From positions 248,001 to 312,000 of the forward strand of contig NZ_UYYD01000001.1 of NCBI RefSeq assembly GCF_900625105.1: 64,000 nucleotides of DNA, read 5' to 3'. A program made the translations under genes and the position numbers. The notes below the pieces were generated by a model. That model was not told the origin of the DNA and did not search any database. It saw only the letters and a list, made by a program, of their open reading frames with translations. Shown one piece after another: positions 1-64,000 of the stretch (the first letter of the stretch is position 1; every line of letters starts with the position of its first letter). The stretch comes from Agathobaculum sp. Marseille-P7918. Lineage in GTDB: Bacteria; Bacillota; Clostridia; Oscillospirales; Butyricicoccaceae.

Positions 1-130
1 TCCTTTGATCTTTATTCCTCATGCTGCACATTACCCGCGTCGCACCATGGTTTCCCCCTTTGGATCGTCTTTTCCCATTCATTTTACGCGCTTGTAAGAT
101 ATGTATCTGTCGAATTTGGCTGAACAAAAG

Positions 131-169
131 ATAAAAAATATACCGCAGATGCCTTGACATCTGCGGTAT
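131..169 (-). terminator. Intrinsic terminator after the amidase/C_GCAxxG operon
   Basis: A perfect 12-bp inverted repeat (arms 140-151 and 158-169) lies a few bases past the stop of the C_GCAxxG gene. On the minus strand it is followed by a T-rich run (complement of 131-139). Bases 1-130 show no gene or clear signal. Confidence 0.85.
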
Positions 170-173
170 TTGA

Positions 174-581
174 TTATTTTAACAAATTCTCTTCGATCAA
201 ACTGCACGCATCTTCAATACAGCCCTGGCAGGAACGACGCACTTTACCGTCCGTCACGCCCTTCAGTTCCCGGCAAAGATACGTTCCGTTTTTTTCCTTG
301 AACGCCGCCGCCAAAGCCTTGGTCGTCTTATACGTCTGTCCTTTCGTAGCGCCCGGGAAATCTGTTCCCTTGCTGCCCTGCACACCGGCCAGCATGAAAG
401 ACGCCGATAATGCGCCGCAAACCTCCATCAGCCCCATACCGAGGCCGAAGCCTTCTGCCATGCGATACGCCGTTTCCTCATCCAGACCAAACTGATCGCA
501 ATACGCACAAATCACCGCCTGCGCACAATTATAGCCCTGATCGTGCAGCTGCTGCGCACGTTCCGCCCGCTCTATCATCAC
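174..581 (-). CDS. C_GCAxxG_C_C family protein
   Basis: 135-residue cytosolic protein with the Cys pattern of the C_GCAxxG_C_C family: a GYNCAQAV segment near residue 18, a CGALSASFMLAG segment near residue 55, and paired Cys near the C-terminus (RRSCQGCIEDAC). The family is widespread in anaerobes and is thought to bind a redox or metal centre, but its biochemical role is not established. It starts 18 bp after the amidase stop with a good AAAGGAG site, so it is probably the second gene of that operon. No functional link to the amidase can be read from the sequence. Confidence 0.85.
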   Translation of the reverse strand: MMIERAERAQQLHDQGYNCAQAVICAYCDQFGLDEETAYRMAEGFGLGMGLMEVCGALSASFMLAGVQGSKGTDFPGATKGQTYKTTKALAAAFKEKNGTYLCRELKGVTDGKVRRSCQGCIEDACSLIEENLLK

Positions 582-599
582 TTCAAAACTCCTTTTTCC

Positions 600-2378
600 T
601 TAATACTCTACCTGCGTGAAATAATACATAATCGCATTATACTGTGCACGCGCTTCCGCCTGCCAATCTTCTTCGCTGTCGATAAACTTCTGATCCTCTT
701 CATTGTCGATAAAGCAGAACTCGCTGGTCACTGCCGGAATGAACAGGGATGCCGCAATACGGTTGGTGTAATAATAGTCGCCGTTGCTGCCCTCCTTGAA
801 TACGACCTGTCGGATCGGAACCCCCAGATCGCTGTATTCCTCCAGCAGCGCTTCGGCTAAGATCTTGCTCGGACCGCCGTTTTTATCCGCGATCTGCGCA
901 AGCACCTCCGCACCGCGCGCTGTCGTATTGGCCGCGTTATGGTGCACACTGAAGAACAGGTCTGCAGACGCCGCATATTGCTGCATCACCGTGCCGCGCA
1001 GAGAAAGCGAGCTGCCTTCCTCCATGGTATCACGCACCATGATCACATTGACGCCTGCGTCCTCCAGATAGGACTGCAAATACTGCGCCACATACAGGTT
1101 GACATGTTTTTCATCCAGCGACATATCCGCATTATGTGCGCCTACATCGCTTCCGCCATGACCGGCATCAAGAATGACCGTCATTTTTCCATCCAGATGC
1201 GATGTACGCGGCGGATCGACCGGATCATCCGGCTCGCCCTGACTGGCATCGTAGTCGCCGATTCGGGTCAGATAGTCCAGACTGCAATACCGCCCGGACC
1301 CAACGCTGGTATCCATCAGGTGCGCCCAGCCGTTTTTGATGCTGTCAACCACGATTTCATCGCCGTTCTGCAAACGGCCAACGATGTTATAACTCGTGCC
1401 CGGACCGGAACGCACGGAAAGGGACGATTCCACCTTGACGCGGTAAACACCGGTTACAAATGGCTTCTCTGGTTCTTCCGGCTCGGGTTGTTCCACATCG
1501 CCATCTCCGGTATAATCCTTGATGCGGGTCAAATAATCCGCGCTGCAATACTGTTCTTTCCCGTCGCTGCTGACAATATGCGCCCAACCGTTTTTGATGC
1601 TGTCCACTACAATCTGAGTGCCGTTTGTCAGCTGTCCGATCACGGAATAACTTGTGCCGGGTCCGGAACGCACAGAAAGCCAGGACTCCACCTTGACCTG
1701 ATATACGCCCGTCACAAACGGCTGCTCCGGTTCCGGATCAGGTTCAGGCTCCGGTTCCGGAGCGGACGGCGTGGAGATCTTGACCGTCTGCGTCGTGCTT
1801 TCATAAGCAGCCGTAAATCCAATGGCCGTGGAAACATCTGCAATCTTATAATAGTTGTTGCCGTTGATGTTATATCCCTTGATGGTGATACCGCTGCCGT
1901 CGAGCAGCACCTTGGCCGTGGATTGCTGCACGCGCAGCGCTGTTGTGGACGCTACGGTCATCTCGCCGCCGACCGCCGCATAAGCTTGTCCCGAAATCAG
2001 GTTGACCGCGTTTTTCGCGCTGTCCCAAGTCACATTAAACGACACAGTTGTGCCGTTGAGCAAATACGCAATGTCGCGCAGCTTGAAATAGTTATATCCG
2101 TCAATGTTATAGGCCTGCGGATTGACGGCCTTGCCGTTAACCTGCACATGGTGTGTCGAAGGCACAACCTTCAATGTCGTCGCCCGCGCCACGGGCAAAT
2201 CCGTCTCCACCGCCGTTTCCGGCTGCACAGACGCCGTCTCGGGCGTCTGCACCTCTGCTGCAACCGCCTGTTCTGTCGTGTCGGTATCTGCTTGCTGCGG
2301 TACTTCCGCCGCCGCAGCGCCCGCAGTAGATATGTAAATGGCCGCGCACAGTAACGCGATGATTCGCTTAAAACGCAT
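600..2378 (-). CDS. Secreted N-acetylmuramoyl-L-alanine amidase with copper-amine-oxidase-like and SH3 domains
   Basis: 592-residue exported cell-wall hydrolase that cleaves the amide between N-acetylmuramic acid and the stem peptide. Start chosen at 2378 because GGAGG lies 6 bases upstream and a signal peptide follows at once (MRFKRIIALLCAA). Order: signal peptide 1-24; two copper-amine-oxidase-N-like stalk repeats (about 70-190); acidic Pro/Glu linker; two bacterial SH3 domains (about 205-270 and 285-350), each with a SVRSGPGTSY motif; Amidase_3 domain about 398-592. Zinc and catalytic residues are visible: DAGHGG, the Glu of SLDEKHVNL, SVHHNA and the Glu of TSEFCF. The two SH3 units are close duplicates. 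A role in cell separation, sporulation or germination is inferred only. Confidence 0.93.
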   Translation of the reverse strand: MRFKRIIALLCAAIYISTAGAAAAEVPQQADTDTTEQAVAAEVQTPETASVQPETAVETDLPVARATTLKVVPSTHHVQVNGKAVNPQAYNIDGYNYFKLRDIAYLLNGTTVSFNVTWDSAKNAVNLISGQAYAAVGGEMTVASTTALRVQQSTAKVLLDGSGITIKGYNINGNNYYKIADVSTAIGFTAAYESTTQTVKISTPSAPEPEPEPDPEPEQPFVTGVYQVKVESWLSVRSGPGTSYSVIGQLTNGTQIVVDSIKNGWAHIVSSDGKEQYCSADYLTRIKDYTGDGDVEQPEPEEPEKPFVTGVYRVKVESSLSVRSGPGTSYNIVGRLQNGDEIVVDSIKNGWAHLMDTSVGSGRYCSLDYLTRIGDYDASQGEPDDPVDPPRTSHLDGKMTVILDAGHGGSDVGAHNADMSLDEKHVNLYVAQYLQSYLEDAGVNVIMVRDTMEEGSSLSLRGTVMQQYAASADLFFSVHHNAANTTARGAEVLAQIADKNGGPSKILAEALLEEYSDLGVPIRQVVFKEGSNGDYYYTNRIAASLFIPAVTSEFCFIDNEEDQKFIDSEEDWQAEARAQYNAIMYYFTQVEY

Positions 2379-2468
2379 GAGAAACCTCCGTGCCGTCCGT
2401 GTGAACATTTGCTTATATGTCATGTATTTTAACACGAAACCGCTCGAATTTCAACGCTGGCAACCGCA

Positions 2469-2504
2469 AAACAGGGCATTTGTAATATTACAAATGCCCT
2501 GTTT
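2469..2504 (-). terminator. Hairpin terminator after the ROK glucokinase gene
   Basis: Seventeen-base inverted repeat with a two-base centre (arms 2469-2485 and 2488-2504), 20 bases past the ROK stop codon. The 3' arm ends in TTT but no longer T-run follows, so strength is uncertain. It also separates this operon from the amidase promoter region. Confidence 0.7.
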
Positions 2505-2524
2505 ATGTTACAGTTTCAATTCAT

Positions 2525-3445
2525 TTACAGCATTGCAGCACCGATCAGACCGGCGTCATTACCAAGTGATGCACAGACGATTTCAGTGTTGCGCTTATCG
2601 CTGCGGAAGGTCTGCGGAATAGTCAGGCGGCGCAGCGGCTCCAGCAGCTTTTCGCCATATCCGGCCAGGCCACCGCCCAGCACCACACATTCCGGCTGGA
2701 AGATATTGATGTAGCTAGCCAGACCGTTGGACAGGTTTTCACAGTACTCGTCAAACAGGACCCGCGCCAGCATATCCCCGGCGTCCACCGCGTCACAGAT
2801 CATTTTGGCATCCAGATGGCCCGCGTTTTTGCTCAGCAGGCTTTCGCGCCCCTCCGCAAGCGCCCGTTCCGCAAATTTTACAAAAGCGGCCGCGGAAGCA
2901 TAGGCTTCCAAGCATCCTTTCCGCCCACAGTTGCAGGGCTCGCCGTCACGCTGGATAACGATATGCCCCATCTCACCGGCAATCCCGTTGCAGCCGGTGT
3001 ACAGCTTGCCGTCAATGATGATACCGCCGCCCACGCCGGTGCCCAGCGTGACCATCAGCATATTGCGCGCATCCTTCGCTGCACCCGCGGTCGCTTCGCC
3101 CAGCGCCGCACAGTTCGCGTCATTATCCAGCTGTACGGTGCAGGAAAATTCGGGCTGGAACGCCTCCGCAAAGCACACGTTATTCATCCCAAGGTTGGTG
3201 CCGAATTTGAGCGTGCAGGTTTCCTTGTCAAAGGAGCCGGGCACCCCGATGCCGATGCTGCTCACCTGATTGGGGGCGATCCCGCGCTCGCCGCACAGCG
3301 CCAGCGCCAACAGCTTCATATCCGCGCACAGTCCCGCAGCGTCTCCCGTTCTGGTCGGCGTGCTCTGCTTTGCCAGCAGCGTGCCGTCCTCTTCGCACAG
3401 CGCCGCTTTGACCGATGTTCCTCCCAGATCAATGCCAATCCGCAT
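2525..3445 (-). CDS. glk: ROK family glucokinase
   Basis: 306-residue cytosolic sugar kinase of the ROK family, predicted to phosphorylate glucose (or a related hexose) with ATP. Visible features are the N-terminal phosphate-binding motif DLGGTSVKA (residues 6-14), GTGVGGGIIIDG, the EMGH segment with a zinc-coordinating His, and the ROK zinc motif CNCGRKGCLEAYAS near residue 172. There is no N-terminal DNA-binding extension, which separates it from ROK repressors. It lies 21 bp after the PHP phosphatase gene and downstream of hprK, so the cluster joins sugar phosphorylation with carbon-catabolite signalling. Substrate is inferred; N-acetylmannosamine or fructose kinases of this family look similar. 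Confidence 0.85.
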   Translation of the reverse strand: MRIGIDLGGTSVKAALCEEDGTLLAKQSTPTRTGDAAGLCADMKLLALALCGERGIAPNQVSSIGIGVPGSFDKETCTLKFGTNLGMNNVCFAEAFQPEFSCTVQLDNDANCAALGEATAGAAKDARNMLMVTLGTGVGGGIIIDGKLYTGCNGIAGEMGHIVIQRDGEPCNCGRKGCLEAYASAAAFVKFAERALAEGRESLLSKNAGHLDAKMICDAVDAGDMLARVLFDEYCENLSNGLASYINIFQPECVVLGGGLAGYGEKLLEPLRRLTIPQTFRSDKRNTEIVCASLGNDAGLIGAAML

Positions 3446-3466
3446 TTTCTTTCCCGTCCCTTCCGT

Positions 3467-4189
3467 TTATTCAAATAAATGCAGCCCGCGGCCGCGGAAA
3501 TACGAATCCAACCGTTCCCGGCTGCTGTTGATTACCAGCTCCTCCGGGAACCCGATCTCCTCCAACATGGACAGCGCGTTATCCACGCATCCAACCCGGT
3601 ATTCAATATGCGAATCACTGTCCACCACAATCGGCACCTGATATTTTTTGCACAACTGCGCGATTTCCGTGCAATTTTCGCGGCTTCCTTTCCGGATCGC
3701 AAACGAATTGCTGTTGATCTCTACCAGCTTATCATATTGATTGCAGCGGGAAATAATGTATTCCTTATCAAAATCGTACTTTGCATTGCCCGGATGCCCC
3801 AGCGCGTTGACACGCTTGTCCTGCAGCACCGCTTCCAGCGCTTCGGTATGCGCCGCTTTGGTGGATGGCGCAAAACAGCACTCGTGGAACGAGGCCAACG
3901 CAAATTCGATCGGCTTAAGGCTGCTCTCCTTGATGTGATCCAGCGCGCCGCCCGGACAGATATTAAATTCGATCCCGCGGATCACCGTAACGCCTTCGAT
4001 TTGACGCGGCAGGATATCCAGATTGGAAAAATGCCACTCGTGCGGGCCATCTGCCATATCCGGTCCGTGATCCGTAATGCCGATGGCAATGAGCCCTCGA
4101 TTTTTCGCGCCGCGCGCCATTTCATAAACCGTAGAATACGCGTGTGTGCTTGCGATGGTATGTGTGTGCAGGTCTGCTACAATTTGCAT
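3467..4189 (-). CDS. PHP-domain phosphatase (YcdX-like)
   Basis: 240-residue PHP-domain hydrolase, predicted phosphoesterase with a trinuclear metal site. Metal ligands are visible as DLHTHT (residues 6-11), the ITDHGPDM segment near 38, HEWHF near 50, a later LGHPGNAKYD segment and SDSHIEY near residue 193. Length and motif order fit the YcdX-type single-domain phosphatases, whose natural substrate is unclear. It sits between hprK and the ROK glucokinase on the same strand. The SD-like AAAGGAG is 12 bases from the ATG, somewhat far but the only candidate. Confidence 0.85.
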   Translation of the reverse strand: MQIVADLHTHTIASTHAYSTVYEMARGAKNRGLIAIGITDHGPDMADGPHEWHFSNLDILPRQIEGVTVIRGIEFNICPGGALDHIKESSLKPIEFALASFHECCFAPSTKAAHTEALEAVLQDKRVNALGHPGNAKYDFDKEYIISRCNQYDKLVEINSNSFAIRKGSRENCTEIAQLCKKYQVPIVVDSDSHIEYRVGCVDNALSMLEEIGFPEELVINSSRERLDSYFRGRGLHLFE

Positions 4190-4269
4190 GGGAATGCTTG
4201 TCTCCTTTGAAAAGTGCTAATAAAATGCAACATCTCGTCCGATATTGCCGTGCGTTTTGTCCGCTTACA

Positions 4270-4298
4270 CCAAAAGCCCAGCGTTGCCGGGCTTTTGG
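4270..4298 (-). terminator. Hairpin between hprK and the PHP gene
   Basis: Perfect 10-bp inverted repeat (4270-4279 and 4289-4298) just after the hprK stop. No strong T-run follows on the minus strand, so it may be a weak terminator or an mRNA processing/stability hairpin inside the operon. Confidence 0.5.
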
Positions 4299-4327
4299 TT
4301 GAAAATCATAACTAGAATCTTGCCGAT

Positions 4328-5260
4328 TTAATTGCCGTACTGCTTGAGCATGCGCTCCTGCAGCTCCTTGGCGGCATTGAAGCCCATCTTCTTCTGACGG
4401 TCGTTCATCGCGGCGACCTCAATGATAACCGCAAGATTTCGGCCGGGCTTGACCGGAATGGTCATGCTGGGCACTGCGATATCCAGAATCGAAGTGGTCT
4501 GGCCGTCCAGACCCAGACGGTCATACTGTTTGCCTTCTTCCCAAGGCTCCAGATTAATGACCAGCTCGACCTTTTCGGTCATCTTGATCGCGCCGACGCC
4601 AAAGATACGGCGCACGTCCACGATGCCGATGCCGCGCAGCTCGATAAAGTGGCGGATGACCTCCGGGGCCGTGCCCACCAGCGTCTTATCCGACACGCGC
4701 TTGATCTCGACCGCATCGTCTGCAATCAGACGATGGCCACGCTTGACCAGCTCGATTGCCGTCTCGGATTTACCGACGCCGGAATCGCCCAGCAGCAGCA
4801 CACCTTCACCGTAGATCTCAATCAGAACGCCGTGCAGCGTCACGCGCGGCGCCAGATTGACCTTCAAAGACGCGATGATGGCGCTCATAATCGTCGAAGT
4901 AAACTCATTGGTGCGCAGAATCGGCACGCCGCATTTCTGCGCCGCCTCCATGCATTCCGGGAACACATCGATGTTGCGCGAAATGATCAGCACCGGGATA
5001 CCGGTGGAAAACAGGCGCTCAAAGCAGGCCCGGCGCGCATCCGGTTCCATCCGCTCCACATAACTGGATTCTACTTTACCCATGATCTGGATGCGGTTGG
5101 GATCAAAATAATCGAAAAAGCCCGCCAGCTGCAAACCGGGACGGTTGACGTCATCCTTCGTGATCTCGGTTTTTTCAAATCCTTCGGGACCGTAAACCAC
5201 CTCAAAATTAAATTCCTGAATCAGGTCCCCCAAACTGACGCCAAACTCTTTTAACTGCAT
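4328..5260 (-). CDS. hprK: HPr kinase/phosphorylase
   Basis: 310-residue bifunctional enzyme that phosphorylates HPr on a serine with ATP or PPi and also removes that phosphate, setting carbon catabolite control through CcpA. Start placed at 5260 (MQLKEFGVSL) because GAAGGGAG lies just upstream. Key motifs: an N-terminal domain to about residue 130, the P-loop GDSGVGKS (158-165), and the HprK signature ELRGIGIVDVRRIFG near 209. Length matches the family. A promoter with TTGAAA-17-TATAAT lies at 5304-5332. The usual downstream partner lgt is absent; instead a PHP phosphatase and a ROK glucokinase follow. Confidence 0.96.
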   Translation of the reverse strand: MQLKEFGVSLGDLIQEFNFEVVYGPEGFEKTEITKDDVNRPGLQLAGFFDYFDPNRIQIMGKVESSYVERMEPDARRACFERLFSTGIPVLIISRNIDVFPECMEAAQKCGVPILRTNEFTSTIMSAIIASLKVNLAPRVTLHGVLIEIYGEGVLLLGDSGVGKSETAIELVKRGHRLIADDAVEIKRVSDKTLVGTAPEVIRHFIELRGIGIVDVRRIFGVGAIKMTEKVELVINLEPWEEGKQYDRLGLDGQTTSILDIAVPSMTIPVKPGRNLAVIIEVAAMNDRQKKMGFNAAKELQERMLKQYGN

Positions 5261-5303
5261 AAACCAGACTCCCTTCCGCAATGGCAGGTGATAAGATGAT
5301 TGT

Positions 5304-5332
5304 ATTATACCCCCTTTTGCCCCACTTTTCAA
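5304..5332 (-). promoter_or_regulatory. hprK promoter (sigma-A type)
   Basis: On the minus strand TTGAAA (5327-5332), 17-bp spacer, TATAAT (5304-5309), about 44 bases upstream of the hprK start. Close to the housekeeping consensus. Confidence 0.8.
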
Positions 5333-5390
5333 CGGTTTCCGTTGTGCCCGCGCCAAAACTTGAAAAACCAATTTTTTTGTAAAAAATAAC

Positions 5391-5419
5391 TTGCATTTTA
5401 CTCTTTGTTGTGGTATTAT
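5391..5419 (+). promoter_or_regulatory. rpmB promoter with extended -10
   Basis: TTGCAT (5391-5396), 17-bp spacer, TATTAT (5414-5419) preceded by TGG, which gives an extended -10. It sits about 43 bases upstream of the rpmB start. Confidence 0.75.
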
Positions 5420-5461
5420 AATATCCGTTATGCAATGCACAAGAGAAGGAGGTGCAGGAAA

Positions 5462-5650
5462 ATGGCAAAGTGCGATATTTGCGGCAAGGGCGTGACCTTT
5501 GGTATTCAGGTTTCCCACTCTCATCGTCGCTCCAACCGTACCTGGAAGCCGAACGTTCGTCGCGTAAAGGCTCTGGTTGACGGTACTCCCCGCCATATCA
5601 ACGTGTGTACTCGGTGCCTCCGCTCCGGCAAGGTAACCCGCGCGATCTGA
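5462..5650 (+). CDS. rpmB: 50S ribosomal protein L28
   Basis: 62-residue L28 of the large ribosomal subunit. It begins MAKCDICGKGV and keeps both zinc-ribbon Cys pairs (CDIC and CTRC), so this is the zinc-binding form. It carries the basic SHSHRRSNRTWKPN stretch. AAGGAGG lies eight bases before the ATG. It is monocistronic, with its own promoter and a strong terminator directly after, and it diverges from hprK. Confidence 0.97.
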   Translation: MAKCDICGKGVTFGIQVSHSHRRSNRTWKPNVRRVKALVDGTPRHINVCTRCLRSGKVTRAI

Positions 5651-5680
5651 TTTGCAGACGCGATACCGTTGAAACTGTCA

Positions 5681-5710
5681 AAGCGCTCTGCTTGCAGAGC
5701 GCTTTTCTAT
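5681..5710 (+). terminator. rpmB intrinsic terminator
   Basis: Eleven-base inverted repeat (5681-5691 and 5694-5704) followed by TTCTATT. Placed 30 bases after the rpmB stop. Confidence 0.85.
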
Positions 5711-5743
5711 TGTCTATCCACCCCCTGAAAAGGTGATTTTCCT

Positions 5744-6433
5744 ATGAAAAAGGCATTTCGTCCCGCTTTTGCGGTGACGATTCCGGTTTTTTGCGGCTAT
5801 CTGTTCATCGGTTTCGCATTCGGCGTGATGCTGCGCGATATCGGCTACACCTCACCATGGGCATTTCTGACGAGCCTGACGGTTTACGCCGGTTCGGGTC
5901 AGTATCTGCTGGTGTCGCTTTTGGCGGCAAACGCGTCGCTCATTACTGTTGCGCTGATGACGCTGCTGCTCAACTGCCGGCATATTTTTTACGGCCTGTC
6001 CTTTCTGGAGACCTTTCACAAAATGGGACACGCCAAGTGGTACATGATCTTTTCCCTGACGGATGAGACATATTCGCTACTGTGCTCGCTCAAAACCCCG
6101 CAGGACGTCGATCCCAATGCTATGCGCCTGTGGATCGCGATGCTCGATCACAGCTATTGGATTCTCGGCTCGGTTATCGGTGCGATCATCGGCGGCGTGC
6201 TGCCGTTTGACTCCACAGGCATCGACTTCGCCATGACATCGCTGTTCACCGTCATTTTTGTGGAGCAGTGGATGAGCTCCAAGCAGCATATTCCCGCGTT
6301 TCTGGGAATCGGCGCCGCCGCCATCTCGCTTGCGCTGCTCGGCCCGGATAATTTTATCCTGCCCGCGATGCTCGCGATCTGCGTCATGCTGATCGCGCTG
6401 CGCAGCCGTCTGGAAAAGGAGGTGCCGCAATGA
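5744..6433 (+). CDS. azlC: AzlC family branched-chain amino acid exporter, large subunit
   Basis: 229-residue polytopic membrane protein of the AzlC family, the large subunit of a two-component exporter for branched-chain amino acids and analogues. Family hallmarks include GYLFIGFAFGVMLRDIG near residue 18, a conserved YAGSGQYL segment near 48 and LLNCRHIFYGLSF near residue 80. About seven membrane segments are expected. An AAAGGTGA site precedes the ATG. Its stop overlaps the azlD start by four bases, indicating translational coupling. No promoter of its own is obvious between the rpmB terminator and the start, so it may depend on read-through. Confidence 0.92.
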   Translation: MKKAFRPAFAVTIPVFCGYLFIGFAFGVMLRDIGYTSPWAFLTSLTVYAGSGQYLLVSLLAANASLITVALMTLLLNCRHIFYGLSFLETFHKMGHAKWYMIFSLTDETYSLLCSLKTPQDVDPNAMRLWIAMLDHSYWILGSVIGAIIGGVLPFDSTGIDFAMTSLFTVIFVEQWMSSKQHIPAFLGIGAAAISLALLGPDNFILPAMLAICVMLIALRSRLEKEVPQ

Positions 6434-6759
6434 GCGCTGCACGAGCACTGACAATGATTTTGGTCGCTGCCGTATGCACCTTTGCGACCCGCGTTGCGCC
6501 TTTTCTGCTGTTCAATGGCAAAAAGCCGATTCCGCCGATCGTGCGTTATCTGGGCGAAGCGTTGCCGCCCGCCGTCATTGCGCTGCTGGTGGTTTACTGC
6601 GTGAAAAACGTAAATTGGCTGGCAGCCCCGCACGGTGTTCCCGAATTGCTGTGCATCGCCGTAACGGCTGCGCTGCATGTATGGAAACGCAACAATCTGC
6701 TTTCCATTGGCGTGGGCACGGTGCTGTATATGTATCTGATTCAAAACGTATTCATCTGA
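6430..6759 (+). CDS. azlD: AzlD family branched-chain amino acid exporter, small subunit
   Basis: 109-residue membrane protein with about four hydrophobic segments, the small partner of AzlC. It begins by overlapping the azlC stop (ATGA) and has the family motif CTFATRVAPFLLF near residue 16. AzlC and AzlD together move leucine, isoleucine and valine out of the cell. A terminator follows at 6768. Confidence 0.9.
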   Translation: MSAARALTMILVAAVCTFATRVAPFLLFNGKKPIPPIVRYLGEALPPAVIALLVVYCVKNVNWLAAPHGVPELLCIAVTAALHVWKRNNLLSIGVGTVLYMYLIQNVFI

Positions 6760-6767
6760 ATTTCTTT

Positions 6768-6800
6768 CCGCGCTGCTTTATGCAGTGCGGTTTTTTATTT
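6768..6800 (+). terminator. azlCD terminator
   Basis: Nine-base stem (6768-6776 and 6782-6790, one G-T pair) followed by TTTTTTATTTT. Confidence 0.88.
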
Positions 6801-6817
6801 TCCCGCCGCCCAATCTG

Positions 6818-6826
6818 TGGTACAAT
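6818..6826 (+). promoter_or_regulatory. tex extended -10 promoter element
   Basis: TGG followed by TACAAT (6821-6826), about 30 bases upstream of the tex start. No convincing -35 is seen, as is usual for extended -10 promoters. Confidence 0.55.
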
Positions 6827-6855
6827 AAAACACAGTCCAAAAAAGGAGCGACACC

Positions 6856-9003
<2,148 letters not shown>

Positions 9004-9004
9004 C

Positions 9005-9040
9005 AAAAAGGGATCACCCCTCGAGGGTGATCCCTTTTCT
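9005..9040. terminator. Bidirectional terminator between tex and the VanZ-like gene
   Basis: Fourteen-base stem (9006-9019 and 9025-9038) with A-runs on one side and T-runs on the other, so it can end both the rightward tex transcript and the leftward VanZ operon. Confidence 0.88.
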
Positions 9041-9060
9041 CTATCCGTCGGCTCCCTATC

Positions 9061-9603
9061 CTACCAAATCAGGCCAAGCGCCATTACATCGGTGACCGTT
9101 GCCAGCACAATAACCGCCAACCAGCACGCGAGCGGATAGCCCCATGCTGCACGGCTGTCGCGCTGCGGTGCAAGCCACGGACAGGACCGCAGCAGCAGTT
9201 TTGCCAGTGCAAATCCGAGTGCTGCGCCCACGGTGTTCAGGATGAGGTCATCCACCGAGGTGACGCCGCCTGCTACCAGCTGGATCAGCTCGATACTGAG
9301 GGACATACCAAACCCGAACAAGATCGTGCGTTTGGCGCCGTCGAAATACGACCAGAACAGTGGCAGCAAGAATCCGAGCGGTGCAAGCAGCACTGCGTTG
9401 CCTGCAATATTCGCAACCGCACCAAGGCCAGGGGAATCTTGATCGCTTACGATCGCGATCATATCCGCAAACGGGATCAGCTCCAATTTTGGCACCGGCA
9501 GCCGCCCCACCAACAACTGGTAGAGAGACGGTCCGGTCACCAACCCGACACCAAGCAGGTAAAGCAGCAGCACCAGCACGCCGAACAAATCGCGCCGTTT
9601 CAT
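9061..9603 (-). CDS. VanZ family membrane protein
   Basis: 180-residue protein with four to five hydrophobic segments and the VanZ family core IELIQLVAGGVTSVDDLILN near residue 104. VanZ proteins are associated with low-level resistance to lipoglycopeptides such as teicoplanin, but many homologues have no tested role. Its ATG overlaps the stop of the ABC permease (ATGA), so it is the last gene of the GntR/ABC operon and is translationally coupled. This context suggests a cell-envelope stress function; that is inference. Confidence 0.85.
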   Translation of the reverse strand: MKRRDLFGVLVLLLYLLGVGLVTGPSLYQLLVGRLPVPKLELIPFADMIAIVSDQDSPGLGAVANIAGNAVLLAPLGFLLPLFWSYFDGAKRTILFGFGMSLSIELIQLVAGGVTSVDDLILNTVGAALGFALAKLLLRSCPWLAPQRDSRAAWGYPLACWLAVIVLATVTDVMALGLIW

Positions 9604-11729
9604 GCTGCGGCCTCCGTCGCAGGCACGTCGGCAACCGCGTTGTTATCCAAGTTTGCTTCGTCCGGACGATATTTTTCTACGATGGCTTCCGGCCAATCGC
9701 CATCGGCGTACGCCAGCTGGTACCAATTCTCCTCACCATTCTGCTTGATGCGGGCTACGATTTCCATACTATCCGTGCGCGGATCAATCCAGATGCCCTG
9801 TTTTGCCGCGTTTCGTATGCTGCCAAACCCCATCGTATCCCGGTTTGCCGCGTTCTTCAGCAGCGCCGCGATGTCCGACTTGTCGGTGACCTGCACGGAT
9901 TCCACGCGGTACTCGCCGTTTCCAACCGAATAGCTGAACTGCAGATCGATCATGTCAACATTATCCGTTGTCAGCGGTACCGGGCTGACCCCTGTCAGCT
10001 GCTTGATCAGCGCCAGCGTTTTTTCATCCTCCGCAGTAACATATACATCAGCCTCGTACTGGGTATAGTCCTCGCCCTCGCGCATAAACTGCAGCCGCAG
10101 CACCGGCAAACTATTTTTCTGCCGTGTGAGCGACTCTTCGCGCAGCGTGGTCACAATCTGCCGAATGTCTTGCTCATTCTTCACGGCAGAGACAACATTA
10201 TAGTCGCTTGCGTCGGAGTAAATATCCATGACGAGCGTGCTTTGTTCATCCTCCAGATCCAACTGGAACAACGGCCATGCCGCACGTTTATATTCTTCCG
10301 AAGCATAAATCTGATGCAGCAGCGTCTGCACCTCCGCATCCTCATCCGGCAGCAGGAAAGTGCGCGCCGCACTGCGGCCGCTAAGCTGAAAACGCAGCGT
10401 AATGCTACTGAAATTGCCCTGACCATACAGCGCATCCCGGTTGATCTGCGTGCCGATCTCGCCCAGACGATATGCGGCGTCGATGTTGGCCGCCTCATAA
10501 AGCAGTTCGCTCGCGTCGCCGCCTACACTGACCGCCTGAATATCGTCCCGGTCGGGCAGCCAGCTGTCATAACCGGTCACATCAAACTTCATGCACAGGA
10601 TGCCCGCAAACAGCACCACCAGAATGACTATCAGATGCAGCGGCTTTCCGAGGATCGCACGGAAGTCGAATGCATAAATGATCTCAACAATCCAGTGGAA
10701 CAGCACCGTGCCGATCACCAGACCGATCCAGAACCAGAAGTTCCCGGCGATCATGCTAAACACCATGCCGAACGCCACACCCATAAACAGGCACATGTAA
10801 ACCTTAATGGGCAGTTTCGCGCGCGGGAAAGCCAGCGCCACGCCTGCGCGCTCGCTGCGACGAATGCGGAACAGGAAGAGCGCCAGCGCGGTCGCAGCGA
10901 CTGCAACAATCAGATAAGCGATCAGCAAGCCGACTGCGGAGACCGGGGTTTGCGTTGCAAGCAGACTTGATACCCCTTTTCCGCCCCTTGTAAAGCCGTT
11001 GATTTCAAACATTTCAATCAGCGGAGACAGATAAAACGCTTGCTGCACATGCTCGCTTTCCATTGCATATGTCTGATAAAACTTTTCACACAAACCGACG
11101 AACAGAAAGCGCGCCAACATGGGCGACAGATGCACCCACGCGAGCAGCAGCAGCGTAATGACCGTGTTGCCGCACACGATCGTAGTCAGCACGGTCAGCG
11201 CGTAAATCGTCAGGAACAGGATCAACTGGCTGACCAGCGCGCTGCCGATCGCGCCCCAATCGACCGCCGCACCAAAGCCCATGCCATAAACACAGGCAAC
11301 CGACAGGACAAGCATCACCAAATAGGTGGACAGCGAAAGGATGATGCCGGTCAGAAAGTTGTTTGCAAACAGCCGGGTGCGCAAAATGGGCAGGCTGTGA
11401 TAAAAATCCACCTTTTGGCGGGAATGCAGATACGCGAACATCGCCACACCGCACACGATCGCCATGATAATGAGCATGGTTTTGACAAAATAGTTGCCGC
11501 CGTCCAGCAGGGACGCAACTTGGTTCAGTGCATTTTTCCAATCGATATCGACCAAGTCCGGCAGATCTTTCGTATACCGTGCACGGTTTTCCAGCGCCTT
11601 CTGCATCGTCATCAAAAGCGGCAGCGGCAGGGACAGGAAGAACCCGACACCGCCCAGCACAAAACCCCACAAATTGCGGCGCAGGCTGTCGCCCAGCAGG
11701 CCCTTAGAAGAGAAGTTTCTTGAGGTCAT
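9600..11729 (-). CDS. ABC-2 type transporter permease with large C-terminal soluble domain
   Basis: 709-residue membrane protein. The N-terminal half has about eight to nine hydrophobic segments and contains DFYHSLPILRTR near residue 111, a sequence seen in ABC permeases paired with YtrA-type regulators. The last membrane segment ends near residue 340; the remaining roughly 340 residues are soluble and likely outside the cell. Start chosen at 11729 (MTSRNFSSKG) because GGAGG lies nine bases upstream, inside the end of the ATPase gene. It overlaps the ATPase by 26 bases and VanZ by four. It resembles permeases carrying a DUF6449-type extracytoplasmic domain, but I cannot confirm that family by eye. 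Substrate unknown. Confidence 0.8.
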   Translation of the reverse strand: MTSRNFSSKGLLGDSLRRNLWGFVLGGVGFFLSLPLPLLMTMQKALENRARYTKDLPDLVDIDWKNALNQVASLLDGGNYFVKTMLIIMAIVCGVAMFAYLHSRQKVDFYHSLPILRTRLFANNFLTGIILSLSTYLVMLVLSVACVYGMGFGAAVDWGAIGSALVSQLILFLTIYALTVLTTIVCGNTVITLLLLAWVHLSPMLARFLFVGLCEKFYQTYAMESEHVQQAFYLSPLIEMFEINGFTRGGKGVSSLLATQTPVSAVGLLIAYLIVAVAATALALFLFRIRRSERAGVALAFPRAKLPIKVYMCLFMGVAFGMVFSMIAGNFWFWIGLVIGTVLFHWIVEIIYAFDFRAILGKPLHLIVILVVLFAGILCMKFDVTGYDSWLPDRDDIQAVSVGGDASELLYEAANIDAAYRLGEIGTQINRDALYGQGNFSSITLRFQLSGRSAARTFLLPDEDAEVQTLLHQIYASEEYKRAAWPLFQLDLEDEQSTLVMDIYSDASDYNVVSAVKNEQDIRQIVTTLREESLTRQKNSLPVLRLQFMREGEDYTQYEADVYVTAEDEKTLALIKQLTGVSPVPLTTDNVDMIDLQFSYSVGNGEYRVESVQVTDKSDIAALLKNAANRDTMGFGSIRNAAKQGIWIDPRTDSMEIVARIKQNGEENWYQLAYADGDWPEAIVEKYRPDEANLDNNAVADVPATEAAA

Positions 11730-12603
11730 ACCCCGCCACCTCCGTTTCATTGATAAAGATTTCCTCCAGCGTCAGCGGCAGCAGTTCGCAGAAGCTGGGG
11801 TGCATCGCGTTTACCTTGGCCAGCAGCTCTTCCCGGCTGCCGCGCGCCGTCAGGGTGTACAGCGAACCGCGCTGCTCCAGATGCAGCAAATCCATGTCCT
11901 GCCATGCATCCGCCGGCAGCGGTTCTGTGAAGATACACTGCATTTTGAACATGCCGAGCTTCATCTCATCCAGATCACGCGAAAACAGGATGCCGCCGCG
12001 GTGCAGCAGACCGACATGATCACAAATATCCTCCAGCTCTCGCAGGTTATGGGACGCGATCACCGGCGTCAGGCCGCGGCTCTCAACATCCTCGGCAAAC
12101 AGGCTCTTGACCGTCTGCCGCACGACTGGGTCCAGACCGTCGAACGTCTCGTCGCAGAACAGATAGTCCGTGCCGGCGCAAATGCCGCAAATCACCGATA
12201 CCTGTTTTTTCATGCCCTTGGAAAACGTGCGGATTTTCCGTTTTTCGTCCAGACCGAAGCCCTGCATCAGCTTTCGATAGCGATCCTCATTGAAATGCGG
12301 ATAAAACCGCTTGTAGTAATTCTTCATCTCCTCCGGCGTGCAGTTGGAAAAGAAAAACTGCTCGTCGGAAATAAAGAAAAACCGTTCTTTCAGCGCAATG
12401 TTTTCAAAAATATCCGCATCATCGATGCGCACTGCACCTTCATCCGGCCGCAGAATCCCTGCCAGCATACGAAGGAACGTCGATTTGCCCGCCCCGTTGG
12501 AACCGATCAGACCGTAAACTGATCCGTCCCGCACTTCTGCACATACATGATCGACCGCAGTAATATTGTCAAAGCGTTTGGTTGCATTTTCCGCTGTAAT
12601 CAT
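11704..12603 (-). CDS. ABC transporter ATP-binding protein
   Basis: 299-residue ABC ATPase. Walker A is GSNGAGKS near residue 36; the signature is FSKGMKKQVS; Walker B is YLFCDETFDGLD; the H-loop is VIASHNLRE. The signature LSGGQ is replaced by FSKGM, a common variant in YtrB-like exporters. Start placed at 12603 (MITAENATKRF), where GGAGAGGAG precedes the ATG and the codon overlaps the GntR stop. It drives the 709-residue permease encoded next. The roughly 100-residue C-terminal extension past the ATPase core is typical of ABC-2 exporters. Confidence 0.92.
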   Translation of the reverse strand: MITAENATKRFDNITAVDHVCAEVRDGSVYGLIGSNGAGKSTFLRMLAGILRPDEGAVRIDDADIFENIALKERFFFISDEQFFFSNCTPEEMKNYYKRFYPHFNEDRYRKLMQGFGLDEKRKIRTFSKGMKKQVSVICGICAGTDYLFCDETFDGLDPVVRQTVKSLFAEDVESRGLTPVIASHNLRELEDICDHVGLLHRGGILFSRDLDEMKLGMFKMQCIFTEPLPADAWQDMDLLHLEQRGSLYTLTARGSREELLAKVNAMHPSFCELLPLTLEEIFINETEVAGYDLKKLLF

Positions 12604-12968
12604 GCTTTCTCCTCTCCTTCCTCCAACCACCGGCGCATCTGTTCATCCGTTGCGCCCAGCATATGTGCCTGTACGGCAAGTGTGTGGATCTGTGCTGCGA
12701 TTTCGTCCAGACGTCTCTGCCGCAGCGCCGCCGTATCATCTGAAATGAAATTCCCGCGCCCTTTGGCAGAATAAATCACGCCGCGCCGTTCAAGCTCCGC
12801 ATATGCGCGTTGAATGGTGTTCGGGTTAATCGAAAGCTCCATGGCAAGCTGCCTGACACTGGGCAGCTGACTGCCGGCCGGCAGCGCGCCGCGCAGCGCA
12901 AGGTTTTCCACGCCATCCACGATCTGCTCATAAATCGGCCGCGCATCCCGGTAATCAATCTTGATCAC
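12600..12968 (-). CDS. GntR family regulator, YtrA subfamily
   Basis: 122-residue short GntR repressor: a winged helix-turn-helix at residues 10-75 (IYEQIVDGVENLALRG, LPSVRQLAMELSINPNTIQRAY) and a short helical C-terminal dimerisation tail. It lacks a large effector domain, which marks the YtrA subfamily. These repress ABC transporter operons and respond to cell-wall-active compounds in Bacillus. It is the first gene of a four-gene overlapping operon and has a consensus promoter at 13026-13054 with an inverted repeat between promoter and start, so autoregulation is likely. Confidence 0.9.
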   Translation of the reverse strand: MIKIDYRDARPIYEQIVDGVENLALRGALPAGSQLPSVRQLAMELSINPNTIQRAYAELERRGVIYSAKGRGNFISDDTAALRQRRLDEIAAQIHTLAVQAHMLGATDEQMRRWLEEGEEKA

Positions 12969-12995
12969 ACCCGCGCCTCCTTTCCTTCAGTGTTC

Positions 12996-13054
12996 TATCT
13001 GTACTATATGTGTTAATACAGTTAGAGTATAGCCGGAGCAACGCATTCTGTCAA
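12996..13054 (-). promoter_or_regulatory. GntR-ABC-VanZ operon promoter and candidate operator
   Basis: TTGACA (13049-13054), 17-bp spacer, TATACT (13026-13031) on the minus strand is a near-perfect sigma-A promoter. Just downstream lies an inverted repeat CTGTA-N13-TACAG, overlapping the start of transcription, which is a candidate site for the GntR repressor. Confidence 0.7.
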
Positions 13055-13074
13055 TAGCTTTTTTCAAATGCTTA

Positions 13075-13083
13075 TGATATAAT
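13075..13083 (+). promoter_or_regulatory. ung extended -10 promoter element
   Basis: TGA followed by TATAAT (13078-13083), 29 bases before the ung start; -35 is poor. Confidence 0.55.
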
Positions 13084-13111
13084 GTTAGCAAACCCGATGC
13101 AGGAGGTTATC

Positions 13112-13789
13112 ATGGTACATTTAGGAAACGACTGGGATGAAATACTGGCGGATGAATTTCAGCAGGACTATTACAAACGCATTCGCTACTGGCTGAAAAA
13201 GGAATACGCGGAACAGACCATTTACCCTCCCATGAACGATATTTTCAACGCCCTGCGATACACCGCATACGCGGACGTCAAAGCAGTGCTGCTTGGGCAG
13301 GATCCCTATCACGGCCCAGGACAGGCGCACGGGCTGTGTTTTTCGGTGCAGCCCGGTGTGGCGCCGCCTCCCAGCCTGCAAAATATTTTCAAGGAACTCA
13401 AGAGCGATCTCGGCATCGATCCGCCGCAGAATGGCACACTGACGCCATGGGCCAAACATGGTGTCCTGCTGCTCAACACGACCTTGACCGTCCGGCGCGG
13501 ACAGGCCAACAGCCATAAGAACATCGGTTGGACCACCTTTACCGACCATGTGATCCAAAAGCTCAACGAGCGGGAAAAGCCAATCGTCTTTCTCCTTTGG
13601 GGCGGCAATGCCCGTTCAAAAAAGAAGCTGATTACCGCGCCGCAGCATCTTGTTCTGGAATGCGCGCACCCCTCCCCTCTCTCGGCCTACAACGGCTTTT
13701 TCGGCTGCCGCCATTTCTCCAAGTGCAACGCCTTTCTCGAGCAGCACGGCATCGAGCCGATCGACTGGGATCTGCGGCACGCGGAGTAA
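13112..13789 (+). CDS. ung: Uracil-DNA glycosylase
   Basis: 225-residue family 1 uracil-DNA glycosylase, which excises uracil from DNA in base-excision repair. The catalytic motif GQDPYHG contains the general base Asp64, and the second motif HPSPLSAYNGFFGCRHFS is intact. Start chosen at 13112 (MVHLGNDWDE), because AGGAGG lies seven bases upstream. Length and motifs match the family. A shared terminator follows. Confidence 0.97.
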   Translation: MVHLGNDWDEILADEFQQDYYKRIRYWLKKEYAEQTIYPPMNDIFNALRYTAYADVKAVLLGQDPYHGPGQAHGLCFSVQPGVAPPPSLQNIFKELKSDLGIDPPQNGTLTPWAKHGVLLLNTTLTVRRGQANSHKNIGWTTFTDHVIQKLNEREKPIVFLLWGGNARSKKKLITAPQHLVLECAHPSPLSAYNGFFGCRHFSKCNAFLEQHGIEPIDWDLRHAE

Positions 13790-13809
13790 TCAATCACTTC
13801 TATTGCATA

Positions 13810-13840
13810 AAAAAACCACGCTGCAACAGCGTGGTTTTTT
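13810..13840. terminator. Bidirectional terminator between ung and the SLH protein gene
   Basis: Fourteen-base stem (13810-13823 and 13827-13840) with A-tract on the left and T-tract on the right; serves both convergent genes. Confidence 0.9.
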
Positions 13841-13842
13841 CT

Positions 13843-16800
13843 TTATGACTGCGAAATCATCTTATCGCCCAGGAACAGATCCCCGGCATATCCGTATACA
13901 TAGGTTGTGACCGCACTGTCAACATGCTTCACAGACGCAGAATCGAAAATCAGATAGGTGCGTCCGTCCTCTGCCGAAACAATCGCAACCGGATTGCCTT
14001 CGCACAGATAGTCGTACGCAAGTTCCGTATCCGCCTGAATAATACCTTTTCCCACTGCCGTCTCAGAGTCATACGCATATACTGCGTCTCCTGTTTTCAG
14101 CAGCGTATCCTCGCCCGGAGCCGAAGCGTAGGACAGCGGGACCATCACATCGCGGCCATTCATTGTGCCGCCTCCGACTTCGATTGCCGTCACCTTGAAA
14201 ATCAGCTTGTAGTCGTATTGGTCATCATTAATCTGATATCCATCCGTACCCTGATACACCTTCAGGTCCAGCGCGTCCAACGGATTGGTCGTGTTATCCG
14301 AAATCATGTATTGTCCTTCGATCGAATCTCGATAGGCTTCATTGAGCAGGATTTTCGTTCCGTTGGCACTGAAAATACCGGCATTTTCCGCGCGTACCAC
14401 ACCGTTGAATGTGATATTCTCCAGAACCACCAACTCGCGGACCTTTTCCAATTGCTCTGTCTGATCGGTAATCCCACTGTTTTTAAGCATCACATCAATG
14501 TACGCATGATAAGACGGATTGCCAAACAACAGACCCGCATATTTCTGACCAGAGACATTGCCGTTCATGGTGCAGTTTCTCAAAACCAGCAGCGGACAGT
14601 CCTCCCATTTTTCCGCCGGGAAGTAACCCGAACCAATAAAGCCGGACGTGCAGGTGGCTGTATTCTGAACGCTGGCATTGACCGTGCAATTCTCCAGCGT
14701 GATCGTCTGACGCTCCGTGGGGTTTTGCCGGCTGTCAAACACGCAGCCCATAATCAGGAAACCGAAGTTCGACTGATTTTCCAGCTTGACCGTACACGCC
14801 GCCGTCGCCGTGATATCCGACAGAGTCAGATGATCCACCAGCCACGGGTCAGTCGTCACGGTCAGTCCAACCGAAGCATTGGAAACCAGAGAAAGGTTTC
14901 GCACGGTTACATCGCCGTAAACCTGACCGAACAGCGGCAAAGCCTTTTTGGCCGACTGTGCGGAAGCGGCAATGGAATACCCCTGTCCGTTGTAGGAACC
15001 GCAAAACGCGGAAATGCTCTTATCCAGCCCAGAGAGATCCGCTGTCTGCACAAACCAGAATGGCGTACCGGATTTCATTTTGGCTGCCAGATACTCGATC
15101 GCCGCAAATTCCTTTGCATTCGCAATCTCATACGGCGCCTGCTCGGTGCCAAAGCCGCCGGAAAACGCCTTGATCCATGCCTGCTTGCCGCCAACTTCCA
15201 GCTGCAGATAGCCTTCCGGCGCATGCACCGTGACCCCGCCCCGGTCACTGTATACCGGCGCAGCCTCTTCGAAAATCGAAGTCGCATCAAAGGTCAGCGA
15301 AGTTTCATTTTCCTCCACCTGACAGTCGATATTGACGCCGCCCCACGCATTGCCCACGGTATGCAGTCCCACCGCAGTTACCGAAGAGCTGTTGACCGTC
15401 AGACCGGCGCCCAAGCTATTCTGCAGCGTGACATTTTCCAGCTTCAGATCCGCCACACAATACGGCTGCAGACCATAGGCCTTTCCGCTGCTGTTCAGCG
15501 TCAGGTTTTTGATGGTGACATGATCGGCCGCTTCGCCTTCCACGCCGAGCAGGTGCTTTTCCAGATTGCTGCTTCCTCCAGTCCAGGTATCCGCTGCCGT
15601 GATGGTCTTGCCATTGCCATTGATCGTGCAGGACACCGACACAAACAGCTTTTTCTCTGTTTGGAAATCCGCGGTTACCAGAATATTCTTACCTGCTTGG
15701 ATCGCAGCGTTCCACGTTTCCGCGCTGTCCACCTGTGCCCATGTGGGATCTATTTCGCCGCACGAACAAATGCCGTCGGTATACTGGTGGCTATGGCTGC
15801 TGCCGCCGGAAGAACCGCCAGAGGAACCGCCCGAAGACGAACCGCCATTGGATTCAACGGGCGTTGTTGCGGTCTCGCCCGCACCGATCGTACCGTTTCC
15901 AGTCGTGACCGATTCCGAGCTGTTGTTTTCCACCTTGGTGCCCGCAGTGGAGACCGTCACATTGGTGGCGTTTTCCGCTGCCTCAACGCAGGAAACCGTG
16001 CCGGAGCCTTCCACCGTCGTGCCACTGCCGGCGGTACTGATCAGATCGATTTTGGAGCCGCCCTGCGCCGCAATGGCAGCATCCGAAACCGCGTCATTGA
16101 CCGCAATGGTTCCGACCGTTCCGGCCACCTGCACCGTCGTGCTGTCCGCTGCAACCGAAACCTGTCCCACGGCTGCATTGCCCAAAACAATGACGGTCGC
16201 ATCCACTGCATCTTCCGTCACCATTACTTGCTTGACGGTATCGCTGATTTCCACAACTGCACCGGCACCCTGCACACGCACTTGCTCCACTGCGCCGTTC
16301 AGTTTCACCGTGTCCGCGCCTGCGTCCACCGTAAACAGACCAACCTCAGCATGATCCTCCACGGAAACGCGCACCGTGCTGTTTTGCCGACCTACAATGA
16401 CCGGTCCGATCACGCTGTCGCCCTTGATGATCACCGAATGTACGCCGCCGCCGCGGATAATCAGTTTGCCTTTCACGGCAACGCTGTCGAGGACAACATG
16501 TCCATCCCCAACACCTTCGGCCACAATCAGATCACCGAATACCGTCATGTTCTTGAGCGTGACCTGATCCGCATTGATGACGGCAGAACCATTGATGTCT
16601 TCCGTATATTCCCCGGCATTCTGATAAAAACCAACGAACACATTGTCCAGAATCGTGATGACTTCCGCACGGGTAATCCCTGCTTCCGGAGCGAAACGAC
16701 CGTCGCTTCCCTGAATGTACCCTTTATCTGCCATCGCGTTGACGGCGCCAACCGCCCAATCCGCAATTTCCTTTTGGTCACCAAATGCCGCATCCGGCGC

Positions 16801-17211
16801 ATTCTGTGTATCCAGCTTGAGCACACGGGCAAACACAACAGCTGCTTCCTGGCGGGTAATGGTATCAGATGGCCGCACCGTACCAGCAGCATCGCCTGCA
16901 ATCACGCCAGCGGCATTTGCTCCGAGGATAGCATCCGTATACCAGCTGTTATCCAGATCGGAAAAGGTGTTATCCGCCTTGACCTGATATTCCATCACGC
17001 GATCGAGCATAACCGCAAACTCGCCACGGGTAATACTGCGATCCGGCCGCACGCTGCCATCTTCATATCCCTGTATGATGCCGTAGTTCATCCAGGTGTT
17101 CATTGCCTGCTTCGCCCAATGGCCATCCAGATCTTTTGCCGCCATGGCCGAAGGCATCATGCACAAAACCAATGCCCCGGCAGCCGTGGCTGACAGGATT
17201 TTCTTTTTCAT
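13843..17211 (-). CDS. SLH-domain surface protein with beta-helix-like and pectate-lyase-like region
   Basis: 1122-residue exported protein. Signal peptide 1-25 (MKKKILSATAAGALVLCMMP). Three SLH domains follow (about 26-200: DLDGHWAKQAMNTW, FSDLDNSWYTDAILGANAAGVI, WAVGAVNAMADKGYIQG), which anchor proteins to pyruvylated secondary wall polymer. Residues about 205-450 are repetitive Val/Gly/Asp/Thr-rich beta-strand sequence, likely a beta-helix. A Ser/Gly linker (about 453-475) leads to a CSCGE motif common in surface proteins of gut Firmicutes, then further repeats resembling right-handed parallel beta-helices (TIKNLTLNSS, LKLENVTLQNS). No catalytic site is evident. AAAGGAG precedes the ATG; a promoter lies 120 bases upstream. 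Probably an S-layer-associated adhesin or structural protein. Confidence 0.85.
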   Translation of the reverse strand: MKKKILSATAAGALVLCMMPSAMAAKDLDGHWAKQAMNTWMNYGIIQGYEDGSVRPDRSITRGEFAVMLDRVMEYQVKADNTFSDLDNSWYTDAILGANAAGVIAGDAAGTVRPSDTITRQEAAVVFARVLKLDTQNAPDAAFGDQKEIADWAVGAVNAMADKGYIQGSDGRFAPEAGITRAEVITILDNVFVGFYQNAGEYTEDINGSAVINADQVTLKNMTVFGDLIVAEGVGDGHVVLDSVAVKGKLIIRGGGVHSVIIKGDSVIGPVIVGRQNSTVRVSVEDHAEVGLFTVDAGADTVKLNGAVEQVRVQGAGAVVEISDTVKQVMVTEDAVDATVIVLGNAAVGQVSVAADSTTVQVAGTVGTIAVNDAVSDAAIAAQGGSKIDLISTAGSGTTVEGSGTVSCVEAAENATNVTVSTAGTKVENNSSESVTTGNGTIGAGETATTPVESNGGSSSGGSSGGSSGGSSHSHQYTDGICSCGEIDPTWAQVDSAETWNAAIQAGKNILVTADFQTEKKLFVSVSCTINGNGKTITAADTWTGGSSNLEKHLLGVEGEAADHVTIKNLTLNSSGKAYGLQPYCVADLKLENVTLQNSLGAGLTVNSSSVTAVGLHTVGNAWGGVNIDCQVEENETSLTFDATSIFEEAAPVYSDRGGVTVHAPEGYLQLEVGGKQAWIKAFSGGFGTEQAPYEIANAKEFAAIEYLAAKMKSGTPFWFVQTADLSGLDKSISAFCGSYNGQGYSIAASAQSAKKALPLFGQVYGDVTVRNLSLVSNASVGLTVTTDPWLVDHLTLSDITATAACTVKLENQSNFGFLIMGCVFDSRQNPTERQTITLENCTVNASVQNTATCTSGFIGSGYFPAEKWEDCPLLVLRNCTMNGNVSGQKYAGLLFGNPSYHAYIDVMLKNSGITDQTEQLEKVRELVVLENITFNGVVRAENAGIFSANGTKILLNEAYRDSIEGQYMISDNTTNPLDALDLKVYQGTDGYQINDDQYDYKLIFKVTAIEVGGGTMNGRDVMVPLSYASAPGEDTLLKTGDAVYAYDSETAVGKGIIQADTELAYDYLCEGNPVAIVSAEDGRTYLIFDSASVKHVDSAVTTYVYGYAGDLFLGDKMISQS

Positions 17212-17502
17212 TCGTTTTCTCCTTTAAATATCATCCTACACCGTGTTCTTTGTTCATCAATGCGTTTTCCTGCCACATATAGGCATGCCATTTTGATGAA
17301 ACCCTATCTGCGTCAAGACAGTCTTGCTTAGTATAGCAAAATTTCTTTCTCCTGCCAAGCACTATGTTTACCACATTTGTATATTATTGGATTATTCATA
17401 AAATTTTTTGCAAAACGCATTGATTCTATGTAGGTATTTCCAAATAAACCGTTGTCGCTATCCTTTTTTTGACTGTAAACGCCATCAACACACAGTCCCT
17501 TT
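17212..17502. other. Intergenic region upstream of the SLH gene
   Basis: About 290 bases containing the long 5' leader and promoter of the SLH gene (17330-17358) and an AT-rich stretch (17360-17500) in which I see no gene or repeat. Confidence 0.6.
17314..17358 (-). promoter_or_regulatory. SLH gene promoter with palindrome at the start site
   Basis: TTGGCA (17353-17358), 17-bp spacer, TATACT (17330-17335) on the minus strand. A perfect palindrome CAAGAC-A-GTCTTG (17314-17326) lies across the expected transcription start and is a candidate repressor site. Confidence 0.7.
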
Positions 17503-17540
17503 ACAAAAAAGCAGGGAGACCATAAATATGGTCTCCCTGC
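17503..17540 (-). terminator. Terminator of the LacI-type regulator gene
   Basis: Thirteen-base perfect stem (17511-17523 and 17528-17540) followed on the minus strand by TTTTTTG. Confidence 0.92.
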
Positions 17541-17558
17541 TTCTTTCGGTTCTCTGCT

Positions 17559-18629
17559 TTATGCTTTGCTGTCGGGCAATTCACGGTCAAACCGCATCAA
17601 ATCACTATTATATTTGGTTCGAATCGCAATATCCGTATACAACAGCTCACGTTCTGGCTGTTTTTTATGCATCAGGTACTCATACAGCAGATACGGCGGT
17701 CGATATCCCTGTTCAAACGCTTCCTGATCGAGCACAATGCTCAGACTGTCAGATTGCAGCAGGCGCATATTGGGCTCATTCAGGTCATATGCGATGATTT
17801 TAACCTGTCCTTTTCGGCCCTCTTCGTCCACCGCCTGACACACGCCTTCCTGTCCATTCGAAGCGACATAAATGCCCACAAGATCCGGGTTTTCCCGCAG
17901 TGCATGCTGCGTAATCTCGTGCGCATAATCATCTCTGTCAAAACAGGGCTGAAACGGTAAGATCCGCAGATCACATGCGCCCGGTTGCTGAAGCGTATCC
18001 AAAAAACCATTCAGTCGGTTGTTATGAGCCGTATTGTTCAAATGTCCGGCAAGCGGCAGCACCTTGCTGCCCGCGGGCAGCATTTGGCACATCAAACCAG
18101 CAGCGGTTTGCCCCGCACGATAATTATCCATACCGATAAAACAGATTCGCTTGCTTCCCGGGATGTCGGAATTCAGGGTAATCACAGGAATGCCCTGCTC
18201 ATACAGCCCGTTGATACACTGCCGCAGCTCCGAAGTGTTGTTTGGGGAAATGGCAAGCCCCTGTATGCCTTGCGAAGTCAATTCCTCAATACTTTCGAGC
18301 ACCAGTTCTTCGTCCAGACCGCGCAATTCACGCACAATAAATTCCACGCCGGATGCACGCAGCTCGGACGCGGCACGTCTGAGCCCTTCGCGTACGATCT
18401 GCATGGTCGGCGTTTCGACAGACTGCAAAATCGCGCCAATCTTGAAATCACGCTTTGTTCGCACCAACGCCTGCCCCACCAGATTGGGCTTGTAGCCCAG
18501 ATCGGCCGCAATCTGATGGATGCGTGCAGCAACCTCTGGATTGACACGGCCGCGGTTGTGCAGCGCACGGTCCACTGTGCCGCGCGAAACCCCTGCCAAT
18601 TCGGCAATCTGCTGTGCAGTAACTGCCAT
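17559..18629 (-). CDS. LacI family transcriptional regulator of the inositol module
   Basis: 356-residue LacI-family regulator. The N-terminal helix-turn-helix and hinge occupy residues 1-50 (TAQQIAELAGVSRGTVDRAL); residues about 60-340 form a periplasmic-binding-protein-like sugar-binding domain of the Peripla_BP_4 type. Start at 18629 (MAVTAQQIAE) follows GGGAGGGAG. It is divergent from the GPH transporter gene and so probably controls it, iolG and iolI. Its promoter carries a TGCACGCA-type motif between -35 and -10, which also occurs in front of the transporter and iolG. The inducer is inferred to be an inositol or an inositol derivative. Confidence 0.88.
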   Translation of the reverse strand: MAVTAQQIAELAGVSRGTVDRALHNRGRVNPEVAARIHQIAADLGYKPNLVGQALVRTKRDFKIGAILQSVETPTMQIVREGLRRAASELRASGVEFIVRELRGLDEELVLESIEELTSQGIQGLAISPNNTSELRQCINGLYEQGIPVITLNSDIPGSKRICFIGMDNYRAGQTAAGLMCQMLPAGSKVLPLAGHLNNTAHNNRLNGFLDTLQQPGACDLRILPFQPCFDRDDYAHEITQHALRENPDLVGIYVASNGQEGVCQAVDEEGRKGQVKIIAYDLNEPNMRLLQSDSLSIVLDQEAFEQGYRPPYLLYEYLMHKKQPERELLYTDIAIRTKYNSDLMRFDRELPDSKA

Positions 18630-18659
18630 GATTTCTCCCTCCCAACCGGATGTACCATC

Positions 18660-18687
18660 AGTATAGCACACTGCACGCATTTTGCAA
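18660..18687 (-). promoter_or_regulatory. LacI gene promoter with embedded operator-like motif
   Basis: TTGCAA (18682-18687), 16-bp spacer, TATACT (18660-18665) on the minus strand. The motif TGCACGCATTTTGCA (18672-18686) fills the spacer, which would suit autorepression. Confidence 0.7.
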
Positions 18688-19120
18688 GCGCACTTTCCCA
18701 GTGAAAAATTCAAATTTGCAACTTTTGGAATGCCGCACAGTTTCCGAATGACACTTCTGGTCGAATGCCACACACAATTGCACGCATTTGCACGCATCCA
18801 AAAAATAATTCCCGTCAATTTGGCAAAGTCGCTGTTTTGTTTTTGTTCGCAAATCACGAAAAGCATTTTCCTCTCCATTTTATCATTGAAAACCAAATAT
18901 TTTCGTGCTAACCTTTATTTGTAAAAACAATTCAGCTTGTTTCCATCCACATTTGATGCGTGATGGAGCCGCGACACGGAAAGGCATTTTATCTTTTGTG
19001 TTCTCGTGAACATCTGTATGTTCTTCTTCTTCACTTTTCGTCTCAGGGCATTGGCATCTGCCTTGATTCGTCACCGCTCTGTATTTCACCATACGGCAAA
19101 TTGCAATGAGAGAATATCAA
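18688..19120 (+). promoter_or_regulatory. Regulatory region of the inositol transporter gene
   Basis: About 500 bases with no gene separate the regulator from the transporter. It contains a tandem operator-like motif TTGCACGCATTTGCACGCAT (18778-18797) and an imperfect palindrome TGTTC-TCGT-GAACA (18999-19012) with a central CG, typical of LacI-family operators. The 16-base core TTGTGTTCTCGTGAAC recurs upstream of iolG. Promoter boxes for the transporter are not certain; TTGAAA near 18883 with a weak TAACCT 17 bases on is one option. Confidence 0.6.
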
Positions 19121-19135
19121 GAAGGAGTGTAGCAA

Positions 19136-20584
19136 ATGAAAGGCGGAATTGCAGAACTTCTGAACTTCAAACAGAAGCGCAAGAACATGGATGAATTCAT
19201 CAAGGTTCCCGTTTCCGAAAAGCTTGCGTATTGCTTTGGCGATCCTGCGCTGACCTTGATGTACACCATGACATCCACGCTGCTGATTTACTTTTACACC
19301 AATGTGGTTGGTATTTCAGCTGGTGCAGTTGGAATGATCATGCTGATCTCGCGTATTTTCGACGGCTTTTCCGACGTCGCAATGGGCACCATCATTGACC
19401 GCACGCATTCCAAATACGGCAAAGCACGCATCTGGATCCTGCGGCTGGCTGTCCCTTATGCCGTCGCAGCCGTTCTGCTGTTCACCATGCCGAATGTCGG
19501 CAATATGGGCAAAATCCTCTATGCCTTCGTCACCTATAACCTGATGAACACCGTGGTTTATACCGCAATCAGCCAGCCATTCCACGCGCTTGGCTCACTG
19601 ATGACCCGGGACCGCCGTGACCGTGACACCATCAGCAACATCCGCATGATGCTGTCCATTACCGCAAGCATGATTATCACCGCATTTACCTTGCCGCTGA
19701 TCAACTACGTTTCCGATGTTACCGGCAAAGAGCAGCTTTCTTGGATTTTGGTCACCGGAGGATATGCGATTGTTTCAGTATTTATTCTTCTGAATACCTA
19801 TGCAACCTGTACCGAACGTGTTCAGGCCGCCCCACAGACCAAAAAGGAGAATATCCCCTTCTGGACATCGTTTAAAATCACTTTTACCAATCGGTATTTC
19901 CTGATCGCGCTTGGTCTCATGATCACTTATACCGCATATCAGGTCATCATCGGCACCGACCTTACTTATTACTGTCAATATGTTCTGGGCGACGCTAACC
20001 TGGTCATGCCGCTTTCGTCGGCAGAAAAGGTGTGCACGATTGTCGGCATCGCCATGCTTCCCAAGCTGCTGCCTCGCTTCGGCAAGCGCAACCTGATCTG
20101 CTTCGGCTGCGCAATGGGTGTTATCGGTCAACTTCTGTTCCTGGTCAATACCACCAGCGTGTCCCTTGGCGTTGTATCCTGCATCATCCGTGGCTTTGGT
20201 ATCGCTCCGTTCTACGGCGTACAGTATTCTCTGCCCGGCGACGCGATCGAATATGGTCACTGGAAACATGGTTTGCGCGTCGAAGGACTGATGTTCTCCT
20301 CGATGAGCATGGGTCAGAAAGCCGGCTCCGGCTTTACACAGGCAATTATGGGCGGTATCCTATCCATGGCAGCGTTCGACGGTCTGAAGGCGACAGCTGC
20401 GGAACAGACTGTGGAAGCCATTGCAACAATCGAAGCCTTTTATCTCTATGTTCCGATTGCACTGTGGGCAATCATGTTTATCATCGCTTCCTTCTACAAA
20501 TTGGATAAAAGCTATGACAAAATGATGCGTGAACTGCTCGAACGCGAAGGGAAAAAGCAAAAACAAAGCGCAGCAATCCACTAA
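19136..20584 (+). CDS. GPH-type MFS sugar/polyol:cation symporter, probable inositol uptake
   Basis: 482-residue polytopic membrane protein with about twelve hydrophobic segments. Family features of the glycoside-pentoside-hexuronide:cation symporters are clear: KLAYCFGDPALTLMYTM near residue 29, SRIFDGFSDVAMGTIIDRT near 72, and PGDAIEYGHWKHGLR near residue 368. GAAGGAG precedes the ATG by eight bases. It is the first gene right of the LacI regulator and is followed by its own terminator and then iolG and iolI, so inositol import is the most economical role. Substrate is inferred from neighbours only; other polyols or sugars are possible. Confidence 0.87.
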   Translation: MKGGIAELLNFKQKRKNMDEFIKVPVSEKLAYCFGDPALTLMYTMTSTLLIYFYTNVVGISAGAVGMIMLISRIFDGFSDVAMGTIIDRTHSKYGKARIWILRLAVPYAVAAVLLFTMPNVGNMGKILYAFVTYNLMNTVVYTAISQPFHALGSLMTRDRRDRDTISNIRMMLSITASMIITAFTLPLINYVSDVTGKEQLSWILVTGGYAIVSVFILLNTYATCTERVQAAPQTKKENIPFWTSFKITFTNRYFLIALGLMITYTAYQVIIGTDLTYYCQYVLGDANLVMPLSSAEKVCTIVGIAMLPKLLPRFGKRNLICFGCAMGVIGQLLFLVNTTSVSLGVVSCIIRGFGIAPFYGVQYSLPGDAIEYGHWKHGLRVEGLMFSSMSMGQKAGSGFTQAIMGGILSMAAFDGLKATAAEQTVEAIATIEAFYLYVPIALWAIMFIIASFYKLDKSYDKMMRELLEREGKKQKQSAAIH

Positions 20585-20592
20585 ATTGCCCG

Positions 20593-20642
20593 AATATCCG
20601 CCCCCAAGCAGCACTTGTGCTTTGGGGGCGGATATTTTTTCG
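20593..20642 (+). terminator. Terminator of the transporter gene
   Basis: Long GC-rich stem (arms 20593-20607 and 20622-20636 with an inner loop) followed by TTTTTTC. Confidence 0.92.
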
Positions 20643-20656
20643 CTCCCCACGCGTAT

Positions 20657-20850
20657 TGCGTGCATCAATTTTGATGCACGCATTTTTGTTGTCCAAGTTC
20701 GATAAAAGCACACTGCCTCCCTTTTTCATATATTCCAACCATCTTGTTTCATTTGCGTGCATTTGGATGATATTTATATATTTTTCATGCCATATTTGTA
20801 CAATAATTTATATTTTTCCTCTTGTGTTCTCGTGAACGCAATGCTACAAT
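20657..20850 (+). promoter_or_regulatory. iolG operon control region with repeated operators
   Basis: Holds a perfect 26-base palindrome, TGCGTGCATCAA-TT-TTGATGCACGCA (20657-20682), a further TTTGCGTGCATTTGG motif (20752-20766) that can double as a -35 (TTGCGT, with ATATAT about 17 bases on), and TTGTGTTCTCGTGAAC (20822-20837), identical over 16 bases to the copy upstream of the transporter. No gene is seen between 20585 and 20973. Confidence 0.65.
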
Positions 20851-20973
20851 CATTTCGAAGAAGAAAACAAACAGTGAACGCAAAGCACATCCAATCCACC
20901 CTGTACGGTTCGCCAAACCGCACACCGAAATTATTATCCATCATTTCAAAATTATTTTTTGGAGGTATTCATT

Positions 20974-21987
20974 ATGTCCCTGAACATTGCATTGATTGGC
21001 TGCGGCATGATCGGCCGCGAACACATTGAGCGCATCCAGAACCGCATTCGCAACGCAAAGGTAGTCGCTGTTTGCGATGTCTTTGAAGAAGGCGCCAAAA
21101 AGGGCGCGGAAATCGCTGGTGAAGGCACTAAGGTTTACACCGATTTCCACGCTGCCATCAACGACCCGGATGTCAACGCGGTTGTCGTCACCACGCCGGG
21201 CGCGTTCCACAAAGATCCGGTCATCGCAGCGATCCAGGCCGGCAAGCCGGTATTCAGTGAAAAGCCCCTAGCCAACACCGCTGCCGACTGCAAAGCAGTC
21301 GTAGACGCCGAAATGGCATCCGGCAAGCATCTGGTGCAGGTCGGCTTCATGCGCCGCTACGACCGCGGTTACAAGCAGGTCAAGGAACTGCTGGATTCCG
21401 GCAAGTTCGGCGCACCGATGGTGATCAAGTGCACGCACCGCGCAGACGGCGTTGCCCCGGACTACACCACCGCAATGGCTGTCACCGACACCGCGATCCA
21501 TGAGATCGACGTGCTGCCGTGGCTTGTCAACGATGAATGGGACGAGGTTCAGTGCATCATGCCCAAGACCTCTTCCAAAGCGCACGAAGGCCTGAAGGAC
21601 CCGCAGATCATGATTATGAAAACCAAGGGCGGCATCATCAACGTGCTCGAGGTCAACGTCAACTGCGGTTTCGGCTACGATATTAACTGCGAAGTCGTGT
21701 GCGAGAACGGCGTTGTCAACCTGCCCTGCCCGTCCTTCCCGACCGTACGGTTTGAAAACAAGGTATCCACTAAGATTGAGGACAACTGGATCCTGCGCTT
21801 CATCGATTCCTACGACGTCGAGATTCAGGACTGGGTTGACCACGCACTCAAGGGCGAGACCGGCGGCTCCTCCGCTTGGGACGGTTATGTCGCTTCCATT
21901 ACGGCGGACGCGCTGGTCAAGAGCCAGACTTCCGGCAAGCCTGAAAAGGTTGTCACCGGCGGCACCCCGGATTTCTACAAGAAGTAA
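20974..21987 (+). CDS. iolG: Inositol 2-dehydrogenase
   Basis: 337-residue NAD-dependent dehydrogenase of the Gfo/Idh/MocA family, predicted to oxidise myo-inositol to 2-keto-myo-inositol (scyllo-inosose). The Rossmann motif is GCGMIG near residue 9; the family motif EKPLA is near 93; the catalytic region HEIDVLPWLVNDEW lies around 174-187. It closely resembles my recollection of Bacillus subtilis IolG in QVGFMRRYD, DTAIHEIDVL, LKDPQI and YDVEIQDW. GGAGG lies eight bases before the ATG at 20974. iolI follows after 26 bases. A related inositol or sugar dehydrogenase activity cannot be excluded. Confidence 0.9.
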   Translation: MSLNIALIGCGMIGREHIERIQNRIRNAKVVAVCDVFEEGAKKGAEIAGEGTKVYTDFHAAINDPDVNAVVVTTPGAFHKDPVIAAIQAGKPVFSEKPLANTAADCKAVVDAEMASGKHLVQVGFMRRYDRGYKQVKELLDSGKFGAPMVIKCTHRADGVAPDYTTAMAVTDTAIHEIDVLPWLVNDEWDEVQCIMPKTSSKAHEGLKDPQIMIMKTKGGIINVLEVNVNCGFGYDINCEVVCENGVVNLPCPSFPTVRFENKVSTKIEDNWILRFIDSYDVEIQDWVDHALKGETGGSSAWDGYVASITADALVKSQTSGKPEKVVTGGTPDFYKK

Positions 21988-22013
21988 GATTTGTTTGAAG
22001 GGAGAACATCACC

Positions 22014-22880
22014 ATGAAAATCGGATTCAACGAAGGCTGCAACCGTTTCTGCGAAAACCATTCCGTACTCGAGGACCTCGACCTGTGCGAAAAGTACGGT
22101 TTTGACTACATCGATATCCAGTCCGAATGCCTTGACCGCGAAATTGCGGCCGGCAAATACACCATTGACGATCTGGCGGCTTGGTTCGCCGATCCGTCCC
22201 ACAAGCTGCGCATGCTGTCCTACAACGCGCTGATCTTCTTCAACATGAAGCAGACGCAGGAGGAAAAAGACGCGGTGATGGCGAAGCTCGACCAGATCAT
22301 CGCAGACTGTCTCAAGTTGCAGTGCAAGATGATCGTCGTTGTGCCGTCCATGGATCTGACCGTGCCGGCCACACTGGACGCAATCCGCGCAGACGCAGTT
22401 GCGGTGCTCAAGGAAATGGTCAAGAAGGTCGAGCCGCACGGCATCAAGCTGTCCATCGAGTTTTGCGGCAGTCCGGCCATGTCGATCAACCGCTTTGAGG
22501 ACGCCTACGCGATTGTGCAGGAAGTCAACTCTCCGCTTGTCGGCATCACACTCGACCAGTATCACTTCCACGCCATGGCATCTGGTTGGGATGCACTGGA
22601 GAAGGCAGACGGCAAGAAGATCTTCGTCTGGCATCTCAACGGCATGGAAAACATGCCTTGCGGCGCAGCGTACAACAACGACGAGAAGCGCCTGTGGCCG
22701 GGCGAGCCGGGCGACTGCCTCGATCATAAGCGCTATGCCGATACGCTCAAGAAGATCGGCTTTGAGGGCGATGTCTGCACGATGGAAGTTTTCCGTCCGG
22801 ACTACTACAAACTCTCCAACGAGGAGAACATCAAGAAGGCCGCGGAAGTCACGCGCACGCATGTAGCGAAGTATTGGTAA
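22014..22880 (+). CDS. iolI: 2-keto-myo-inositol isomerase (IolI-like sugar phosphate isomerase/epimerase)
   Basis: 288-residue TIM-barrel enzyme of the xylose-isomerase-like family. It matches the IolI pattern throughout: MKIGFNEGC at the start, LDLCEKYGFDYIDIQS near 23, SYNALIFFN near 68, the metal ligands in SIEFCG, TLDQYHFH and VWHLNG, then WPGEPG, and TMEVFRPDYYKL near the end. IolI converts 2-keto-myo-inositol into 1-keto-D-chiro-inositol. AAGGGAG precedes the ATG. With iolG it gives a route between inositol stereoisomers; no dehydratase (iolE), hydrolase, kinase or aldolase for full breakdown is present in this window. Confidence 0.85.
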   Translation: MKIGFNEGCNRFCENHSVLEDLDLCEKYGFDYIDIQSECLDREIAAGKYTIDDLAAWFADPSHKLRMLSYNALIFFNMKQTQEEKDAVMAKLDQIIADCLKLQCKMIVVVPSMDLTVPATLDAIRADAVAVLKEMVKKVEPHGIKLSIEFCGSPAMSINRFEDAYAIVQEVNSPLVGITLDQYHFHAMASGWDALEKADGKKIFVWHLNGMENMPCGAAYNNDEKRLWPGEPGDCLDHKRYADTLKKIGFEGDVCTMEVFRPDYYKLSNEENIKKAAEVTRTHVAKYW

Positions 22881-22926
22881 CACACACTTCATCTTTCTTT
22901 TCATTTCGGCGCTTTAACGCCATAAT

Positions 22927-22957
22927 AAAAGGGACGCTGCAAAGCAGCGTCCCTTTT
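22927..22957. terminator. Bidirectional terminator between iolI and hcp
   Basis: Fourteen-base stem (22927-22940 and 22944-22957) with A-run left and T-run right; serves both convergent units. Confidence 0.9.
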
Positions 22958-22962
22958 GTCAT

Positions 22963-24609
22963 TTATGCGTTTTCACCGAAAAACAGGCGGATGTCATCCT
23001 CTACCGTGCCGATACCGGCAATGCCAAAGTTGTCTACCAACACCTTGGCCACATTCGGGCTGAGGAACGCGGGCAGCGTCGGCCCCAGATGAATATTCTT
23101 GACACCCAAATACAGCAGCGACAGCAATACAATGACCGCCTTCTGCTCATACCATGCGATGTTGTACACGATCGGCAGATCATTGATGTCTTCCAAGCCG
23201 AAAACTTCTTTGAGCTTGAGTGCAATCACAGCCAGCGAATAGGAATCGTTACACTGACCGGCATCCAGCACACGCGGAATCCCGCCAATATCGCCAAGAT
23301 CCAGCTTGTTGTATTTGTACTTCGCACAGCCTGCGGTCAGAATCACGGCGTCATGCGGCAGCGCCTTTGCAAAATCGGTATAATAGCTGCGGGACTTGGC
23401 ACGGCCGTCGCAGCCTGCCATGACGACAAACTTGCGGATCGCACCGCTCTTGACCGCTTCGACGATCTTATCCGCCAGTGCCAGCACCTGTGCATGCGCA
23501 AAACCGCCCACGATCTCGCCATGTTCGATTTCCTGCGGCGGTGCGCAGCGCTTCGCATGTGCAATGATCGCCGAAAAGTCCTTGCTTTCCCCCGGCTCGC
23601 CCGGAATGTGCTTGCAGCCCGGATATCCTGCCGCACCCGTGGTGTACATCCGGTCCTGATAACTGGCCGCCGGCGGGACAATGCAGTTGGTGGTCATCAG
23701 AATAGGACCGTTGAAGGACGCAAATTCCTCCTTCTGCTTCCACCATGCGTTGCCGTAATTGCCGACAAAATGCGGATATTTCTTAAACGCCGGATAATAA
23801 TGCGCCGGCAGCATTTCCGAATGCGTGTAGACGTCCACGCCTGAATCCATCGTCTGTTCCAGCAGCATCTCCAGATCGCGCAGATCGTGACCGGATACCA
23901 GAATACCCGGACGGGTTCCGACGCCAATATTCACACGCGTGATTTCCGGATTACCATAGGCTTCGGTATTGGCCTTGTCCAGCAGCGCCATACCCTGCAC
24001 GCCGAACTTGCCCGTTTCCATTGCCAACGCAACCAACTCATCCGCAGAAAGGCTGTCATCCAACGTCGCCGCCAATGCGCGCTGCAGGAAAGCATCCACC
24101 TCTGCGTCGTCCTGCAGCAGGGCGTTCGCGTGCTTGGAATAGGCAGAGAGGCCCTTGAGACCGTAGGTAATCAGCTCACGCAGCGAGCGGATATCTTCGT
24201 TTTCAGTCGCCAATACACCAACCGTTGCAGCCTTTGCCGCAAAGTCCGCTTCCTCCGCCGTCCAACGGGCAGCGTCCGGCAGCAGGTCGGGCTGCGCTAC
24301 ACGACCCAGCAGCGTCTGCTTGACTGCCAGCGTATCACGAACGCGCGCAACAATCGCATCTTTGTCAAAATTTGCATTGGTGATTGTAACAAACAGATTC
24401 AGGGTGATCAGATGATTGATTGCCTGGGCAATCTCCTCCCCCTGCTGCCGCAGCGCGGTCGTTACCGCGGAAAGGCCTTTGGTTACATATACCAGCAGAT
24501 CCTGCATCGCGGCAACATCCGGCTTTTTACCACATACACCAGACATTGTGCAGCCCGAGCAGCCCGCAGTCTCCTGACACTGATAACAAAACATTTTCGG
24601 TTCCATCAT
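22963..24609 (-). CDS. hcp: Hydroxylamine reductase / hybrid cluster protein
   Basis: 548-residue cytosolic hybrid cluster protein, which handles reactive nitrogen species (NO or hydroxylamine reduction). The N-terminal cysteines have spacing CX2C-X8-C-X5-C (Cys8, 11, 20, 26), the pattern of strict anaerobes that bind a 4Fe-4S cluster. Hybrid-cluster ligands are visible in [54 protein letters not shown] and [15 protein letters not shown] lies six bases before the first ATG; a second ATG follows at once. Divergent from a Crp/Fnr regulator with a shared palindrome placed to activate hcp. Confidence 0.96.
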
Positions 24610-24654
24610 TCATTTCCTCCACATGCGGCACAGTTTTTTTCTTCTGTGCGGTTG

Positions 24655-24713
24655 TTGACCTTACAAGCGAAGTATACTATACTTAAAGCAACAGGTATGT
24701 TGTTATAACAACA
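24655..24713. promoter_or_regulatory. Divergent hcp / Crp-Fnr regulator promoters sharing a palindromic operator
   Basis: Rightward promoter TTGACC (24655-24660), 17-bp spacer, TATACT (24678-24683). The leftward (hcp) -10 is TATACT on the minus strand (24671-24676) with no good -35. The perfect palindrome TGTTGTTATAACAACA (24698-24713) centres about 41.5 bases upstream of the expected hcp start, and lies just downstream of the expected regulator start. Confidence 0.78.
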
Positions 24714-24729
24714 GCGGAGGGATGTTTTT

Positions 24730-25404
24730 TTGAATTTCAAAATTTTATCCGAAAGCGCATTGTTTCGCGGCATTCAAGCGGATGAAACAGCGGAAATGCT
24801 GCGTTGTCTTGGAGCTGACCGGCGAACCTTTGAAAAAGACGCCCGCATTTTTCGCACCGGAGACACCACTGCAGACCTCGGTCTGGTTATCAGCGGCAGT
24901 GTTCTGATTCAAAACGATGATTTCTGGGGCAATACCACGGTTTTGGATCACGTTGTACCGGGTCGAATTTTCGCGGAGACCTATGCGTGCACCGGTGAGC
25001 CATTGATGGTCGATGCGGTAACCGCAGAACCAGCCGAAATCTTGTTCCTCAATATCGGACGCATTCTGCAAACCTGCCCGCAAGCCTGTACGCATCACAG
25101 CAAGCTGATTCGTAACCTTTTGTTCCTTTCCGCACGCAAAAACCTTAATCTGTCCCGCAAAATCTTCCATACCTCATCCAAATCCATCCGCGGACGGCTG
25201 TTGTCCTATCTTTCTTTCCAATCCACCCGCTGCGGCAGCCGCAGTTTTACTATTCCATTCAACCGGCAGCAGCTTGCAGATTATCTGAACGTCGATCGCA
25301 GTGCGCTCTCCAACGAACTGAGCAAAATGCAAAAAGACGGGCTTCTTCGCGTGGAACGCAACCGGTTTGAGCTGTTGGCGATGGATGACCTGCTGCAAGG
25401 ATAA
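24730..25404 (+). CDS. Crp/Fnr family transcriptional regulator, probable HcpR-type
   Basis: 224-residue regulator with a cyclic-nucleotide-binding-like beta-roll (residues about 20-115, including DLGLVISGSVLIQND) and a C-terminal winged helix (about 150-220, NRQQLADYLNVDRSALSNELSKM). No cluster-binding Cys array is seen, so it is not a classical FNR. Translation starts at TTG (24730) after GGAGGG; no ATG is available in a fitting place. Divergent from hcp, it is the likely nitrosative-stress activator of that gene, in line with HcpR regulators. Effector is inferred. Confidence 0.85.
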   Translation: MNFKILSESALFRGIQADETAEMLRCLGADRRTFEKDARIFRTGDTTADLGLVISGSVLIQNDDFWGNTTVLDHVVPGRIFAETYACTGEPLMVDAVTAEPAEILFLNIGRILQTCPQACTHHSKLIRNLLFLSARKNLNLSRKIFHTSSKSIRGRLLSYLSFQSTRCGSRSFTIPFNRQQLADYLNVDRSALSNELSKMQKDGLLRVERNRFELLAMDDLLQG

Positions 25405-25445
25405 TCCAAACGCTCACTTTGCCCCAATGCCACATTTTTTGACCA

Positions 25446-25483
25446 AAAAAACGAGAGAGACAGATTCTGTCTCTCTCGTTTTT
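25446..25483. terminator. Bidirectional terminator between the Crp/Fnr gene and the HdeD-like gene
   Basis: Perfect stem with arms 25447-25463 and 25467-25483; A-tract left and T-tract right. Confidence 0.9.
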
Positions 25484-25495
25484 CTTCTTTGCCTA

Positions 25496-26029
25496 TTACC
25501 GATCCGGGAACGATGCAAACAAACCGCGCATCAGCGCCATCAACCCTTGTGCAATCAGTACAATCGAGATGACCGCCGAAATCGCCACCACTGCAATCAT
25601 TGGACGCAGTAAAATCGCCACGCCGAACAGCAGCACGATCACTCCAACGCCAAACTGCACGCCCCAAAACGGCATACCGCTTTGCCGGTAAATCAGTGCA
25701 CCCGCACATTTGACTACGCCCGAAACCACTGCCCATACCGCCAGAATGTACGGCAACATTTCGACCGCCAGCCAGCCATTGCACAAAAAAGCTACACCAA
25801 GCAATACGTCAATGATGCCATCCGCCAAAAACCATGCGGACAGCCCATAGACCCATTTGCGTGCCACATAAACGATCAGGTCCGCTGCACCAGATACCAG
25901 CATGGTCAAGCCAAACAGCCAGGCCACCGACAGCAGCGTTTCCTGTGGGTGGATGAGAAAATACAGTCCCATCACCAGCAAAAACAGTCCGATCAAGATC
26001 CATGGAATGCTTCCAGGTTTATTCCTCAT
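25496..26029 (-). CDS. HdeD/DUF308 family membrane protein
   Basis: 177-residue integral membrane protein with six hydrophobic segments arranged as three hairpins, typical of the HdeD (DUF308) family, in which some members are acid-resistance proteins. Segments run from WILIGLFLLVMGLYFLI (about 10-26) to VVAISAVISIVLIAQG near the C-terminus. It begins 19 bases after ftsH with a GAGGGAG site, so it is the third gene of the MarR-FtsH operon. Function is not known in this group. Confidence 0.82.
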   Translation of the reverse strand: MRNKPGSIPWILIGLFLLVMGLYFLIHPQETLLSVAWLFGLTMLVSGAADLIVYVARKWVYGLSAWFLADGIIDVLLGVAFLCNGWLAVEMLPYILAVWAVVSGVVKCAGALIYRQSGMPFWGVQFGVGVIVLLFGVAILLRPMIAVVAISAVISIVLIAQGLMALMRGLFASFPDR

Positions 26030-26048
26030 TTCAACCGCTCCCTCTATG

Positions 26049-27893
26049 TCACCCGTTCTGTGTTTTGTTCAGCAAGTCCATAAATTCTTCGCCCGTAATG
26101 GTTTCCTTTTCCAGCAAATGGTGCGCCAAGCGGTGCAGCGCATCCATATTTTCCTGCAAAATACCGATTGCCTTTTCATGCGCCGCCTTCACTGTCTGCA
26201 CCACTTCCTCATCGATCTTGGACGCGGTTTCCGCTGAGCAGGCAAGCGACGTATCACCGGACAAATACTGGTTGGTAACAGTCTCCAGCGCAACCATATC
26301 GAACTTGCGGCTCATGCCATATCGCGTGATCATCGACCGCGTCAGCTTGGTCGCCTGTTCAATGTCATTGGAAGCGCCGGTCGTCACAGAACCGAAAATC
26401 AGTTCTTCCGCCGCGCGGCCGCCGGTCAGGGTCGTCACCTTATTGAGCAGTTCTTCCCGCGTCATCAGGTAATGCTCGCCTTCGTCCACCTGCATGGTGT
26501 AACCGAGCGCACCCGAAGTACGCGGAATAATCGTAATCTTGGTGACCGGTGCGGAATTGGACTGTTTCGCCGCCACCAGCGCATGTCCGATCTCGTGATA
26601 CGCGACGATCTCCTTTTCCTTCGCGCTGAGCACTGCGTTTTTCCGCTGCGCACCTGCGATAACCGTCTCGACGCTTTCTTCCAGATCTGCCTGCTCGACT
26701 GCATTGCGTCCCAAACGTACCGCACGCAGCGCCGCCTCGTTAATGATATTGGCCAAATCCGCGCCGGATGCACCCGAGGTTGCCCGGGCAATCGCATTAA
26801 AATCAATATGCCCTGACATATGAACATCCTTGGCATGCACTTTCAAAATGGCAATACGGCCTTGCAGGTCGGGCAGCTGCACCGGAATCCGGCGGTCAAA
26901 ACGGCCGGGACGCAGCAACGCGGGGTCCAACGATTCCGGCCGGTTGGTTGCGGCCAGAATAACAACACCCTTGGTGGCATCAAAACCGTCCATCTCGGTC
27001 AGCAGCTGATTGAGCGTCTGCTCGCGTTCATCGTTGCCGCCCAAACCGCCGCCGTCGCGCTTTTTGCCAATGGTATCGATCTCATCGATAAAAACAATGC
27101 ACGGTGCTTTCTCATTTGCCTGCTTGAACAGGTCGCGGACCTTGGCCGCGCCCATGCCGACAAACATTTCAACGAACTCCGAACCGGAGATCGAGAAAAA
27201 CGGAACATGCGCTTCGCCTGCAACCGCCTTCGCCAGCAGCGTTTTACCGGTGCCCGGAGGGCCGACCAAAAGCGCACCCTTGGGCAGCTTCGCACCGATG
27301 GCCGCATATTTGCTCGGGTTGTGCAGGAAATCCACAATTTCCGTCAGCGCTTCCTTGGCCTCATCCTGACCTGCCACATCTGCGAATGTTTTTCCGGTCT
27401 CGGTTTCCGCATAGATCTTTGCGCCGGATTTACCGAAGCTCATCGCATTGCCGCCCATACTCTTCATCATTTTCTTGCTCAGCCATTGTCCGACCACAAT
27501 GATGAGAATGATCGGAATCGCATAGCTGACCAAAATGCTGAGCAGCGGCGAGGTCTGCGTCGGAATCTCGGCCGCAAACTTGACGCCTGCATCATCCAGC
27601 CGATCATACAAATCCGGATCGGGGAAAATACCGGTCTTGTAAATTGCGGTTTTCCCGTTGTCATTGGTTGCTTCAAATACGATCTGACTCTCTGTCTGAT
27701 CGTATGCCACGGTCTGCACCTTGCCGTCATCCAGCATGGATATGAATTCATCGTATCCAACCTCAACCACCTGACGCTGGGCCAGCATCGGCACCAGCAG
27801 CCAGTTGAGCAGCATCAACACCAACAGCGTGACCGCGTAATAAAAAATCAACGGACGCTTTGGTGTTTTGGAACCTTTGCCCGGTTCAATCAT
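26049..27893 (-). CDS. ftsH: ATP-dependent zinc metalloprotease FtsH
   Basis: 614-residue membrane-anchored AAA+ protease for quality control of membrane and regulatory proteins. Two membrane segments (about 14-37 and 114-137) flank an extracytoplasmic domain. Walker A GPPGTGKT is at 211-218, Walker B IVFIDEID at 266-273, the second region of homology around 315-335, and the zinc motif HEIGH at 433-437 (HEAGH in most FtsH). Catalytic Asp follows later. The start lies one base after the MarR stop, so translation is coupled. Linkage to MarR rather than tilS/hpt suggests a regulated, perhaps second, FtsH copy. Confidence 0.95.
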
Positions 27894-27894
27894 A

Positions 27895-28356
27895 CTATTT
27901 CACCTGTCCTTCCATGTCGTTCAATACTTCGTCCAAATTGCGCTGCATTTTTTCCATAATGTTCTGCACCAGCTGCATTTCCTCTTCGGTTACGCCCCGG
28001 CGAAGCTGCTCCGCAACACGGCAGCCGGTCTGATAAAGCTGCTGCGCAATACCAACACCTTCTCCGCACAGATGCAGATGAACGATCCGTCTGTCATTGG
28101 GATCCCGTTCTCCCTGTACAAAGCCGCGCCGATGCAGACAATCCACGCTTCGTGCCACTAACGCTTTGGAAATGCCCTGCTTTTGCACAATATCGGTTGC
28201 AGTATCCCATTCCGGTGCATAGCGCCGCAGAAAAAGCAGCACAGCAATTTCATTGGGGGTCAGCTGATAATCGCTTGCCGCTTCTTTCACACAGCTGCGG
28301 TACAGTTTCTCCATTTTTACCGCGTCGATTAAAAATTTTTCTTCCCACCACATCAT
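27895..28356 (-). CDS. MarR family transcriptional regulator
   Basis: 153-residue winged-helix regulator with the MarR layout: helical N-terminus, DNA-binding region about 50-100 (LTPNEIAVLLFLRRY, ATDIVQKQGISKALVARSVDCL, beta-wing RDPNDRRIVHLHL), and C-terminal dimerisation helices. GAGGTGG precedes two adjacent ATG codons; the first is used here. It heads an operon with ftsH and an HdeD-like gene and has a near-consensus promoter and a short palindrome upstream, suggesting autoregulation. Confidence 0.92.
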   Translation of the reverse strand: MMWWEEKFLIDAVKMEKLYRSCVKEAASDYQLTPNEIAVLLFLRRYAPEWDTATDIVQKQGISKALVARSVDCLHRRGFVQGERDPNDRRIVHLHLCGEGVGIAQQLYQTGCRVAEQLRRGVTEEEMQLVQNIMEKMQRNLDEVLNDMEGQVK

Positions 28357-28395
28357 GCTGCCACCTCTTTTTTGAAATGGTTTCCTGTTAACCCT

Positions 28396-28440
28396 ATCAT
28401 AGCGAAAACAGTCAACACTGTCAATCGTTCAATTGTGAAC
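28396..28440 (-). promoter_or_regulatory. marR-ftsH operon promoter and candidate operator
   Basis: TTGACA (28419-28424), 17-bp spacer, TATGAT (28396-28401) on the minus strand. The palindrome GTTCA-ATTG-TGAAC (28427-28440) lies just upstream of the -35 and may be a MarR site. Confidence 0.75.
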
Positions 28441-28474
28441 AATTTGCAAATTCCTTTTTTCTGCAAATAGACAA

Positions 28475-28501
28475 AGCGGTACAGCTATCCGCCATACCGC
28501 T
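28475..28501 (-). terminator. Possible weak terminator after spoVM
   Basis: Seven-base stem (28475-28481 and 28495-28501) followed on the minus strand by TTGTC; only a short T-run. Confidence 0.35.
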
Positions 28502-28534
28502 CTGCCCCATCCATTTGTTCTAAACCGTTTTCGT

Positions 28535-28606
28535 TCATGTAATATGAAACAGCCTGCACAGGATACCTCGCAGATATTTCGGACTCTTCCAAACAACCAC
28601 TTTCAT
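28535..28606 (-). CDS. spoVM: SpoVM-like sporulation peptide
   Basis: 23-residue amphipathic peptide, easily missed because of its size. Sequence starts MKVVVWKSPKYLRGIL and ends LFHIT. It matches the SpoVM pattern (Bacillus starts MKFYTIKLPKFLGGIV): M-K start, Lys7, Pro9, Lys10, aromatic 11, Leu12, Gly14, Ile15. SpoVM recognises the curved forespore membrane and anchors the SpoIVA coat basement layer. GGGAGG lies upstream; a second ATG (28609) directly precedes, giving an optional MMK start. It follows a 48-residue membrane protein gene after 15 to 18 bases. Length is two to three residues shorter than the Bacillus peptide. Confidence 0.75.
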   Translation of the reverse strand: MKVVVWKSPKYLRGILCRLFHIT

Positions 28607-28624
28607 CATACCGTCCACCTCCCG

Positions 28625-28771
28625 TCAACACTGAAGCAGGAACCACCCTGCTGCGATCAGCGCCAGCGCAAGCAGCCAGACCGGCAGACACAGCGAGAGC
28701 AGCCCACCCAGCAGCATACCTGCCCCCAGGCAGAGACAAACCAAACCGATCACCTGATTACGACAGAACAT
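28625..28771 (-). CDS. Small hydrophobic membrane protein, 48 residues
   Basis: Encodes MFCRNQVIGLVCLCLGAG followed by two hydrophobic stretches ending WFLLQC. Nearly the whole protein is membrane-embedded (two helices, about residues 7-25 and 28-46, around a short Pro turn). It has five Cys. AGGAG lies 11 bases before the ATG. Position directly upstream of spoVM and the shared promoter-like sequence suggest expression in the mother cell during sporulation. I do not recognise a named family. Confidence 0.6.
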   Translation of the reverse strand: MFCRNQVIGLVCLCLGAGMLLGGLLSLCLPVWLLALALIAAGWFLLQC

Positions 28772-28793
28772 TGCGCATCACGCTCCTGTCATC

Positions 28794-28823
28794 AGTATAA
28801 GCAGAAGCGAGCGAAAAGGTGAC
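28794..28823 (-). promoter_or_regulatory. Sporulation-type promoter candidate for the small-protein/spoVM operon
   Basis: On the minus strand GTCACC (28818-28823), 16-base gap, CTTATACT (28794-28801). It resembles mother-cell sigma-E promoters loosely; the same GTCACC-N16-C(A/T)TA layout precedes the Cys-rich gene at 33251. Confidence 0.4.
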
Positions 28824-28844
28824 AACAGCAAAAGCTTTTCTGTC

Positions 28845-28888
28845 AAAAGGAAAGCGCCTGCAGCCCATAAAACAGGCTGCAGACGCTC
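28845..28888 (-). terminator. Terminator of the nrdD-nrdG-dut operon
   Basis: Thirteen-base stem with one mismatch (28854-28866 and 28876-28888), then TTTCCTTTT on the minus strand. Confidence 0.75.
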
Positions 28889-28909
28889 GAAATCACTGCA
28901 ATACCGTAT

Positions 28910-29422
28910 TTATTTTTTCGTAGTACTGCCGAAGCCGCCTTCCCGGCATCCGTCCGCATCATCATCCTCCGTGATGCCGAACGGTACGAAAATACCCTGC
29001 GCAAAGCCTTCTCCCGCGCTGACCGAAAGGGTTTTGCCCTGTCGGTTGCAGTTGGTCATCTTGATGAAAATATGTCCCTCATTCTGGGCATTGAAGTAAT
29101 CACTGTCAATGATGCCGACCGTATTGTCCATCTGCAGGCAGAACTTGAACCCCAAACCCGACCGCGGGTAGAGCTGCAACACCCACCCTTCTGCGATCTG
29201 AGCACGAATGCCGGTAGGAATCAGAATCGTCTCATGCGGCACAAGCGAAAACGATTCGGGTGCAAAAAAATCATATCCCGCTGAGCCAACCGTTGCCCGA
29301 CGCGGCAAACGAATCTTTTCATACAGCAGCTTTGCATCGTTTGCACTGCACCTCGTGACACCACACCAGTCCGTAACAAACTGTTTTTCCGATACCTTTT
29401 GAAATTTTGCAACCTTTTGCAT
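28910..29422 (-). CDS. dut: dUTP diphosphatase (trimeric Dut family)
   Basis: 170-residue dUTPase, hydrolysing dUTP to dUMP and PPi, which feeds thymidylate synthesis and keeps uracil out of DNA. The conserved motifs are visible in order: GSAGYDFF (motif 1), PRSGLGFK (2), GIIDSDYF (3), FAQGIFVPF (4) and the Gly-rich EGGFGSTTK (5) at the C-terminus. Start chosen at 29422 (MQKVAKFQKV). It carries about 35 extra N-terminal residues compared with minimal dUTPases. Third gene of the anaerobic ribonucleotide reductase operon, a sensible partner. Confidence 0.92.
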   Translation of the reverse strand: MQKVAKFQKVSEKQFVTDWCGVTRCSANDAKLLYEKIRLPRRATVGSAGYDFFAPESFSLVPHETILIPTGIRAQIAEGWVLQLYPRSGLGFKFCLQMDNTVGIIDSDYFNAQNEGHIFIKMTNCNRQGKTLSVSAGEGFAQGIFVPFGITEDDDADGCREGGFGSTTKK

Positions 29423-29450
29423 GATGCTTTCGCCTTCCTTATTGAAACTT

Positions 29451-29939
29451 TTACAGCAATACAACTTCCTGCGATGCACGGGTACGCTGCACATCGATCA
29501 CCCGCTGATTGGCGCTGCCGCGCCAGTGCAGCTGAGAATCTGCAAGCGCCTGCACAAACCGCCCGTCTACGACCACATCCACGTTTTTCAGCAGCGGAAG
29601 ATTCTGAATTTCCTCCCAAGTGTAACCGGTATACAGCCAGATAGTTTTATCGGGAAACCGCTGCCGGATGCGGGCACACAGCGCGGCAATATCCGCGCGG
29701 TTGCCCGGAAACAACGGATCGCCACCCGAAAGCGTCACACCCGACACATAATCCTTGCTCAATTCCGCGAACAGCTCGTCCTCTGCCGCCTCATCAAACG
29801 GCAAGCCGCCGTTCGCATCCCATGTCACAGGATTGTGGCAGCCCGGACAGGCATGGCCGCAGCCGGCCACCCACAGCACGACGCGCAGGCCTTCCCCGTT
29901 GAGCATATCGTCTTTGGTTATGTTGTGATACCGCATCAC
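29451..29939 (-). CDS. nrdG: Anaerobic ribonucleoside-triphosphate reductase activating protein
   Basis: 162-residue radical SAM enzyme that installs the glycyl radical on NrdD. The cluster motif CGHACPGCHN gives CX3CX2C near residues 27-34. SAM-binding glycines follow (VTLSGGDPLFP). Its ATG overlaps the nrdD stop by four bases. The gene length is standard for NrdG. Confidence 0.95.
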   Translation of the reverse strand: MMRYHNITKDDMLNGEGLRVVLWVAGCGHACPGCHNPVTWDANGGLPFDEAAEDELFAELSKDYVSGVTLSGGDPLFPGNRADIAALCARIRQRFPDKTIWLYTGYTWEEIQNLPLLKNVDVVVDGRFVQALADSQLHWRGSANQRVIDVQRTRASQEVVLL

Positions 29940-32056
29940 ATGCTTTTCCTTTCTGCAATCTCCGCCATCTTCGCGTCATTCAGACGGGTGTCACCCTTGA
30001 CGCGCGAGTAAGACAGATAACCATTCATGCGGTCGATCTTGGTCAGGTTGCGGCTGCCGCACTTGGGGCAGACGTCCATCGACAGCTCTTCATGTCCGCA
30101 GTCGTCGCAATACGCCAGAGACAGGTTGACGCCTTCGTAGAAGCCCAGCCGCATCGCACGACGCACGAGCGAGCGGATCGCCTCCAAATTGTAATCGATC
30201 GGATACTTGACGTACTGGATCTTGCCGCCGTTGCACAGGTTCCAGAAACGGCCTTCCAGATCCTGCTTTTCAATCGGGGTCAGGTCCTCGGTCACATGGC
30301 AGTGGAAGCTGTTGGAGACATAAGGACGGTCGGACACGCCCTCGATGATGCCGTACTTGCGGCGGAACTGCTCCACCTGCAAACCGCACAGGCTTTCCGC
30401 GGGCGTACCATAGATGGCATACAGATTGCCATCCTCTTCCTTAAACTCATTGACCTTGTTGTTGATGTATTCGAGCGTATCAAGCGCAAACTGCCCGTCC
30501 TCGACCAGCGATTTGCCGTTATACAGCTCCTGCAATTCGTTGAGCGCCGTAATACCGAACGACGCGGTCGCGGTTTTCATAATCGGCTTAATCTTGTCCG
30601 ACGGCTTGAGATGGCCGCCGTAGAAGCCACCCTCGCAATACGCCAGCGGATTGGTAGACGCACGCATCTCGCCCAAATATGCATAGGTGCGGATGTGCAG
30701 ACGTCGGATGAGCTCCAGATAGTAGTCCAGCACCTCGTGGAAATCGCGGTTCTCCTGCTGCGCCTTGGCATAGATCATCGGCAGGTGCAGCGACACCGCA
30801 CCGATGTTCCAGCGGCCGATAAAGACCGGCTTGTCCGCTTCGTCCGCAGGCTTCATACCGCCGCGTTCATACCACGGCGACAGAAACGCACGGCAGCCCA
30901 TCGGGCTGATGATCGCGCCGTACTTTTTATACATCGACGGCACATAGCCCTCGCCGGTCAGGCTGAGCCAGTCCGGATACATCGCCTTGGACGAACACAG
31001 AATGCCAGCCTCGAACACGTCCTCGAGCGGCTTGCCCGGGCCATGCAGATTCTCGTCATACAGGAACACAATCTTGGGGAACAGCACGGGCTTTTTCTGG
31101 CCCTTCTTGCCCTGCCCCTTGCGGCGGACATTGAGCATCGTGATGGACGCGAGCTTGGCAAAACGGCCGGTACCGGTACCCATTGTCATGGTAATGAACG
31201 GATAGTCACCGCGGCTGGACGCAACCGTATTGAACTTGTATTCCCAGCCCTGGAAGCCCTGCTCAAAGTCATTGAGGATATCTGCCATGACCTCTTTTTC
31301 AACCGTCTCGGCATCCAAACCCAGACGGCTGTACTTTTCGGTCAGCATCTTATAGCTGCGCTCGGCATACGGCTCGAGCAGCAGGTCAACCGACGGCACG
31401 GTAAACCCGCCATACTGCTGGCTAGCAGCGGACAACACGATATCGCCGATTACGTCAAACGCGACATTGAGCGTCTTGGGTTCATTATACCACAGGTTGC
31501 CCATCTCAAAGCCGCCCTTGAGCACATGCTCGACATCAAACAGGCAGCAGTTCATCGTGTCGCGGCGTGCGGACATATCGTGTACATAGATGTAGCCGTC
31601 CCGGCAGGCCTGCAATTCCTCGGTGTTCATAAAGAACTTCTGATACAGCTCCTTATTGAGCTGATTGAAGATCAGGCTGCGCTTGGTAGACACCAGCGCG
31701 GAATCCGTATTGGAATTCTCCTTATCGCCGATATACATGATCGACTGGCTCTTTTTGTACACGCTGTCCAGCATGCCGACAAAGTCTTGCTTGTAGTTGC
31801 GGTAATCCCGGTAGCTCTTGGCGACCTCGGGACGCACGGCTTCCAGCGCAGACTCGACGATGTTGTGCATCTGCCAAATCTGTACTTCGGCCATGCCATG
31901 ATCGCGGATATATCCCTCCACATGGTCGCAAATTGCCCGCAGTTCCTCATCGGTAAACGTATACAAGACGCGGTTTGCAGATTTATTGACTGCAATAACC
32001 ACTTTCTGAATGTTGAATGCTTCTTTTGTATTATCTTTTTTGATTACACGAACCAT
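29936..32056 (-). CDS. nrdD: Anaerobic (class III) ribonucleoside-triphosphate reductase
   Basis: 706-residue oxygen-sensitive enzyme making deoxyribonucleotides from ribonucleoside triphosphates. An ATP-cone allosteric domain occupies residues 1-90 (RVIKKDNTKEAFNIQKVVIAV). The core catalytic domain includes the conserved MGCRAFLSPW segment near residue 386. A C-terminal zinc site (CDDCGHEELSMDVCPKCGSR) precedes the glycyl-radical loop RMNGYLSYSR near 679. Expression is likely controlled by NrdR, as a strong NrdR box sits over the promoter. Presence without an aerobic reductase nearby fits an anaerobe. Confidence 0.96.
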   Translation of the reverse strand: MVRVIKKDNTKEAFNIQKVVIAVNKSANRVLYTFTDEELRAICDHVEGYIRDHGMAEVQIWQMHNIVESALEAVRPEVAKSYRDYRNYKQDFVGMLDSVYKKSQSIMYIGDKENSNTDSALVSTKRSLIFNQLNKELYQKFFMNTEELQACRDGYIYVHDMSARRDTMNCCLFDVEHVLKGGFEMGNLWYNEPKTLNVAFDVIGDIVLSAASQQYGGFTVPSVDLLLEPYAERSYKMLTEKYSRLGLDAETVEKEVMADILNDFEQGFQGWEYKFNTVASSRGDYPFITMTMGTGTGRFAKLASITMLNVRRKGQGKKGQKKPVLFPKIVFLYDENLHGPGKPLEDVFEAGILCSSKAMYPDWLSLTGEGYVPSMYKKYGAIISPMGCRAFLSPWYERGGMKPADEADKPVFIGRWNIGAVSLHLPMIYAKAQQENRDFHEVLDYYLELIRRLHIRTYAYLGEMRASTNPLAYCEGGFYGGHLKPSDKIKPIMKTATASFGITALNELQELYNGKSLVEDGQFALDTLEYINNKVNEFKEEDGNLYAIYGTPAESLCGLQVEQFRRKYGIIEGVSDRPYVSNSFHCHVTEDLTPIEKQDLEGRFWNLCNGGKIQYVKYPIDYNLEAIRSLVRRAMRLGFYEGVNLSLAYCDDCGHEELSMDVCPKCGSRNLTKIDRMNGYLSYSRVKGDTRLNDAKMAEIAERKSM

Positions 32057-32069
32057 AGTATTTCCTCAC

Positions 32070-32117
32070 TCATGCTATTTGGTGTAGGGTTTCATTATAG
32101 CACACCATATGTAGTGT
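32070..32117 (-). promoter_or_regulatory. nrdD promoter with two NrdR boxes
   Basis: On the minus strand ACACTACATATGGTGT (32102-32117) closely fits the NrdR box. A degenerate second copy (32070-32085) lies exactly 32 bases away, the usual three-turn spacing. The -10 TATAAT (32094-32099) is between them. Confidence 0.85.
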
Positions 32118-32194
32118 GAAAAGAGAAAAAACTAAACAAAAAGAACAACCACAATTTGACGGATTTTGACGCAGCGGCAAGGCCGGTCAAAAAG

Positions 32195-32221
32195 AAAGAC
32201 CGCCTCTGTCAGGCGGTCTTT
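32195..32221 (-). terminator. Terminator of the efp/tRNA-Val transcript
   Basis: Eleven-base stem (32195-32205 and 32211-32221), followed on the minus strand by CTTTTTG. Confidence 0.88.
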
Positions 32222-32223
32222 GT

Positions 32224-32299
32224 TGGTGGACATTGACGGGTTCGAACCGCCGACCTTCCGCACGTCAAGCGGATGCTCTTCCAGCTGAGCTAAATGTCC
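32224..32299 (-). tRNA. tRNA-Val (anticodon GAC), CCA encoded
   Basis: Cloverleaf folds cleanly: acceptor GGACATT/AATGTCC, D arm GCTC...GAGC, anticodon stem TCCGC/GCGGA with loop TTGACGT (anticodon GAC), T arm GGCGG-TTCGAAC-CCGTC (one G-U). The CCA end is encoded (complement of 32224-32226). It sits 40 bases after efp with no separate promoter seen, so it may be co-transcribed with it. Confidence 0.95.
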
Positions 32300-32305
32300 A
32301 TATAC

Positions 32306-32328
32306 CGGACGATGCAATGCATCGTCCG
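32306..32328 (-). repeat. Perfect inverted repeat between efp and tRNA-Val
   Basis: Eleven-base arms with a one-base centre (CGGACGATGCA-A-TGCATCGTCCG). It has no T-run on the minus strand, so a processing or stability hairpin is more likely than a terminator. Confidence 0.75.
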
Positions 32329-32340
32329 AATGAAATTATC

Positions 32341-32901
32341 TTACTTCTTGCAGCGCTCGAGATACTCGCCCGTGCGGGTGTCGATCTTGATGCGCTCGCC
32401 CTGCTCAATGAACAGCGGAACCTGAACGGTCGCGCCAGTCTCAACCTTTGCAGGCTTAAGCGTGTTGGTTGCCGTGTTACCCTTGAAGCCCGGATCGGTC
32501 TCCGTGATCTCAAGTTCAACGAAAAGCGGCGCCTCAACCGCGTAAACATTGCCCTTGTAAGAGCAAACCTTGCAGTTCTCGTTTTCCTTCACGAAACGGA
32601 AATCATCGCCGAGCGTATCCTTGCTGATCGGGATCTGCTCATAGGTTTCGTTATCCATGAAGTAGTAAAGATCGCCTTCGTTGTAAAGATACTGCATGTC
32701 GCGGCGCTCTACATAAGCCGCTTCATATTTATCCGTCGGATTGAAGGAACGCTCCGTTACTGCACCAGTAATGACATTCTTCATCTTTACGCGAACGAAC
32801 GCAGCACCCTTGCCCGGTTTTACGTGCTGAAATTCTACTACCTGCAGCACCTGACCGTCCATTTCAAAAGTTGTGCCGTTACGAAATTCGCCTGCCAGCA
32901 T
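32341..32901 (-). CDS. efp: Translation elongation factor P
   Basis: 186-residue EF-P, which binds between the ribosomal P and E sites and relieves stalling at proline runs. Three OB-like domains are expected; the modified residue lies in VKPGKGAAF near residue 30 (Lys in the PGKG loop), and the C-terminal signature region reads [25 protein letters not shown]-like site and ATG at 32901. A TTGCAA-17-TAGAAT promoter lies at 32966-32994. Confidence 0.97.
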
Positions 32902-32965
32902 ATCGGTATTCCTCCATAGTTATTTTGTCCTCGTTTCGCGTTGTCCTCTCGAACAGCGCTCATTT

Positions 32966-32994
32966 ATTCTACCGCATCTTTCCCCTTTTTGCAA
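32966..32994 (-). promoter_or_regulatory. efp promoter
   Basis: TTGCAA (32989-32994), 17-bp spacer, TAGAAT (32966-32971) on the minus strand, about 65 bases before the efp start. Confidence 0.78.
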
Positions 32995-33037
32995 GAGGTA
33001 TTTGCAATTTTCTTGAAAAAATTTTTTTGACATGACA

Positions 33038-33070
33038 ACAGGCGGCGCAGCTGACCGCCGCGCCGCCTGT
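33038..33070 (-). terminator. GC-rich hairpin after the Cys-rich small gene
   Basis: Eleven-base stem (33038-33048 and 33060-33070), GC-rich; followed by TTGTC on the minus strand, so termination is plausible but not certain. Confidence 0.6.
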
Positions 33071-33098
33071 CATACACGCATTGGGATATGTGGGAAAA

Positions 33099-33251
33099 TC
33101 AGCAGCAGCAGTTGTTGCCGCACGTGCAGCAGCCGTTATCCGAACCACAGCCGCAGCTGTTGCCCTGGTCACAGCAGATCCAGATCAGAATGATCACAAC
33201 AATGATCCACCACCAGTTGTTTTCACCAAAAATAGAGTTAGAAGAACACAT
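33099..33251 (-). CDS. Small Cys-rich membrane-anchored protein, 50 residues
   Basis: Encodes a 50-residue protein that starts MCSSNSIFGENNWWW, has one hydrophobic segment (IIVVIILIWI, about 16-25) and a C-terminal tail in which 10 of 25 residues are Cys (CGCGSDNGCCTCGNNCCC). AGGAGG lies nine bases before the ATG. The layout (Asn/Trp start, one helix, Cys-rich tail) resembles small spore or sporulation-related proteins of Clostridia, but I cannot name the family. A GTCACC-N16-CATA promoter-like element precedes it (33284-33313). Confidence 0.7.
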   Translation of the reverse strand: MCSSNSIFGENNWWWIIVVIILIWICCDQGNSCGCGSDNGCCTCGNNCCC

Positions 33252-33283
33252 AAGGGATTTCCTCCTATCAAAGATTTCACTTC

Positions 33284-33313
33284 ATACTATGGAGTGCCCC
33301 CTCATGTGGTGAC
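33284..33313 (-). promoter_or_regulatory. Sporulation-type promoter candidate for the Cys-rich gene
   Basis: On the minus strand GTCACC (33308-33313), 16-base gap, CATAGTAT (33284-33291). The -10 part is close to mother-cell sigma-E/K consensus (CATA). Same layout as upstream of the spoVM micro-operon. Confidence 0.45.
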
Positions 33314-33320
33314 AGATCTG

Positions 33321-34601
33321 TTATAAGATTTTTCCGCGCAGACCGTCTCGATGCAGCGCTTCCAGCCGCACCATCACCGGTCCGTTTTTATGCACCCGTT
33401 CGTCCTCTTCTATATATATAGGAAAACCGTACATACCATGCGACGCCCAAAGTCCGTCGGTACGATGCTCCGGCAGCACAGACAATTCTCTCCCGACAAA
33501 ATCGCGGCGGTAATCCTCGCTCAGCTGCTGCGCAACTGCTTTTGCCCGCTCCGCGCGCGATGCTTTTTCCTGCTGGGAAAGCTGCCCCGGCATAGCGGCC
33601 GCGCGTGTGCCCTCCCGCACGGAATATGGAAATACATGTACAGCCGCGAAAGCACAGCGTTCAAGGAACGCCAGCGTTTGCGCAAACTCCTCCTCGGTTT
33701 CGCCCGGAAATCCGACAATTAAATCCGTGGTCACGGATGCCTCTGGAAACGCCGCACGAATCCGCTGCACCGCTTGAATATATTCCTCAGACGTATATTT
33801 TCTCCCCATCCGCTGCAGCACGCTGTCACAGCCGCTTTGCAGGGAAAGATGAAAATGCCGCGCCAAATTGTCAAACCGCGCCAGACGCGTGCAGAACGCC
33901 GCATCGACCACGCGCGGGTCCAGCGATCCCAGTCGGAACCGCATCGCCGGATGGGCCGGCAGCAAATCACACAGCAGATCCACCAAAGTATATGCCGGCT
34001 GTAAATCCCGCCCATAGGACGCGATCTCAATGCCTGTCAACACAATCTCATGCACACCCTGCGCTTCCAGGCGCGCAGTTTCCTGTTCTGCCTGTACAGG
34101 CGGCAGCGAGCGCACTCGTCCGCGCGCATACGGAATGATACAATAGGTGCAGAAATTGTTGCACCCATCCTCTATTTTGAGCAGCGCCCGTGTGCGCCCG
34201 TGCGGAACACCGGCCGGCAGGAACTCATAAGAATCGGTATCGTGTGCGCAGGGCGCAGCAGGATTGCCCTGCACCGCAGCCTCGCACAACCCGATCACCT
34301 CTGCGCGATTGCTGGTGCCGCAGATCAGATCGATTTCCCCGGTGGCACGGATACGCGCGGGATCGGTTTGCGCAAAGCAGCCGCATGCGGCAATCACCGC
34401 ACGGGGATGATCCTTGCGCAGCCGATGGAATGCCCGGATATTCTTATGATCGGATACCGAAGTGACCGTACAGGTATTGATAATGACCGCATCGGCGTCC
34501 CGTTCCACGATCTCGTGTCCGCGTGCCTGTGCCAGCTGCTCCAACGCCTGCGTTTCAAATAAATTGACCTTGCAGCCCAAGGTGAAAAAAGCAAATCTCA
34601 T
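33321..34601 (-). CDS. mtaB: tRNA (N6-L-threonylcarbamoyladenosine(37)-C2)-methylthiotransferase
   Basis: 426-residue radical SAM methylthiotransferase of the MiaB/MtaB family, converting t6A37 to ms2t6A37 in tRNA. Start at 34601 (MRFAFFTLGC). The N-terminal UPF0004 domain has its three cluster Cys (TLGCKVN, NTCTVT, ACGCFAQ); the radical SAM motif is CNNFCTYC near residue 147; a C-terminal TRAM-like region follows. The TLGCKVN start and YGRD segment favour MtaB over MiaB or RimO. Promoter TTGGAA-17-TACAAT at 34637-34665. Confidence 0.9.
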   Translation of the reverse strand: MRFAFFTLGCKVNLFETQALEQLAQARGHEIVERDADAVIINTCTVTSVSDHKNIRAFHRLRKDHPRAVIAACGCFAQTDPARIRATGEIDLICGTSNRAEVIGLCEAAVQGNPAAPCAHDTDSYEFLPAGVPHGRTRALLKIEDGCNNFCTYCIIPYARGRVRSLPPVQAEQETARLEAQGVHEIVLTGIEIASYGRDLQPAYTLVDLLCDLLPAHPAMRFRLGSLDPRVVDAAFCTRLARFDNLARHFHLSLQSGCDSVLQRMGRKYTSEEYIQAVQRIRAAFPEASVTTDLIVGFPGETEEEFAQTLAFLERCAFAAVHVFPYSVREGTRAAAMPGQLSQQEKASRAERAKAVAQQLSEDYRRDFVGRELSVLPEHRTDGLWASHGMYGFPIYIEEDERVHKNGPVMVRLEALHRDGLRGKIL

Positions 34602-34636
34602 AAAAGACCCTACCAAATTGTTGTATTGACTGCCCC

Positions 34637-34665
34637 ATTGTATCACAAAATAGCCGTTTTTCCAA
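34637..34665 (-). promoter_or_regulatory. mtaB promoter
   Basis: TTGGAA (34660-34665), 17-bp spacer, TACAAT (34637-34642) on the minus strand. Confidence 0.7.
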
Positions 34666-34682
34666 CTAATTTCATTTCGCAT

Positions 34683-34711
34683 TTGACAAACGCTGATAGA
34701 CATGCTATACT
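34683..34711 (+). promoter_or_regulatory. Promoter of the 99-residue conserved hypothetical
   Basis: TTGACA (34683-34688), 17-bp spacer, TATACT (34706-34711); near-consensus and about 58 bases before the start. Confidence 0.85.
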
Positions 34712-34768
34712 GTTTCCATAATGTAACTTTGGAATGTAACCGTTTTGTAACTATAAGGAGTGTACAAA

Positions 34769-35068
34769 ATGCCTACCACCGCCAAGAAGAAAGAACTTCT
34801 GGAATATAAAGGTCACCCGCTGATGCGCAAGGAAAACATCATTTATTATGGGTCGATGAGCGATTCCCACATTATTATGATGCAGATCCTGGAGTCCGGT
34901 GATGTCAAGGGACTGCCGGTTGCCAAGCGTGTTTCCGTACAATTGCAGCAAACCAACCCGAACGTTCGCATCAAGGATCGCATCGTAAAAAAGACTGAAA
35001 AGAACAGCCTGTGGGCCGCCATGGACATTGCCTCCATCTGGCTTGGCCGCGCACTGAACAGCAAGTAA
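34769..35068 (+). CDS. Conserved clostridial protein of unknown function
   Basis: 99-residue soluble protein without signal peptide, membrane segment or recognisable domain. Features are a basic N-terminus (TAKKKEL), a KGHPLMRKENIIYYGSMSD segment, and a helical C-terminus (LWAAMDIASIWLGRAL). Similar short proteins occur in many Clostridia by my recollection, with the same IYYG and ERIVKKTEKN-like blocks. AAGGAG lies eight bases before the ATG and a near-consensus promoter precedes it, so it is well expressed in growth. It is followed after 34 bases by the NlpC/P60 gene and probably shares its mRNA. Confidence 0.8.
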   Translation: MPTTAKKKELLEYKGHPLMRKENIIYYGSMSDSHIIMMQILESGDVKGLPVAKRVSVQLQQTNPNVRIKDRIVKKTEKNSLWAAMDIASIWLGRALNSK

Positions 35069-35102
35069 CCCAACAGTTCGCATGACAAACGGAGGCTTAT
35101 CC

Positions 35103-36029
35103 ATGAAATCAACGAAAAAATTCTTCCGCATCGCCGTCACCGGCGCGCTTGCGATGTCCATGCTTCTGCCGAATTCCCTGGCTCTGTATCAGGCCAAGGT
35201 AAAGGCGGACGCGCTGTACCTTCGCGAATCCCCCGGCGGCGACGTAATCACCACCCTGTCGCAGAACACGGTTGTGGCCGTGCTGAACAACAGCAGCAGC
35301 TGGTATAAGGTTGTTGTCAACGGCAAGGAAGGTTACGTCAGCGGCGAATATCTGACCGGCACAACCACCACGGATTTTTCCGTCGGCAACGGTAAGATCG
35401 TCTGCGATACGACGGTCAACTTCCGTTCCCAGCCGAACACCTCTTCCAGCGTGCTCGGTTCTCTGACGAACGGCACTACCGTCAAGGTCATTGGCGTACA
35501 GGGCGGCTGGTATAAGGTCAGCTACAACGGCAAGACCGGTTATGTACATCCCGATTACCTCACCTTCTCCGGCGTACAGAGCTCCAGCTCCAGTTCGGGC
35601 AGCAGCTCGAGCGTGATTACGCCGTCGAACAACGCTGTTTCTTACACCGGCACGAGCGAAAAGCGCGCAGAAGTGCTGGAATACGCTGCACAGTTCCTTG
35701 GAACCCCGTATGTTTACGGCGGCAGCACGCCGAGCGGCTTTGACTGCTCCGGCTTTACCTCGTATGTGTTTGCCAACACGGTGGGAACCATTCCGCGCGT
35801 AGCGCAGTCCCAGTTTGACGCAACCACGCGCGTATCTCTGGAAGATCTCGAGCCGGGCGATCTGGTATTCTTCGGCAGCAGCGCTTCCTCGATCAGCCAC
35901 GTCGGCATCTATGTCGGCAACGATACATTCATCCACTCTCCGCACACCGGCGATGTGGTCAAGTATGAGTCCCTGTCGGGCAGCTACCTGTCCCGCTTCC
36001 AGGGCGGCGGCCGCGTCATTTTTGACTGA
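35103..36029 (+). CDS. Secreted NlpC/P60 peptidoglycan endopeptidase with SH3 repeats
   Basis: 308-residue exported cell-wall hydrolase, predicted to cut between D-Glu and the third residue of the stem peptide. Signal peptide about 1-29, two bacterial SH3 domains (about 31-85 and 99-158), Ser-rich linker (about 163-180), NlpC/P60 domain (about 192-308). Catalytic residues are visible: Cys in FDCSGFTSY, His in ISHVGIYVG and a third polar residue in FIHSPHTG. Start at 35103 with GGAGG seven bases upstream. A terminator follows. Confidence 0.93.
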   Translation: MKSTKKFFRIAVTGALAMSMLLPNSLALYQAKVKADALYLRESPGGDVITTLSQNTVVAVLNNSSSWYKVVVNGKEGYVSGEYLTGTTTTDFSVGNGKIVCDTTVNFRSQPNTSSSVLGSLTNGTTVKVIGVQGGWYKVSYNGKTGYVHPDYLTFSGVQSSSSSSGSSSSVITPSNNAVSYTGTSEKRAEVLEYAAQFLGTPYVYGGSTPSGFDCSGFTSYVFANTVGTIPRVAQSQFDATTRVSLEDLEPGDLVFFGSSASSISHVGIYVGNDTFIHSPHTGDVVKYESLSGSYLSRFQGGGRVIFD

Positions 36030-36054
36030 AGCCGAACGACAACATAACAAACGC

Positions 36055-36084
36055 AAACGGCATGACCAACAGGTCATGCCGTTT
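36055..36084 (+). terminator. Terminator of the NlpC/P60 transcript
   Basis: Thirteen-base stem (36055-36067 and 36072-36084), then TTATTATTT. Confidence 0.88.
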
Positions 36085-36101
36085 TATTATTTCCCCATCG
36101 G

Positions 36102-36665
36102 CTATTCATTCAGCCGCAGCACACCGTCCTGCCATATCACCGTTTCTGGCGTGATTTCGGCATCTGTAAAATACGCATTCAGAGATGCGGACAACTGGTC
36201 AGTGAGCGTCGATACCATCTCCGCCGGCACAGTTATACTCCCGATTTCTGCACTTTGGCATTGCAGAACCAGCTTTCCCTCCGTGACGGAAGCAGTCCAA
36301 GCACCGTACAAGCGGCATGTATCCGGCAAATACAAAAGCGCGGTGCGCAGTCCGCCCGGCACCAGTCCGCTGTCCTGCAAAGACTGTTTACTTACTAATA
36401 CAACCACAGAAATCGTTTGATCCGCCCCGATCTTTGCCGTTACTTCCTGCACCGGTACCGGCAGAGCCTGCTCAATCAGCGAGCACAAATCCGATTCACG
36501 TAATTCCATTCCGGTCTCCTCCTGCTCCGGCGTAGTTGGGTTTTCCGTTTCGGGCAAAGCGCTTTGCTCCGGATGGCCAAGCAGCATTCTGCCGATCATC
36601 ATCAGACACAGCAGCATACATATCCCCAGAATCATCGTATAGACAAAGCTTTTCTCCTCCTGCAT
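36102..36665 (-). CDS. Membrane-anchored protein of unknown function
   Basis: 187-residue protein with one N-terminal membrane segment (about 8-29, VYTMILGICMLLCLMMIG), a short Glu/Pro/Thr-rich linker, and a soluble extracytoplasmic domain of about 130 residues with alternating strands. No motif identifies a family; the size and type II topology recall sporulation or germination accessory proteins, but that is only a guess. The Shine-Dalgarno region is G-rich (GGAAGGGGG) and about 10 bases from the ATG. Confidence 0.7.
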   Translation of the reverse strand: MQEEKSFVYTMILGICMLLCLMMIGRMLLGHPEQSALPETENPTTPEQEETGMELRESDLCSLIEQALPVPVQEVTAKIGADQTISVVVLVSKQSLQDSGLVPGGLRTALLYLPDTCRLYGAWTASVTEGKLVLQCQSAEIGSITVPAEMVSTLTDQLSASLNAYFTDAEITPETVIWQDGVLRLNE

Positions 36666-36735
36666 TCCTGCGCTGCCCCCTTCCTACGCCCATTCTATGC
36701 ACCGGAATGTGCCGCTATGCCTTTGGCGCAGGCAA

Positions 36736-36769
36736 GAAAAAGGGACGCTCCGAAAGGAGCGTCCCTTTT
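36736..36769 (-). terminator. Terminator after the Cys-rich coat-like gene
   Basis: Fourteen-base stem around a CGAAAG loop, followed on the minus strand by CCCTTTTTCTTG. Confidence 0.85.
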
Positions 36770-36788
36770 GGGTTTTCGGAAAACGCAA

Positions 36789-37721
36789 TCAGCTATTGCA
36801 CTTGCTGCCGCAGCCACAGCCACCCGAATTGCTGTTGCCGCAGCCGCAGCCATTCGAGCTGCCGCTCAGCGTGCCGCACAGATTCTCGCCGCAGTCCTGC
36901 TTGGGCGGGAAGAACTCGTCGATCGGGAACTCAAAGTTTGCAAAGATCTCACACGGATCCTGCTCGCCGCCCACACCGCTGTTCGAGCAGTCGCGGCGCG
37001 GCAGGCAGATGTCATACGCAGGCATCAGCAGCTGGATATCGCGTTCCAGACGGATGATGGCAAACTGACCGAGCGTGACAAACAGCTGGTAGCCGTCGTT
37101 ATCCAGCACCAGGTTATCACCGCCGAAGCAAGAGCAGATCGGACGCGGTACCTCGTGCAGGGTGCAGCAGCAGCAGTTGCACGAAGTCTCCGGTGCAACC
37201 ACGCGCGCATCCAGCACAATCGGATCGACCACTTCGACCACCGCGGTCGGCTTGTTGCTATCGGGCGCCAGCTGTACATCCATGCCGTCCTCGACATAGC
37301 GGGAAGAGAAAATGCGGGCGCCGCCTTCGCCGCCGAACAAAACGACGCGCTTGTCAAACACAGCCAAGCCATCGATGATGCGCGGACGACCGACTACGCA
37401 GCTGACCTCGCACTCGATGCGATAGAAGAAGCGGATATCGACGGTATAGCAACCGCGATTAAACTGCACATGCTCCACGTCGATCTTCACGCACAGCAAT
37501 TCTGCCGCACGCGGTTTGACCGATGCGATGCCGCCGGCATTGAGCAGTTCCTGCGCATCGCGGCACAGATATACACGGATGTCGCGCAGGCACTCTTTGC
37601 TGCGGCAGGAATCATAAACCTTTTTGGTGTGGACGCAGACCGCCTCGCGGAAACCGCCGGCGGTACCGTTATTGTTATTACTGCCGCAGATCGGACCCGG
37701 GCAGCAGACTTTTTCAGCCAT
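36789..37721 (-). CDS. Cys-rich protein, possible spore coat component
   Basis: 310-residue protein with an unusual composition: Cys clusters at the N-terminus (CCPGPICG), middle (SCNCCCCTLHE, CSCFGG) and a Gly/Cys/Asn/Ser-rich tail (NGCGCGNSN, GCGCGSKCNS). Between them lie beta-strand-rich blocks such as TKKVYDSCRSKECLRD and CVKIDVEHVQFN. No signal peptide or membrane segment. Similar proteins are common in spore-forming Clostridia by my recollection, and the composition suits a cross-linked coat protein, but no named family is certain. Start at 37721 after TTGGAGG. No sigma-A promoter is evident. Confidence 0.75.
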   Translation of the reverse strand: MAEKVCCPGPICGSNNNNGTAGGFREAVCVHTKKVYDSCRSKECLRDIRVYLCRDAQELLNAGGIASVKPRAAELLCVKIDVEHVQFNRGCYTVDIRFFYRIECEVSCVVGRPRIIDGLAVFDKRVVLFGGEGGARIFSSRYVEDGMDVQLAPDSNKPTAVVEVVDPIVLDARVVAPETSCNCCCCTLHEVPRPICSCFGGDNLVLDNDGYQLFVTLGQFAIIRLERDIQLLMPAYDICLPRRDCSNSGVGGEQDPCEIFANFEFPIDEFFPPKQDCGENLCGTLSGSSNGCGCGNSNSGGCGCGSKCNS

Positions 37722-37787
37722 GTAGATTACCTCCAAATATTGATTGAAGAGACTTCACTAACAGTTTATTCAGAGGCAATCTTCGTG

Positions 37788-38990
37788 TTACAAAATCAGA
37801 TCTTCGTCCGTAACAAAGAATTCGTTGTCCATGTCCGCGCAGCGCCGGTCGAGTTCGGAACATGTCCCGACCACCTGCCGCACCGCATCATATTCCTTGC
37901 GGGCACGCGGATTGTCATGCCCGGTGCGTACTGCGCGGATGAGCAGGTTTTTCGGCGTATCCAGCGGCGAGATATACTCCACGACCGATACCTTATACCC
38001 TTCCGCTTCCAGCTTGAGCGCACGCATGCTATCAGTCACTACATCGTTGAACCGCGCCTTGAACACGCCGAATTTGGTCAGCGGTTCCAGTCCCGGCAGC
38101 GTGTACTGGTCAAGCAACTCCTTGTGGCAGCAAGGCACGCATGCGATATACTTCGCGCGGGCGCGAATGGCGGTCGCGAGCGCCAGATCGGTCGCAATAT
38201 CGCAGGCGTGCAGCGAAATCACAGCCGTCACACCCTTGGGCGGCTGATAGGTGCGCAAATCGGCGCACTGGAACACCATGTTATGATACCCCAGCCGCTT
38301 GGCCATCGCGCGGCTTTCGTCGATAACGTGCTCGTTGATGTCCACGCCAATCACGCGGCAGCGGCGGCGCAGCACCTCATGCAGATAATAATTCATAACG
38401 AAGCTCAAATAGGACTTGCCGCAGGCGCAGTCCAACAGGACGATCTCCTCGCTGTCATCCTGCTCAAACATGGGCGCCACCAGTTCGACGTAATGGTCGA
38501 TCTGGTTGTACTTGCGGATCATATCATTTTTGAGTTTGCCGTCCGCGGTCAAAATCCCGATCTCGCGCAGCAGTGCCGCCGCACGATCCACGCGGATAAG
38601 GTACTGCCGTCCCTGATCGAGCAACGGATTGGCGGCCGCCGCCTGCTCTTGTGCTGTGGCCTGTCGCTCGGCCTGCTTCATCTGCACGCCGCGCGCCGTG
38701 ACCGAAAGCGTGACCACCGAACCGCGCTCGGTATAGGTGAGCACCGCTTCGTCAAACTTCTCCGCCTGTTCGGCGAAAAACGCGCAGAAACCTGCGGCAT
38801 CCACCGTGCGGACGGTTCCCTGAAACCGCAGCTGATAGTCCTCACCCTCACGCTTGAGCTGGGCTTCAAACTTTTTCTTTCCCGAAGTAAAGACACCGAC
38901 TGCCTGCACAAAGAAGTCCTTGTTTTTGGTCAGGCGCGCCGAAATTCCGCTGAGCAGCAGCTTGAGTTTTGCCGCTTCTCCCTTTTGCAT
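37788..38990 (-). CDS. SAM-dependent methyltransferase (Methyltransf_32-like)
   Basis: 400-residue cytosolic protein. Residues about 150-330 form a class I methyltransferase fold: the SAM-binding motif LLDCACGKSYLSF near residue 196, VIGVDIN near 228, and motif IV-like VISLHACDIATDLAL near 270. The VPCCHKEL segment is typical of the Methyltransf_32 family. The N-terminal 130 residues form an extra domain of unknown role. Substrate unknown; RNA is a plausible target in this family. AAAGG upstream of the ATG. Confidence 0.85.
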   Translation of the reverse strand: MQKGEAAKLKLLLSGISARLTKNKDFFVQAVGVFTSGKKKFEAQLKREGEDYQLRFQGTVRTVDAAGFCAFFAEQAEKFDEAVLTYTERGSVVTLSVTARGVQMKQAERQATAQEQAAAANPLLDQGRQYLIRVDRAAALLREIGILTADGKLKNDMIRKYNQIDHYVELVAPMFEQDDSEEIVLLDCACGKSYLSFVMNYYLHEVLRRRCRVIGVDINEHVIDESRAMAKRLGYHNMVFQCADLRTYQPPKGVTAVISLHACDIATDLALATAIRARAKYIACVPCCHKELLDQYTLPGLEPLTKFGVFKARFNDVVTDSMRALKLEAEGYKVSVVEYISPLDTPKNLLIRAVRTGHDNPRARKEYDAVRQVVGTCSELDRRCADMDNEFFVTDEDLIL

Positions 38991-39066
38991 TTATATCACA
39001 ACCTTTACGCATGATATCTTATCATATTCCCCCGCCCTTTTGCAAACCATTCCTGCGCTGCTTTGC

Positions 39067-39095
39067 AAAAAACGGCTGCCCGTTCGGGCAGCCGT
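39067..39095 (-). terminator. Terminator of the TM1266/ABC transporter operon
   Basis: Ten-base stem around GTTC, four bases past the ATPase stop, followed on the minus strand by TTTTTTGC. Confidence 0.9.
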
Positions 39096-39098
39096 CTG

Positions 39099-39662
39099 TC
39101 ACTCTCTTAAATCCAGTATCTGAAAACCTTGCAGCAAATCATCCGTGCCGTGCGATACGATCACGAGTGTGCGTCCTGTCCGATACTGTGCAATCACCGC
39201 CATGGCCTGCTGCCCTGTTTGCGCGTCCAGACCGGCAAACGGTTCATCCAATACCAGCACATCGCCCTCGGCAGCCAACGCGCGCGCCAAGGCCACACGG
39301 CGACGCATGCCGCCTGACAGCGTGCGCACCGGCTGGTCGAGCGCATCCTCCGGCAGCAGCGCGCCCAAAATTGCACGCACATGCGCGGCATCCACGCAAA
39401 CCAGCGACACATTGCCGACCGCGCTCCAGTGTTCGACCAGGCGATCTTCCTGAAACACCGGCAGAAAGCGCACGGTTTCCGATCCCACAATGCGGCCTGC
39501 ATCCGGTGTTTCCAGTCCCATCAGCAACCGCAGCAGTGTGGTTTTGCCGATGCCGGATACCCCGCGCACCTGCCACTGCTCCCCCGGCTGCAAGCGCCAG
39601 TTCAGATCGTGCAGCACAGTTTTTCCGTCAAATGATTTGCCCACTCCGTGAAATTCGATCAT
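39099..39662 (-). CDS. ABC transporter ATP-binding protein (nitrate/sulfonate/NMT1 type)
   Basis: 187-residue ABC ATPase, shorter than the usual 240 or so. All motifs are present: Walker A GVSGIGKTT near residue 38, Q-loop VFQEDRL, signature LSGGMRRRV, Walker B VLVLDEPFAGLD, H-loop VIVSHGTDD. The missing length is the C-terminal regulatory tail. Start at 39662 overlaps the permease stop (ATGA). It resembles the SsuB/TauB/ThiZ group and completes the transporter encoded upstream. Confidence 0.9.
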   Translation of the reverse strand: MIEFHGVGKSFDGKTVLHDLNWRLQPGEQWQVRGVSGIGKTTLLRLLMGLETPDAGRIVGSETVRFLPVFQEDRLVEHWSAVGNVSLVCVDAAHVRAILGALLPEDALDQPVRTLSGGMRRRVALARALAAEGDVLVLDEPFAGLDAQTGQQAMAVIAQYRTGRTLVIVSHGTDDLLQGFQILDLRE

Positions 39663-40426
39663 GCCGCGGCACCCCATTTCTTTTGCAGCGCGGCAGCCGC
39701 ATGCACCAACAGCTTTTCGAGCGCCAGACTGAGCACAATGATGGTCAGCGACCACGCAAACAGGTCGGCCGTGTTCAGATACAGCTTGGACAGATACAGC
39801 TGCTCCCCGATGGACCAGCGCGGCAGGCCGATGATCTCACCCGCAACGCCTGCCTTGAGCGCCATGCCGACCGAAACGCGGCATGCACTGAGCACATACG
39901 GGAGCACCGCAGGCAGGTACACCGCGCGGAAGCGTTTGCCGCCGGATAAGCGGAACACACGCGCCATTTCCAGCATTTTCACGTCCACACCTGCAAGGCC
40001 CTGCTGTAAATTGATGTACACCGCGGGAAACACCACGAAAAACGCCGTCAAAACCGAGATCCATGCCGACCGCACCCAGATGAGTGCGACCACCACAAAG
40101 CAGGCCACCGGCACGCTTTTCATAATCTGCACCGCAGGCTCCAGCAGCACACGCGCGAGCGCCGCACGATACGCCAGCACCGCCAGCAGACATCCGAGCA
40201 CAAAAGCAAGCACAAAGCCGCCTGCGATTTTCCCGATGGAACACCCGATCGAAAGCCAGAAATCCGTACTCCCGATCATGGAAAACAGGCTCTGCACGGT
40301 TTGTGCAGGGCCTGCAAACAACAGCTTGGGTAGGGCAAGCGATACCACTTGCCACAGTCCCAGCCAAAACGCCGCCGCTGCAATGCAGCGAACCCAGCGT
40401 TTATCCCAGATAGTAGAAGCCTTCAT
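39659..40426 (-). CDS. ABC transporter permease (SsuC/TauC/ThiX-like)
   Basis: 255-residue inner-membrane permease with about six hydrophobic segments and the conserved EAA-type loop (about 145-165, VDVKMLEMARVFRLSGGKRFRAV) that docks the ATPase. GMALKAGVAGEIIGLP near residue 185 is typical of nitrate/taurine/sulfonate permeases. It overlaps the binding-protein gene by 26 bases and the ATPase by four. Confidence 0.9.
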   Translation of the reverse strand: MKASTIWDKRWVRCIAAAAFWLGLWQVVSLALPKLLFAGPAQTVQSLFSMIGSTDFWLSIGCSIGKIAGGFVLAFVLGCLLAVLAYRAALARVLLEPAVQIMKSVPVACFVVVALIWVRSAWISVLTAFFVVFPAVYINLQQGLAGVDVKMLEMARVFRLSGGKRFRAVYLPAVLPYVLSACRVSVGMALKAGVAGEIIGLPRWSIGEQLYLSKLYLNTADLFAWSLTIIVLSLALEKLLVHAAAALQKKWGAAA

Positions 40427-41426
40427 CCGGCAGCTTTCCTCCTACAGCATCCGGCGCCACCTCATACAGCATTTCCAGATAGCCGGAGACCCACGTCTTC
40501 ATGTCCTCGCCGGTCGTTGCAACCATAGGATTGAAGTTCTCGATGACCTGCTGTGCGACCGCTGCCTTGACAATGCCGTATTGCTCGATCAGAGCCGCCG
40601 CGTCCGCTGGATTCTCCTCCGCTTTCGCGACCGATGCCTGATGATCCTGCACGAACTGTGCCACAGCCGCCGGGTGCTCCTCCGCAAATTCCGTGCGCAC
40701 CACGGTCACGCCGGTTGCGATGCCGCTACCGTCCGGGCTGTATTCCTTCCACGCATTCTCGAGCGGGAAGTTCATCGACAGTTCCTGATCCTGCATCATT
40801 GCGACCGTCGCAAACGGCTGCGGCAGAATACCGACCGCAGTTGCATCCTGCGCCAGCGCGGAAACAACCTCGGTTGCCTCGGACTTAAACTCGATCGTCA
40901 GATCGCTTTCACTCATACCAGCCTTCTTAAGCAGATATTGCAGCGTCCAGTCCGGCGAAGTACCCTTGCCGGTCATATACACCGTCTTACCCTTGAGTCC
41001 ACTCAGGTCGGTCAGCGCCTCATCATGCGAAACCACATACAGCACGTTGCCTGCGTTGACGTCCAACACCTGCACGCCGCCTTCGGTCTTCTGATAAAGC
41101 GTTGCAGCCAAATTGGTCGGAATCAAGGCGATATCCACTTCCCCTTTGCCGATCAGCGGCACGATCTCATCGCCCGAAGTATACAGATCGAACGAATAAT
41201 GCGCGTCTTCGCCCTCGTTTTCGCCCATCAAGCAAACCAGCCCCATTGCAGTCGGTCCCTTGAGCGCGGCAACGCGCGTGGTCAGGCCTTCTTCATAGCC
41301 CGGCTCCACCGTGGACTGCTGCGTCTGCTGATCCTGTTCCGCCGTCGTGTTGCCCTGCTGTCCGCAGCCGGTCAACAGAGTAAACGATGCCGCAATCGCC
41401 AATAAACCTGCTAAAAAACGTTTCAT
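40401..41426 (-). CDS. ABC transporter substrate-binding lipoprotein (NMT1-like)
   Basis: 341-residue lipoprotein: signal peptide with lipobox TLLTGC (Cys21), Gln/Thr-rich linker, then a periplasmic-binding fold of the NMT1/SsuA type. The segment VAALKGPTAMGLVCLM near residue 53 and GKGEVDIALIPTNLAA near 95 are typical. Relatives bind aliphatic sulfonates, taurine or thiamin-precursor pyrimidines; the ligand here is unknown. Starts 12 bases after the TM1266 regulator gene, so the two are co-transcribed. Confidence 0.9.
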   Translation of the reverse strand: MKRFLAGLLAIAASFTLLTGCGQQGNTTAEQDQQTQQSTVEPGYEEGLTTRVAALKGPTAMGLVCLMGENEGEDAHYSFDLYTSGDEIVPLIGKGEVDIALIPTNLAATLYQKTEGGVQVLDVNAGNVLYVVSHDEALTDLSGLKGKTVYMTGKGTSPDWTLQYLLKKAGMSESDLTIEFKSEATEVVSALAQDATAVGILPQPFATVAMMQDQELSMNFPLENAWKEYSPDGSGIATGVTVVRTEFAEEHPAAVAQFVQDHQASVAKAEENPADAAALIEQYGIVKAAVAQQVIENFNPMVATTGEDMKTWVSGYLEMLYEVAPDAVGGKLPDEGFYYLG

Positions 41427-41438
41427 GCTTTCTTCTCC

Positions 41439-41675
41439 TTACTTTGCCATCATGGATTTGACCTGCACGCTTTTGAGGCGTCCCAGCTTACCGGATAAGG
41501 CATTAATCGTATCATTGGCACATTCCATTACCACCGTGATGATGGAACATCCCTCACGCGGAATCCCCATGCGGCCGATGATATGCTCACCATACTCGTG
41601 CAGCAAACGATTGACCTCTCCGCTGGCCTCACGGTCGGAAACGATGATCCCCAAAATGGCAATTCGTTTTTCCAT
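41439..41675 (-). CDS. TM1266 family regulator (iron-only hydrogenase system putative regulator)
   Basis: 78-residue ferredoxin-like (ACT/NikR C-terminal-like) protein: MEKRIAILGIIVSDREAS near the N-terminus, GRMGIPREGCSIITVVMEC in the middle, LGRLKSVQVKSMMAK at the end. The family is named from Thermotoga and is often encoded near hydrogenase maturation genes, but no hydrogenase gene is in this window. AAAGGAG lies upstream of the ATG at 41675. It is the first gene of the ABC transporter operon, directly after a terminator hairpin in the leader. It may sense the imported compound. Confidence 0.85.
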   Translation of the reverse strand: MEKRIAILGIIVSDREASGEVNRLLHEYGEHIIGRMGIPREGCSIITVVMECANDTINALSGKLGRLKSVQVKSMMAK

Positions 41676-41691
41676 AAAAACTCTCCTTTTC

Positions 41692-41871
41692 ACAAAAAAT
41701 GCGTCCTGCAAGACGATGCAGGACGCAAAATGACCACATTTCGGTTCTTTCATCGCAGACCATATCTTTGACAGCAGATCATATCAGTTACATAGATGCT
41801 TGCCCGTCAGCCACGCTTTCGGGAAAGGTAATCTACTGTTTCAGTATAGCTGTTTGATAAGAATTTGTCAA
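41692..41871 (-). promoter_or_regulatory. Promoter and structured leader with intrinsic terminator: candidate riboswitch
   Basis: Near-consensus promoter TTGACA (41866-41871), 17-bp spacer, TATACT (41843-41848) on the minus strand. The leader can close a 7 to 9-bp stem between 41831-41839 and 41771-41779 enclosing about 50 bases, then has a linker, then a strong hairpin with ten-base arms (GCGTCCTGCA, 41701-41710 and 41718-41727) followed by TTTTTT just before the ribosome binding site. That order (aptamer-like domain, terminator, gene) is typical of riboswitch or attenuator control. I could not match a known class. Confidence 0.65.
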
Positions 41872-41893
41872 TATCTCTTCTCCAAAACCAGGA

Positions 41894-41923
41894 AAGGAGG
41901 ACGCCGAAATCCGGTGTCCTCCT
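41894..41923 (-). terminator. Terminator after the DUF1540 gene
   Basis: GC-rich stem of about twelve bases with an AAAT-type loop, 13 bases past the stop; T-run is short (CCTTTCC). Confidence 0.7.
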
Positions 41924-41935
41924 TCTCCCGTCACA

Positions 41936-42106
41936 TCAGCACTTGCGCTGGAAAGATTTGCAGTCGGTGCACTGATCAACCGTCGGGTTTGCCTCGTGCG
42001 TACCTACCGTAATGCTGTCGAGCGCGCAATACTCTGCACTGTCGCAGTGGTTGGCACACTGTGCAACCGTGCAGCGGATTGCCTTATTGCAGCGAGAATG
42101 ATCCAT
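41936..42106 (-). CDS. DUF1540 domain protein
   Basis: 56-residue Cys-rich protein with the DUF1540 arrangement (SRCNKAIRCTVAQCANH, then AEYCALDSITVGTHEANP and DQCTDCKSF), eight Cys in all, probably a small metal-binding domain. Function is unknown; the family is common in Clostridia, including in sporulation-related contexts. Start at 42106 with AAGGAGGT eight bases upstream. It lies 68 bases after an ECF sigma factor gene. Confidence 0.85.
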   Translation of the reverse strand: MDHSRCNKAIRCTVAQCANHCDSAEYCALDSITVGTHEANPTVDQCTDCKSFQRKC

Positions 42107-42174
42107 TGAATCTGACCTCCTTTTTTGGTTTGCTTCTATGATGTCCAGAATCCGATGGTTTATGCGCATGCAAA

Positions 42175-42750
42175 CTACTCTTCCCACCATGCGCTCAGAA
42201 TCTTTTTCATTTTCCCCACGGCTCTTGCATACCTGCTTCGTGCGGTTCCCGGATTCATTTGCATTTTCTCCGCAATCTCCCGAAAAGAATAACCCTGATA
42301 GCGCAAAAAGATAATATTGCGCGTGTCCTTCTGCAATGCAGACAACAAACGTTTTATTTCAAGTTTTTCAATGATATCGTCCTCAATGCCATGACTGGAA
42401 AAGGCCAAATAATTTTTCCCAGCCAATTGATCCAAGGAAGCAGCATTCAACAAACGTATTTCACGTTTTTTCAAATAGGAAATCGTTGTATGATGCACTA
42501 CCGTTATCAACCAGCTGGTCGCGCCGACTCGAGGCAGTTTTTCTGACGTTAATGTGATCAGATGAAGAAAGACCTCATGCAAAATTTCTTCCGCTATGCT
42601 TTCATTATCGACTATGCGCAAAATTTGAAAATAGATAAAATTGCCGTAGTCATAGTACAGCGTTTCAACCGCCTGCGCATCTCCTTCTGTCACACGCTTC
42701 AGCAGCCGATACAGCTTATGATTTGCCATTGTATCTTGGTTTGGTAGCAT
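42175..42750 (-). CDS. ECF-type RNA polymerase sigma factor
   Basis: 191-residue sigma factor. Region 2 (about 25-90) includes EEILHEVFLHLI and the -10 recognition helix near SWLITVVHHTTISYLKKR; region 4 (about 130-185) contains the helix-turn-helix YQGYSFREIAEKMQMNPGTARSRYARA. No anti-sigma gene follows; the next gene is DUF1540. A TAGGA site is weak. Target promoters are unknown. Confidence 0.85.
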   Translation of the reverse strand: MLPNQDTMANHKLYRLLKRVTEGDAQAVETLYYDYGNFIYFQILRIVDNESIAEEILHEVFLHLITLTSEKLPRVGATSWLITVVHHTTISYLKKREIRLLNAASLDQLAGKNYLAFSSHGIEDDIIEKLEIKRLLSALQKDTRNIIFLRYQGYSFREIAEKMQMNPGTARSRYARAVGKMKKILSAWWEE

Positions 42751-43011
42751 ATTTGATCATCCTACCGTCAGCGCAGATTGGTCCCAAACATAACACGATT
42801 GCGAGCAGGCAGTGACCAGCTGCATATTGCCTGCGGGACACTCACTTATGATATGTTTATACTATCACGATATTTTTTCTGTTTTCCAACGAATTGCCCC
42901 CTCTGTTATCCGCTTTTATTTTGCGCAAGCGTTTTGATTCATCGTCCTGATTCCACCAGAGATAACAGATGGCTCTGTAATGAAAAACTGCTTTTCAAAA
43001 CATGCTCAAAC
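42751..43011. other. Intergenic region upstream of the ECF sigma gene
   Basis: About 260 AT-rich bases without a gene. On the minus strand a possible promoter TTGGAA with GATAGT 17 bases on lies around 42860-42895; I see no convincing operator. Confidence 0.4.
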
Positions 43012-43041
43012 AAAAAAGGCCTTGCATATGCAAGGCCTTTT
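43012..43041 (-). terminator. Terminator after the UvrD-like helicase gene
   Basis: Perfect palindrome centred near 43027 with AAAAGG/CCTTTT ends and a T-run (TTTTTTG) on the minus strand. Confidence 0.9.
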
Positions 43042-43064
43042 GCGCCATAGACAACTTATCTTTT

Positions 43065-45167
43065 TTATTCCCGCCGAATCTGCCCATTCCGCAATGCAAC
43101 CACAACAGAGATTTTTTTCGTATCGCCGCGGTCAAATGCGATCTCACAAATATCACCGCTGCGGCTGACCAATGTACCCGGGCCGAACGCCTGATGGACC
43201 AGCCGAACCCCGGGGAAATAATCCTTGGCAATGGCACGGATACGGCTCTCGTCCGGTTTGTGCACGACAGCAGCCTTTTTGATTTCGGTCGCGGGTTGTT
43301 GTCTCGGCTCGGCTTTGGACGGAAAAATCTCCTGCGCAAAGCTGGATTCCAACCCGGCCTTACGAAAGGTCATAATGGCAAGCTCCCTTTTGGCCCGCGT
43401 CAGCCCAACATAGAACAGCCGTCGTTCTTCTTCATAAGCGTCGAGCTGCGCCTGTTCCGCGTTCGGCTCGGGCAGGACCTTGGGCAGCAAACCGTCTGCC
43501 ACATCCATCAGAATGACCCTGTCGTATTCCAGTCCCTTACTGGAATGGATGGTGGAAAGCACAAACGGACAGTCCTCTCCCGTTCCGCCGCGCAGCACTA
43601 CCTCCCGCAGCTCTTCCAACCGTTCAAGCAATCGCTCCGGCGTGGGTTCCTGCGCGCCCAGCGCCTCCAAAATATCCGCTTTGGTCAGGTCACCGCCCCG
43701 CCCTTCCAGATATTCTCCGTATCCCATAAAATGCACGATGCGGTAAACCGCTCTGTCTGCCCGCTCCCGCAGCAGGTTATTGAGATGCGTCTGCAACGCC
43801 CTGCACTGCTTTTGCGTCCACGGAGAAGCCGCAGAAGAAGCAGCGATGCACTCCAGAATCGTTCTGCCTTCTTTTTCCGCGTGATCCGCTGCGATCTGCG
43901 CCATGACTTTACTGATCCCTGCGTTCAGCTTATAATACAGGCTTAAAAACAGCTCGCCGTCATTTTGATTGCGCGCAAAACGAATGATATCCGTGATATC
44001 GCGCACGACACGGTTGGAGAAAAACAGGCTCTCGACCTGCCGGCAGCGGTACGGGATGCCAAGGCGATCCATCCGGTCAATGAGCGGCAGCGCGCTGTCG
44101 TTATCCCGGTACAAAACCGCCGTTTCCTCGGTACAATTTTCCGCCAGCTTGCAGAGATAGGCATACTGCTTCTGCCGGTCATACACCGAACACGCCCGCA
44201 CCGCCGGACCGCTGCCCTGCGTAGCCTTCATATGTTTTGGGCGACGGTTGTGATTTTTCTGAATAAACCGGTCGGCTGCCGCCACAATTTGCTGCGTAGA
44301 ACGGTAATTTTGCTCCATGTACAGCACTTTTGCTTTCGGATACACGGTATAGAATTCGGTCAGTGCCTGCGGATAAGCCGCCCGGAAACCGTAAATACTC
44401 TGGTCTTCGTCACCGACCATAAACAGATTGCCGCTCTGCCCAGCCAGCAGCCGAATGATGGTATGCTGGATTTTTGAAGTATCCTGCGCTTCGTCCACGC
44501 AGAAATATTGATATCTTGCCTGCACCGCATGCAGAATTTGCGGATACCGGCACAAAATCCGCAGCGCGTACACCATCTGGTCATCATAGTCCATCCACTG
44601 CCGTTCGCGCAGCGCCTGACCGTAGGCATCGAAAAACGCGGCGAAATCGATCCCTTCCACTTCGACCGCGGACAGCTCCTCCCGTTTTAGCATCTGGTTT
44701 TTGGCATAGGTGATAGCGGTTTGCAGCGCCTTGATCGTGCTTTCGGTGGCAAACTCTTTGCTTTGCGCCCGGTAGATCTCACCCAGAAGCGCGCTTTTTT
44801 GTGCGCCATCCTCGATCAGTCGAAACGCGGTACGCCCCAGTGTTCGCTCATAATATCGAATGATCCGGCTGCATACCCCGTTGATGGTGCGAAATTCCAG
44901 CCGCTGCGCCTGTTCCGCGCCGAAAAAGGCGGCGTACCGCGCCTGCATATCCCGCGCGGCCGCCACTGTATAAGTCATAGTCAAAATACGCTCAGGCGGA
45001 ATACCCCGCACATAGCACATATAGCCAAGGCGGGTCACCAACACCGTGGTCTTGCCGCTGCCCGGCACCGCCAGCAGAAGGACCGGTCCGTCCACCGTCT
45101 GCACCGCCGTCTCCTGCTGTGCATCCAGAGAAATGGGAAATTGTGTTTTGAATTGTGAATACTCCAT
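43065..45167 (-). CDS. UvrD/PcrA-like 3'-5' DNA helicase
   Basis: 700-residue superfamily 1 helicase. Motif I is AVPGSGKTT near residue 33; motif II FCVDEAQDTS; motif III MVGDEDQSIYGFR; motif IV region VLYMEQNYRST; motif V STIHSSKGLEYDRVILMD; motif VI FYVGLTRAK. These establish a UvrD/PcrA/Rep-type unwinding motor for DNA repair or recombination. The C-terminus carries a short domain (VHQAFGPGTLVSRSGDICEIAFDRGDT style) as seen in PcrA. Start at 45167 (MEYSQFKTQF) just before the yaaA stop, so it is coupled to yaaA. Slightly shorter than PcrA (about 740). Confidence 0.92.
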   Translation of the reverse strand: MEYSQFKTQFPISLDAQQETAVQTVDGPVLLLAVPGSGKTTVLVTRLGYMCYVRGIPPERILTMTYTVAAARDMQARYAAFFGAEQAQRLEFRTINGVCSRIIRYYERTLGRTAFRLIEDGAQKSALLGEIYRAQSKEFATESTIKALQTAITYAKNQMLKREELSAVEVEGIDFAAFFDAYGQALRERQWMDYDDQMVYALRILCRYPQILHAVQARYQYFCVDEAQDTSKIQHTIIRLLAGQSGNLFMVGDEDQSIYGFRAAYPQALTEFYTVYPKAKVLYMEQNYRSTQQIVAAADRFIQKNHNRRPKHMKATQGSGPAVRACSVYDRQKQYAYLCKLAENCTEETAVLYRDNDSALPLIDRMDRLGIPYRCRQVESLFFSNRVVRDITDIIRFARNQNDGELFLSLYYKLNAGISKVMAQIAADHAEKEGRTILECIAASSAASPWTQKQCRALQTHLNNLLRERADRAVYRIVHFMGYGEYLEGRGGDLTKADILEALGAQEPTPERLLERLEELREVVLRGGTGEDCPFVLSTIHSSKGLEYDRVILMDVADGLLPKVLPEPNAEQAQLDAYEEERRLFYVGLTRAKRELAIMTFRKAGLESSFAQEIFPSKAEPRQQPATEIKKAAVVHKPDESRIRAIAKDYFPGVRLVHQAFGPGTLVSRSGDICEIAFDRGDTKKISVVVALRNGQIRRE

Positions 45168-45168
45168 A

Positions 45169-45933
45169 TTATTCCTCGGAATCCTGTGACTTTTTCTGCA
45201 AAAACACATAGGTGCTTTCGTCCGAATGCGCCGGGGAAAAGACGTAGTTCAAACAGGCAAAGTCCTTCATCGCTTCTGGGCTTTTGGCATTCGCTTCCGC
45301 AAGATAACGCACCATCTCGCCGCGCGCCATTTTGCACAGCGTGCCTTTCTCTACGACTTTGCCGTCTTTCTCCTCGCCGAAAACACAGGTGATAAAACGT
45401 GTCCCCGGCTTCTGATGTCGCGAAACGCACACACTGTATTCCTTGGACGCGAGATTGATGATGCAGTCGGTCTCCTGATACAGCTGGTCCGCAATAGCGC
45501 TGCCCCAAAACCCATACAGGTCTTTTGCGCCTTCGATCGGCAGTTTCGCCTGCATCTCCAACCGATATGGCGTCACCCCGTCAAATGGGCGCACCACGCC
45601 ATACAGGCCAGATAAAATGCGCAAATGTTCCTGCACATAAATAAGTTGCTCGTCCGTAAACACACCGGGCGCCATGTACTGATACTGGATGCCCTCATAG
45701 GACAAAATTGCCGGTGTAAGACGGATACGCAGGTCACTGTTGTGCAAGCGCTCCACATTGAGCGCCGCGATGGCATCATTGCACTTCCAAAGCCGCTTTA
45801 ACTCATCATAGGACATGGAGGCAAGCTTGTCATAAAGCACTTCCGCCCTGTCAATCATGCATGGCAGGTCGTGCCACGCCAGCGTGTCCGTGTCCACACG
45901 CATTTTTTTCGCCGGTGAAATAATAATCCGCAT
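45169..45933 (-). CDS. yaaA: Peroxide stress protein YaaA (DUF328 family)
   Basis: 254-residue DNA-binding-type protein of the YaaA family, linked to lowering free iron during peroxide stress. Characteristic motifs are MRIIISPAKKM at the N-terminus, LYGVVRPFDGVTPYRLEM near residue 118, KDLYGFWG near 142 and INLASKEYS near 163. Start at 45933. It precedes the helicase gene by one base and follows bcp on the same strand, giving an oxidative-stress flavour to this run. Confidence 0.93.
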   Translation of the reverse strand: MRIIISPAKKMRVDTDTLAWHDLPCMIDRAEVLYDKLASMSYDELKRLWKCNDAIAALNVERLHNSDLRIRLTPAILSYEGIQYQYMAPGVFTDEQLIYVQEHLRILSGLYGVVRPFDGVTPYRLEMQAKLPIEGAKDLYGFWGSAIADQLYQETDCIINLASKEYSVCVSRHQKPGTRFITCVFGEEKDGKVVEKGTLCKMARGEMVRYLAEANAKSPEAMKDFACLNYVFSPAHSDESTYVFLQKKSQDSEE

Positions 45934-46011
45934 TTTGTTTCTTACTCCATTTGGTTGTGCCTGTTCAGCAGAATGAAACAGACCCACGCTGCTGTCAATC
46001 TGCCTTTTCCG

Positions 46012-46473
46012 TCATTCTCCGGCCAGATACGCCAGAATGTCCGCCGCGTTGGTGTCCGGCTTCACCTTGGGCATCACCTTTTCAATGACGCCCTCTTCGT
46101 TGATGAGATACGTCGTGCGCACCACGCCCATGCTCACCTTACCGTAAAGCTTCTTTTCCTGCCACACATCATATGCCTGAATCGCCTGCAATTCCGGATC
46201 GGAAAGCAGGATAAACGGCAGCTCATGTTTCTGCGCAAATTTCAAGTGCGAGGCAACCGAATCCTTGCTGATCCCAATGACGGCCACATTCTTTGCCTCA
46301 AACGCGCTGTAATTCTGGGCGAACGCACAGGCCTGACGAGTGCAGCCGGGCGTGTTATCACGGGGATAGAAATATAACACCACTTTTCTGCCCAGAAAGT
46401 CCGACAGACTGACCAGGTTTCCTTCCTTGTCGGGCAGCGTAAACGCCGGGGCTTTCATGCCAACTTCCAGCAT
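46012..46473 (-). CDS. bcp: Thioredoxin-dependent peroxiredoxin, Bcp type
   Basis: 153-residue peroxiredoxin of the Bcp/PrxQ group, reducing hydroperoxides with thioredoxin. The peroxidatic Cys44 lies in YPRDNTPGCTRQACAF and a resolving Cys49 follows five residues on, the PrxQ pattern. The fold motif LPDKEGNLVSLSDFLGRKVV is at the start. AAAGGAG precedes the ATG. Promoter TTGACG-17-TATAAT at 46557-46585. Confidence 0.95.
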   Translation of the reverse strand: MLEVGMKAPAFTLPDKEGNLVSLSDFLGRKVVLYFYPRDNTPGCTRQACAFAQNYSAFEAKNVAVIGISKDSVASHLKFAQKHELPFILLSDPELQAIQAYDVWQEKKLYGKVSMGVVRTTYLINEEGVIEKVMPKVKPDTNAADILAYLAGE

Positions 46474-46556
46474 TAAACATTCTCCTTTTTTAATAACAGT
46501 GTATTCCGCGCAGACAAGTTTTCATCCGCACGACTGAATTTCTCCTATACTTCTCC

Positions 46557-46585
46557 ATTATAATCAGCACACTGCGCTTCGTCAA
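46557..46585 (-). promoter_or_regulatory. bcp promoter
   Basis: TTGACG (46580-46585), 17-bp spacer, TATAAT (46557-46562) on the minus strand, about 84 bases before the start. Confidence 0.8.
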
Positions 46586-46664
46586 CGCGTTCTTGCCGTT
46601 CATTTTTGCCCCTCTCCCTGTCTTTTCCGTGTACGCTTTTCCCGCCGCGCGGCGAATAGGAGCA

Positions 46665-46699
46665 GCAAAAAAGACGGCGGTCTGAACGACCAGCCGTCT
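46665..46699 (-). terminator. Terminator after the small lipoprotein gene
   Basis: Stem AGACGGC with inner GGTC/GACC pairing around GTTCA, followed on the minus strand by TTTTTTGC. Confidence 0.88.
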
Positions 46700-46706
46700 C
46701 TTGCTA

Positions 46707-46883
46707 TCAAAATAAGTTTTCTTCGCGCCACTCGCGATCCGCATCTATCACGGCCTGACGCGCTTCCTCATATTCCTCCTTGCTGACGCCCGGCATCGGA
46801 CTGCCGGAAGAAGAAGAGCCGCAAGCGGACAAGAGGCTTGCGCAAATGCAAGCGAGAACACAAAGTGCGATAAACTTTTTCAT
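46707..46883 (-). CDS. Small lipoprotein, 58 residues
   Basis: Encodes a 58-residue lipoprotein: signal MKKFIALCVLACICASLL with lipobox LLSAC (Cys21), a Ser/Gly linker, then a short charged helix (KEEYEEARQAVIDADREW). No family recognised. GTTGGGGG upstream is a weak ribosome site. It lies 19 bases downstream of a second lipoprotein gene on the same strand and shares its terminator, so the two form an operon. Confidence 0.75.
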   Translation of the reverse strand: MKKFIALCVLACICASLLSACGSSSSGSPMPGVSKEEYEEARQAVIDADREWREENLF

Positions 46884-46902
46884 GCCGACTTATCCCCCAA
46901 CA

Positions 46903-47355
46903 TTACTGAAAGAAACCGTTTTCCGAATCCCATGTACCCGAACTCCACCCATCTTCCAGACTCTGATAGTTGTCATAGGAATTCCGATCATTTTCGTACA
47001 GGTAGTCCTCGAAATCATCATCCGAGCTGTAACTATCGTCTCCAACAAACCCATTTTCCGAATCCCACTCACCGGAGTTCCATCCCTCTTCCAGATCCTG
47101 ATAGAACTCATACGAATCCGGATCGTTATCCTTCAGATAATCCTCAAAAGAATAATCCTCCGAATCAATGTCGGAAGAACTGCTGCCAGAATACGAACCC
47201 GAGCTGGTGCCGGAAGAACCTGAATAGGAAGAACCGGTATCCGAAGTCGTTTCCTGTTCCGGCTCGGTCGTTGCCGTCTCATCGGTACCGCCGCAAGCCG
47301 CAAGCGTCCAAACCAGACTTGCCGCAAGAAGCATACCTATCATCTTTTTGTACAT
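46903..47355 (-). CDS. Lipoprotein with a duplicated acidic/aromatic repeat
   Basis: 150-residue lipoprotein: signal peptide with lipobox TLAAC (Cys21), Thr/Glu and Ser/Gly-rich linker (about 25-65), then two copies of a 36-residue unit. Copy 1 (about 68-103) reads SFEDYLKDNDPDSYEFYQ... and copy 2 (about 113-148) DFEDYLYENDRNSYDNYQ..., both ending in a GW.SG.WDSENGF block. The units are acidic and aromatic with no catalytic motif. Function unknown; the paired small lipoprotein gene follows. Promoter TTGACA-17-AATACT at 47411-47439. Confidence 0.8.
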   Translation of the reverse strand: MYKKMIGMLLAASLVWTLAACGGTDETATTEPEQETTSDTGSSYSGSSGTSSGSYSGSSSSDIDSEDYSFEDYLKDNDPDSYEFYQDLEEGWNSGEWDSENGFVGDDSYSSDDDFEDYLYENDRNSYDNYQSLEDGWSSGTWDSENGFFQ

Positions 47356-47410
47356 GGTTTACCCGCCTTTCAAATTTACCTTGATGCAGTTGACTTATAC
47401 TGCTTCTTTC

Positions 47411-47439
47411 AGTATTGCACGAATATTGAAAAATGTCAA
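47411..47439 (-). promoter_or_regulatory. Promoter of the lipoprotein pair
   Basis: TTGACA (47434-47439), 17-bp spacer, AATACT (47411-47416) on the minus strand. Confidence 0.7.
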
Positions 47440-47531
47440 TTTCCTCTATATTACCTTATATCTTCCAATCGCTTTTATATTTATTTGTTTTCCGTTTTTT
47501 CCCTCTTTTTCACCTTTTCTGCGATAAACAA

Positions 47532-47564
47532 AAGACCTAAGGTATCGAAAATACCTTAGGTCTT
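47532..47564 (-). terminator. rpsB-tsf terminator
   Basis: Fourteen-base stem around CGAAA, followed on the minus strand by TTTGTTTA. Confidence 0.82.
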
Positions 47565-47624
47565 CATCATATGCTGTTTCAGTAAGAAGAATGGATTCCG
47601 TCTGCATCAGACAGAACAGCCATC

Positions 47625-48557
47625 TTACTTAGCCATGGAAGCAACTTCTGCTGCGAAGTCGTCCTGCTTCTTCTCAATGCCTTCGCCCTTCTCAAAGCGT
47701 ACGCACTTGACCAGCTTGATCTCGCCGCCCAGTTCCTTGGCAACCGCTTCGATATGCTTCTCAACAGAGATCTTGTTCTCCTTAACGAAAGCCTGCTGCA
47801 GGAGGCAGTTCTCCTCGTAGTACTTGCCGATGCGGCCTTCTACCATCTTGTGGATGATCTGCTCCGGCTTCGGCTTTGCAGCGGTCTTGTTCTCCTCGAG
47901 CGCCTGTACCAGCAGGATTTCCTTCTCCTTGGCCAGAGTCGCTTCGTCTACATCGGACTTGTCCAGGAAGGACGGGTTCATCGCAGCAGCCTGCATGCCG
48001 ATATCCTTGCCCAGTTCCTTAACGGTCGCGTTGTCCTTGAGGTTATCGGAAACCTGCAGGCCAACCAGAACGCCGATCACGCCGCCCATGTGGTTGTACG
48101 CAACGTTGACGGTGGAGTCGTCGAAGCGCTCGAAACGACGGATCTGGATGTTCTCGCCGATGGTGAGCACCTTCTCCTGCAGCACTTCCTGAACGGTCAG
48201 GTCGCCCATCTTGCAAGCCTTCAGGGCTTCGACATCCGCCGGAGCGTCCTTCATAACAACGCCGGCCAGATCTGCAACGAACTGCTGGAAATCCGCATTC
48301 TTCGCAACGAAGTCGGTCTCGGAGTTTACTTCGATGATTGCGCCTACGCCGCAGTCATCGCAAACCGTTGCGCAGACAACGCCTTCCGCCGCGATGCGGT
48401 CAGCCTTCTTGGCAGCCTTAGCCAGGCCCTTCTCACGCAGGATCTCGATCGCCTTGTCGAAGTCGCCATCCGCCTCGGTCAGCGCCTTCTTGCAGTCCAT
48501 CATGCCTACGTTGGTCATTTCACGGAGCTTCTTTACGTCAGCAGCAGTAAAAGCCAT
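47625..48557 (-). CDS. tsf: Translation elongation factor Ts
   Basis: 310-residue nucleotide-exchange factor for EF-Tu. N-terminal UBA-like domain with MAFTAADVKKLREMTNVGMMDCKKAL; the core signature EVNSETDFVAKN near residue 80; second half of the dimerisation domain with LVQALEENKTAAKPK and MVEGRIGKYYEENCLL. Start at 48557 following TTGGAGG. It sits downstream of rpsB across a 131-base spacer with a large hairpin. Confidence 0.97.
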   Translation of the reverse strand: MAFTAADVKKLREMTNVGMMDCKKALTEADGDFDKAIEILREKGLAKAAKKADRIAAEGVVCATVCDDCGVGAIIEVNSETDFVAKNADFQQFVADLAGVVMKDAPADVEALKACKMGDLTVQEVLQEKVLTIGENIQIRRFERFDDSTVNVAYNHMGGVIGVLVGLQVSDNLKDNATVKELGKDIGMQAAAMNPSFLDKSDVDEATLAKEKEILLVQALEENKTAAKPKPEQIIHKMVEGRIGKYYEENCLLQQAFVKENKISVEKHIEAVAKELGGEIKLVKCVRFEKGEGIEKKQDDFAAEVASMAK

Positions 48558-48595
48558 TTTATATTCCTCCAAATCAAGTTTTTTCAACAAAGCCA

Positions 48596-48665
48596 CAGGG
48601 CGCGACAGCCCGACGCACCGCTACACGGCCAAAACCGGACGGCGCGCCGGGGGCGTCGCGCCCTG
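48596..48665 (-). repeat. Large GC-rich hairpin in the rpsB-tsf spacer
   Basis: Eleven-base closing stem (48596-48606 and 48655-48665) around a GC-rich structured interior. No T-run follows on the minus strand, so attenuation, processing or differential stability rather than full termination is likely. Confidence 0.6.
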
Positions 48666-48688
48666 CGGAAATATTACAATATCAGAAA

Positions 48689-49426
48689 TTACGCCTCGGT
48701 CTTCGCGTCAGCCTCGTCAGCCTTCGCCTCAACCTCGAGCTGCTCGCCCTGCTTGCCTTCCAGAACAGCGTTTGCCATGGTCTGGGAGATCAGCTTGATG
48801 GCGCGGATTGCGTCGTCGTTGCCCGGGATGACGTAGTCGATCTCGTCCGGATCGCAGTTGGTGTCAACGATTGCAACGATCGGGATACCCAGCTTGCGAG
48901 CCTCTGCGATCGCGTTCTTCTCCTTGCGGGAGTCAACCACGAACAGAGCGCCCGGGAGCTTCTTCATTTCCTTAACGCCGCCGAGGTACTTCTCGAGCTT
49001 GGCGATTTCGAGCTGGAGCTTGATAACTTCCTTCTTGGGAAGCAGATCAAAGGTGCCGTCCGCCTGCATCTTCTGCAGCTGGTTCAGACGGGCAATACGG
49101 GTGCGCATGGTCTTGAAGTTGGTCAGCATGCCGCCCAGCCAACGAGCGTTGACGTAGAACTGACCGCAGCGCTCAGCCTCTTCCTTGATCGCGTCCTGCG
49201 CCTGCTTCTTGGTGCCGACAAACAGGATGGACTCACCAGCAGCAGCCATATCGCGCACGAAGAAGTAAGCTTCCTCGAGCTTCTTTACGGTCTTCTGCAG
49301 GTCAATGATATAGATACCATTGCGCTCGGTGAAGATGTAGGTTGCCATCTTCGGGTTCCAGCGGCGGGTCTGATGGCCGAAGTGTACGCCGGCCTCCAGA
49401 AGCTGCTTCATAGAGATTACTGCCAT
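48689..49426 (-). CDS. rpsB: 30S ribosomal protein S2
   Basis: 245-residue S2 of the small subunit. Signatures: [27 protein letters not shown] at the start in part (VHFGHQ), [13 protein letters not shown] near residue 95, and the [26 protein letters not shown] region near 178. AAGGAGG precedes the ATG at 49426. It leads the rpsB-tsf operon from a consensus promoter 117-145 bases upstream. Confidence 0.97.
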
Positions 49427-49542
49427 TTTTCTTTTCCTCCTTGGTTGTTTCCTCCACCCCTGATCATCTGACAGCGGCAACCGGCCAAAATGACCCGTCA
49501 CCGGCCGCTTTCATCACGAGGTGTGCGAATTCGTGCTTTAAC

Positions 49543-49571
49543 AGTATACGCCGCACGCAAGACTTTGTCAA
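49543..49571 (-). promoter_or_regulatory. rpsB-tsf promoter
   Basis: TTGACA (49566-49571), 17-bp spacer, TATACT (49543-49548) on the minus strand. The mRNA leader of about 110 bases contains GGCCGG-type inverted repeats that may serve S2 autoregulation. Confidence 0.85.
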
Positions 49572-49578
49572 TCATTTT

Positions 49579-50514
49579 TTATGCTTTCGCAGAATTTTCC
49601 GCGATTTTTCGCAAATTTTTGTCTTCTGTCTGATCACTGTCCCCGCCAAGCAGGACCATCGCCGCGACGATCAGCGCAATGCCGCCGAAATCCATGCCGC
49701 CCAGCGGCACACCGAGCCAAACCACGCTCAGCACAGCCGAGGCGACCGGTTCCACAGACGCCAAAATGCTGCCCTTTGCCGCGCCGATGCGGCGAACGCC
49801 CTCCAGATAGCAGCAAAACGCGCAGATCGTGCCGAAAACGATAATGTACAGCATCCCCATCACGGTGACCCAATCCCACTGGCCCACCACATGCCATGGC
49901 TGAAAAATCACGCAAAGCCCCAGCCCGCCGATCAGCATGCCGAAGCCCGTGACCGGCATGGTACCGTACTGTGCAATCAACCCGCGCGGCTGCACACTGT
50001 ACACCGCAATCGACGCCGCTGCCAGCACGCACCAAAACAGCGCCTTTGGTGACAGCGCCAGCTGAGACGGATCACCATGCGTTGCCAGCAAAAACGCGCC
50101 GCCCATCGCACACGCCACTGCGATCAGTTCCTTCCGCGTCGGCATCCGCTTCTCACGCAGCGCCAGCCAAAGCAGTACGATCGCCGGACCGGTATATTGC
50201 AGGGTGGTCGCGGTGGCCGCGTTGGACAGTTCGATCGAGCGGAAATAGGAATACTGGCACATCGCCATGCCGAATACGGCAAACACCAGGATCGAACCGA
50301 CGCTTCTGCGCGACCGGAACAGCCGTACCGCACCGCCGCGCATGCGCCCGAGCGAATACAGCACCAGCAGCAGACCCGCCATCGTCAGGCGCACAGAAAC
50401 CAGCCAGTCCGCATCCAATCCGCGGTGCTGGAACAGATACTGCCCGCACGCACCGGAAAACGCCCAGCAGATCGCGCCAAACACCGTTAAAAGATATCCC
50501 GTTTTGTTTTTCAT
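49579..50514 (-). CDS. EamA/DMT family transporter
   Basis: 311-residue membrane protein with ten hydrophobic segments in two EamA repeats (about 5-140 and 155-295). Typical motifs: TLQYTGPAIVLLWLAL in repeat 1 and VEPVASAVLSVVWLGV in repeat 2. Exports or imports metabolites such as amino acids; the substrate cannot be predicted. Ribosome site is weak. Lies downstream of the YlmC-type gene on the same strand. Confidence 0.88.
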   Translation of the reverse strand: MKNKTGYLLTVFGAICWAFSGACGQYLFQHRGLDADWLVSVRLTMAGLLLVLYSLGRMRGGAVRLFRSRRSVGSILVFAVFGMAMCQYSYFRSIELSNAATATTLQYTGPAIVLLWLALREKRMPTRKELIAVACAMGGAFLLATHGDPSQLALSPKALFWCVLAAASIAVYSVQPRGLIAQYGTMPVTGFGMLIGGLGLCVIFQPWHVVGQWDWVTVMGMLYIIVFGTICAFCCYLEGVRRIGAAKGSILASVEPVASAVLSVVWLGVPLGGMDFGGIALIVAAMVLLGGDSDQTEDKNLRKIAENSAKA

Positions 50515-50585
50515 GTTTCTCTGCTCTTTTCCCCGATTTTTCTCGCTTTCCTATCCTATCACAACAGAATCACTTTTTCCACCCG

Positions 50586-50825
50586 TTACGGATGAAATTT
50601 TACCAGAATATAATCCTCCCCCAGCGTTTCGATGCATCGCCAGGGGATCTCCTGATCCTGCTTTGAAAACATGCCCAGCAAGCCGCCCTGACCGGGCACC
50701 ACGATCGCGGTGATCTGACCGCACACCGGGTCGAATACCAGATCGCTCACCTCGCCCAGCCGCGCCCCGTCGCACAGGTTGATTACCTCGCGGCAATGCA
50801 GTTCGGAAAATCGCATCAGACCCAT
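50586..50825 (-). CDS. YlmC/YmxH family sporulation protein
   Basis: 79-residue PRC-barrel protein (MRFSELHCREVINLCDGARLG, SDLVFDPVCGQITAIVVPG, EIPWRCIETLGEDYILV). In Bacilli YlmC and YmxH genes are transcribed in sporulation; the role is unclear. The ATG at 50825 follows GGGAGAG, four bases after the deacetylase stop, so it is coupled to that gene. Confidence 0.88.
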   Translation of the reverse strand: MGLMRFSELHCREVINLCDGARLGEVSDLVFDPVCGQITAIVVPGQGGLLGMFSKQDQEIPWRCIETLGEDYILVKFHP

Positions 50826-50829
50826 GTTA

Positions 50830-51687
50830 TCACTCTCCCAGTGCTCTTGCGAGAAAATGCTCCGTGCTTTCTCCTGCCCCACGGTTATATCGCCCCATTT
50901 CATATAGGCATGCCGGATCATCCGTCACCAGATTCATGCGCTCCTCGCAGCCCAGTGTGCACAAAAACCCCATGTCCTGCAAAATGCGTTCGCTCTCTTC
51001 CGAGCAGGCGCCAAAGGGATAAGTATAGCAGGTCGGCGCGGGCAGCCCAGCTTCCGTCAGCATCTCCTGCGTCTGCTCGGTATCCTCACGCAGCAGGGCT
51101 TCGTAACTGCTTTCATCCTCGCCGCGCCGGCGCAGACAGCCGCGCCGCTCGCCGTATTCATGCAGATTCCACGAATGATTCTGCACTTCGAACACATCCT
51201 GCATTTCCGCCAGCCGCTCAAGCCTCAGATGCGACCAGTAAGCGTTTTCCACCCCGTTTTCCGTATACTGCGCGGTCTGGCTGCCGATGACGGATATCAC
51301 CGCCCGCATCCCGCGCTGCTCGAGCAGCGGATACGCGTAAACATAATTGTTATAGTAGCCGTCATCAAAAGTGATCATCACCGGCTTTTCCGGCAGCGGC
51401 ACGCCGTCATTTACATACGCCAGCAGATCCGCCACCGTCACGGTCTGATAGCCGCGCGTCTGGAGCGCATCCAGATCGGCGGCGAGCACTTCCGGTGAAA
51501 CCACATATTGTCCCTGCCGCGCGCTGTCTTTGAGGATGCTGTGATACATCAGGATCGGAACCTGCACGCCTTGCTGCTCCGCGAGCGTCATTACCGCTTT
51601 GCTGCGGCCGAGCAGCCCCAACGCAAACCCTAGTGCCAACACCGTACACACCGCCTGCAACGCCGTATGCCGGAATCCCAACTTCAA
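50830..51687 (-). CDS. Polysaccharide deacetylase (NodB-fold)
   Basis: 285-residue membrane-anchored deacetylase, predicted to remove acetyl groups from peptidoglycan or another wall glycan. One N-terminal membrane segment (about 7-25), then the NodB domain: MT1 TFDDGYY near residue 115, MT2-like NHSWNLHEYG near 168, MT3-like YPFGACSEES near 223. Start set at TTG (51687), since GGGGAGGGG lies six to seven bases upstream; an ATG 24 bases further up lacks a ribosome site. Operon with YlmC/YmxH suggests a sporulation or envelope role. Confidence 0.85.
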   Translation of the reverse strand: MKLGFRHTALQAVCTVLALGFALGLLGRSKAVMTLAEQQGVQVPILMYHSILKDSARQGQYVVSPEVLAADLDALQTRGYQTVTVADLLAYVNDGVPLPEKPVMITFDDGYYNNYVYAYPLLEQRGMRAVISVIGSQTAQYTENGVENAYWSHLRLERLAEMQDVFEVQNHSWNLHEYGERRGCLRRRGEDESSYEALLREDTEQTQEMLTEAGLPAPTCYTYPFGACSEESERILQDMGFLCTLGCEERMNLVTDDPACLYEMGRYNRGAGESTEHFLARALGE

Positions 51688-51771
51688 AAAAATCCCCTCC
51701 CCGGACTGCATTTCAGATCAGTTTATGTCCGGAAAGGGGCAAATATGCGGTTGTTGCAGCAAAGCCGCGCG

Positions 51772-52323
51772 TCAGCGCTTGTACTTTGCCACGCCTTCGG
51801 TATACAGATTGCCGCCGACACAGTCCTGCGAGACGATGGCGGTGAAATTCTCGACCGTCAGCCGCTTGACCGACTCACAGCCCAGATCATCGTAGGCAAT
51901 CACCTCGACGTTCTTGATCGATGCCGCCTTGGCCGCGCCCGCGCCGCCGATAGCCACCATATATACCGCGCCGTTGCGCTGCATCGCGTCCTGCACAGTC
52001 TGGCTGCGCACGCCTTTGCCGATCATGCAGGCAAGGCCGGCATCCAACAGACGCGGTGCGAACGGATCCATGCGGCCCGAGGTCGTCGGTCCGACCGAAC
52101 CGATCACCTGGCCCGGCTTGGCCGGCGTCGGGCCCGCGTAATAGATCGCAGCGCCATCCAGATCAAAGGGCAGCGCTTCGCCCGCATCCATTGCGGCCAC
52201 GATCCGCTTGTGCGCCGCGTCACGCGCCGTGTATACCGTGCCGGTCAGCGTAACCGTATCGCCCGCGCGCAGCTTGGGCGCCATCTCCTTTAATTCCTCG
52301 GTTTTCAAATCATAATGCGCCAT
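51772..52323 (-). CDS. Fumarate hydratase class I, C-terminal (beta) subunit
   Basis: 183-residue beta subunit of the two-subunit iron-sulfur fumarase / L-tartrate dehydratase family. Motifs: LRAGDTVTLTGTVYTARDAAHKR near residue 18, YYAGPTPAKPGQVIGSVGPTTSGRMD near 61, MIGKG near 100 and AIGGAGA near 125. The alpha subunit with the cluster-binding Cys is not adjacent and not in this window. It starts two bases after the stop of the upstream coiled-coil gene, with GGAGG inside that gene's end. Confidence 0.92.
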   Translation of the reverse strand: MAHYDLKTEELKEMAPKLRAGDTVTLTGTVYTARDAAHKRIVAAMDAGEALPFDLDGAAIYYAGPTPAKPGQVIGSVGPTTSGRMDPFAPRLLDAGLACMIGKGVRSQTVQDAMQRNGAVYMVAIGGAGAAKAASIKNVEVIAYDDLGCESVKRLTVENFTAIVSQDCVGGNLYTEGVAKYKR

Positions 52324-52325
52324 GC

Positions 52326-53051
52326 TTATTCCTCCGCTTTCGGCCGCAGATTGTTCAGAACATCCCGCAGCCCGCCTTTATTCTTTTCCGCTTCTCCCTT
52401 GCCCAGCGCCGCGCTGATCCGGTCGATCTCGCCGAGCACCTCGCTGGCCTTGCGCGCCATCTCCGCCGACTCCTGCTGGCTGCGCGTGAGCACCGTACGG
52501 TAATTTTCCTTGGTCGCGTCCAGCTGCCGCTTTACCTGATCGATCATCTCGAGCGACTGCCGGCGCAGCTTCTGAAGTTCGGTCTTGGCGTCCTCTTCGA
52601 TCTGCTTGGCACGCCGATAGGCGGAAAGCTCCATCTCCGCGATCTTATCCTTGGAGGCGTCATACTCGCCGCACTTGGCGGTCAGCTTGGCGTTTTCCGC
52701 CGTCAGACGGTCATTTTCCGCCGCAAGTTCTTCCGCGCGGGCGTTCTGCGCTTCAATCTCTCCGGTCTGCATGGAAAAGCCGCGCTCGATCTGGTCCAGC
52801 TGGGCGCGGATCTTGTCGGTATCCAGCGTCATTTCCCCCAGCCGCTCGAGCAATTCTGCATTCTTTGCGGTCAGCGTCTTGTTCTGCTCGCTCAGTTCCG
52901 ACATGGCCGCCTGCGCTTCGGTCAGCTGGCGGCGCAGCTCCTCGGTTTCGGAAAAATACTTGCTGTCGGTTTCCTCTATGTATCGCAGCACGTCCTCCCG
53001 CTTAAAGCCGCCGAACAACGCCCCGCGGAAGCCCTTATTCTGCTCGTCCAT
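52326..53051 (-). CDS. DivIVA-like coiled-coil protein
   Basis: 241-residue soluble protein. The N-terminal FKREDVLRYIEETD segment resembles the membrane-binding DivIVA start region; residues about 25-210 are a continuous coiled coil rich in Glu, Ala, Lys and Leu (ELRRQLTEAQAAM, ELLERLGEMT, AENDRLTAENAKL). Likely involved in cell-pole or division organisation, but the match is to fold type. Promoter TTGCTA-17-TATACT at 53093-53121. Confidence 0.78.
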   Translation of the reverse strand: MDEQNKGFRGALFGGFKREDVLRYIEETDSKYFSETEELRRQLTEAQAAMSELSEQNKTLTAKNAELLERLGEMTLDTDKIRAQLDQIERGFSMQTGEIEAQNARAEELAAENDRLTAENAKLTAKCGEYDASKDKIAEMELSAYRRAKQIEEDAKTELQKLRRQSLEMIDQVKRQLDATKENYRTVLTRSQQESAEMARKASEVLGEIDRISAALGKGEAEKNKGGLRDVLNNLRPKAEE

Positions 53052-53092
53052 TCCTGTATTTCCTCCACATTACGATCTCTATGATAAAGTAT

Positions 53093-53121
53093 AGTATAGC
53101 AAAAACCGCTTCCAATAGCAA
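53093..53121 (-). promoter_or_regulatory. Promoter of the DivIVA-like / fumarase operon
   Basis: TTGCTA (53116-53121), 17-bp spacer, TATACT (53093-53098) on the minus strand. Confidence 0.7.
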
Positions 53122-53182
53122 CAAAAAACGCGCTCCCCTTTGCAGCGCTCGCATTACCGCCCGGCCGCCTTACTATTTTTTC

Positions 53183-53211
53183 TTGCAAAAAACGATCGGC
53201 AGTGTTATGAT
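53183..53211 (+). promoter_or_regulatory. Threonine ammonia-lyase gene promoter
   Basis: TTGCAA (53183-53188), 17-bp spacer, TATGAT (53206-53211), 33 bases before the start. Confidence 0.78.
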
Positions 53212-53243
53212 AAATTTATCTAGCTAAATTGAGGAAGAATGCC

Positions 53244-54455
53244 ATGTTAGAATTAAAAGATTTTGAAGCAGCGGCGGATCGACTGAAAAATGTCATCCAC
53301 GACATCCCGCTGTCCACCTCCTGCACCTTCTCGGATATGACCGGTGCGGAAGTGTACCTGAAATACGAAAACCAGCAGAAAACCGGCTCCTTCAAGGTGC
53401 GCGGCGCGTACAACAAGATCATGAAGCGTTATGCCGAGGGCGATCTGCACGCTGTCGTCGCCTCGTCCGCAGGCAACCACGCACAGGGCGTGGCCTTTGC
53501 GGCCAGCTCGGTCGGCGTCAAGTCCACGATCGTCATGCCGCGCTCGACGCCGATCGCCAAGGTTTCGGCCACGCAGGGCTATGGCGCAGAAGTCGTGCTC
53601 GCGGGCAATATTTACGACGAAGCCTATGCCAAAGCGTGCGAAATCTGCGAGGAAACCGGCGCGGAATTCATCCATCCGTTTGACGATGAGGATGTCATGG
53701 CCGGCCAAGGCACGATTGCGCTCGAAATCCTGCGCGATCTGCCGTTTGTGGACATGATTTTTGTACCTGCGGGCGGCGGCGGACTGATTTCCGGCGTGGC
53801 GGCCTGCGCCAAGCAGATCAACCCGCGCATCCAGATCATCGGCGTGCAGGCAGAAGGCGCACCGGCCATCGCCAACTCGTTCCGTGCCGGCACACTGACC
53901 CCCTCGGATTCGGTGCGCACGATCGCGGACGGCATCGCCGTCAAGACGCCGGGCACAAAAACCTTCGAATATATTCAGAAGTATGTTGACCGCGTGGTAA
54001 CGGTATCGGACGACGAGATCTCGTCCGCCGTTCTGCTGCTGCTCGAGCGCTGCAAGCAGGTCGTGGAGACCTCGGGCGCCGCTTCGCTTGCAGCCGTGCT
54101 CAACAACAAAGTGGACGTCAAGGGCAAAAAGGTCGTCTGCGTGCTGTCCGGCGGCAATATCGACGTGTCTTTCATTCACAAGATCGTTGAAAAGGGCCTT
54201 GTCACCCGCTGCCGTCACCTCAAGTTCTCGACCATCATGCCGGACGCGCCCGGCGCGCTCGAACGCTTCGCGCATCTGGTTGCCCAGGAAAACGCCAATA
54301 TCATCCGCTTCCAGCACGATCGCGTGCAGGCCGATCTGGATATCGGCGAGGCGATCATTCAGGTCGTTTGCGAGGTTGGCGGCGTGGAACACGCCAAGCG
54401 TCTGCTCGATGAAATGGAGCGACAAGGCTATCAGGTCTTCACTTCGCAGATCTGA
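53244..54455 (+). CDS. ilvA: Threonine ammonia-lyase (threonine dehydratase)
   Basis: 403-residue PLP enzyme converting threonine to 2-oxobutanoate and ammonia. The PLP lysine is Lys51 in TGSFKVRGAYNK; the substrate loop SSAGNHAQG is near residue 75; the phosphate-binding Gly loop AGGGGLISG is near 178. The C-terminal 75 residues look like an ACT-type regulatory domain, giving the 400-residue class seen in catabolic and some biosynthetic enzymes. GAGGA lies before the ATG at 53244. Monocistronic. Biosynthetic (isoleucine) versus degradative role cannot be decided here. Confidence 0.93.
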   Translation: MLELKDFEAAADRLKNVIHDIPLSTSCTFSDMTGAEVYLKYENQQKTGSFKVRGAYNKIMKRYAEGDLHAVVASSAGNHAQGVAFAASSVGVKSTIVMPRSTPIAKVSATQGYGAEVVLAGNIYDEAYAKACEICEETGAEFIHPFDDEDVMAGQGTIALEILRDLPFVDMIFVPAGGGGLISGVAACAKQINPRIQIIGVQAEGAPAIANSFRAGTLTPSDSVRTIADGIAVKTPGTKTFEYIQKYVDRVVTVSDDEISSAVLLLLERCKQVVETSGAASLAAVLNNKVDVKGKKVVCVLSGGNIDVSFIHKIVEKGLVTRCRHLKFSTIMPDAPGALERFAHLVAQENANIIRFQHDRVQADLDIGEAIIQVVCEVGGVEHAKRLLDEMERQGYQVFTSQI

Positions 54456-54481
54456 TTTTCATCACCCAAGCAGTTTATCAG

Positions 54482-54512
54482 GCAGGCAGCCAAACAGGCT
54501 GCCTGCTTTTTT
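54482..54512 (+). terminator. ilvA terminator
   Basis: Ten-base stem (54482-54491 and 54497-54506) with AAACA loop, then TTTTTTG. Confidence 0.92.
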
Positions 54513-54547
54513 GTGCGCTTTTCCGCACAGACAAACCGCAAAGCCGA

Positions 54548-54577
54548 TTGACAGCGCAATCCCCTTTCCTGTATGAT
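54548..54577 (+). promoter_or_regulatory. Promoter of the SLH-CapA gene
   Basis: TTGACA (54548-54553), 18-bp spacer, TATGAT (54572-54577), about 60 bases before the start. Confidence 0.7.
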
Positions 54578-54636
54578 GGAAACATATGGAGCGGCACGTC
54601 TTTGCTGCCGCAAACCGGAAAAGGCAGGTAAAAGAG

Positions 54637-56610
54637 ATGAAAAAACGGCTTTGTGCCGCGGCCTTACTGGCCGCATTTCTCACCGGCTCCAGCGCCGCCG
54701 CATGGGACGGCAGCGGAATCGGTATCAGCTGGTGGGCGACCGACGAAGTGCAGGCAGCCTACGACAGCGGTGCGGTATCCCAGGACTTTGATCTCGGCAC
54801 AGACTACACGCGCCCGATCACGCGCGGCGAACTGGCGCGGCTGACGGTCGATCTGGTCGCGCATGAGCAGCAGCTTTCGGTCCCCGACCTGACCGCACAG
54901 CTCGGCATCACACTGCAATCCGTTCCGCTCACGCCCGCGCAGCCCGCGGAAGAGCCGACCGCACCGAGCGAAAGTGAACCCGTCGAAACGGCCGATCCGC
55001 CCGCCGTGGACCAAACCGTATCCACCGATCCGGAAACGCCCGCATCCGAATCGGATAAACCGGTATCTGACGCCGATATGGATGATACGGCAGCGCCGCC
55101 GCTCTCCGGCGCCGACGGCGACGGGTCCGACAGCGTTCCCGACACAACCACGCCGGATACGGACCTACCTGCCGATGTGGCGGACACAGCCGACGACCGC
55201 GATATCGCAGCCGAAGCAGAACAGTCGGTTTCCGACACCGATCTCCCCGCAGACGGCTCCGCTTCTTCTGGCGACGAAGACGCACAGCTCCAACCAACTG
55301 ACGAAGCTGTCCCCGCCTGGGGCGATCCACTCGACGGCGGTCTGCCCTTTGTGGCGTCCGGCAGTTTTGGCGACACACAAAGTGTATACATTGAAATTGC
55401 AGCACGGCTCGGCATCGTCAACGGCTCGAACGGCCTGTTCCGCCCGAATGATCTGGTTTCCCGCGCAGAAGCCGCTGCCATGATGCAGCGCTGCATGGGT
55501 GTGCTGGGCTGTTCGGAGGCCAACCGCCAGCCGCAGAGTTTTTCTGACAATTACGATATTCCGCGTTGGGCAGTGGAATCGGTCAAGTACATTTCCGGTC
55601 GAACCGATGTCAATGGACAAGCCATCATGGGCGGTTCGGGCGGCAAATTTTCTCCACTCGGCACCTATACGGTGGAACAGGCCATTCTGTCGCTGCGGCG
55701 CATGCAGTCCTCGCTCGCGGTCACTGAAGTGGCCGAAGGTTGGCGTGACGCACCCGGCTACAACAGCGTGCAGCTGGCGCTTACCTTTGGCGGCGACTGC
55801 ACCCTGGGCCGCGGCCACAACTTCGCATACAGTGGTTCGTTTGATGAGATGTACGACAAACAAGGCCCTTCCTACTTTTTCTCCGGCATTACCGAATTTT
55901 TTAACGACGATCTGACCATGGTCAATTTTGAAGGCACGCTGACCACCGCGACCGCCCACGCCGACAAAACGTTCGTGTTCAAAGGCCGTCCGGCTTATGC
56001 CAAAGTACTGGACGCAGGCAGCATCGACGTCGTCTCGCTTGCCAACAACCATTCTATGGATTACTTACAGCGCGGCTATGACGACACGGTTCGCAATCTG
56101 TCTCCCTATGTCGCAGTTTCGGGCTACGACCGCATGCCGATCGTCACAGTCAAGGGAGTGCGCATCGGTTTTGCCTCCAATGTCGGCTGGTCATTCGACA
56201 CGGCACAGAAATCCTTCATCACGAACGCCATCCGCAGCCTGCGTTCCCGCGGCGCGGAACTCATCGTGTTCAATTACCACTGGGGCATCGAAAAATCCTA
56301 TCACAGCGATGCGACCCAGCGCGCCATCGGACACTACTGCATCGATCAGGGTGCGGATCTCGTGATCGGCCATCACCCGCATGTTGTGCAGGAGGTCGAA
56401 GTTTACAAAGGCAAGCCGATCGCCTATTCGCTGGGCAATCTGGTGTTCGGCGGCAACAACAACCCCTCGGATAAAAACTGTCTGATCTTCCGTCAGAACT
56501 ATACCTTCGATCTGGATACCCGCGACATCACCGCTTCGTCTTATCAGGCAATTCCGTACACGGTGTCCTCGGTTTCCTGGCGCAACGACTATCATCCCAC
56601 CAAAAAATAA
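54637..56610 (+). CDS. SLH-anchored CapA family protein
   Basis: 657-residue exported protein: signal peptide about 1-22 (MKKRLCAAALLAAFLTG), first SLH-like domain (about 25-75), an acidic Asp/Glu/Ser/Pro/Thr linker (about 85-230) likely to be extended in the wall, two more SLH domains (about 250-295 and 300-360), and a C-terminal CapA/PgsA (PGA_cap) metallophosphatase-type domain from about 385. Motifs: FGGDCTLGRGHN, VNFEGTLTT, SLANNHSMDY, NYHWGIEK, IGHHPHVVQ. CapA proteins are linked to poly-gamma-glutamate export or anchoring. No other pgs/cap gene is present, so a general surface phosphoesterase role is also possible. Confidence 0.88.
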   Translation: MKKRLCAAALLAAFLTGSSAAAWDGSGIGISWWATDEVQAAYDSGAVSQDFDLGTDYTRPITRGELARLTVDLVAHEQQLSVPDLTAQLGITLQSVPLTPAQPAEEPTAPSESEPVETADPPAVDQTVSTDPETPASESDKPVSDADMDDTAAPPLSGADGDGSDSVPDTTTPDTDLPADVADTADDRDIAAEAEQSVSDTDLPADGSASSGDEDAQLQPTDEAVPAWGDPLDGGLPFVASGSFGDTQSVYIEIAARLGIVNGSNGLFRPNDLVSRAEAAAMMQRCMGVLGCSEANRQPQSFSDNYDIPRWAVESVKYISGRTDVNGQAIMGGSGGKFSPLGTYTVEQAILSLRRMQSSLAVTEVAEGWRDAPGYNSVQLALTFGGDCTLGRGHNFAYSGSFDEMYDKQGPSYFFSGITEFFNDDLTMVNFEGTLTTATAHADKTFVFKGRPAYAKVLDAGSIDVVSLANNHSMDYLQRGYDDTVRNLSPYVAVSGYDRMPIVTVKGVRIGFASNVGWSFDTAQKSFITNAIRSLRSRGAELIVFNYHWGIEKSYHSDATQRAIGHYCIDQGADLVIGHHPHVVQEVEVYKGKPIAYSLGNLVFGGNNNPSDKNCLIFRQNYTFDLDTRDITASSYQAIPYTVSSVSWRNDYHPTKK

Positions 56611-56634
56611 TGTGTTGAAAAGGATCGTCCCTCT

Positions 56635-57279
56635 ATGAAGCACTTTCCCCTTCTGCCGCAGCGGCTGTTTGTTCTGCTGATCGGCGTTGCCGTAACCGAG
56701 TTCGGCAGCCAGCTTTTCGTCGCACTCAACGTCGGTGCAGACCCGTTTATGATTCTGGTACAGGGTGTTTCGCGGCAAACCGGACTGAGCTACGGTCAGG
56801 CCAGCACCGCACTGATGCTGCTCTGTCTGGCCGGCATCTTCCTGTTTGACCGCCGCCAGATCCACCCCGGCACGATCTTCTGTATTTTCTGTCTCGGACC
56901 GCTGGTGGACTTTTATGCCTTCCTGTTTGGGCGTCTGCTGCCGCAGACCCGCCCCCTTCTCCTGACCATCCTGCTGATCGCTCTTGGCTGCATCATCGTC
57001 TCGATCGGCATCGGAATTTCCGTGCGTTCGGACGCCGGCGCCTGTTCCAATGATCTGATTCCCGTTATCGCGCACGAGCGCCTTCCGTTCCTCCAACTGC
57101 GCTGGACGCGTATGATCTGGGATTTTGGCTGCATCCTGATCGGGTTCCTGCTCGGCGGCCAATTGGGTATCGGCACGATCATCGCTCTGACGCTGTACGG
57201 CCCCGGCCTGCAATTCTTTTTGCCGGTCGCCAATCGGCTGGCAGCGGCTGTCGGGCTGCCGCAAACCCAAAACCTTTAA
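56635..57279 (+). CDS. YczE/YyaS-type membrane protein
   Basis: 214-residue integral membrane protein with about five hydrophobic segments. LNVGADPFMILVQGVS near residue 31 and RSDAGACSNDLIPVIAHE near 131 form a pair of related repeats seen in the YczE/YitT-like family. Function unknown; in Bacillus YczE is needed for surfactin-type synthesis through an unclear route. It starts 24 bases after the SLH-CapA stop and is likely co-transcribed. Confidence 0.8.
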   Translation: MKHFPLLPQRLFVLLIGVAVTEFGSQLFVALNVGADPFMILVQGVSRQTGLSYGQASTALMLLCLAGIFLFDRRQIHPGTIFCIFCLGPLVDFYAFLFGRLLPQTRPLLLTILLIALGCIIVSIGIGISVRSDAGACSNDLIPVIAHERLPFLQLRWTRMIWDFGCILIGFLLGGQLGIGTIIALTLYGPGLQFFLPVANRLAAAVGLPQTQNL

Positions 57280-57308
57280 AAAAGCACGCCGGTTTCCCGG
57301 CGTGCTTT
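57280..57308. terminator. Bidirectional terminator between the YczE-type and tautomerase-like genes
   Basis: Thirteen-base stem around TTTC with A-run left and T-run right. Confidence 0.9.
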
Positions 57309-57322
57309 TCGCGTTCTGTATC

Positions 57323-57664
57323 TTATTTCATGCTGCCCTTGGTGCCCCAGTTGGCGAACTCACTGTATGTCAGGTAGATGCCGTCCTCCGGCAGCCCGGT
57401 CGTCTGCTGCACCGCCTGAAACGCCGCCTCGGTAAACGCCTTTTGATTGGCAAATTCGGTCGAACCATAGCAGCGAACGTCCAAAAATGCCAGTTCCCGC
57501 TTTTCGCCCGCGAAATACATCGTGTGGCCGTCCGCAATATCCACCATCAGCGCTTTTTCACTTTTGCCCGGGATGACGCTGATTTTTTCCCCCAGCACGG
57601 TCTTGAGTGCGTCCTTTTGCTCATCTGATAATTTCTTTGACGTGGAAATACCGATATACGGCAT
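57323..57664 (-). CDS. MIF/tautomerase-like protein
   Basis: 113-residue protein starting MPYIGISTSKKLS; removal of Met leaves the catalytic Pro1 typical of the tautomerase/MIF superfamily. Length (about 113) and the repeated beta-alpha-beta pattern fit MIF-like phenylpyruvate tautomerases. The natural substrate is unknown. GAGGTGC precedes the ATG. Monocistronic. Confidence 0.85.
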   Translation of the reverse strand: MPYIGISTSKKLSDEQKDALKTVLGEKISVIPGKSEKALMVDIADGHTMYFAGEKRELAFLDVRCYGSTEFANQKAFTEAAFQAVQQTTGLPEDGIYLTYSEFANWGTKGSMK

Positions 57665-57834
57665 AGTTTGCACCTCATTTCAAACATTTTCTCTATTATA
57701 TCATGCACATTCTCCCAGTACAAGACAAGGAATTTATAAACGCTTTGTTAATTTTGCTCAAAAAATGTGCACATTTGGTTGCTTGTGTGGTATGATATTA
57801 GCAGTAATTTATACTGCCGAACGGATGTGTGCTT

Positions 57835-58803
57835 ATGAATATCAAGTGTACGCAAAATATTTATAAAAGCGCCAACGGTGTATCCAATGTTACCTACTAC
57901 ATTCTGGTGCCGGAGGAAGTGGAAGTGCGCGGCATCGTGCAGCTTTCGCACGGCATGTGCGAATATTTCTCCCGATATACCGCGTTCGCAAAATATCTGT
58001 GCAGCCTCGGCTTCATCGTCTGCGGCAATGACCATATCGGACACGGTGCATCCGTAGCCCGCGCTTCCGAGCTTGGCTTTTTTGCCACCCGTGACGGCTG
58101 GAAGTATCTGGTGCAGGACGTCGAACAGCTGACCGATCTGATGCAGCGCCGCTATCCCGATCTCCCCTATTTTTTGCTGGGACACTCCATGGGTTCGCTG
58201 ATCGCCCGGCTGTATCTGACCGAGTACGGAGACAAGCTGTCCGGCTGTATCCTGATCGGCACAGCCGGCCCCAATGCCGCCGCCGTCAGCGCGGCACATC
58301 TGGCCGATTCGATCGCCCACTCCCGCGGCATGACCTATCGCAGCGGTTTCCTGTCCAGTCTGACCTTCAAAGGCTTCAACCGCAAAATCAAAAACCCACA
58401 CACGGTTTTCGATTGGCTCAGCCGGGATGAATCCGTCGTTTCACTCTATCAATCGGACGAAAAATGCAATTTTATTTTTACGGCGACCGGTTTCCGCGAT
58501 CTGTATACCCTGATTGCCAAAGCCAATTCATCCCATACCTTTCGCCGCACTCCGCGCGAGTTGCCTTTGCTGTTTCTGTCCGGAGATAAAGACCCTGTCG
58601 GAAAATACGGGGAAGGCGTGCGCCGGGTGGTCAATCTGTATCGCGGTGCAGGCGTTAAAAACATTGAGGTCATCTTCTACAAAGATGCGCGCCATGAAGT
58701 GCTCAATGAACTGGGCCGATTGGATGCGTTCGGAGATATTTCCCGTTGGCTGGAAAATCAACTTACTGCGCAGGCGGAAACTGCGGCGCAGGCTGTCAAC
58801 TGA
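57835..58803 (+). CDS. Alpha/beta hydrolase, monoacylglycerol lipase-like
   Basis: 322-residue serine hydrolase. Nucleophile elbow GHSMGS near residue 120, oxyanion region LSHGMCEYFSRY near 41, acidic residue in LSGDKDPVG near 250, and catalytic His in DARHEVLNE near 286. Family motif HGxxE/xSRY and helix FxGHS place it with monoacylglycerol lipase/lysophospholipase (PldB) proteins. ATG at 57835 is preferred; a GTG two codons earlier is possible. Extended -10 TGGTATGAT at 57788-57796. Confidence 0.9.
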   Translation: MNIKCTQNIYKSANGVSNVTYYILVPEEVEVRGIVQLSHGMCEYFSRYTAFAKYLCSLGFIVCGNDHIGHGASVARASELGFFATRDGWKYLVQDVEQLTDLMQRRYPDLPYFLLGHSMGSLIARLYLTEYGDKLSGCILIGTAGPNAAAVSAAHLADSIAHSRGMTYRSGFLSSLTFKGFNRKIKNPHTVFDWLSRDESVVSLYQSDEKCNFIFTATGFRDLYTLIAKANSSHTFRRTPRELPLLFLSGDKDPVGKYGEGVRRVVNLYRGAGVKNIEVIFYKDARHEVLNELGRLDAFGDISRWLENQLTAQAETAAQAVN

Positions 58804-58820
58804 ATTTGTTTTCTCAAAGC

Positions 58821-58852
58821 AAAAACCGCGCTGCGATACGCAGCGCGGTTTT
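58821..58852. terminator. Bidirectional terminator between the hydrolase and HAD genes
   Basis: Stem AAACCGCGCTGCG / CGCAGCGCGGTTT with A-run left and T-run right. Confidence 0.9.
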
Positions 58853-58858
58853 TTTCTG

Positions 58859-59479
58859 TCATTTTCTCAGCCGCAGAATCTCGCGCGGGTGTGACAAGCG
58901 GATGTCCGCCTGCAGCTGATCCGGCGCATGGCAGCCCCACATGGCCAGCGCGCCCGGAATCCCGGCAGAACGCGCACACTGCATGTCATACGGGCTGTCG
59001 CCGATGAATACGGCCTCCTCCGCGCTGCCGTCCATGCGTCTGAGGCACTCGAACAGCTCGTCCGGCGCAGGCTTGGGCGCCGTGACATCATCCGAACAGA
59101 CTACTGCGTCAAAAAACTCTGCCAGACCGAGCGGCTTAACGCCGCGCGTATACTGCGAACGGTTGCGCGATGTAGCAATACCGAGCTTGTGGCCTGCGTC
59201 CCGCAGCGCGCGCAGGGTATCCATGATCCCGTCGTAAATTTCCACATGCTCCAGGTGGCGGTACGCTTCCTCTTCCCAGCTGTGCATCACCGCGTCAAAT
59301 TGCTCTTCCGGTACACCGCAATAGGCAAGCCCCTGCCAGCCGGTCATGCCGAACGCAGTCTGAATTTGTTCCGGCGTCGGCGTATATCCGTGCTCGTGCA
59401 GCGCCTGCCCCAGCGCAGGCAGATAAACCGGCGCGGAATCGATCAGCGTTCCGTCCACATCAAAGATAAAGCAACTCAT
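58859..59479 (-). CDS. HAD family phosphatase
   Basis: 206-residue haloacid-dehalogenase-type hydrolase with a cap domain. Motif I FDVDGTLIDS (nucleophile Asp7, general acid Asp9), motif II IATSRN near residue 99, motif III Lys near 135 (APKPAPDE), motif IV IGDSPYDM near 160. Pattern matches phosphoglycolate phosphatase/beta-phosphoglucomutase-like enzymes; substrate unknown. Its start overlaps the ROK regulator's end by 20 bases, so it is co-transcribed and may serve the same sugar. Confidence 0.9.
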   Translation of the reverse strand: MSCFIFDVDGTLIDSAPVYLPALGQALHEHGYTPTPEQIQTAFGMTGWQGLAYCGVPEEQFDAVMHSWEEEAYRHLEHVEIYDGIMDTLRALRDAGHKLGIATSRNRSQYTRGVKPLGLAEFFDAVVCSDDVTAPKPAPDELFECLRRMDGSAEEAVFIGDSPYDMQCARSAGIPGALAMWGCHAPDQLQADIRLSHPREILRLRK

Positions 59480-60458
59480 GAATTCTATCCTCCGTTATTT
59501 TGTTCGCCCGGTCCCACAGACCGGCATCATAATCCATATCAAACGCAGCGGAAACCACCAGTTCCGGCAGTGCCTGCGCCGGAAGCGTCTGCGCACAGGC
59601 ATAGCGAATCCGCTCCAACCGCCCTTGCAGCAGCGGATTCTGATACAGCACCACCCGTTTGGGGTTGACCAGCGCCGCATACGCCCGGATCACCTGCATG
59701 TAATATGCCGTCATATCCGCCCCGGCAAACTGCGTTTTCGCGTAATCCAGATTGTGCTTGATCGGCAGATAGTGCAGCGCACCCGCAAACGACGACGCCC
59801 CGGTAAACACCTGCCCGTTCATCACAAGCCCTGCCTGCATGCCGGAAGCACTCAGATGAATCGCAACGACGACCTCGTCCATCCAGCCTTCCCGCACGCA
59901 GCAACCCATGGCCGCCAGAAAAATATCCCGCATGACAATGCACAGCGCGCCGCATCTCGCGGTCAGCTCACCCGCCAGATCTAAGCCGCGCAAATCCGCA
60001 TAGGCCGCGTCCTCCGACACCTTGCCGTCGTGCACCGCGCAGTCCACACCTAAAACCGCACTGCCCAGATTGGGGTATTGCTGCCGCATCCGCGACGCCA
60101 GCTCGTACAGCATCTGCAAAACCGATGTTTTGCGCTGCTGTTCTCCCTGCTGCACCACAGCGCCGTCCAGATCACGCACCGCATAATGCAGCCTGCCGTT
60201 TTCCAGCCGGGCACACAGCATTACGCGGAAGTGCGGATCGCGCATATACTGCTGCGCACAGCGTCCGCCCGTCGATGCCGCGGCGCCCGCTTCGCGGATC
60301 TCCCCGAGCAGCACCAGCTGGTCCACCGTGCGGCTGACGGTCGGGAAACTCAATCCCGTCTCCCGCGCCAGATCGTTTTTGCTCATTGCGCTGCCGCTTC
60401 GCAGTGCATGCCGCACGAGTTCGGTATTCATGTTACGCAATCGGGTTGCATCTGCCAT
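59460..60458 (-). CDS. ROK family transcriptional regulator lacking the zinc motif
   Basis: 332-residue protein: N-terminal winged helix (residues 1-65, MSKNDLARETGLSFPTVSRTVDQL) and a C-terminal ROK-like domain. The CxCGxxGC zinc motif and the DGGT phosphate-binding motif are missing, so it is not a kinase but a sugar-sensing repressor. A TTGACG-17-TAGACT promoter with a perfect AATAGTA-TTT-TACTATT palindrome at the start site lies upstream. It overlaps the HAD phosphatase gene. Confidence 0.88.
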   Translation of the reverse strand: MADATRLRNMNTELVRHALRSGSAMSKNDLARETGLSFPTVSRTVDQLVLLGEIREAGAAASTGGRCAQQYMRDPHFRVMLCARLENGRLHYAVRDLDGAVVQQGEQQRKTSVLQMLYELASRMRQQYPNLGSAVLGVDCAVHDGKVSEDAAYADLRGLDLAGELTARCGALCIVMRDIFLAAMGCCVREGWMDEVVVAIHLSASGMQAGLVMNGQVFTGASSFAGALHYLPIKHNLDYAKTQFAGADMTAYYMQVIRAYAALVNPKRVVLYQNPLLQGRLERIRYACAQTLPAQALPELVVSAAFDMDYDAGLWDRANKITEDRIHELLYL

Positions 60459-60483
60459 ACGCGCACCTTCTTAAACACTTTTT

Positions 60484-60532
60484 AATAGTATTTTACTATT
60501 GGCAGTCTATCACAGTTTTCATACCGCGTCAA
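60484..60532 (-). promoter_or_regulatory. ROK-HAD operon promoter and palindromic operator
   Basis: TTGACG (60527-60532), 17-bp spacer, TAGACT (60504-60509) on the minus strand. The perfect palindrome AATAGTA-TTT-TACTATT (60484-60500) covers the transcription start, suggesting autorepression. Confidence 0.75.
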
Positions 60533-60548
60533 GAAAATCGCATACAAA

Positions 60549-60572
60549 AGCGGACGGTCAAGGCCGTCCGCT
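60549..60572 (-). terminator. Terminator of rpe
   Basis: Nine-base stem (60549-60557 and 60564-60572), then TTTTGTATG on the minus strand. Confidence 0.85.
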
Positions 60573-60586
60573 CTTATGAAAATCTG

Positions 60587-61270
60587 TTACTTGGTCCACT
60601 GCGCCTTTTTCACGCCCTCGGCAAATACCTCGTGGAAACCGCGAACATTGGCTGCGATATCGCCGCCGAACACCGCCGAACCCGCGACAATGACATCTGC
60701 ACCGGCCGCGACAATGTCCGCCGTATTGGAGAGCTTCGCGCCGCCATCGATCTCCAGCTCGCAGGCATAACCATTCTTCTGGATCTCGGCGCGCACCGCA
60801 CGGATCTTGTCCATACACTCCGGGATGAACCCCTGGCCGCCGAAGCCGGGCTCCACCGTCATGATGAGCACCATATCGCAGTACGGCAGCAGCGGGAACA
60901 GCACTTCCGCCGGGGTCTTGGGCTTGATGACGCAGGCCGCCTTGACGCCCGCAGCGCGGATCTTCTGGAGCTGCTCGAGCGTATCGCCGTTGGATTCATA
61001 ATGAACGGTGATGATATCCGAACCCGCCTTGATAAAATCATCCAGATATTGATCCGGATCGGAAATCATCAGATGTACGTCGAGCACCTTGTCGGTCGCG
61101 CGGCGCAGCGACTTGACCACCGGTGCGCCGATTGTGATATTCGGGACAAAATGGCCGTCCATGACGTCCACATGCACATATTCCGCGCCCGCATCGGTCG
61201 CAATTTTGATATCCCGCTCCAGATTGGCAAAATCCGCCGAAAGAATGGACGGCGACAGTTTGATTTCCAT
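60587..61270 (-). CDS. rpe: Ribulose-phosphate 3-epimerase
   Basis: 227-residue TIM-barrel enzyme interconverting ribulose 5-phosphate and xylulose 5-phosphate. Signatures: LSPSILSADFANLERD at the start, HVDVMDGHFVPN near residue 34, DVHLMISDP near 67, VEPGFGGQGF near 140 and EIDGGAKL near 172. Start at 61270 after AGGAGG. Length matches the family. Promoter TTGAAA-16-TATAAT at 61406-61433, leaving a long structured leader. Confidence 0.96.
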   Translation of the reverse strand: MEIKLSPSILSADFANLERDIKIATDAGAEYVHVDVMDGHFVPNITIGAPVVKSLRRATDKVLDVHLMISDPDQYLDDFIKAGSDIITVHYESNGDTLEQLQKIRAAGVKAACVIKPKTPAEVLFPLLPYCDMVLIMTVEPGFGGQGFIPECMDKIRAVRAEIQKNGYACELEIDGGAKLSNTADIVAAGADVIVAGSAVFGGDIAANVRGFHEVFAEGVKKAQWTK

Positions 61271-61433
61271 GCTTGTTCCTCCTGTGACCGCGCAGCCGCG
61301 CACGGCATATTTTGATGATAAGCGGGCTTTGCGCGGCATCGTGCCGCCGCCTGCTTTTTCGAATACAGGGAGCGGCAGCGCGTGCGCCGCTCCCCTTTTG
61401 TTTTCATTATACCGCATTTTTCCACTTTTTCAA
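61271..61433 (-). promoter_or_regulatory. rpe promoter and structured leader
   Basis: TTGAAA (61428-61433), 16-bp spacer, TATAAT (61406-61411) on the minus strand. The leader of about 130 bases begins with a strong GC-rich hairpin (about 61368-61395) and contains further GC-rich inverted repeats before the AGGAGG site. No T-run, so attenuation is not indicated. Confidence 0.6.
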
Positions 61434-61560
61434 TCTTTTTTCCGGCCCGGTCTCGTGCAATTTTCATAATCCTATGGTAAAATGGCAAAACTTCTTTTTT
61501 TCTGTTGATTGAGACGTTTATTGTCTTCCAATCGTTTTCCATGTGAGGAGGTGAAGTCCA

Positions 61561-62139
61561 ATGCCGCTGCAAAAAGATAAGGATCAAGAAGAACTGACCG
61601 CACTATATCAGCGCAACATAGACGCGGTCTACCGCTTATGCTATGTATATCTGAGAAACCGCGCGGATGCAGAGGACGCAGTGCAGTCGGTGTTCCTACG
61701 CTATTTGCAAAAGCGACCAGAGTTTCATGGGGTGTCGCACGAAACCGCATGGCTGCTGCTGACCGCTAAAAACTGCTGTCGTGACCAACTGCGCTGCTGG
61801 TGGCGGCGGCAACGCGTCGATCTGGACGCACTGCCCGAGGCAGCCGTCCTTATGCGGGATGATGAATCGCTCGATCTGCTGAAAGCTCTGCTTGCTCTGC
61901 CGCAAAAATACCGTATACCGCTGTACCTGCACTATGTAGAAGGGTATCCGGCGAAGGAACTCGCGCCTCTGCTTGGCTGCCGAGAGAGTACCGTGCGCAC
62001 GCGGCTGCAACGAGGACGCAATCTACTGAAAACACAACTGGGAGGGATACACAATGCGGACACGCAGCATACAGGAAATGCTCAATCCGAGCGAACTGCA
62101 AAAAGAACGGATGCTGCACAGCATCCAGGAGAAGCATGA
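61561..62139 (+). CDS. ECF RNA polymerase sigma factor (SigW/YlaC-like)
   Basis: 192-residue sigma factor with region 2 about 15-80 (YLRNRADAEDAVQSVFLRYLQKR) and region 4 about 110-165 (LPQKYRIPLYLHYVEGYPAKELAPLLGCRESTVRTRLQRGR). GAGGAGGTGA upstream of the ATG. Its 3' end overlaps the next gene by 86 bases in another frame, so the two are strongly coupled. Confidence 0.9.
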   Translation: MPLQKDKDQEELTALYQRNIDAVYRLCYVYLRNRADAEDAVQSVFLRYLQKRPEFHGVSHETAWLLLTAKNCCRDQLRCWWRRQRVDLDALPEAAVLMRDDESLDLLKALLALPQKYRIPLYLHYVEGYPAKELAPLLGCRESTVRTRLQRGRNLLKTQLGGIHNADTQHTGNAQSERTAKRTDAAQHPGEA

Positions 62140-63073
62140 ACGGCTTCATGTCCCGCGCCGCCATATGCTGCGTACTGCACTGGTATGCGCCGCAGTCTGT
62201 GCGGCGATCTGCACCAGCGCATTCGCTGCCGTCTCTTTCGGCCTGATGGATGGGCTGCGCAACTTTTTACAGCCTGCAACACCGGAGCAGGAAGAGCTGC
62301 TCGCGCAGGGTGCTTATGTGGTAGACAAAAGTGACCGCAACCCCAATGGCACTCTAGAAGTCAAACAGGTCATTGGCGATAGCAATCTGGTCTATCTCCT
62401 GCTGGAATTTACCGCGCCTGAAGGCACTATACTCGACCTCGACGGATACCGTTTCAGTGGTTCGCTTGATGCCGGACAACAGCAAACGTCCGGTGCCGGA
62501 TTTATCAAAATCGCGGATGATAACGAAAAAGATAACAAGATCACACTTGTCATGTGTACGCCTACCCGTGAACCGCTTGCAGGCAGCCATGCCATGCTGG
62601 AACTTTATGATCTGGAAGGCGCAAACACAGAAGAAGAAGAATACCAGACTGTGCTGTCCGGCAGCTGGTCGGTTCGCTTCCCGCTGGATTTTGAAGATTG
62701 TTCGGTCACCTATCCGATTGCGCAGACCATCTCTGCAGAAGGATACGACATAACCTTACAAAGCATTTCGGTATCCCCGCTCTCGATCACACTGCGCGCA
62801 AACAGCCCATATACCCGCGAGATCATTCAGTCCCTGGACGGGAAATACGCCCCCTATTCAGATGACTCCCCCCGTTGGTTCCCCGTCACTATTCATTATG
62901 AGGACGGAAGCACAGAGACCGCCTCCCACGGCGTACACATGGGCAGTACATCCGAAATAAATCATCTGACCGGCAATATTCTGGATATCATCACCTTTGA
63001 CAGCCTGATCAACGACAAAGAAATCAATTTCATTGAAATATGCGGCACAGATATCCCGCTAACGCAGAACTGA
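62054..63073 (+). CDS. DUF4179-type membrane protein, probable anti-sigma factor
   Basis: 339-residue protein: cytosolic N-terminus (about 1-38, RTRSIQEMLNPSELQKERML), one membrane segment (about 40-60, ALVCAAVCAAICTSAFA), and a large extracytoplasmic beta-rich domain. Pairing with an ECF sigma gene and its topology fit anti-sigma factors with DUF4179-like domains. It begins inside the sigma gene. Signal sensed is unknown. Confidence 0.82.
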   Translation: MRTRSIQEMLNPSELQKERMLHSIQEKHERLHVPRRHMLRTALVCAAVCAAICTSAFAAVSFGLMDGLRNFLQPATPEQEELLAQGAYVVDKSDRNPNGTLEVKQVIGDSNLVYLLLEFTAPEGTILDLDGYRFSGSLDAGQQQTSGAGFIKIADDNEKDNKITLVMCTPTREPLAGSHAMLELYDLEGANTEEEEYQTVLSGSWSVRFPLDFEDCSVTYPIAQTISAEGYDITLQSISVSPLSITLRANSPYTREIIQSLDGKYAPYSDDSPRWFPVTIHYEDGSTETASHGVHMGSTSEINHLTGNILDIITFDSLINDKEINFIEICGTDIPLTQN

Positions 63074-63077
63074 CTCC

Positions 63078-63108
63078 GAAAAACGCCCGTCAAAAGCGGG
63101 CGTTTTCT
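63078..63108 (+). terminator. Terminator after the sigma/anti-sigma pair
   Basis: GC stem AAACGCCCG / CGGGCGTTT with TCAAAAG loop, then TTCTC. Confidence 0.85.
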
Positions 63109-63181
63109 CATGTGCTCCGGTCTACACAAAGAATATACAGAGAATCTCCCGAATCGCCTGATATTTTGTCGCCCTCACCGA

Positions 63182-63210
63182 TTGATTTATGCCCATAAAA
63201 CAGGTAAAAT
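63182..63210 (+). promoter_or_regulatory. purL promoter
   Basis: TTGATT (63182-63187), 17-bp spacer, TAAAAT (63205-63210). No purine riboswitch pattern is seen between it and the gene. Confidence 0.7.
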
Positions 63211-63249
63211 AAAAATATCTTTTATCGAATGAAGGAGAGGACACGATAC

Positions 63250-64000
63250 ATGAGCGTCAATCGTTGTTATTCCGAAAAAAAACCGGGCTTTGATGTAGAA
63301 GCGCGCAGTCTGTTTTCCAGCCTGCACGACCTGCTGGAAGTCAAAAGCCTGACCCATGTGCGGTATCTTTGCCGCTATGATACCGAGGGACTCGCCCCGG
63401 AAGCCTATGAAAAAGCCAAGGGCATCGTTTTCTCCGAGCCGATGGCGGACGTATGCTACGACGAGGACTTCCCCCGTCCGGCAGGCGCTCACACGGTACT
63501 CGCGGTTGAGCCGCTGCCCGGCCAGTTCGACCAGCGCGCGGACTCCTGCGCACAGTGCATCCAGCTGCTGACCGGCGGCGAGCGCCCGACGGTTGCGGCG
63601 GCAAAGATCTATGTGCTCGAAGGCGAACTGTCGGACGCCGATATGGACAAGATCCGCGGCTACCTGATCAACCCCGTTGAAGCGCGCGAGGCGTCGATGG
63701 ACAAGCCCGCGACCCTCAAGGTGGATTATGCCATCCCGACGACGGTTGCATCGGTCACTGGTTTCATCCATATGGACGAAGCCGCACTGAATGACCTGCT
63801 GACCCACATGGGACTTGCGATGGATTTGGACGACCTCAAGTTCCTGCAGGCCTATTTCCGCGACGAGGAAAAGCGCGACCCGACCATCACCGAAGTCCGC
63901 ATGGTAGACACCTACTGGTCGGACCACTGCCGCCACACCACTTTCCTGACCGAGATCGACGGCACCAAGATCGACGACCCGATGGTGCAGTATGCGTTCG
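63250..64000 (+). CDS. purL: Phosphoribosylformylglycinamidine synthase, N-terminal part (runs off the window)
   Basis: First 250 residues of the large FGAM synthase (whole protein about 1,200 residues). It starts MSVNRCYSEKKPGFDVEARS and carries an N-terminal PurS-like region (GIVFSEPMADVCYD, GERPTVAAAKIYVLEG) and the linker DTYWSDHCRHTTF near residue 223 that is diagnostic of the fused clostridial/proteobacterial type. Catalyses the fourth step of purine synthesis with glutamine and ATP. AAGGAGAGG lies nine bases before the ATG. The frame is open to the window edge. Confidence 0.93.
   Translation, partial: MSVNRCYSEKKPGFDVEARSLFSSLHDLLEVKSLTHVRYLCRYDTEGLAPEAYEKAKGIVFSEPMADVCYDEDFPRPAGAHTVLAVEPLPGQFDQRADSCAQCIQLLTGGERPTVAAAKIYVLEGELSDADMDKIRGYLINPVEAREASMDKPATLKVDYAIPTTVASVTGFIHMDEAALNDLLTHMGLAMDLDDLKFLQAYFRDEEKRDPTITEVRMVDTYWSDHCRHTTFLTEIDGTKIDDPMVQYAF

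Follow-up and report, generated by a model that had tools for sequence, protein, structure and literature searches.

Small terminator-linked riboswitches include preQ1-I and guanidine-II, while the ribonucleic antiterminator (RAT) hairpins are bound by BglG or LicT dimers. Among transporters, the MetN ATPase carries a C-terminal sensor domain. The TM1266 protein family has, to our knowledge, no established function. Nearer to the genes considered here, one review notes Wco riboswitches, arranged in tandem, ahead of ferredoxin hydrogenase genes (PMC9481103). In the open-licence literature, judged mostly by its listings, we found no description of control at the RNA level for assembly of the [FeFe]-hydrogenase cofactor.

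Here we analyze a leader in a 64,000-nucleotide stretch of the genome of Agathobaculum sp. Marseille-P7918 (the window), which precedes a TM1266-family gene and the genes of an ABC importer. Judging from sequence comparison, we give an even chance to the reading that this leader is a feedback OFF-attenuator of the assembly regulon of the [FeFe]-hydrogenase cofactor (H-cluster), with a module of CUGA-P2-RAAG half-sites, here in tandem, as a putative sensor that binds the signal directly. The leader had been compared by eye with known riboswitch cores in the first-pass annotation and left unassigned. Covariance models agree: across the 4,227 models scanned, no Rfam 15 family reached its gathering score in the leader or in the scanned leaders of relatives, and on the leader none came near it. 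With no direct match in the leader, the earlier reading is not refuted. At E ≤ 10, the best matches of the leader were sau-6072 (18.3 of 50 bits) and PyrR (15.5 of 54 bits), and the whole window gave a single match, a tRNA. The loci of 16 relatives yielded just a fluoride riboswitch in A. massiliense (L054:1202-1279), far upstream of the leader at about 1.6 kb on its 5′ side; part of L066 gave no known-family match, and six further loci gave none at E ≤ 1.

The leader and its operon

The features of the locus are collected in Table 1. Reading of the minus strand recovers the near-consensus promoter proposed earlier (TTGACA-17-TATACT), and identical boxes are readable across 15 aligned leaders. 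Transcription would be expected to start near 41836, in agreement with the proposed leader length of about 160 nt. Also as described before, a terminator (10 bp, 6-nt loop, T6) lies before the first ribosome-binding site and is followed by the TM1266 gene, and matches to PF21699, TIGR03959, and Pfam families bear out an operon of TM1266 with an NMT1/SsuA-type substrate-binding protein (SBP), a permease, and an ATPase. The TM1266 gene is a clear member of TIGR03959, “iron-only hydrogenase system putative regulator,” with 2nzc as a solved relative. An alternative start of this gene at 41753, in frame and inside module 2, was rejected: it is lost in L002, where a stop follows. Just 3′ of the importer operon is a Methyltransferase_32 gene (37788-38990, minus strand), and by reading a comparable methyltransferase gene follows the importer in L052.

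Table 1. Features of the leader and the operon that follows it (window coordinates).
Feature	Position	Strand	Basis or detail
Promoter	41843..41871	minus	−35 TTGACA 41871-41866, 17-nt spacer, −10 TATACT 41848-41843; read from sequence
Module 1 (upstream copy)	41792..41836	minus	Alignment of 15 leaders
Module 1 stems	Outer 41836-41831/41797-41792; P2 41823-41820/41806-41803		CUU/AAG; P2 CCCG/CGGG; AA/GA loop; P3 AGC/GCU
Module 2 (family core, covariance-model match)	41743..41781	minus	R1, R2 scores; P2 covariation across Clostridia
Module 2 stems	P1 41778-41776/41748-41746; P2 41773-41770/41754-41751; P3 41767-41765/41759-41757		Loops GC/AA, AA/GC
Antiterminator strand GCGAUG (candidate 5′ partner)	41751..41756	minus	Overlaps P2′ of module 2; pairs with 41718-41713
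Antiterminator strand CAUCGU (candidate 3′ partner)	41713..41718	minus	Within terminator 5′ arm and loop
Intrinsic terminator	41694..41726	minus	10-bp stem 41726-41717/41710-41701, 6-nt loop, T6 41699-41694
TM1266-family gene	41439..41675	minus	PF21699 E 3e-27; TIGR03959 96.2 bits vs cut-off 60.8
Substrate-binding lipoprotein (SBP) of importer, NMT1/SsuA-like fold	40401..41426	minus	PF09084 E 1.6e-8
ABC permease	39659..40426	minus	PF00528
ABC ATPase	39099..39755	minus	PF00005; start uncertain, overlaps permease as drawn

A short hairpin with two equal half-sites forms the core of the leader

The leader is structured and conserved, and its core is a short hairpin built from two equal half-sites. 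The consensus reads CCUGA - P2 (3-4 bp) - RAAG - loop - CUGA - P2′ - RAAGG, in which P1 and P3 close the module and two 2 × 2 internal loops, GA over RA, flank P2. In 87 copies, both halves have the same sequence with mirrored conservation: the loop G is kept in 82/87 copies in each half, the A of the second loop in 86/87 and 87/87, and the canonical dinucleotides in all four loops in 72/87. The shared short module can also be read upstream of TM1266 in distant Clostridia.

The seed of covariance model R1 was chosen with a pairing requirement, which biases its match counts, and a sequence-only test, which has no such requirement, is free of that bias. The sequence-only pattern occurred in 61 of 138 TM1266 leaders (178 before reduction by similarity) compared with 3 of 138 reverse complements, and was absent from the remaining 77. 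In the leaders with the pattern, 204 of 263 P2 cells were paired, against 130 ± 6 for re-dealt partners (maximum 151 in 2000), with 3-bp P2 copies mostly counted against pairing. A structural descriptor matched 31/71 leaders, where letter shuffles predict 0.6. The alignment of the 87 copies, which is fitted to the model structure, gave a covariation of 0.680 compared with 0.228 in shuffles, a value reached by 0 of 500, while pairs with double changes (8) were no better than in shuffles (7.4). Module 2 of the window scored 33.1 bits with R1 (E 1e-5 over the whole genome, the copy being in the R1 seed) and 32.5 bits with R2. A conserved aptamer-like core, covariation, and placement before several operons of one pathway together give the module the putative character of a riboswitch-type element.

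Leader-like DNA was found in 16 of the 25 genomes of the genus, the source genome included, and P2 covaries; the first-pass reading, which was to fall if relatives showed no covariation or conservation, is not refuted. The genus accounts for 11 of 29 named TM1266 loci. Each Agathobaculum leader holds two modules (41836-41792 and 41778-41746 in the window). Module 2 has GC/AA loops, and in module 1 UU/CA takes the place of the outer loop, with P2, P3, and the AA/GA loop retained. Model R1 does not report module 1, whose homology to module 2 is our reading of the architecture. Across the 15 leaders, the outer stem and P2 of module 1 show changes on both sides, and the cores of both modules are conserved, whereas the linker between them is not. 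The two-module structure with the terminator has 93.3% of 540 cells paired and a covariation of 0.227 compared with 0.166 in shuffles.

A different core had been suggested earlier, a stem of up to 9 bp (41831-41839/41771-41779) that joins the transcript start, about where its 5′ strand begins, to the 5′ half of module 2. This stem is present in the minimum-energy fold of the window leader, but we rejected it as a conserved core: it decays in relatives, with 72.6% of cells paired over the 15 leaders and a covariation (0.168) below the shuffled mean (0.179).

The module is followed by terminators or overlaps ribosome-binding sites

Over a stretch of 153 nt, the leader has a better fold than each of 200 shuffles (z −3.2). 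A strong terminator, defined by an in-house score of at least 18, follows 64 of 72 module copies, where block shuffles predict 2.0 (73 copies before L258 was dropped, with L222 taken at its other copy). For these 64 copies, complementarity between the module 3′ strand and its own terminator 5′ arm was 16.5, compared with 13.7 ± 0.36 (maximum 14.7) for re-dealt pairs, and 0 of 200 re-dealings reached it. The window terminator has 98% of cells paired over the 15 leaders, with four pairs changed on both sides. As to the specific antiterminator that had been proposed, GCGATG with CATCGT, the pairing itself is possible (97.8% of 90 cells paired, with a single compensatory change); since the strands hardly vary, however, this level is equaled by 105 of 500 shuffles. 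A terminator before the first gene, combined with conserved and mutually exclusive pairing, predicts a transcription attenuator.

In six loci, the module 3′ strand and the hydG ribosome-binding site overlap (L060, L070, L073, L092, L095, and L255, of which L060, L073, and L095 are weak matches with E 0.01-0.1), and these copies are probably a translational form. Since the module 3′ strand can pair with the terminator 5′ arm, a stabilized module should favor termination (OFF), and the ribosome-binding-site design likewise predicts that a stabilized module is OFF. It seems to us highly likely that we are dealing with a genuine OFF attenuator that acts on the H-cluster regulon.

Genes downstream of the module

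Gene contexts were read from ORFs, with ten proteins checked against Pfam and five against NCBIfam. Across other Clostridia, the genes found after the module are TM1266, hydE, hydG, hydF, aspA, and those of ABC importers of the NMT1 and FecCD types. TM1266 is followed by hydG, by hydE and hydG, or by hydF (L121); hydG also occurs without an adjoining TM1266 (L122, L124, and L128) and hydE alone (L139). Aspartate ammonia-lyase is the context in L123 and L229, and an excerpt of one study links this gene to hyd operons, with the enzyme supplying nitrogen for the bridging ligand (PMC11736057). NMT1-type importers follow the module in the window, L034-L040, L063, L065, L066, L068, and L120. FecCD-type importers have a TM1266 domain fused to the ATPase and are followed by hydE in L243 (and, by reading, L245) or by a NifH-like gene in L244; the C-terminal domains of the ATPases at L243:1188-2297 and L244:1659-2714 match PF21699 with 65 and 70 bits and are likely sensor domains of the importer. 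One genome with a FecCD-type importer and hydE (G716) has a best HydG-model match of 58 bits, and another of the same genus (G665) has a full HydG of 924 bits. In one genus, a GNAT acetyltransferase gene stands between leader and hydG (L247:652-1140, Pfam-checked, and L248).

One motif search matched 36 genomes, 27 with a hyd-type context, one ambiguous (G583), and eight in unrelated sequence; because of these last nine, the E-values are to be taken as optimistic. By reading, we judged matches at unrelated genes to be chance (L126, L129, L131, L132, L138/L232, L230, L231, L233, L252-L254, and L256), as we did further copies in the source genome, two in coding sequence (L107 and L108, purD and ftsH by reading) and two weak (L109 and L110, E 0.3 and 5.7). 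The match in L117 is ambiguous and that in L251, at a FecB-like SBP, is weak. We conclude from these gene contexts that the module is a predicted mark of a [FeFe]-hydrogenase cofactor-assembly regulon.

Hydrogenases without maturases and the importer

A thiamin or sulfonate theme, suggested earlier from the importer type, finds no support, and we set uptake of either aside as the pathway: the gene contexts are those of [FeFe]-hydrogenase cofactor assembly, and the SBP falls below the cut-offs for SsuA (TIGR01728, 80.8 of 163.5 bits) and TauA (TIGR01729, 20.7 of 304 bits). The structural model of the SBP (pLDDT 85) is closest to 3hn0, then to TauA, SsuA, and Thi5-like folds. 3hn0 is BDI_1369, an SBP of Parabacteroides distasonis, another gut anaerobe, and its entry title names no ligand; the matches of the predicted fold say nothing firm about the ligand.

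The source genome (G000) encodes a group-B1 [FeFe]-hydrogenase (L149:514-2067; TIGR04105, 628 bits with a cut-off of 450). No HydG in it exceeds the cut-off (best 193 bits, at ThiH level, of 312), and no HydF does (best 91.6 of 325.6 bits). HydE proteins elsewhere match the HydG model weakly (e.g., 62.6 bits in G018), and this genome has no such match. The isolates A. massiliense (G001) and A. desmolans (G003) likewise have canonical HydA motifs without HydG or HydF over the cut-offs. Among 54 genomes of the family that are at least 90% complete, 52 have a PF02906 match. An SBP homologue (E below 1e-45), on which the importer count rests, is present in 19 of the 26 that lack both HydG and HydF, compared with 10 of the 26 that have at least one of them (Fisher p 0.025, which ignores kinship). 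TM1266 or the leader lies next to the SBP in 12 of these 19, and six have neither TM1266 nor the motif in the fetched loci; G076 was left out of this neighborhood count. In the other seven of the 26 (G056, G060, G061, G070, G071, G082, and G006), a hydrogenase occurs without HydG, HydF, or the importer, and the importer is therefore not the sole answer. G055 has the importer with no hydrogenase match.

We found no module copies beside hydrogenase genes in 19 regions (L143-L161), nor in the fetched regions L240, L241, and L242 of G056, G060, and G070, which hold hydrogenase genes. An excerpt describing an apo-hydrogenase makes precursor uptake chemically reasonable (PMC9400101). What the importer takes up may be an H-cluster precursor.

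Discussion

We propose that the element probably shuts its genes off when cofactor or precursor is plentiful. Binding of the signal would hold the module 3′ strand in P1/P2, so that the antiterminator could not form and the terminator would stop transcription; on the hydG ribosome-binding site, binding would hide the site. The signal would report the supply of H-cluster precursor, which the importer would provide to a cell with [FeFe]-hydrogenase and without HydG or HydF.

What reads the signal divides the possible explanations. We lean slightly toward the RNA sensing the compound directly, as a riboswitch, a proposal whose chances we put at about half. Two genomes count for it: G368 (97% complete) has a good motif copy before hydG and no TM1266 match, and G023 keeps the importer leader (L038) with no TM1266 in that operon, its one TM1266 lying near hydG and hydF. 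Both speak against the competing view, in which TM1266 binds the module as an RNA operator and would itself sense the precursor and autoregulate the operon while the RNA binds no small molecule, and no RNA-binding function is known to us for the TM1266 fold. Yet this operator, which we regard as possible though somewhat doubtful, would explain a good deal. TM1266 is a small protein that probably forms a symmetric oligomer, and the identical half-sites with mirrored conservation have a two-fold symmetry that suits a dimeric protein; TM1266 frequently comes first among the genes that follow the module, and its domains fused C-terminally to ABC ATPases resemble a sensor domain. It is present in 50 of the 52 motif genomes of the order (the other two being marginal matches in unrelated sequence) compared with 140 of 295 genomes overall, taking two draws of 295 as the same, and in 26 of 27 genomes with a hyd-type motif context, G368 being the exception.

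Control by some other RNA-binding factor, a small RNA, temperature, or iron, with the hydrogenase link a matter of operon membership, strikes us as quite unlikely. In its favor there is nothing specific, only that many proteins could bind so short a module with GA/AA loops; against it, the module is found repeatedly ahead of different operons that belong to a single pathway. That the hairpins set a fixed low expression with no sensor is barely credible. The window does have a strong terminator and an antiterminator helix of just 6 bp, but conservation of the loops and of P2 pairing extends over many families, the 3′ strand is more complementary to its own terminator arm than in re-dealings, and the copies on ribosome-binding sites have no terminator role.

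Within the proposal of direct sensing, we also entertain, as rather unlikely, that the module represents a new class of riboswitch responding to an intermediate of H-cluster assembly, possibly with the two-fold symmetry of the [2Fe] precursor, and that the importer scavenges this organometallic precursor from neighbors. If this were true, gut bacteria with [FeFe]-hydrogenase and without HydEFG would be auxotrophic for the cofactor, whose precursor would be shared as a common good among gut bacteria. The repeated half-site architecture is unusual, and TM1266, just a putative regulator in NCBIfam, gains a testable role. For hydrogenase genomes without HydG and HydF, isolates included, the route to the H-cluster becomes a testable question.

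Compared with described systems, the window gene belongs to the TM1266 family (PF21699/TIGR03959, 2nzc), while this importer-linked copy differs around GRMGIPY from the copies in hyd operons. The importer shares its fold and its SBP-permease-ATPase layout with NMT1/SsuA/TauA-type importers and 3hn0 but scores below the SsuA and taurine cut-offs and is tied to hydrogenase genes. Of the Moco/Wco riboswitches, those for Wco are reported ahead of hydrogenase genes, as noted above; the scanned leaders match none of the 4,227 Rfam models, which presumably include that of Moco. Like preQ1-I and guanidine-II riboswitches, the element is a short aptamer-like module with a terminator or SD platform and tandem copies in some leaders; unlike them, it has repeated CUGA/RAAG half-sites, a hydrogenase-cofactor regulon, and a sensor that is putative. 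With RAT hairpins it has in common two internal loops, competition with a terminator, and a fit to a dimeric protein, but its sequence differs, a stabilized module would favor termination, and the candidate protein is TM1266.
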